Positions 1-20,328 of a stretch of 20,328 nt of DNA are shown here, one piece after another (the stretch's first letter is position 1; every line of letters begins with the position of its first letter). The notes under the pieces are model-generated. The model saw only the letters and a program-made list of their open reading frames with translations, was not told where the DNA came from and made no database searches. The stretch comes from a virus. Location of the stretch: positions 1-20,328 of the IMG/VR virus record IMGVR_UViG_3300043099_000017; one strand, given 5' to 3'. The translations under genes and the position numbers were made by a program.

Positions 1-1
1 G

Positions 2-937
2 CCGAATTTGGTGGAGGAGTTCCTAGAGGCGAAGAATGATGCAGAGCAATTAAAAACTTTTGTAAACACGGTGTTGGGTGAGACGTGGGAAGACGAGTAC
101 GCAAGCAAGATCGGTGCTGATGCATTGGCAGAGCGTGCAGGCAAGGAGACCTACAAACAAGGTGTGGCACCTGCTGAGGTGTTGGCATTGACGATTGGCT
201 GCGACGTGCAGCACGACAGGTTGAGCTTGAGTGTGTGGGGATGGGGCAGGGAGGAAGAAGGATGGCTGGTGGACCGGATCAAGTTGTATGGCGACCCAAC
301 ACGGCCTGAGGTGTGGAACCAGTTGGATCAAGTGCTCCAGACGCCGTACAAGGCAGAAGATTGCTCAGAGCGGCGTGTGCTGTGTTGCGCGATTGACTCA
401 GGCTTCAACGCTCATGTGGTGTATCAGTACGCCAAAGAGCGGCAACAGCTTGGGGTAATTGCGGTGAAGGGTATGTCGCAGAAAGGCAAACCGCCAATTG
501 GCAAGGCGACCAAGGTTGATGTGAACAGCCAGGGTAAGACCATCAAAAAAGGAGCGCAGGTCTTTCCTGTTGGTGGTGACACGGTGAAGTCACTGTTGTT
601 CGCAAGGTTGCGACATAACGATCCCGGCGCTGGGTATCTGCATTTCTTTCCGACGACGCCAGGCGATTACTTCGAGGAGCTGACTGCTGAGAAGCAGGTG
701 ATGCGATTCAAGAATGGCTTCCCTGAACGCCATTGGGTGAAGCGCCCTAATGCAGCCAATGAAGCGGTGGACGAGTTGGTGTATGGCTATGCAGCGCTGC
801 ATCGGCTGTACATGGTGTATGACAAGCGAACGCTGTGGGACCAGATGGAGCGGAAGCTGGAGTCTGCGCAGGGCGTCGAGGAGAAGCGCAATAAGGTGGC
901 ACCACCACGCAGGAAGAGTTTTGTTAGTCAGTGGTAA
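2..937 (+). CDS. Phage terminase large subunit, GpA family, C-terminal part (5' partial)
   Basis: This is the C-terminal part (about 311 residues) of the DNA-packaging motor subunit that cuts concatemeric phage DNA and drives it into the prohead through the portal. The frame is open to the left edge, so the N-terminal ATPase half lies outside the window. The first visible residues carry the FVNTVLGETWE segment typical of lambda GpA-type terminases (Phage_term_GpA). The nuclease domain follows: GCDVQ with its Asp at 203-205, AIDSG with its Asp at 395-397, and NEAVDELVYGY with a third Asp at 770-772, matching the metal-binding acidic triad expected of a RNase H-like nuclease. The YFEELTAEKQV stretch is also family-typical. 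The C-terminus is basic. The small subunit would be expected upstream. The next gene starts at or just after its stop codon. Confidence 0.95.
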   Translation, partial: PNLVEEFLEAKNDAEQLKTFVNTVLGETWEDEYASKIGADALAERAGKETYKQGVAPAEVLALTIGCDVQHDRLSLSVWGWGREEEGWLVDRIKLYGDPTRPEVWNQLDQVLQTPYKAEDCSERRVLCCAIDSGFNAHVVYQYAKERQQLGVIAVKGMSQKGKPPIGKATKVDVNSQGKTIKKGAQVFPVGGDTVKSLLFARLRHNDPGAGYLHFFPTTPGDYFEELTAEKQVMRFKNGFPERHWVKRPNAANEAVDELVYGYAALHRLYMVYDKRTLWDQMERKLESAQGVEEKRNKVAPPRRKSFVSQW

Positions 938-957
938 GCGGGTTTAGACTGCAGGAC

Positions 958-1536
958 ATGAAGATTCCGCAATCAGCACGGAACGGTGACACCGTGATTT
1001 GGCTTGACGAGCCAACGGTGGATGTGTTCGGCCAAGCAGTTGATGCCACGAACCACACGCTGGTGTATTACCTGCGTGCCAATGCGAGTGCAGCAGCAGA
1101 GACTCTGACTGCGACTGCGCAAGGCAGTGAGTGGCGATTCACCTGGGTGGTGAATGAAAGCGTCACGGCACCAACTATCTATTACTGGCAGGCGGTTGCC
1201 ACCAAGATCAGCGACTCCAGCAAAACAACGCTGGGAAGCGGCTCACTGACACTGGAGCCAAGCCTTGCTTATACGGGTACGGCTACCGCTTATGACGGTC
1301 GCAGCCAGGCTGAGAAGGATCTAGAGGCCGTACAGAGTGCGATCAGGACGCTGCTTGCTGGTGGTAGCACCAAGGAGTACCGGATTGGTAATCGCAGCAT
1401 CAAACGATATGACCTGGCTGAGCTGTTGCAGCTTGAAGGTAAGTTGAAGGCTGATGTGGCTCGTGAAAAGCAAGCTGAGATGATTGCCAATGGTTTAGGC
1501 AATCCACGGAATATGTTCGTTCGATTCAACGCTTGA
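958..1536 (+). CDS. gpW-like head-tail connector protein with N-terminal beta domain
   Basis: The last 80 or so residues (DGRSQAEKDLEAVQSAIR, a basic-hydrophobic hairpin with IGNRSIKRYDLAELL, then a long helix and a GNPRNMFVRF tail) match the layout of lambda gpW, the small protein that closes the portal after packaging and allows tail attachment. The position between terminase and portal is that of lambda W. Lambda gpW is about 68 residues. Here roughly 95 extra N-terminal residues form a beta-rich, Ig-like-looking segment (GDTVIWLDEP ... IYYWQAVATK). I chose ATG 958. A GTG at 931 in the same frame would add nine residues, overlap the terminase stop, and has AGGAAGAG about 12 nt upstream. 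The SD-like AGGA before 958 is too close to be convincing, so the start is open. Function is inferred from C-terminal pattern and position. Confidence 0.8.
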   Translation: MKIPQSARNGDTVIWLDEPTVDVFGQAVDATNHTLVYYLRANASAAAETLTATAQGSEWRFTWVVNESVTAPTIYYWQAVATKISDSSKTTLGSGSLTLEPSLAYTGTATAYDGRSQAEKDLEAVQSAIRTLLAGGSTKEYRIGNRSIKRYDLAELLQLEGKLKADVAREKQAEMIANGLGNPRNMFVRFNA

Positions 1537-1538
1537 TC

Positions 1539-3062
1539 ATGGGCTTCCGCGACCGCATCAGTCATGCTCTTGGTTTTGGCAAGTCCAAGGCTGCGCCATT
1601 GGCACAGGCGGCACCACGGAAGCTAAAGCGGACGTATCAAGGCGCAATTATCAGCCGACTGACTGCTGACTGGTTGGCAACGCAAACCAGCGCGGACGCT
1701 GAGATTCGCACCAGTCTGCGGAAATTGCGGGATCGTTCCCGCGAGATGGTGCGGAACAATCCATATGCAAAGCAAGCGAAGCGCACAACCCAGATCAACG
1801 TTGTAGGCACTGGGGTAGCACTGCAGGCGCAGGTGATGCTGCTGCGCGGCAACCGTCGTGACGAGCGAATCAACAAGTTGATTGAGGGCAAGTGGAAGAC
1901 GTGGTGCCGTAAGGAGCATTGCGATGTGGCTGGGCGGTATAGCTTCCACGATTTGGAATGGCTCGCCACTGGGGCCTTGCCGGAGAGTGGTGAAGCACTG
2001 TTTCGGATCGTGCGGCGTTCATTTGGCGGGTCAAGTGTGCCACTGGCGCTGCAGATTCTTGAGTCCGACATGCTTGATGAGGAGTATCAAGGCGGAACGC
2101 TTGCTGCGGGTAATGAGTGGCGCAATGGCGTTGAAGTGAATGAATGGGGCCGCCCAGTGCGGTACGCGATGCTGACGCGGCATCCAGGTGATTACTGGTT
2201 CCAGAACGGCAAGCAGCGGAACGAGAAGCATGTGTTCCTGCCTGCTGAGGATGTCATTCACCTGTTCCTGCCAGAAAGGCCTGGACAGAACCGTGGAGTG
2301 CCTTGGTTCCATGCAGTGATGGCCGATGCCCATCAACTGCAAGGATATGAAGAGGCAGCGGTGATTCGTGCTCGTGCGGGCGCCAGCTTGATGGGATTCA
2401 TTACAAATAATGAAGGTGAGCTAACGCCAGACGACATCGAGAACAACCAACGGATCAGCGAGTTTGAGCCTGGAACGTTCAAATATCTGGCGCCAGGCGA
2501 GAACGTGACTGTGCCAAACATTGACTCACCGGATCAGCAGTTTGACATGTTTGTCCGCAACAAGGTGCGGCGATTCGCATCAGGCTTTGGTTGCTCTTAT
2601 GAGACCCTGAGCAGGGATTTCTCGGAAACCAATTACTCAAGCAGCAGGCTGTCGTTGCTGGAGGATCGTGAGCATTGGCGGGTAGTGCAGAACTATTTGA
2701 TTGAGAATTTTCACATGCGGATCTACCGCGAGTGGCTGAACCTTGCGGTGTTGGCCGGTGAGCTGCCATTTCAGGATTATGAGCTGCGCCCTGAGCGGTA
2801 CGACAATCCCAAGTGGCTGACCCGTGGATGGAGCTGGGTTGATCCGCTCAAGGAGGTCAAGGCATACCGTGAAGCTGAGCAAGCTGGTTACATGACTAAG
2901 GCGCAGATCATTGCGCAATCTGGTGGCGGTGACTTTGACGACAACGTGGCGGAGCTTGCTCGTGAGCAGAGTGTTGCCGATGCGGCGGGCGTCACCTTGG
3001 ACAAGGACTTGCTTGGTGCGGTGGCACCACCACCACCACCTGCTGTTGAGGAGCAACCATGA
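1539..3062 (+). CDS. Phage portal protein, lambda gpB family
   Basis: A 507-residue portal protein (Phage_portal_2 family). It forms the dodecameric ring at one capsid vertex through which DNA enters and leaves, and to which the connector binds. Family signs include the N-terminal ADAEIRTSLRKLRDRSREM and NNPYAKQAKRTTQINVVGTG segments, VNEWGRPVRYAML, the HLFLPERPGQNRGVPW block, and FGCSYETLSRDFSETNYSSSR with the downstream EHWRVVQNYL helix. Length agrees with lambda gpB (533). The C-terminus ends in a short proline run encoded by repeated ACC triplets. ATG 1539 lies two bases after the previous stop (TGATCATG) and is preferred over the in-frame TTG at 1533. No clear Shine-Dalgarno is visible, so translation is probably coupled. 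Its stop overlaps the next ATG as ATGA. Confidence 0.95.
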   Translation: MGFRDRISHALGFGKSKAAPLAQAAPRKLKRTYQGAIISRLTADWLATQTSADAEIRTSLRKLRDRSREMVRNNPYAKQAKRTTQINVVGTGVALQAQVMLLRGNRRDERINKLIEGKWKTWCRKEHCDVAGRYSFHDLEWLATGALPESGEALFRIVRRSFGGSSVPLALQILESDMLDEEYQGGTLAAGNEWRNGVEVNEWGRPVRYAMLTRHPGDYWFQNGKQRNEKHVFLPAEDVIHLFLPERPGQNRGVPWFHAVMADAHQLQGYEEAAVIRARAGASLMGFITNNEGELTPDDIENNQRISEFEPGTFKYLAPGENVTVPNIDSPDQQFDMFVRNKVRRFASGFGCSYETLSRDFSETNYSSSRLSLLEDREHWRVVQNYLIENFHMRIYREWLNLAVLAGELPFQDYELRPERYDNPKWLTRGWSWVDPLKEVKAYREAEQAGYMTKAQIIAQSGGGDFDDNVAELAREQSVADAAGVTLDKDLLGAVAPPPPPAVEEQP

Positions 3063-5740
3063 GCGCAATGCCAACTGAAGGGATGCGCGAGGAAGCGCGT
3101 CGTTATCGGGAGTGGAAGGAACAGGGCCGTAAGGGTGGCACTGAGGTTGCTGCGCGGCGTGCTGGGCAGATTCTCAGTGGTGAAGAATTGAGTGATGAGA
3201 CGATCGTGACGATGAGTGCATGGTTTGCTCGTCATGAAGTTGACAAGCAAGGTCAAGGCTTCAGTCCTGGTGAAGAGGGTTATCCATCGCCCGGCAGGGT
3301 GGCATGGGCAGCATGGGGTGGTGATCCTGGTAAAGCTTGGGCAGATAGCCTTGTTGCAAAGATGGATCGCATCATGAACGAAGAACGCCCCTATCCCAAT
3401 GAACATGCTGCTCGATTGCGTGATCCTGGGCAGTACGACAGCTTTCGTCGCCGTAACGATGCGGCTGGTGAAGGTGTGGACTTCATTTTTGGCATCAAGG
3501 AAGGAGAGGAAGGCGCTGAACTGCAGGCGATCCGTTTCCGTTTGAGCCAGTTCACGGCTGCTGAAGCCCGCAAATGGCTCAGTGACCGTGACTATGAGCC
3601 AATTGAATTTGAGGAGGCAACAGGCGAGCGTGAGTTGCGTGCAGCGCCTGATGCACTGAAGGAAGGTGATTTTGTGTCATGGAATAGCTCAGGCGGTACG
3701 GCACGAGGCCGTATCGAGCATGTGATGCGTGAGGGGGTGTTGGGTGTGCCCGAAAGCAGCTTCAGCATCAATGCAACGGCTGAAGATCCAGCGGCATTGA
3801 TTCGTATCTATAGGCAGGACAGCGATAATGAATGGCAAGAAACGGAGACCCTTGTTGGTCATCGCTTCAGTACGCTGACCAAAATTGAGGCATTGAGGTC
3901 TATGGATGACAAGCGGGACTACACCGGCAAGTATCAACGTACTGAGGCCACTCAGTTTCGTTCTATTGAAGAGCGGGTGATGGAATTCCCGTTCAGCTCG
4001 GAGTATCCGGTTGAGCGGTATTTCGGAAAGGAAGTGCTGAGCCATGAAATGGATGCAGCAGTCCTTGAGCGGTTGAACGATGGCGCACCACTTCTGTTTA
4101 ACCACGATCCTGATCGCGTACTGGGCGTGGTCGAACGCGCTTGGGTTGACGGTCAGAAGAGGCGTGGTTACGCAAAAGTGCGTTTCAGCCGCAGCAAGGC
4201 CGCTCAGGAGATCCTTGATGACGTGCGCGATGGCATTTTGCGTGGCGTGAGCTTCGGCTATTCAATTGATGAAATGCAAGAGCGCGACGGCGCAATGGTC
4301 GCCACGAGCTGGTCTCCTTATGAAATCAGCGTTGTTTCTATTCCCGCCGATCCGACGGTGGGCGTAGGACGTTCACTCATTCCGGAGCAAACTATGCAAC
4401 CCGAGGAGACTAAGATCGAAACTGAAGTCACTGAATCCATTCAGGAGGAAGTGCGCAGTCAAGCGGCCTCCGCCGCATCACCCGAACCTGAGGTTCAAAT
4501 GGAGAACAACACCCCTGATGTGGAGGTGATCCGGTCCAAGGCCGTCGAGGCCGAGCGGAGCCGTATCGCCGCCATCACCGCACTGGGCGAAAAGCACCAG
4601 CTGCAAGATCTGGCCCGCGAATTGATCGATGGTGGTCGCACCCTCGATGAAGCGCGTGCTTCTGTCCTCGACAAACTCGGCCAAGCCCCCATGGAACAAC
4701 CTATTCGCTCTCAAGACATGACTCAGAACGATCTGGGTCTGGACAAGAAAGAGGTGAAGCGCTTCAGCTTCATCAAGGCTCTGAACTACCTGGCCAATCC
4801 TGGTGATGCAAGCGCCCGTCGCTCTGCTGAATTTGAGATTGAGGTTGGTAAGGCTGCCGCTTCCAAGTACGAGCGCTCTTCAAACGGCATCGTGGTGCCG
4901 AACGAGGTGCTGCGTCGTGATCTGGTGGTGGACATCCCCGCTTCCGGCGGCAACTTGGTGGCTGATGAACTGCTTGCTGGCAGCTTCATTGATCTGCTCC
5001 GCAACCGTCTGGCACTGGCCCAGGCTGGCGTCACCATGCTGACCGGCCTGCAGGGGAACATCTCGATCCCCCGTCAGACCAGCGCCGCCACTGCTTACTG
5101 GGTGGGTGAGAACGTTGCTCCGACCGAATCGCAGCAAGCGATTGATCAGGTCAACATGACCCCCAAGACTGTGGCCGCTTTTGTGGACTACAGCCGTCGT
5201 CTGCTGCTCCAGTCGAGCATCGACGTTGAGGGCATGATCCGCAACGACTTGGCTCGTGTGATCGCTCTGGAAGTTGACCGTGCTGCCATGTACGGCACTG
5301 GCTCCACCAACCAGCCCCTGGGTCTGATCAACACGACTGGCATCGGCACTGAGACCCTGACCAACGCTGGCACCTTTGTGCAGCTGATTGCGATGGAGAC
5401 CGACGTTGCCGTTGCTAACGCTGACGTGGGTTCGCTGCGGTACATCATGAACGCCACCGCTCGTGGCCTCCTGAAGTCCACCAGCAAGGCCGGCACCGAG
5501 GCTTCCTTTGTGTGGGAGAACAACGAGGTCAACGGTTATCCGGTGATCGTCTCCAACCAACTGCTGAGCAACGATGCTCTGTTCGGTGACTTCAGCCAGA
5601 TGGTGATGGGCATGTGGTCCGGTCTGGACCTGATGGTTGATCCCTACGCTGGGGCCACTGCTGGCACCGTGCGCGTGATTGCCCATCAAGACCTCGACGT
5701 GGCTGTTAAGCAGCCCGGCGCCTTCTGCTACGGCACCTGA
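3059..5740 (+). CDS. Prohead protease-scaffold-major capsid polyprotein with N-terminal accessory domains
   Basis: One 893-residue frame encodes several head functions. Residues about 27-98 are a conserved-looking segment (GGTEVAARRAG ... GRVAWAAWGG). Residues about 112-190 contain YPNEHAARLRDP, a motif I associate with phage prohead proteases. Residues about 198-283 look like a TUDOR-type domain (DUF2945/Hva1_TUDOR: GDFVSWNSSGGTARGRI). Residues about 285-445 are an HK97-type prohead serine protease with His349 (LLFNHDP), Ser398 (GVSFGY) and Glu422 (YEISVVS), matching the His-Ser-Glu triad. Residues about 446-560 are charged and Ala/Glu-rich, like the HK97 delta/scaffold region. The rest is an HK97-fold major capsid protein (GLQGNISIPRQ, AYWVGENVAP, ALEVDRAAMYGTG, VIVSNQL). 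Known biology is that the protease removes the scaffold and itself during maturation. An internal start at 4394 could make scaffold-capsid alone. Codons become strongly biased in the capsid half. Confidence 0.95.
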   Translation: MSAMPTEGMREEARRYREWKEQGRKGGTEVAARRAGQILSGEELSDETIVTMSAWFARHEVDKQGQGFSPGEEGYPSPGRVAWAAWGGDPGKAWADSLVAKMDRIMNEERPYPNEHAARLRDPGQYDSFRRRNDAAGEGVDFIFGIKEGEEGAELQAIRFRLSQFTAAEARKWLSDRDYEPIEFEEATGERELRAAPDALKEGDFVSWNSSGGTARGRIEHVMREGVLGVPESSFSINATAEDPAALIRIYRQDSDNEWQETETLVGHRFSTLTKIEALRSMDDKRDYTGKYQRTEATQFRSIEERVMEFPFSSEYPVERYFGKEVLSHEMDAAVLERLNDGAPLLFNHDPDRVLGVVERAWVDGQKRRGYAKVRFSRSKAAQEILDDVRDGILRGVSFGYSIDEMQERDGAMVATSWSPYEISVVSIPADPTVGVGRSLIPEQTMQPEETKIETEVTESIQEEVRSQAASAASPEPEVQMENNTPDVEVIRSKAVEAERSRIAAITALGEKHQLQDLARELIDGGRTLDEARASVLDKLGQAPMEQPIRSQDMTQNDLGLDKKEVKRFSFIKALNYLANPGDASARRSAEFEIEVGKAAASKYERSSNGIVVPNEVLRRDLVVDIPASGGNLVADELLAGSFIDLLRNRLALAQAGVTMLTGLQGNISIPRQTSAATAYWVGENVAPTESQQAIDQVNMTPKTVAAFVDYSRRLLLQSSIDVEGMIRNDLARVIALEVDRAAMYGTGSTNQPLGLINTTGIGTETLTNAGTFVQLIAMETDVAVANADVGSLRYIMNATARGLLKSTSKAGTEASFVWENNEVNGYPVIVSNQLLSNDALFGDFSQMVMGMWSGLDLMVDPYAGATAGTVRVIAHQDLDVAVKQPGAFCYGT
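4384..4396 (+). promoter_or_regulatory. Candidate internal ribosome binding site and ATG for a scaffold-capsid product
   Basis: GGAG at 4384-4387 precedes an in-frame ATG at 4394 with a 6-nt spacer. Initiation here would give a 448-residue protein starting MQPEETKIE, just after the last protease motif and at the first residue of the acidic scaffold-like segment. That size and layout resemble a stand-alone HK97 capsid precursor. Nested in-frame starts within protease genes are known in lambda (C/Nu3). Use of this site is inferred from spacing and domain boundary only. Confidence 0.55.
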
Positions 5741-5745
5741 TCATC

Positions 5746-6060
5746 ATGAAGGTTGAGATCCTGCGAGGCGTAATGATCAAAGGAGAGCCCGCCGAGGTGG
5801 GCTCCATCCTTGATCTGGAGGCAAATGATGCCTTTCTGCTGATCAGCTCCAATAAAGCCGCTGCGGTGGTGGAGGGGCTGTCAGCAGAAACCGCACCTGT
5901 TGAGATCGCGCCTGAAGTTGCCACTGAGCTTGAGCCTGTGCTTGAGCCAGTGGAGACCACACTCCAAACTGAAGAGGAGCTTGCTCCTGAAGAAGTTGTG
6001 GAGGTCGTGGAAAATGCGTCCATGCGACGTACCCGCAAACCCCGTTCCTCCAAGGAGTAA
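5746..6060 (+). CDS. Small head-associated protein in the lambda FI position, function unknown
   Basis: A 104-residue protein. The first 45 residues are a compact segment (KVEILRGVMIKGEPAEVGSI ... DAFLLISSNKAAAV) resembling short head-module proteins found next to capsid genes. The middle is very acidic and low in complexity, rich in Glu, Pro and Val. The tail is basic (MRRTRKPRSSKE). A folded head, acidic linker and basic tail suggests binding to capsid or DNA, perhaps comparable to lambda gpFI, but I cannot assign a family firmly. The start lies 5 bp after the capsid stop with no Shine-Dalgarno, so coupled translation is likely. Its last codons contain the AAGGAG that serves the next gene. 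Confidence 0.75.
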   Translation: MKVEILRGVMIKGEPAEVGSILDLEANDAFLLISSNKAAAVVEGLSAETAPVEIAPEVATELEPVLEPVETTLQTEEELAPEEVVEVVENASMRRTRKPRSSKE

Positions 6061-6063
6061 ATC

Positions 6064-6474
6064 ATGGCCATTCTTTCTACTGGTCTGGAAAAACTGTCTC
6101 ATGTTGCGTTTGCGCCTACCGCAAGCCGCACCAGCGCTCTTAACGGCACTGCCGTTGACATGAAGAACTACGAAGGCGATGTCGTCGTAATTCTTGATGT
6201 CGCCAACGGTGGTACTTCCACCCTGAACGTGAAGCTGCAGTCTTCTGACACTGAGTCAGGAGATTACACCGACATCACCACTGTGTTCAGCCGTGGTGGC
6301 GTTGAGCAGGCTTCCGGCACTGTTGCCTTCGCTCAGGTGAGCACCACTGCCTCTAAGCAGTTCCTGGTGTTCCCCAAGGGTGTTGCCAAGCGCTGGATCA
6401 AGGCTGTGTCCACTGTGGACACCTCGACTCATGTCTATAGCGTCAATGCTGTTGCCGTGCTGAAGTACGCCTGA
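6064..6474 (+). CDS. Probable capsid decoration or other high-copy virion protein
   Basis: A 136-residue, beta-rich protein with no signal peptide or membrane segment. The pattern VVVILDVANGG ... LNVKLQSSDTESGDYTDI ... WIKAVSTVDTS ... VAVLKYA is typical of small jelly-roll-like phage head proteins often annotated as unknown. Position just after the capsid gene, a strong ribosome site (AAGGAG at 6052-6057, 6-nt spacer) and the same biased codon choice as the capsid gene (CTG, AAC, AAG, GGT) point to a high-copy structural protein. A lambda gpD-like capsid-stabilising role is an inference; a direct match to gpD is not visible. A strong terminator follows its stop. Confidence 0.7.
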   Translation: MAILSTGLEKLSHVAFAPTASRTSALNGTAVDMKNYEGDVVVILDVANGGTSTLNVKLQSSDTESGDYTDITTVFSRGGVEQASGTVAFAQVSTTASKQFLVFPKGVAKRWIKAVSTVDTSTHVYSVNAVAVLKYA

Positions 6475-6490
6475 TCTTGAGTGATTGATT

Positions 6491-6521
6491 GCCCCATCCC
6501 ACTCAAGTGGGGTGGGGCTTT
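6491..6521 (+). terminator. Intrinsic terminator after the capsid gene block
   Basis: An 11-bp stem is formed by GCCCCATCCCA (6491-6501) and TGGGGTGGGGC (6508-6518), with one T-G wobble and a 6-nt loop, followed by TTT. The U-run is short, so termination may be partial. It lies between the stop of the 6064 gene and the ribosome site of the 6556 gene. Confidence 0.75.
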
Positions 6522-6555
6522 CCATTGGTAGGCTGTTGGTAGCAAAGAGGATGAC

Positions 6556-6894
6556 ATGACGCATGTGCCTTTTGGGTATAACAGCATTTTTGACGTTGCT
6601 GACCTTGGCTCGCTGAGTGGAGCTGGTGTCACCACTGCTCAGGCGACAACTGGCGCAACACTGACCTTTCAGGTGACGTTGGCTGATGTGGGAACGAGTG
6701 TCGTTATTCGGCTTGAGGGGAGCCTGGATGGCACGAATTATTTCAACCTGAACGCCACGAATACCGATACGACACTTTCAGCGAATGGCACGACCGCGTA
6801 TTACCTGATGGCACCTGTGTCATTCGTAAGACTGAGGCTGGTGTCTATTACTGGCGGCACGCCAACGGTTGGCTGCAAGGTGGGGACGATGTGA
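6556..6894 (+). CDS. Beta-rich small virion protein, related in pattern to the 6064 product
   Basis: A 112-residue protein with the pattern VVIRLEGSLDGTNYFNLNAT ... YYLMAPVSFVRLRLVSITGG. The spacing of the first beta strand, the S-D-G/E-x-Y turn and the last strand resembles the preceding 6064 protein, suggesting a shared jelly-roll-like fold or old duplication. Such folds occur in head decoration and neck proteins. ATG 6556 has AGAGG at 6546-6550 (5-nt spacer). An out-of-frame ATG at 6551 stops at once. Codon choice is less biased than in 6064, so it is probably made in smaller amount, consistent with the terminator between them. Function is not established. Confidence 0.65.
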   Translation: MTHVPFGYNSIFDVADLGSLSGAGVTTAQATTGATLTFQVTLADVGTSVVIRLEGSLDGTNYFNLNATNTDTTLSANGTTAYYLMAPVSFVRLRLVSITGGTPTVGCKVGTM

Positions 6895-6895
6895 C

Positions 6896-7048
6896 ATGGA
6901 AGATCTGCTGCGTGGCCGTGGGCTTTTAGGCCCTGGCGCTCTTGACATGATCTACAACTTGACGCTGATAGTCGTCAGCCATTTCCAGCTGGAAAATGGT
7001 GACTACTTGTTGATGGAAAGCGGCGACACCATCGCCTGCGAATTCTGA
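6896..7048 (+). CDS. 50-residue protein with an LLxEDG-type motif
   Basis: A short frame starts one base after the previous stop codon. The N-terminal half is hydrophobic with scattered charges (MEDLLRGRGLLGPGALDMIY). The C-terminal half carries FQLENGDYLLMESGD, two units of the Leu-Leu-x-Glu-Asp/Asn-Gly repeat that also appears in the gpL-like tail protein near 18478. GGGG about 10 nt upstream is a possible ribosome site. The tight junction, codon usage in keeping with neighbours and the shared motif support a real gene. Its role is unknown; a small virion accessory or an end fragment of a larger fibre protein are possible. Confidence 0.55.
   Translation: MEDLLRGRGLLGPGALDMIYNLTLIVVSHFQLENGDYLLMESGDTIACEF
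6986..7033 (+). repeat. LLxEDG-type motif, two units, in the 50-residue protein
   Basis: QLENGDYLLMESGDTI contains two short units with the same spacing as the repeat in the gpL-like protein at 18478-18543. Confidence 0.5.
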
Positions 7049-7369
7049 TCAGTCTCGCTGCCGCCAGTCCTCAGGTTTGTCTTGCCGAAAGAAGTCTGCG
7101 ATTTCATCTGGGCTGTTGAAACGACGAATGCCCTTGGCTTCGTCGCCAACTCCTCCGATGTCAAGTTGATTGAGGAAGTCATCAAGGCTTCCTTCGTGCA
7201 TTTCAGGGTTTTGCGCTCGGCGTTGCGCTTGCCGCAGCATTGAGGCTGCAGTGCGATTGACCTCGCCAAGCTTGTTTGCCCAGATGCGATCTTGCAGCTC
7301 GACTGGTTGCTGCGCTGCAATGCGGGCACAGATTGCCTGTAGACGTAGGCGGTACTTGGTTGAAAGCAT
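7049..7369 (-). CDS. Conserved phage-type protein of unknown function on the opposite strand
   Basis: A 106-residue, mainly helical protein, the only clear minus-strand gene. It starts MLSTKYRLRLQAICARIA and continues with QDRIWANKLGEVNRTAASML and SLDDFLNQLDIG, which I recall as a small protein recurring in phage and prophage structural modules. It ends in FFRQDKPEDWRQRD. A GTG two codons upstream (7375) is an alternative start; neither has a clear Shine-Dalgarno. The stop abuts that of the plus-strand 6896 gene with no gap, the two stops forming TGATCA. The opposite frames do not explain its balanced composition, so I regard it as a gene rather than a shadow. Transcription of the late module would run antisense to it. 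Function unknown. Confidence 0.75.
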   Translation of the reverse strand: MLSTKYRLRLQAICARIAAQQPVELQDRIWANKLGEVNRTAASMLRQAQRRAQNPEMHEGSLDDFLNQLDIGGVGDEAKGIRRFNSPDEIADFFRQDKPEDWRQRD

Positions 7370-7418
7370 TGCCACGCCACTGGTGGCTGAACAATAGCGA
7401 GGCCGCTACCATGTAGTC

Positions 7419-7856
7419 ATGGCATTCAGCGAAGACCTGGATCTGTTTTTGGCCGATTTCGGCGTGCCAGTAACGGCAGGCGATGTAAGCGGCATTGGCA
7501 TCTTTGATATGCCAAGCGAGATCATCGCTGATGGCGTGATCTTGACTACGGACTACAAGGTGACAGCAAAGGCATCTGACTTTGGCGATCTCTTGAACGG
7601 CTCGCAGGTTTCGGTCAATGGCGCGGCTTACACGGTGCGGAATGTGCAATTTATGGATGACGGCAAGTTTGTCGAGTTGATGCTTCAGCGTTCTGTTGAG
7701 ACGCCATATCAGACGAGTTTCACGCCGATCAATGGTGATGATGCTGATAGCGATATTCCGGTAGCACCCGTGGTGCAGCTCGACTCTGTTGTTGACGGTG
7801 GTGGCGCAAGTACCGTTTACGCTGATGAGAACGTATTTGACAGCGGGGCGGCATGA
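7419..7856 (+). CDS. Head-tail connector, lambda gpFII-like
   Basis: A 145-residue protein. Residues 1-95 follow the gpFII/Phage_attach pattern: an N-terminal DLDLFLADFGVPVT helix, IFDMPSEII, the DGVILTTDYKV strand, then GSQVSVNGAAYTVRNVQFMDDG. Lambda gpFII (117 residues) binds the gpW ring at the portal and creates the surface to which the tail attaches. The extra C-terminal 45 residues are acidic and glycine-rich (SVVDGGGASTVYADENVFD) and may reach towards the tail. Upstream lies a 50-bp region divergent from the minus-strand gene. No good Shine-Dalgarno is visible. Its stop overlaps the next start as ATGA. Confidence 0.8.
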   Translation: MAFSEDLDLFLADFGVPVTAGDVSGIGIFDMPSEIIADGVILTTDYKVTAKASDFGDLLNGSQVSVNGAAYTVRNVQFMDDGKFVELMLQRSVETPYQTSFTPINGDDADSDIPVAPVVQLDSVVDGGGASTVYADENVFDSGAA

Positions 7857-8470
7857 GCAGCACAGCACGACTTCGGCTTCGGCGTGATACAGCCGCTGGA
7901 TGGACAGCAGCGAATCCCGTGCTTTTGCTGGGGGAGGTTGGCATCGAGACTGACACCCGCAACTTCAAGGTCGGTAATGGCAGCAGCGCTTGGTCTGCAT
8001 TGTCTTATTACTTAACAGCAGTGGGTTCGGTGGTGCGCGGCCAGGTCAGCAAGATGGACGCCGGCACCATCACGATCACCACTCAAGGCGTCTATGTCTC
8101 CACTGGGCTCACTGGCACCTTTGACAGCACCACAGCCAACGGCATGACGCTTGGCACCACCAACGCATTTGCGGTGAAGAACACTAGCGGCAGCACCAAG
8201 CTGATGCAGATCTACGGCAGCATCGACGCCAAGACCGCCAGCGGCAACAACAAGATCCTCGGCATCAAGCTGGCTAAGAATGGCACTGCCATAGATCAAA
8301 CCGAGTGCCGCGCTTTTACAGGTTCCGGCGCGGAGGAAGCCAAGCTGGTTACCAATTGGATCATCAGCATGGCTGCTGGCGACGAGGTGGCGCTGTTCAT
8401 TGCCAACCACAGCAGCAATGTGGACATCACTCTTGGCCGGGCTCGGCTTGTGGCTGTTGAGGTTGCGTAA
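7853..8470 (+). CDS. Fibre or spike protein with Mtd-type N-terminal domain
   Basis: A 205-residue protein. The first 50 residues match the Mtd_N-type virion attachment module: an LRLRRDTAAGW start, then NPVLLLGEVGIETDTRNFKV and GNGSSAWSALSYY. This module anchors receptor-binding or fibre proteins to virions. The remaining 150 residues are beta-rich and Gly/Thr/Ser-rich (GTITITTQGVYVSTG, LMQIYGSIDAK, DEVALFIANHSSNVDITLGRARLVAVEVA), a pattern like C1q/TNF-type jelly rolls that form trimeric tips. It is coupled by ATGA to the gpFII-like gene and shares one base with the next start. Position suggests a neck or head fibre rather than the distal tail tip. Receptor binding is inferred. Confidence 0.75.
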   Translation: MSSTARLRLRRDTAAGWTAANPVLLLGEVGIETDTRNFKVGNGSSAWSALSYYLTAVGSVVRGQVSKMDAGTITITTQGVYVSTGLTGTFDSTTANGMTLGTTNAFAVKNTSGSTKLMQIYGSIDAKTASGNNKILGIKLAKNGTAIDQTECRAFTGSGAEEAKLVTNWIISMAAGDEVALFIANHSSNVDITLGRARLVAVEVA

Positions 8471-8619
8471 TGGATGCCGACACCCGCGCCAACTGGGCCA
8501 AGGTGAAGGAAGCCTTAGAGCGTGCAGGTAAAACGGACTGCTACTACTACAAGCGTGCTGTTGCGATACTGACTAAGGGTTGCGACCCAGGTCCGCCGGG
8601 ATTCATCAATGGCAAGTAA
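8470..8619 (+). CDS. Conserved 49-residue phage protein, unknown function
   Basis: The ATG shares a base with the preceding TAA (TAATG), and the frame ends 11 bases inside the next gene, a typical coupled arrangement. The product is a charged helical mini-protein, MDADTRANWAKVKEALERAG then CYYYKRAVAIL and a DPGPPGF turn. The pattern N-W-x-K-V-K-x-A-L-E-x-A-G followed by Y-K-R-A resembles tiny proteins I associate with the connector/tail junction of aquatic phages. No function is known to me. Without it the 138 bp between 8470 and 8609 would be empty in a region otherwise fully packed. Confidence 0.65.
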   Translation: MDADTRANWAKVKEALERAGKTDCYYYKRAVAILTKGCDPGPPGFINGK

Positions 8620-9034
8620 ACGAGAGCAAATCCTCGCAGCGATTTACACCGCATTGCAAGGAACAGCAGGCGCTGGTACACGGATCTGGCGTAGTCGTGT
8701 TGAAGCAATGGCGAGGGCTGAAACGCCTGCGATTGTGATTGAGCCGGCAACGATCACGTATGAGCAGAACACCAGCCTGCCAAAGCTGGATGCGACCATG
8801 CGCGTTCGGGTGGTAGTGATCGTTCGTGGCAATGTGCCAGATCAACTTGCTGATCCAACGATTGTGGATATGCACAGCAAGTTAATGGCTGATCTGACAT
8901 TGGGCGGATTGGCAATTGACATCCAGCCAGCACTGACGACTTTCAACATGGTCGAGGCTGATCAGCCTGCCGGAGTAATCTCTTGTGAGTACGACGTGCT
9001 TTATCGCACGCAAGTCGCGGATCTCACAGCATGA
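8609..9034 (+). CDS. Tail terminator/completion protein, gpU-like
   Basis: A 141-residue protein with an N-terminal helix (KREQILAAIYTALQ) followed by alternating strands and helices: RIWRSRVEAMARAETPAIVI, MRVRVVVIVRGNVPD, VDMHSKLMADLTLGG, and a C-terminal ISCEYDVLYRTQVADL strand. This layout is that of the gpU/tail-completion family, which caps the head-proximal end of the tail tube and fixes its length. Its place just before the tail tube gene agrees with lambda gene order (U then V). No gpZ-like gene is recognisable. The start lies within the end of the small preceding gene. The stop overlaps the next ATG as ATGA. Assignment rests on pattern and position. Confidence 0.75.
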   Translation: MASKREQILAAIYTALQGTAGAGTRIWRSRVEAMARAETPAIVIEPATITYEQNTSLPKLDATMRVRVVVIVRGNVPDQLADPTIVDMHSKLMADLTLGGLAIDIQPALTTFNMVEADQPAGVISCEYDVLYRTQVADLTA

Positions 9035-9267
9035 CATCACGTCAACGCAAGGAGTACCAAGCACCTCAACCTATTGTTGTAGATGCGTACCAAGGGCAAG
9101 GTGGCTCGTACATCCTTGACTCCGAGACCGGCGTTCGCACCTTGGTGCAACGCACACTCCCACCAGGAATGGCGGGGGAACCTGAAATCCAAGAGGTAAT
9201 TTCCGATGCCACTTCTGACACGCAAACGCCTGATTCTGGCGGAGACGGAGTCCAGCTACGGGGTTGA
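9031..9267 (+). CDS. Small tail-region protein of unknown function, overlapping the tail tube gene
   Basis: A 78-residue protein coupled to the gpU-like gene by ATGA. The first half is ordered-looking with a conserved-type core (VVDAYQGQGGSYILDSETG then VRTLVQRT). The second half is acidic, Gly/Ser/Thr-rich and probably disordered. The last 62 bases overlap the start of the tail tube gene in another frame, including that gene's ribosome site AGAGG at 9192-9196. Similar short proteins precede tail tube genes in other phages as far as I recall, but no function is known to me. Confidence 0.65.
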   Translation: MTSRQRKEYQAPQPIVVDAYQGQGGSYILDSETGVRTLVQRTLPPGMAGEPEIQEVISDATSDTQTPDSGGDGVQLRG

Positions 9268-10369
9268 CCCTTCGCCCGATGGCGCTGATGCCATTTTGGT
9301 GCGGGATCTGAACATCACTCCTCAGCAGAGTGATGTGGTCAACCGCGACTTGGTGCGACCCTATCTGGGTGCATCCGAGCAATTGCTCGCCAACACTCGC
9401 GTTGAATGCACCTTCAGCGTGGAACTGGCTGGCAGTGGCACTGCTGGCACTGCACCACGCTTTGGCAAGGTGCTCAAGGCATGTGCTTTGGCTGAGACGA
9501 CTGTTTCGCCTGCTGTGACTGGCACTGCCACTGCTGGTGGCTCCAACACCATCACGCTGGCTGCTGGCGCTAGCTCCAACAACGACTTTTACAACGGCCA
9601 AGTGATTCGCATCACTTCTGGTCTTGGTGTTGGCTCGGTGTTCTTGATCACCGATTACGTTGGCTCGACCAAGGTCGCCACGCTGCGTTCCATTGGCGCT
9701 GCGGTGACTCTGGATAGCACCAGCGTTTACAGCATTGACGCTCACGTGGTTTACACCCCGGTGAGTTCCACGTTTGGTTCGGTGACGCTTCACTACAACA
9801 TTGACGGTGTGCTGCACAAGCTCACTGGTTGCCGTGGCACGTTCTCGATCAACACTGCTGTTGGCGAAATCCCGACCATCGACTTCACGATGACCGGGGT
9901 TTACAACGCTCCTACCGACACTGCTGCGCCGAGCGTCACCTACGCCGATCAGGCCACGCCTCGGATCTTCAAGGCTGGCAACAGTGGTGCCTTCACCCTG
10001 CTTGCTTACAGCGGCTGTCTCCAGTCTGTTTCGATGGACCTGGGCAACAGCACGGTGTATCGGGAGCTGGTGGGCTGCACCAAGGAAGTGCTGATCACTG
10101 ATCGCGCCACCACTGGCACGGTTGTGATCGAGGCACCGACCATCGCGCAGAAGGACTATTTCACTGCTGCGTTGACTGACGGCACCCTGGGTGAGCTTTC
10201 ATTCATCCATGGCACCACTGGTGGCAACATCGTGGCGCTGCAGTCCACCCGCGTGGACATCGGTGACCCCAGCTATCAGGATCAAGATGGCATTCACATG
10301 CTGTCGCTGCCGTACACGGCGATCCCGAGCACGGCTGGTAATGACGAGTTTAGGCTCGTCTTCGCCTAG
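9206..10369 (+). CDS. Major tail tube protein
   Basis: A 387-residue protein whose N-terminus (RKRLILAETESSYGVDPSP) is typical of siphophage tail tube proteins; stacked rings of it form the tube around the tape measure. Further signs are the GASEQLLANTRVECTFSVELAGSG block, VIRITSGLGVGSVFLITDYVG in an inserted beta domain, and LTGCRGTFSINTAVGEIPTIDFTMTGVY near the second half of the tube fold. Position after a gpU-like gene fits lambda V. Lambda gpV is 246 residues, so this one carries extra surface domains. AGAGG lies 9 nt before the start. Codon use is strongly biased (AAC, ACC, ATC, GGC), as expected for a protein made in hundreds of copies per virion. Confidence 0.88.
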   Translation: MPLLTRKRLILAETESSYGVDPSPDGADAILVRDLNITPQQSDVVNRDLVRPYLGASEQLLANTRVECTFSVELAGSGTAGTAPRFGKVLKACALAETTVSPAVTGTATAGGSNTITLAAGASSNNDFYNGQVIRITSGLGVGSVFLITDYVGSTKVATLRSIGAAVTLDSTSVYSIDAHVVYTPVSSTFGSVTLHYNIDGVLHKLTGCRGTFSINTAVGEIPTIDFTMTGVYNAPTDTAAPSVTYADQATPRIFKAGNSGAFTLLAYSGCLQSVSMDLGNSTVYRELVGCTKEVLITDRATTGTVVIEAPTIAQKDYFTAALTDGTLGELSFIHGTTGGNIVALQSTRVDIGDPSYQDQDGIHMLSLPYTAIPSTAGNDEFRLVFA

Positions 10370-10393
10370 GGTGGCTTCAGCGGTAGCGCCATC

Positions 10394-11659
10394 ATGGTGC
10401 AACTTACCAAGAAGCGACTGATCCTTTCCAAGGTTGAGGGCGTGTATGGCATTGATTCAGCTCCTACTGGAGCTTTTGATGCCATACACGTTTTTGACCT
10501 GGAAATTATTCCGCTGCAAAGCGAAGTAGTTGATCGTGAGACAGTGCGTCCGTATTACGGCGCTTCGGAGCAGTTGCTGGCCAATACTCGTGTCGAAGTA
10601 TCAATGAGTGTTGAGCTGACAGGCAGCGGCGTAGTCGGAGTGACACCACAATTCAGCTCACTGCTGAAGGCCTGTTCGCTGAGCGAAACAGTGACAAGCG
10701 GCCCGGTTGCAGGCACTGCGGCTGGGGGTGGAGTCAATACAATCACGCTTGATGCCAGCGCTAGCTCGGTTGAGCGTGTTTACGTTGGCCGAATTATTCG
10801 AGTGACTGGCGGGCTGGGGCAGGGAACACTTGGGCTGATTATTGATTATGTCGGCGCCAGCAAGGTTGCATCAATTCGACCGTTGAACGGCAATACGACT
10901 TACGACAACACAAGTGTTTACAGCATTGATGTTTCCACTATCTACGAACCTATTAGCGACAATCCACAGTCAACAACTATTTATTACAACGTTGATGGGA
11001 CGCTTCATCGTATTACCGGATGCAGGGGCACCTGTGCCGTAGTTGCGGACTTGGGCTCGATACCGGCCATTGAGTTTGTTTTCAACGGCATTTACAACCC
11101 TCCAACGGATACTGCGCTGCCAGCGGTGACATATGCCAATCAGGGGCCACCAAGTATTTTCAAGGCTGGCAACACAGGTGCTTTTGCCCTGCTTGGATTC
11201 CGTGGCTGTCTTCGATCAGTCGTCATGGAATTGGGCAACGAGTTGATTTTCCGTGACCTGCTCAACTGCCATGAGGAGGTATTCATCACGGGTCGTGACG
11301 TAAATGGCAGTGTTGAAATCGAGGCACCAGCATTGGCTGGGGTCAGTGGGAAGGATTTTTTCGCTGCAGCGCTGGGCGGCGCAATGGACCTTGTTGACGC
11401 CTTATTGACCGAGGATTCTTTTGATTTGCTTTACGAAGATTCTGAGCGTATTTACCTAGATCCCACCGATCCAGCTGCAGGTGATTTGTCCTTCATCCAT
11501 GGGAGGACGGCTGGGAATCTGGTGGCGCTGCTGTCCAGCCGAATTGACTTGGTGGATCCTGACTATGAAGACGCAGAGAGCATCCAAGGCCTTTCCATCC
11601 CGTATGTGGCAACGCCATCGACCAACGGCAACGATGAATTCATGCTGATTTTTGCCTAG
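10394..11659 (+). CDS. Second tail tube-like protein, diverged tandem paralog with an insertion
   Basis: The 421-residue product aligns along its whole length with the preceding tail tube protein, roughly half the residues identical by eye. Shared blocks include GASEQLLANTRVE, SVELTGSG, NTSVYSIDVS, ITGCRGT, IFKAGNTGAFALL and the end GNDEFMLIFA. It differs by a 35-residue acidic insertion at 11375-11479 between AAAL and GDLSFIHG. Codon choice is much less biased than in the first copy, suggesting lower expression. It lies 24 bp after the first copy with no clear Shine-Dalgarno. It may be a minor tube subunit, for example at the tip or terminator end, or a variant tube protein bearing a displayed loop. 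Which one builds the main tube is inferred from codon bias. Confidence 0.85.
   Translation: MVQLTKKRLILSKVEGVYGIDSAPTGAFDAIHVFDLEIIPLQSEVVDRETVRPYYGASEQLLANTRVEVSMSVELTGSGVVGVTPQFSSLLKACSLSETVTSGPVAGTAAGGGVNTITLDASASSVERVYVGRIIRVTGGLGQGTLGLIIDYVGASKVASIRPLNGNTTYDNTSVYSIDVSTIYEPISDNPQSTTIYYNVDGTLHRITGCRGTCAVVADLGSIPAIEFVFNGIYNPPTDTALPAVTYANQGPPSIFKAGNTGAFALLGFRGCLRSVVMELGNELIFRDLLNCHEEVFITGRDVNGSVEIEAPALAGVSGKDFFAAALGGAMDLVDALLTEDSFDLLYEDSERIYLDPTDPAAGDLSFIHGRTAGNLVALLSSRIDLVDPDYEDAESIQGLSIPYVATPSTNGNDEFMLIFA
11375..11479 (+). repeat. Acidic LLxED-type insertion in the second tail tube-like protein
   Basis: The 35-residue segment has the repeated pattern ALLTEDSFDLLYEDSERIYLD. It is absent from the first tail tube copy, where only about five residues occupy this place. 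The Leu-Leu-x-Glu-Asp spacing resembles the motifs at 6986-7033 and 18478-18543. Confidence 0.55.
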
Positions 11660-11674
11660 CACGGGGCTGCGCAG

Positions 11675-11707
11675 CGCCTTTAACCAAGGCGTAAGGCCAT
11701 TTTTTTT
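11675..11707 (+). terminator. Probable intrinsic terminator after the tail tube genes
   Basis: CGCCTT (11675-11680), loop TAACC and AAGGCG (11686-11691) form a perfect 6-bp hairpin. A run of eight T follows at 11700-11707 after an 8-nt gap, which is longer than ideal. A 10-base perfect palindrome GCTGCGCAGC (11666-11675) lies directly upstream. Location between the tube genes and the chaperone gene makes a partial terminator plausible. Confidence 0.5.
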
Positions 11708-11743
11708 GTTTGACTGTATGCTTGTAGCAGTCCAGTACCTCAC

Positions 11744-12070
11744 ATGACTTTTATCCGAAAGAAGGTTAAAACCTTCAAGTGGCCCGTCACGGTGGAAGAG
11801 CCGTCTGATGGCGGCACGTTTGAGTCCAGCACGTTTGATGCCACGTTCAAGCGGCTGGGCCGCAGTGAGTTTGCCAAGTTGAGCGAGAAGGGCGACGTGC
11901 AGATGCTGCAGGCAGTGCTCGTCAACTGGGACGGCATGGATGATGAGGATGGCAAGCCCATTCCGTTCTCCCAGGCAGCCGTCAAAGAATTCGCTGATGA
12001 TCCCTACTGGATCCGTGGTGTACTGAAGGCTTACACCGAGACCTTCAACGCGGCACGGGAGGGAAACTAA
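11744..12070 (+). CDS. Tail assembly chaperone, gpG-like
   Basis: A 108-residue soluble protein in the lambda G position, between tail tube and tape measure. The features are a basic start, the WPVTVEEPSDGG strand, a FDATFKRLGRSEFAKL helix, then AVLVNWDGMDDEDGKPIPFS and a C-terminal helix ending FNAAREGN. This is the usual layout of siphophage tail assembly chaperones, which coat the tape measure protein and recruit tube subunits but are absent from the virion. It ends in GGA AAC TAA, which is the slippery site for a -1 shift into the T frame. No Shine-Dalgarno is visible before ATG 11744; a nine-codon frame from 11718 overlaps it as ATGA. Confidence 0.85.
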   Translation: MTFIRKKVKTFKWPVTVEEPSDGGTFESSTFDATFKRLGRSEFAKLSEKGDVQMLQAVLVNWDGMDDEDGKPIPFSQAAVKEFADDPYWIRGVLKAYTETFNAAREGN

Positions 12071-12106
12071 GAGACGCTGCGGTCCACTGGGCAGGGGGTG
12101 CGCAGC
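12061..12106 (+). promoter_or_regulatory. Programmed -1 ribosomal frameshift site with downstream hairpin
   Basis: The heptamer GGGAAAC (12061-12067) sits in the correct phase (G GGA AAC) just before the G-frame stop TAA. After an 8-nt spacer, GCTGCG (12076-12081) can pair with CGCAGC (12101-12106) to form a 6-bp GC-rich stem with a 19-nt loop. The -1 frame is open from the slip to 12420. Lambda uses the analogous GGGAAAG for its G-GT fusion. Confidence 0.88.
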
Positions 12107-12420
12107 CGGTAGATGACAAGACAGATGATGACGCCAAGGCATTTGGCTTGATCCTGCCCATTGAGAACAAGCCCTCAGAGCCTGAGGGCTTTGTGGTGTG
12201 GGATGACAACTGGGAAACAGTGATGATGTTTCTGCGTATGGGTACGCAGTGGCAGGTGAGCATGGCGGGCTACACCGGGATGAAATATGAAGTGCTACTG
12301 GGTGCCGGAGGGATGTTTGAGCTTTATGATGTCAAGGACCGGCGTGGCATGTTGGAAGACCTGCAGATCATGGAGACCGCAGCCCTAGCCGAGCTTCACA
12401 AGGAGAGAGCCAATGGCTAG
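12067..12420 (+). CDS. Tail assembly chaperone extension (T domain), made as a G-T frameshift fusion
   Basis: This is the T part, read in the -1 frame. After slippage at 12061-12067, 117 codons follow (LRDAAVHWAGG first), giving a 225-residue G-T fusion from ATG 11744. The T domain includes FVVWDDNWETVMMFLRMG, a VLLGAGGMFELYD strand and a C-terminal helix. The frame has no credible independent start: only a TTG at 12148 without ribosome site, then ATG codons deep inside the domain. In lambda, gpGT binds the tape measure through G and tube protein through T. The terminal codons carry AAGGAG (12400-12405) for the tape measure gene, whose ATG overlaps the T stop by eight bases. Confidence 0.85.
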   Translation, partial: LRDAAVHWAGGAQPVDDKTDDDAKAFGLILPIENKPSEPEGFVVWDDNWETVMMFLRMGTQWQVSMAGYTGMKYEVLLGAGGMFELYDVKDRRGMLEDLQIMETAALAELHKERANG

Positions 12421-15400
12421 GAACCGGATTGAGGAGCTGCTGGTTGAGCTTAAGTTCAAAGGCGGGGAAGAGCTTAAAAAGATTTCCGGAGGGTTCCGTG
12501 AGCTAGCAAAAGCAGCCAATCTGGCTGATGCGGACATTGAAGATGCAAGAGCAAAAATTATTGATTATGGGAAGAGCCTTGGCAATACCAATCAAGCTGT
12601 AAAGGGTACGATCCAAGCGCTCAAGGCGCTGCAGGAATCTACGCAGCGCGGTGGAGAGGCATGGAACAAGCTTTCAAGTGATGTCCTTCAGTTTGAGCAG
12701 GCGGCTCGACTGACTGACCGGGAAATTGAATTACTGCGGCGCGGAATTGTTGAGGAGGCTAAAGCGCATGATCAGTCAGAGACTTCAATTCGTGCTCATG
12801 TAAGAGCTCTCCAAGAGCTTCGTGCTCAGTCTGTACTGGGCGGTCAAGTCAATAGGCAGCTCAGCCAGACCATTGGCCAGCTAACGCAACAGCTAGACCA
12901 AGCCGAGCTGGCAAGCCGGGCGCATTTCAGTGCGTTGAATCAGGCGCTTGCGGTGCGACCTGATGCTGTCCTTCGCCAATGGCAGGCATATACGCAAATC
13001 CTGCGTGATGTACGCGCCACTGCTGAGCAGGCTGCTGAAGCGCAACAGCGCTTGAATCAACTTGCTGGTGCGCCACGCATCTCAGCTCGTCGTGAACTTG
13101 TTGCCAGGGCTGGCATTCAAGCTGATCCCGCTTATCAAGAGCGCTTTGGTCTGGGTGGGCGATCCCTTGAGGCGCTGCCTGATGTGCCGGCAGCTCTTTC
13201 TCTGAGACTGCGCGAATTACAGGAAGACCTTAATTTTACGACTCGCAATACAGGCCTGTATATCAGGACCTTGGTTGAGATGGCTGCTGTGCAACGGCAG
13301 GCATCTGCTACCACGCAGGGCTTTGCTGCGGCATTGCGTGAGCAGTTGGCCTCTGGAGAGCTGCCACGCACGCAGAAGAACTTGCAAGAGGTCATTGGCG
13401 CTCTGCGGCGCGAGATGGTCGAACTTGATACAAGCACTGCTACTGGTTCGCGTGCTTATGCCGAGAACGCGGCGCAGGTGCGTGTACTGGAGCGTGAGTT
13501 AAATCAACTTGCCAATAGCTACCGCAATGTGGCGGACATGGCTGTGCAAGCCGCCACGGCTGAGCGCAGTGCTGCGACGGCACGTGTGACGGCGCTGTAC
13601 ATGAACAATCGCGCTGTGCGCGATCAAGCGCAGGCGATGAGTGAGTTGGGCAATGCAGTGCGTTCTGGCATTGCTGGCACGCCATTGATGCTGCCCGCTG
13701 CTGGGCAAACCAGCGCCCCAGGCACTGGATTGCAAGTCAGTGGTGGTGCTCGTATTGGCGGGCCTTCTGGCAATATCCAGAGGGTGCTGACACCTGGCAC
13801 GTTCCCAGGCGAGCGTCAGCAAGGGCCTGAAATATCGCCTGAGCAGGCAGACAGGAATCGTCGTGCCTATATCTCTCAGATTGATGCTGAGCGCCAGCTT
13901 CGGGAGGCAAGAGAAGCTTCTGAAGCGCAGCTGCAGGGCTACAGGGCTGAAATCAGTAAGGCTGCGCAGGCCAATGATGGAAGCATCAACAGCATCCAGC
14001 GTTACCGCGATTCTCTCGTAACGCTGCGCAATACGCTCCCAGCCACGGGCAACGAATTCAGGAAGTTAAGTTCTCAAGTTGAGAGGTTGGATGCGCAGCT
14101 TGAGCGTGCGCAACGCCGCCGCCGTCGCATGAGCGCCATGGAGGCCACTCAAGCGGCTGGCGCTGTCATCAGTGGCGGCATCTTTGGCGGCCCTGAGGGC
14201 GCCATTGGTGGTGCAATCGGTACAGCAGTTGGCGGCGTGCCCGGCGCCTTTGCTGGCGCTGCCATTGGTGCGCAGGCGGGGATGGTTCGGCAGGCAATCG
14301 GCTCCTATGCCGAGATGTCTGCTGAAATCAATCGCCTGCGTCAAGGCTTAGCCGCTTCAAGTAATAACTTCACAGAATTTACCAGGCTGGTTCAGATGAC
14401 CGAAGAGTCATCAAGGCGCCTGCTTATTCCGCTTGCTGATTCTTATCGAATCATGGCGCAGCTTCGGGCCAACACAGTTGAGCTTGGATACTCTCTTGAA
14501 GACACCAAGATGCTGTTTGAGGGCACAGCTACGGCTGTGTTCCAAACAGGCGGCAATCTTAATGATGTACAAGGTGCAATGCGTGCCATTGTGCAGGTGC
14601 TCTCCAAGGGCCGGCCACAAGCAGAAGAAATTAGATCTCAGTTGGGAGAAAGATTGCCCGGTGCAATTATTAAATTTGCCCAAGAGACTGGACGCAGCAC
14701 TGAAGAGCTTGAACAAGCATTTAAAAATAGCGAAGTCACTGTTGATGACTTCTTCAAGTTTGCCAAGCGCAATTTCAAGGATGGAGAGGGTTATTTTGAC
14801 AACCTTGCCACCAACGCTGAATTTGCTGGTCGCCGGTATGAAAAATCACTTGAAAATATTAAATTAACACTTGGGCGAACCTTCCAGACTTCTGGTGCTG
14901 CTTTCCAGGACTTTGCGACAAGATTCCTGGGCGGCTTAGATCGAATTTTGAATAAGTTAATCGAGCTTCGCGTGGTTCAACCGGGATCGCAATTTTTTGT
15001 TGAGCAAGTTTTAGCGGGCACTGTTAGCATTGACAAGCTTGAAGAACAGTTGCTAAGGACTGCCGATAAATACGAAGAGCTGAAGCAAAGAACAGGAATC
15101 CTGGGTCCTTTGTTCCCGGAGCTTGGCAGTCTTAACGCTGAAACAAAATCACTTGAAGACGCTTTAATAGTCCTTAGGCGTTTTGAGTCTCAAGCTAAAG
15201 AGCGCGAAACGGAGCAAGAGAAAGAGGCTAAAAAGCAAGAGCAGGAACAGCAAGCCCAGTCATTTCTACAGGCAGTTGAGCAACGTGAAGACGCCATTGC
15301 TCAGGCGCGAATTCAGCTTGAGGAGCAGGCTAGAGAAATCCGCAAGCAAGCAGTTGAACAGGTCAAGCAGCTTGAGGAAAATTTTGCGCAGCAGCGCCTG

Positions 15401-17218
15401 AGCAAGGAGCGCGAAATTGCGCAGGCCAGGCGTGAACTTGCCGGAGTGCAGCAAGATGTTGGATTTGAACTGGCGGCAGTCCGCGCTGCTGCTACAGGCG
15501 GTGACCCTGAAATTATCCGCATTCAACAAAGAATTGCAGAAGCAGGGCGTCAGCGCGACGAAGAACGCATTCGACTTGAGCAGGCACTACTAGATGAACA
15601 AACCGAAAGAAGTAAGGCAATCGAAGAACTGAAAACCAGCAATGCGACGGCTATCAACGAAGCCAATCTTCGCTATACCAAGGCGATTGGGGATGCGCAG
15701 CGCCAGTATGCGCGGGCGACTGCAAGGATTATTGAGGGGGGCACGGGAAGGGCCGCCAAGCGACTTGAAGCGGCTGGCAGGATCGTTGCAGCCTTGCTGC
15801 AGCAATCATCAGCAAAAGAAGCGTTTGGGGTGGCTACCGGAGGCAGTGCTGTTTCGATTGACGGCAGCAATGCCTTTGGAGTCAATATGACCAGGTATAG
15901 TGCCAAGGGTCTCTTGGCGGCCTCTAAGGCCACCAGCCCCCAGGCTGGGGCCGCTGCCTTAGAACTCATAAAATCAACCCAAGCCCTAGAGGACGCGCAA
16001 AGAGCACTCTCTGAAATACCTAGCGCAGCCTCAATTGCCGATCCGGCAATCAATAGCATTACCGTCGATATAGATGATTTGCTGCAAAACGTAAATAAGG
16101 CGGCTACTGGGCTCAAGGGTCTAAGTCTTCAATCGGCGGAAACATTCAAAGCACTTGGAGATGCGAAGTTTGGGCAAGCATTTGCACGTGAAAGCTCTCA
16201 AGCATTACAAAGCATTCTTGGTCTAACTCAAAACCTGAGAGCGGAGGAGGAAAAAGCTCTTGGCGTCTTGTCTTTGCGTGAAAGCGGAAAGCGAGGGGAT
16301 CTCGCTGAGCGTATTTACGACATAAATCAAGCTTTTGAAAGCGGTCGCAATGGCTTGGACGAAGCATTCAGAAGTGCTTCTGCCTTGACAACGGATCCGC
16401 AACAATTGACTGAGCTGAAAGCAGTGTATGATGTTTTGACCTCTTCCCTTTTTGACGCTAGGTCTGCTGCAATAGATCTTGCGGAGTCGCTGGCCGCTGT
16501 TCCGCCTGACCTGCAAATTCGCATTGCTATTCAAGACTTGGGGGATGAATTGAATAAACTGCTTGATCCAGCCAGGCAGGCAATCGGCGCCGCCACCGCG
16601 ATTGGCGATGCATTTGGCAATGCATTTAAGGGCGTCATTACCGGCAGCGTGAGTGCCAAGGAAGCATTAGCTGGTTTCTTCAGCAGCGTGGCCGAGTATT
16701 TTGCTGACATGGCCGCCAAGATGATTGCGGAATGGATCAAGCTGGCGATCTTGAACACGATTGTAAGGATCTTCAATCCCATCGCTGGCGCTGCAGCGGG
16801 TGGAGCTGGGCTCTCTGATTTGTCTGCCCCCGCTTCAATCAATAATCCTCTGGGCGTCTTGAATGCCAACGGCAACGCCTTCGCGCAGAACGGAATCGTT
16901 CCTTATGCCAAAGGAGGCATCGTCAACAGCCCGACGCTGTTTAAGTTTGCTCGTGGCAGCGCCATGGCTACAGGAGTCATGGGTGAAGCTGGACCTGAAG
17001 CGATCATGCCACTCAAGCGCGGTCCAGACGGCAAGCTTGGGGTTGCGGGGGGTGGCAGTGGCGCAACCACTGTTAATGTCAGTGTTGATGCCAAAGGCAC
17101 GCAGGTGCAAGGCGACTCTGCACAGGGCGCTGCGTTGGGCCGTGTGATTGCCGGCGCAGTGCAAGCCGAGCTGATTAAGCAGCAGCGCCCTGGTGGCTTA
17201 CTTTCGGGAGGTAGGTAA
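12413..17218 (+). CDS. Tail tape measure protein
   Basis: A 1601-residue protein that sets tail length and is ejected with the DNA. Residues 1-580 are mostly alpha-helical and coiled-coil-like, rich in Ala, Gln, Glu and Arg. Residues about 582-624 form a Gly/Ala-rich hydrophobic stretch (GGAIGTAVGGVPGAFAGAAI) that could enter a membrane. Residues about 630-825 match the phage tape measure domain (SYAEMSAEINRLRQGL ... LSKGRPQAEEIRSQLGERLPG ... GRRYEKSLENIKLTL). Residues about 928-1015 are a strongly charged coiled coil. The C-terminus has the lambda gpH-type YAKGGIVNSPTLF and GEAGPEAIMPL. From the known scale of about 0.15 nm per residue the tail would be about 240 nm if all of it spans the tube. 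The ribosome site AAGGAG is 7 nt upstream. Confidence 0.97.
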   Translation: MARNRIEELLVELKFKGGEELKKISGGFRELAKAANLADADIEDARAKIIDYGKSLGNTNQAVKGTIQALKALQESTQRGGEAWNKLSSDVLQFEQAARLTDREIELLRRGIVEEAKAHDQSETSIRAHVRALQELRAQSVLGGQVNRQLSQTIGQLTQQLDQAELASRAHFSALNQALAVRPDAVLRQWQAYTQILRDVRATAEQAAEAQQRLNQLAGAPRISARRELVARAGIQADPAYQERFGLGGRSLEALPDVPAALSLRLRELQEDLNFTTRNTGLYIRTLVEMAAVQRQASATTQGFAAALREQLASGELPRTQKNLQEVIGALRREMVELDTSTATGSRAYAENAAQVRVLERELNQLANSYRNVADMAVQAATAERSAATARVTALYMNNRAVRDQAQAMSELGNAVRSGIAGTPLMLPAAGQTSAPGTGLQVSGGARIGGPSGNIQRVLTPGTFPGERQQGPEISPEQADRNRRAYISQIDAERQLREAREASEAQLQGYRAEISKAAQANDGSINSIQRYRDSLVTLRNTLPATGNEFRKLSSQVERLDAQLERAQRRRRRMSAMEATQAAGAVISGGIFGGPEGAIGGAIGTAVGGVPGAFAGAAIGAQAGMVRQAIGSYAEMSAEINRLRQGLAASSNNFTEFTRLVQMTEESSRRLLIPLADSYRIMAQLRANTVELGYSLEDTKMLFEGTATAVFQTGGNLNDVQGAMRAIVQVLSKGRPQAEEIRSQLGERLPGAIIKFAQETGRSTEELEQAFKNSEVTVDDFFKFAKRNFKDGEGYFDNLATNAEFAGRRYEKSLENIKLTLGRTFQTSGAAFQDFATRFLGGLDRILNKLIELRVVQPGSQFFVEQVLAGTVSIDKLEEQLLRTADKYEELKQRTGILGPLFPELGSLNAETKSLEDALIVLRRFESQAKERETEQEKEAKKQEQEQQAQSFLQAVEQREDAIAQARIQLEEQAREIRKQAVEQVKQLEENFAQQRLSKEREIAQARRELAGVQQDVGFELAAVRAAATGGDPEIIRIQQRIAEAGRQRDEERIRLEQALLDEQTERSKAIEELKTSNATAINEANLRYTKAIGDAQRQYARATARIIEGGTGRAAKRLEAAGRIVAALLQQSSAKEAFGVATGGSAVSIDGSNAFGVNMTRYSAKGLLAASKATSPQAGAAALELIKSTQALEDAQRALSEIPSAASIADPAINSITVDIDDLLQNVNKAATGLKGLSLQSAETFKALGDAKFGQAFARESSQALQSILGLTQNLRAEEEKALGVLSLRESGKRGDLAERIYDINQAFESGRNGLDEAFRSASALTTDPQQLTELKAVYDVLTSSLFDARSAAIDLAESLAAVPPDLQIRIAIQDLGDELNKLLDPARQAIGAATAIGDAFGNAFKGVITGSVSAKEALAGFFSSVAEYFADMAAKMIAEWIKLAILNTIVRIFNPIAGAAAGGAGLSDLSAPASINNPLGVLNANGNAFAQNGIVPYAKGGIVNSPTLFKFARGSAMATGVMGEAGPEAIMPLKRGPDGKLGVAGGGSGATTVNVSVDAKGTQVQGDSAQGAALGRVIAGAVQAELIKQQRPGGLLSGGR

Positions 17219-17221
17219 AGC

Positions 17222-17923
17222 ATGGCCACATTCACCTATGTCCCCGATTTCCCGGTACAGGAAAGTACCAAGCCTCGTGTTAGCCAAGTCGTTTATCCCA
17301 GTTACGAGCATCGCACAACATTCGGCCTCAATCCTTTGCAGGACACCTGGGAGCTGACATTCAGTGGTCGCACCAGCGCTGATCGTGATGGCATTTATAG
17401 CTTCCTTCAAGCGCGTGCTGGAACCGAACCATTTCAATGGGAGACGCCATTTGGCGAGACGGCAAGTTTTGTCTGCCCTTCGTGGGATACAACGCTTGAC
17501 TCTTGCAATTACAGCACTATCAGCGCCACGTTTGAATTGCAGTATTTGCCAGAGGGCCCCAACCTGACATTGCCTGCGGAGCCAACTGTTGCATTTTCTT
17601 GGATACCAGAATTCTCGGCCAAGCATTCGTTTGATAGCCGCGCACAGGTCACCACATTTGGAGATGGCTACCGCCAACGCATTGCCTTTGGCTTGCAACC
17701 GCAAGAGGAGACTTGGACGCTTGCATTTGATAACCGAACAAATGCTGAGCGCAATCAAATCCGTGATTATCTGCGCGGCGCTAAAGGCGTTACAGGATTT
17801 GCTTGGACGGATCCAAGGAGCGGTCAAACGGCTAAATTCGTCTGCAGCGAATGGAGTATTCAATACATGAACTTCAATAACAACAGTGTTGGCGCAACGT
17901 TCAAAAGGGTATTTGAGCCATGA
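17222..17923 (+). CDS. Minor tail protein, gpM-like, tandem double domain
   Basis: The 233-residue product contains two gpM-like units. Unit 1 (about residues 5-110) reads YVPDFPVQ ... QDTWELTFSGRTSADRDGIY ... PFQWETPFGE ... FVCPSWDT. Unit 2 (about 127-230) reads WIPEFSAK ... EETWTLAFDNRTNAERNQIR ... GFAWTDPRSG ... FVCSEWSI. Lambda gpM is a single unit of 109 residues that joins the tail tip initiator complex around the tape measure end. A duplicated version could replace a dimeric ring partner, as seen in distal-tail proteins with two fused units. The GGGAGG ribosome site lies 10 nt upstream. The stop overlaps the next start as ATGA. Confidence 0.88.
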   Translation: MATFTYVPDFPVQESTKPRVSQVVYPSYEHRTTFGLNPLQDTWELTFSGRTSADRDGIYSFLQARAGTEPFQWETPFGETASFVCPSWDTTLDSCNYSTISATFELQYLPEGPNLTLPAEPTVAFSWIPEFSAKHSFDSRAQVTTFGDGYRQRIAFGLQPQEETWTLAFDNRTNAERNQIRDYLRGAKGVTGFAWTDPRSGQTAKFVCSEWSIQYMNFNNNSVGATFKRVFEP

Positions 17924-18897
17924 GCGCACCTGCACTGTGGCAAGCTAGTTACGCCTACAACGTCGGTGATGTTGTACAGGCCACGATCCCACCAGCGACG
18001 GGCTTCTTCTTCCGTTGCACGGTCGCTGGTACAACTAGCGCGACGGAACCGTTCTGGCCGACGGTCATCGGTAATACCACTGTCGATGGCACTGTCACAT
18101 GGATGGCGGTTACCATCCTGTCGGGTGATTTTCAGTCGCCCAACCCCAGCGCGATTATCGAGCTGTTTGAGTTGGAGCTGGTCACTGCTATCCACGGCAG
18201 TAACGAGATTTATCGTTTCCACTCGGGTACCAGCTTGGTCAATAACGGTGATGTAATCTGGCGTGGCAATAGCTACCTAAGATTTCCGATTGAGGCCGAT
18301 GGGTTTGAATACAGCGGCCAAGGGACATTGCCACGGCCAAAAATCCGTGTCAGCAACATCTTCGGCACGGTTACGGCCATCATCCTCAGTTTGCCGGTTG
18401 GACTGGAAGGTGCAAAGGTAACGCGCATCCGCACGCTGGCTAAATATCTTGATGCGGCCAACTACCCACCCAGCGGTGACATCCTTTTACTTGAGGATGG
18501 TGATGCGTTACTGCTTGAAGATGGCGGTAGTTTCCTGCTGGAGCCAATCAATCCCAGTGAAGATGGCAGCGCCGAATTTCCGCGAGAAATTTATTATGTA
18601 GATAGAAAGAGTGCGGAAAATCGCAGCCTCGTTGAGTTTGAACTGGCAGCTAGTTTTGACATTGCTGGCGTGCGAGCACCCAAGCGGCAGTGCATCGCCA
18701 ACTTGTGCCCATGGACCTACCGCTCTGCTGAATGCGGCTACACCGGCACCAATTATTTTGATGCTGCAGACCAGCCAGTGCTGAGCGCATCTGGTGACGT
18801 ATGCGGCAAGCGACTCAATAGCTGCCACCTGCGGTTCGGGCAAAATGCTGAATTGCCATTTGGTGGCTTCCCTGGCGTTGGTACATTTAGCGGATGA
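17920..18897 (+). CDS. Minor tail protein, gpL-like, with N-terminal carbohydrate-binding-like domain
   Basis: A 325-residue protein. Residues 1-65 ([45 protein letters not shown]) resemble small aromatic-rich CBM5/12-like modules common on phage tails. Residues about 68-325 are gpL-like: [61 protein letters not shown] and FGGFPG. Cysteines 263, 272, 295 and 302 have spacing C-x8-C-x22-C-x6-C, the spacing I recall for the iron-sulfur ligands of lambda gpL, with an extra Cys258. A three-unit LLLEDG repeat is inserted at about residue 187. The protein should sit in the tail tip between gpM and gpJ. It is coupled by ATGA on both sides. Confidence 0.9.
18478..18543 (+). repeat. LLLEDG repeat insertion in the gpL-like protein
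   Basis: The segment reads [21 protein letters not shown], about seven residues per unit. The underlying DNA repeats are similar but not identical (CTTGAGGATGGTGAT and CTTGAAGATGGCGGT). It interrupts the gpL-like domain between [10 protein letters not shown] and FPREIYYVD. Confidence 0.8.
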
Positions 18898-19601
18898 CCA
18901 TGATCTGGCGCGACGCAGCACTAGAGCACGCCAAGGCGGAACAACCCCGCGAGGCCTGTGGGTTGCTGGTGGTCATCAAAGGCCGCGAGCACTACATCCC
19001 ATGCCGCAATCAAGCGGCGGCACCCGATCAGATGTTTGTGCTGTCAACCGAGGACTACGCCGCCGCCGAGGATCAGGGCGAGGTCCTAGCCATTGTCCAC
19101 AGCCACCCAAGCACACCACCGCATCCATCACCAGCAGACCGCGCCGCATGTGAAGCCAGCGGCCTGCCTTGGTACATCGTCAACCCCAACCTAGAAGCCT
19201 GGGGCGAATGCAAGCCATGCGGCTATAAGGCGCCATTGATTGGCCGCGAGTGGGTGTGGGCAGTGCATGACTGCTGGACACTGGTTCGTGACTGGTATGC
19301 CGAGCAGGGCATCAAGCTACGCGACTGGGAGCGCTGCGCCAACCCAGAAGACTTTCAAGCCAAACCGTATTTTGATGATTGCTGGAAGGCGACAGGCTTC
19401 CGCGAGTTGCTGCCTGATGAAGAACTAGAAAAAGGTGACCTGCTGTTCATGAGCATCAGCAGTCCCGGCCTCAACCACTGCGCCGTGTACCTAGGCGATC
19501 AGATGATGCTTCACCATCTGCAAGGACGGCTGTCATCTAGGGATATTCTTGGAGGTTGGACCCTAAAATGTGTCGGAAGGAGGTTGCGTCATGCTGCGTA
19601 A
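18894..19601 (+). CDS. Tail assembly protein gpK-like: JAMM metalloprotease fused to NlpC/P60 hydrolase
   Basis: A 235-residue two-domain enzyme. The N-terminal Mov34/MPN domain has a complete JAMM motif: Glu20, then His69-Ser-His71-Pro with Ser79 and Asp82, a zinc-binding protease signature. The C-terminal NlpC/P60-type domain has the probable nucleophile Cys127 ([11 protein letters not shown]) and His195 (LNHCAVYLG), with HH at 207-208 as candidates for the third residue. Lambda gpK has this same arrangement. It is required for tail tip assembly and is thought to process a tail protein or cleave peptidoglycan. ATG 18894 overlaps the previous stop (ATGA). ATG 18900 is also possible. The stop lies 11 bases inside the gpI-like gene. 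Confidence 0.93.
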
Positions 19602-20199
19602 GATCAAGCTATACGGCGCCCTCGCTAAGTTCGTCGGCCATCGCGTACTGGAAGCAGATGTCGCCACTGCTGCTGAGGCCGTCCGTTTTCTAGTGACCAA
19701 CTGGCCAGAGTTAGAAGCCCATATGGCGCAGCAGTATTACCGCGTCCATACCGCTGGCGAAGACCTGGCCCTCGATGACATCCACAACCCGATGGGCCGT
19801 GAAATCGAAATTATTCCAGTCATTGCCGGCGGGGGCGCAATTGGAAAAATTTTGCTGGGGATTGCCTTAGTAGCTCTGGCTTTTGTGCCTGGCGTTGGTT
19901 GGGCGGCTGCCGTAGCAGCGGCGGGCGGCAAAGCTGCAGTCGCTGCTGGCTTCACCGTTGTTGGAAAAATTTTGTTCAGCGTTGGCTTGAGTCTTGTTGT
20001 GGGCGGCATCTCACAGGCTTTGACCCCAACGCCCAAAACCGACCAAGACGAAGGCGACCCCAAGAAAAGTTTCAGCTTTAGCGGCATCCAGAACACCACG
20101 CGGGCTGGTGTGCCGGTGCCCGTGGTTTATGGCGAGATGTTGGTTGGCGGCATTGTCGTTAGCGCTGGCGCTGACATTGTGCAGGTGTCAGGCGTATGA
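19591..20199 (+). CDS. Tail assembly protein, gpI-like
   Basis: A 202-residue protein. Residues 1-80 form a beta-grasp, ubiquitin-like domain ([20 protein letters not shown] ... [11 protein letters not shown]) as in the lambda tail I family. Residues about 83-145 are hydrophobic and Gly/Ala-rich, able to form two membrane-spanning helices. The C-terminus has the conserved [21 protein letters not shown] and ends in SAGADI. Lambda gpI acts with gpJ, gpK and gpL in building the tail tip and is not a main virion component. I chose ATG 19591 because AAGGAGG (19577-19583) lies 7 nt before it. The in-frame GTG at 19570 would place that site inside the gene. The stop overlaps the gpJ start as ATGA. 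Confidence 0.9.
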
Positions 20200-20328
20200 G
20201 CATTTACGGTGCTGGTGGTGGTGGTAAGGGTAAAGGCGGCGGCGCCTTTCGTAAGTCCACAGAAGCCAAAGACAACCTCGACTCAACGGCTTACGCCAAG
20301 ATCGTCGAAATCCTTAGCGAAGGTGAAA
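20196..20328 (+). CDS. Tail tip host-specificity protein, gpJ-like, N-terminus (3' partial)
   Basis: The first 44 codons of a frame open to the window edge. The start is glycine- and lysine-rich ([16 protein letters not shown]), followed by EAKDNLDSTAYAKIVEILSE, the usual start of lambda J-type central tail fibre/host-specificity proteins. ATG 20196 overlaps the gpI stop (ATGA), the expected position for J. The product would bind the outer-membrane receptor and complete the tail tip. Nothing can be said about receptor domains, which lie outside the window. Confidence 0.88.
   Translation, partial: MSIYGAGGGGKGKGGGAFRKSTEAKDNLDSTAYAKIVEILSEGE

Follow-up and report, generated by a model that had tools for sequence, protein, structure and literature searches.

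A GGGAAAC heptamer beside a stop codon as a very likely −1 frameshift signal between two tail assembly chaperones of a metagenomic phage

Introduction

Programmed −1 frameshifting between tail chaperone genes is common and well known in tailed phages. In lambda, a shift at G_GGA_AAG yields a minor GT product that is required for tail assembly (PMC5009743), and two tail chaperone genes of an HK97-like cluster gave 6–7% shifting in tests (PMC3711429). The first-pass annotation of the DNA studied here had given the lambda heptamer as GGGAAAG, which was confirmed in the lambda sequence.

Heptamers ending in AAC are strong on mammalian ribosomes. In E. coli, G_GGA_AAC and A_AAA_AAC show low efficiency, but IS elements very likely make use of them (PMC4066793). 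Both are listed for the archaeal viruses HCTV-1 and -2 in a review (PMC5009743), and GGGAAAC or AAAAAAC was predicted for the tail chaperone genes of phiCbK and Colossus (PMC3556154). In addition, shifts were predicted for gp18/gp19 of Burkholderia phage KL1, with GGGAAAC directly before TGA (PMC3483164), and for gp12/gp13 of Acinetobacter phage Loki, with AAAAAAC directly beside the stop (PMC5313236).

Results

The G/T junction and its closest counterparts

The window, i.e., the whole stretch of DNA analysed, is the 20,328-bp virus record IMGVR_UViG_3300043099_000017. Its head and tail genes follow a lambda-like order: terminase, portal, protease–capsid, tail tube, chaperones, tape measure and minor tail proteins. 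By profile matches, the chaperone pair lies between a Phage_tube_2 gene upstream and a TMP_3 gene downstream. Since the nearest named relatives of the window are Synechococcus phages, the host is likely picocyanobacterial and the virus a probable cyanophage. A nucleotide search of window positions 11700–12500 against named phages gave no matches, and relatives were found by protein searches. The features of the junction are as follows.

11744..12070, + strand: G-like tail assembly chaperone ORF of 108 aa (Phage_TAC_4, phrog_569), the normal unshifted product
12061..12067, + strand: slippery heptamer G_GGA_AAC in phase with G (GGGAAAC or AAAAAAC in 180 of 184 relatives)
12068..12070, + strand: G stop TAA directly 3' of the heptamer, CTA-A in the −1 frame; adjacency kept in relatives as TGA, TAA or TAG
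12068..12075, + strand: 8-nt spacer from heptamer to stem, by coordinate check
12076..12081, + strand: hairpin 5' arm GCUGCG, 8 nt past the heptamer, exact complement of the 3' arm
12101..12106, + strand: hairpin 3' arm CGCAGC, in a register common to the window clade and unlike the arm of most relatives
12064..12420, + strand: T-like −1 frame of 118 codons from AAA (DUF1799, phrog_680), predicted to be made solely as the C-terminal portion of a 225-aa GT fusion
12413..17218, + strand: tape measure protein (TMP_3), whose start overlaps the end of T

The 3' end of G reads GAG GGA AAC TAA; therefore, GGGAAAC is in phase as G_GGA_AAC on the final codons. The first-pass annotation had proposed this phase, an 8-nt spacer, a 6-bp stem and a slip at the last sense codons of G, such that an unshifted ribosome would stop at once, and all of these hold in the sequence. 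Its assignment of the two proteins to G and T chaperones was right as to a tail chaperone pair, but not as to the lambda families. G matches Phage_TAC_4 (PF08748) with 23.8 bits against a curated cut-off of 21.1, and the −1 frame matches DUF1799 (PF08809) with 47.7 bits against a cut-off of 26, while the window proteins gave no sequence or profile match to Phage_TAC_2 or Phage_tail_T.

The locus resembles lambda G/GT in its position before the tape measure gene, its overlapping ORFs and a fusion predicted from a −1 shift at G_GGA_AAN close to the 3' end of G. However, lambda has GGGAAAG with the stop several codons later, whereas the window has an AAC heptamer with an adjacent stop, and the lambda proteins, Phage_TAC_2 and Phage_tail_T, have no sequence match to the window T. 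KL1 shares GGGAAAC beside the stop, but here an additional gene separates the pair from the tape measure gene, and the KL1 T frame, compared by eye, does not resemble that of the window. Loki, a prediction only, shares an AAC-ending heptamer beside the stop. In Rhodobacter phage RcapMu, RcapMu49/50 also present GGGAAAC before TGA, the next ORF is annotated DUF1799 and the record bears the note 'potential -1 frameshift', but its G is 24.6% identical to that of the window and its annotated T begins at an internal codon. The Phage_TAC_4/DUF1799 pair is also present in coliphage T1 and other Drexlerviridae. In T1, SECphi27 and Hanrivervirus, A_AAA_AAC lies directly before TAA, while Rogunavirinae and Webervirus differ from the window in having A_AAG or A_AAA one codon earlier.

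Conservation of the heptamer, the stop and the −1 frame

The GGGAAAC 7-mer alone is not rare in the window (2 occurrences against 1.9 expected). Of 5627 codon positions in the remaining window genes, only 2 carry an in-phase X_XXY_YYZ (Y = A or T), and in 7% of trials with synonymous-codon resampling of the overlap, a slippery heptamer fell on the last two codons. It is the comparison with relatives, and not the heptamer count alone, that settles the matter against chance.

This comparison, which the first-pass annotation had suggested, covered 184 distinct loci with a match to T, the −1-frame domain, from IMG/VR, genome contigs and named phages. Because a wide T alignment (A1) proved too diverse to scan the collections with, a narrower one was used. 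In 180 loci, (GGG|AAA)AAAC stands directly before TGA, TAA or TAG with T in the −1 frame, as GGGAAAC in 80 and AAAAAAC in 100. These signal-bearing loci form 65 clusters at 80% identity. The four exceptions are two contigs starting inside T (L058 and L061), a weak match (L162) and a Synechococcaceae MAG (L159). At positions 421–460, the latter carries eight A's; its AAAAAAA stands 27 nt ahead of the stop of G and is either a true variant or an assembly error.

Conservation goes beyond coding need. Across the 65 clusters, the last two G codons are identical in every same-residue pair, against about 53% expected from codon usage, while codons near the slip site vary about as expected. In these genes, 9% of the codons for Gly are GGA and 33% of those for Lys are AAA. 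Exchanging AAC for AAT would keep Asn in G and, through TTA or TTG, Leu in T, and AAT accounts for 31% of Asn codons, but none of the clusters uses it. The earlier remark on AAC as the less usual ending in bacteria stands with regard to efficiency (PMC4066793, PMC5009743) but not for the Phage_TAC_4/DUF1799 family, where AAC is the rule.

Homology of T starts at the slip site. Residues K1 and L2 of T are dictated by the heptamer and the stop themselves. Since residue A5 is nearly invariant and the T-frame third positions directly past the slip are the most variable (5954 against 2338 and 3250), the −1 frame is, by these comparative measures, constrained as coding sequence from the slip site on, and not merely from TTG 12148. 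In the open-access literature, no published account of a family-wide (GGG|AAA)AAAC and adjacent-stop pattern was found.

Among cultured phages, AAAAAAC directly precedes the stop in T1, SECphi27, aalborv, JLBYU09, SSL-2009a, Ioannina, phiES15, S-CBS1, S-LBS1, S-CBS3 and ZX4290, and GGGAAAC does so in RcapMu, RC1, phiPMW, S72 and KL1. In Serratia phage ZDD2, the stop comes four codons after AAAAAAC, and a single sense codon lies between an in-phase GGGAAAC and the stop in Microcystis phage Mwe-JY26, a weak match. The first-pass annotation had named relatives with a destroyed heptamer and an independent T start as evidence against frameshifting. Relatives that lost the heptamer were found to keep a shifty site with T still in the −1 frame: A_AAG one codon earlier in e4/1c and Sf12 (outlying Drexlerviridae) and Klebsiella phage Mingus, and A_AAA one codon earlier in TSK1 and VAC9 (also outlying Drexlerviridae), with one extra sense codon ahead of the stop in these variants. 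The outlying Drexlerviridae and Mingus (L327, L328, L329, L333 and L335) offer a natural set in which slip sites can be compared in enterobacterial hosts.

Hairpin and upstream element

The window hairpin has an energy of −15 kcal/mol, with a z of −0.12 against dinucleotide shuffles and +0.98 against synonymous shuffles. Being no stronger than shuffles, it was dropped as independent evidence. Across the family, the minimum free energy just past the slip has a mean z of −1.8 against synonymous shuffles, while z elsewhere in T ranges from −0.5 to +0.3 (Wilcoxon p of 4e-10 for the region past the slip). One relative, L016, has a 14-bp hairpin of −23.6 kcal/mol. In many relatives, GCNGCN pairs with an arm 18 or 21 nt further on, for example GGCGGC; in the window clade, the partner of GCUGCG is CGCAGC, at a distance of 25 nt. 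Base-pair covariation is weak, and the case for the hairpin rests on the synonymous-shuffle energies. These argue strongly for selection of a hairpin at this position, convincingly for the family and not for the window alone. The proposed GC stem is present in the window, at a strength like that of its shuffles, and a hairpin at this place is selected across the family.

A Shine–Dalgarno-like element, typically GGAG or AGGGAG with its end 7 nt upstream of the heptamer, occurs in most relatives and across the family is stronger than in synonymous resampling (z of −1.15). No such element was found upstream of the heptamer in the window or its clade. A placement exactly as in E. coli dnaX was rejected because the spacing is 10 nt in dnaX and 7 nt in the family. 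Whereas the dnaX signal has three elements (upstream element, heptamer and a hairpin 5–9 nt downstream), the window lacks the first, and its hairpin, 8 nt downstream, has an energy like that of shuffles.

Discussion

Owing to the comparative evidence (180 of 184 loci, invariant slip codons and hairpin selection), programmed −1 frameshifting very likely joins the G-like and T-like tail chaperones of the window, with a probability of roughly 0.93. The heptamer, its phase, the adjacent stop and the −1 frame kept in relatives make this the best reading. Points against it are the weak heptamer in E. coli, a window hairpin like its shuffles, the absent Shine–Dalgarno-like element and TTG 12148.

In the proposed mechanism, most ribosomes would read G through to TAA 12068 and release the 108-aa chaperone. 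In a minority, tRNA-Gly on GGA and tRNA-Asn on AAC would re-pair one base back, on GGG and AAA, and the shifted ribosomes would read CUA AGA GAC and onwards to give a 225-aa GT fusion ending in DUF1799. The hairpin 8 nt downstream probably slows the ribosome and in this way aids the shift. If the proteins act as in lambda, the tape measure protein may be coated by many G and few GT molecules, with T recruiting the tail tube subunit.

Separate translation of T, by internal initiation or reinitiation at TTG 12148 or at a CTG/CTA overlapping the stop, with the heptamer incidental, seems improbable. TTG 12148, which follows an AAGG at a distance of 8 nt, could be a start, if an unlikely one, and its product would retain the DUF1799 core; moreover, GenBank records usually begin T at internal starts, and RC1 is annotated from CTG. 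However, start codons ahead of T have no conserved position among relatives. In 14 of the 65 clusters, no ATG, GTG or TTG occurs before the DUF1799 core, and only 14 have one with a Shine–Dalgarno-like match. The stretch ahead of TTG is conserved as protein, as seen in A5 and the third-position bias. CTG or CTA as the start codon was rejected, since the codon alternates between the two among relatives, and in many of them it is CTA, which is no start codon. Separate translation would also leave the invariant slip codons unexplained. The earlier claim that the T frame lacks a credible start of its own therefore holds as far as no start is conserved, with TTG 12148 as a reservation.

Polymerase slippage on runs of A is known in bacteria, and the AAAAAAC forms have six A's. 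A fusion made by transcriptional slippage is nevertheless very hard to credit here: the run of A's in the GGGAAAC of the window and its clade is just three long, which is not enough for the polymerase to slip, clades swap G_GGA for A_AAA as the heptamer rule predicts, and the hairpin is selected at a ribosomal distance.

A refinement compatible with programmed −1 frameshifting is that the slip is coupled to termination, the G:GT ratio being set by slipping against release factor at the adjacent stop. This is rather unlikely, though less so than either alternative above. The stop adjoins the heptamer in 180 of 180 signal-bearing loci, and AAC shifts poorly in the standard test (PMC4066793). Placing a stop codon behind the HIV-1 slip site lowers shifting, and an excess of release factor reduces it more (PMC4373837); in work cited there, a stop behind a slip site decreased frameshifting in E. 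coli and excess RF2 abolished it, which implies that this codon occupied the A site before the shift. However, effects reported for stops at the slip-adjacent position are inhibitory, ZDD2 keeps its heptamer with a more distant stop, and adjacency may simply minimise the G tail or be a by-product of the CTR codon for Leu behind the slip site. If termination coupling were true, the AAC heptamers that a large phage lineage has fixed beside a stop, weak in E. coli, would serve to let slipping compete with release factor.

The window system is a further case of the lambda G/GT strategy, already known, in an unusually uniform heptamer form; GGGAAAC or AAAAAAC beside a stop is likewise already known as a prediction in KL1 and Loki. 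A metagenomic, probably cyanobacterial, phage thus very likely uses a tail chaperone frameshift, and one pattern, (GGG|AAA)AAAC with an adjacent stop, spans most of the sampled Phage_TAC_4/DUF1799 lineage, including T1. This also sharpens a question that is testable in T1: why AAC, a codon that shifts poorly in E. coli, became fixed in the family, and why beside a stop. The GT fusion has been missed in annotation because most GenBank records examined (L145–L155 and L326–L337) begin T at an internal codon or omit it; KL1 has the sole joined CDS and RcapMu the sole frameshift note among them.

Other features of the window

Upstream of the chaperones, 9206–10369 and 10394–11659 encode tandem tail tube paralogs, 53% identical, with an insertion of about 33 residues near the C-terminus of the second. 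One 893-aa ORF (3059–5740) fuses a Peptidase_S78 prohead protease to a Phage_capsid major capsid protein and has a long N-terminal part with a Hva1_TUDOR match. At 7049–7375, on the minus strand, a 108-aa ORF with no Pfam matches runs antisense to all head and tail genes. The product of 7853–8470 has an Mtd_N (major tropism determinant N-terminal) domain, and its gene is partly 89% identical at the DNA level to Synechococcus phage S-LBS1, far above the rest of the window.
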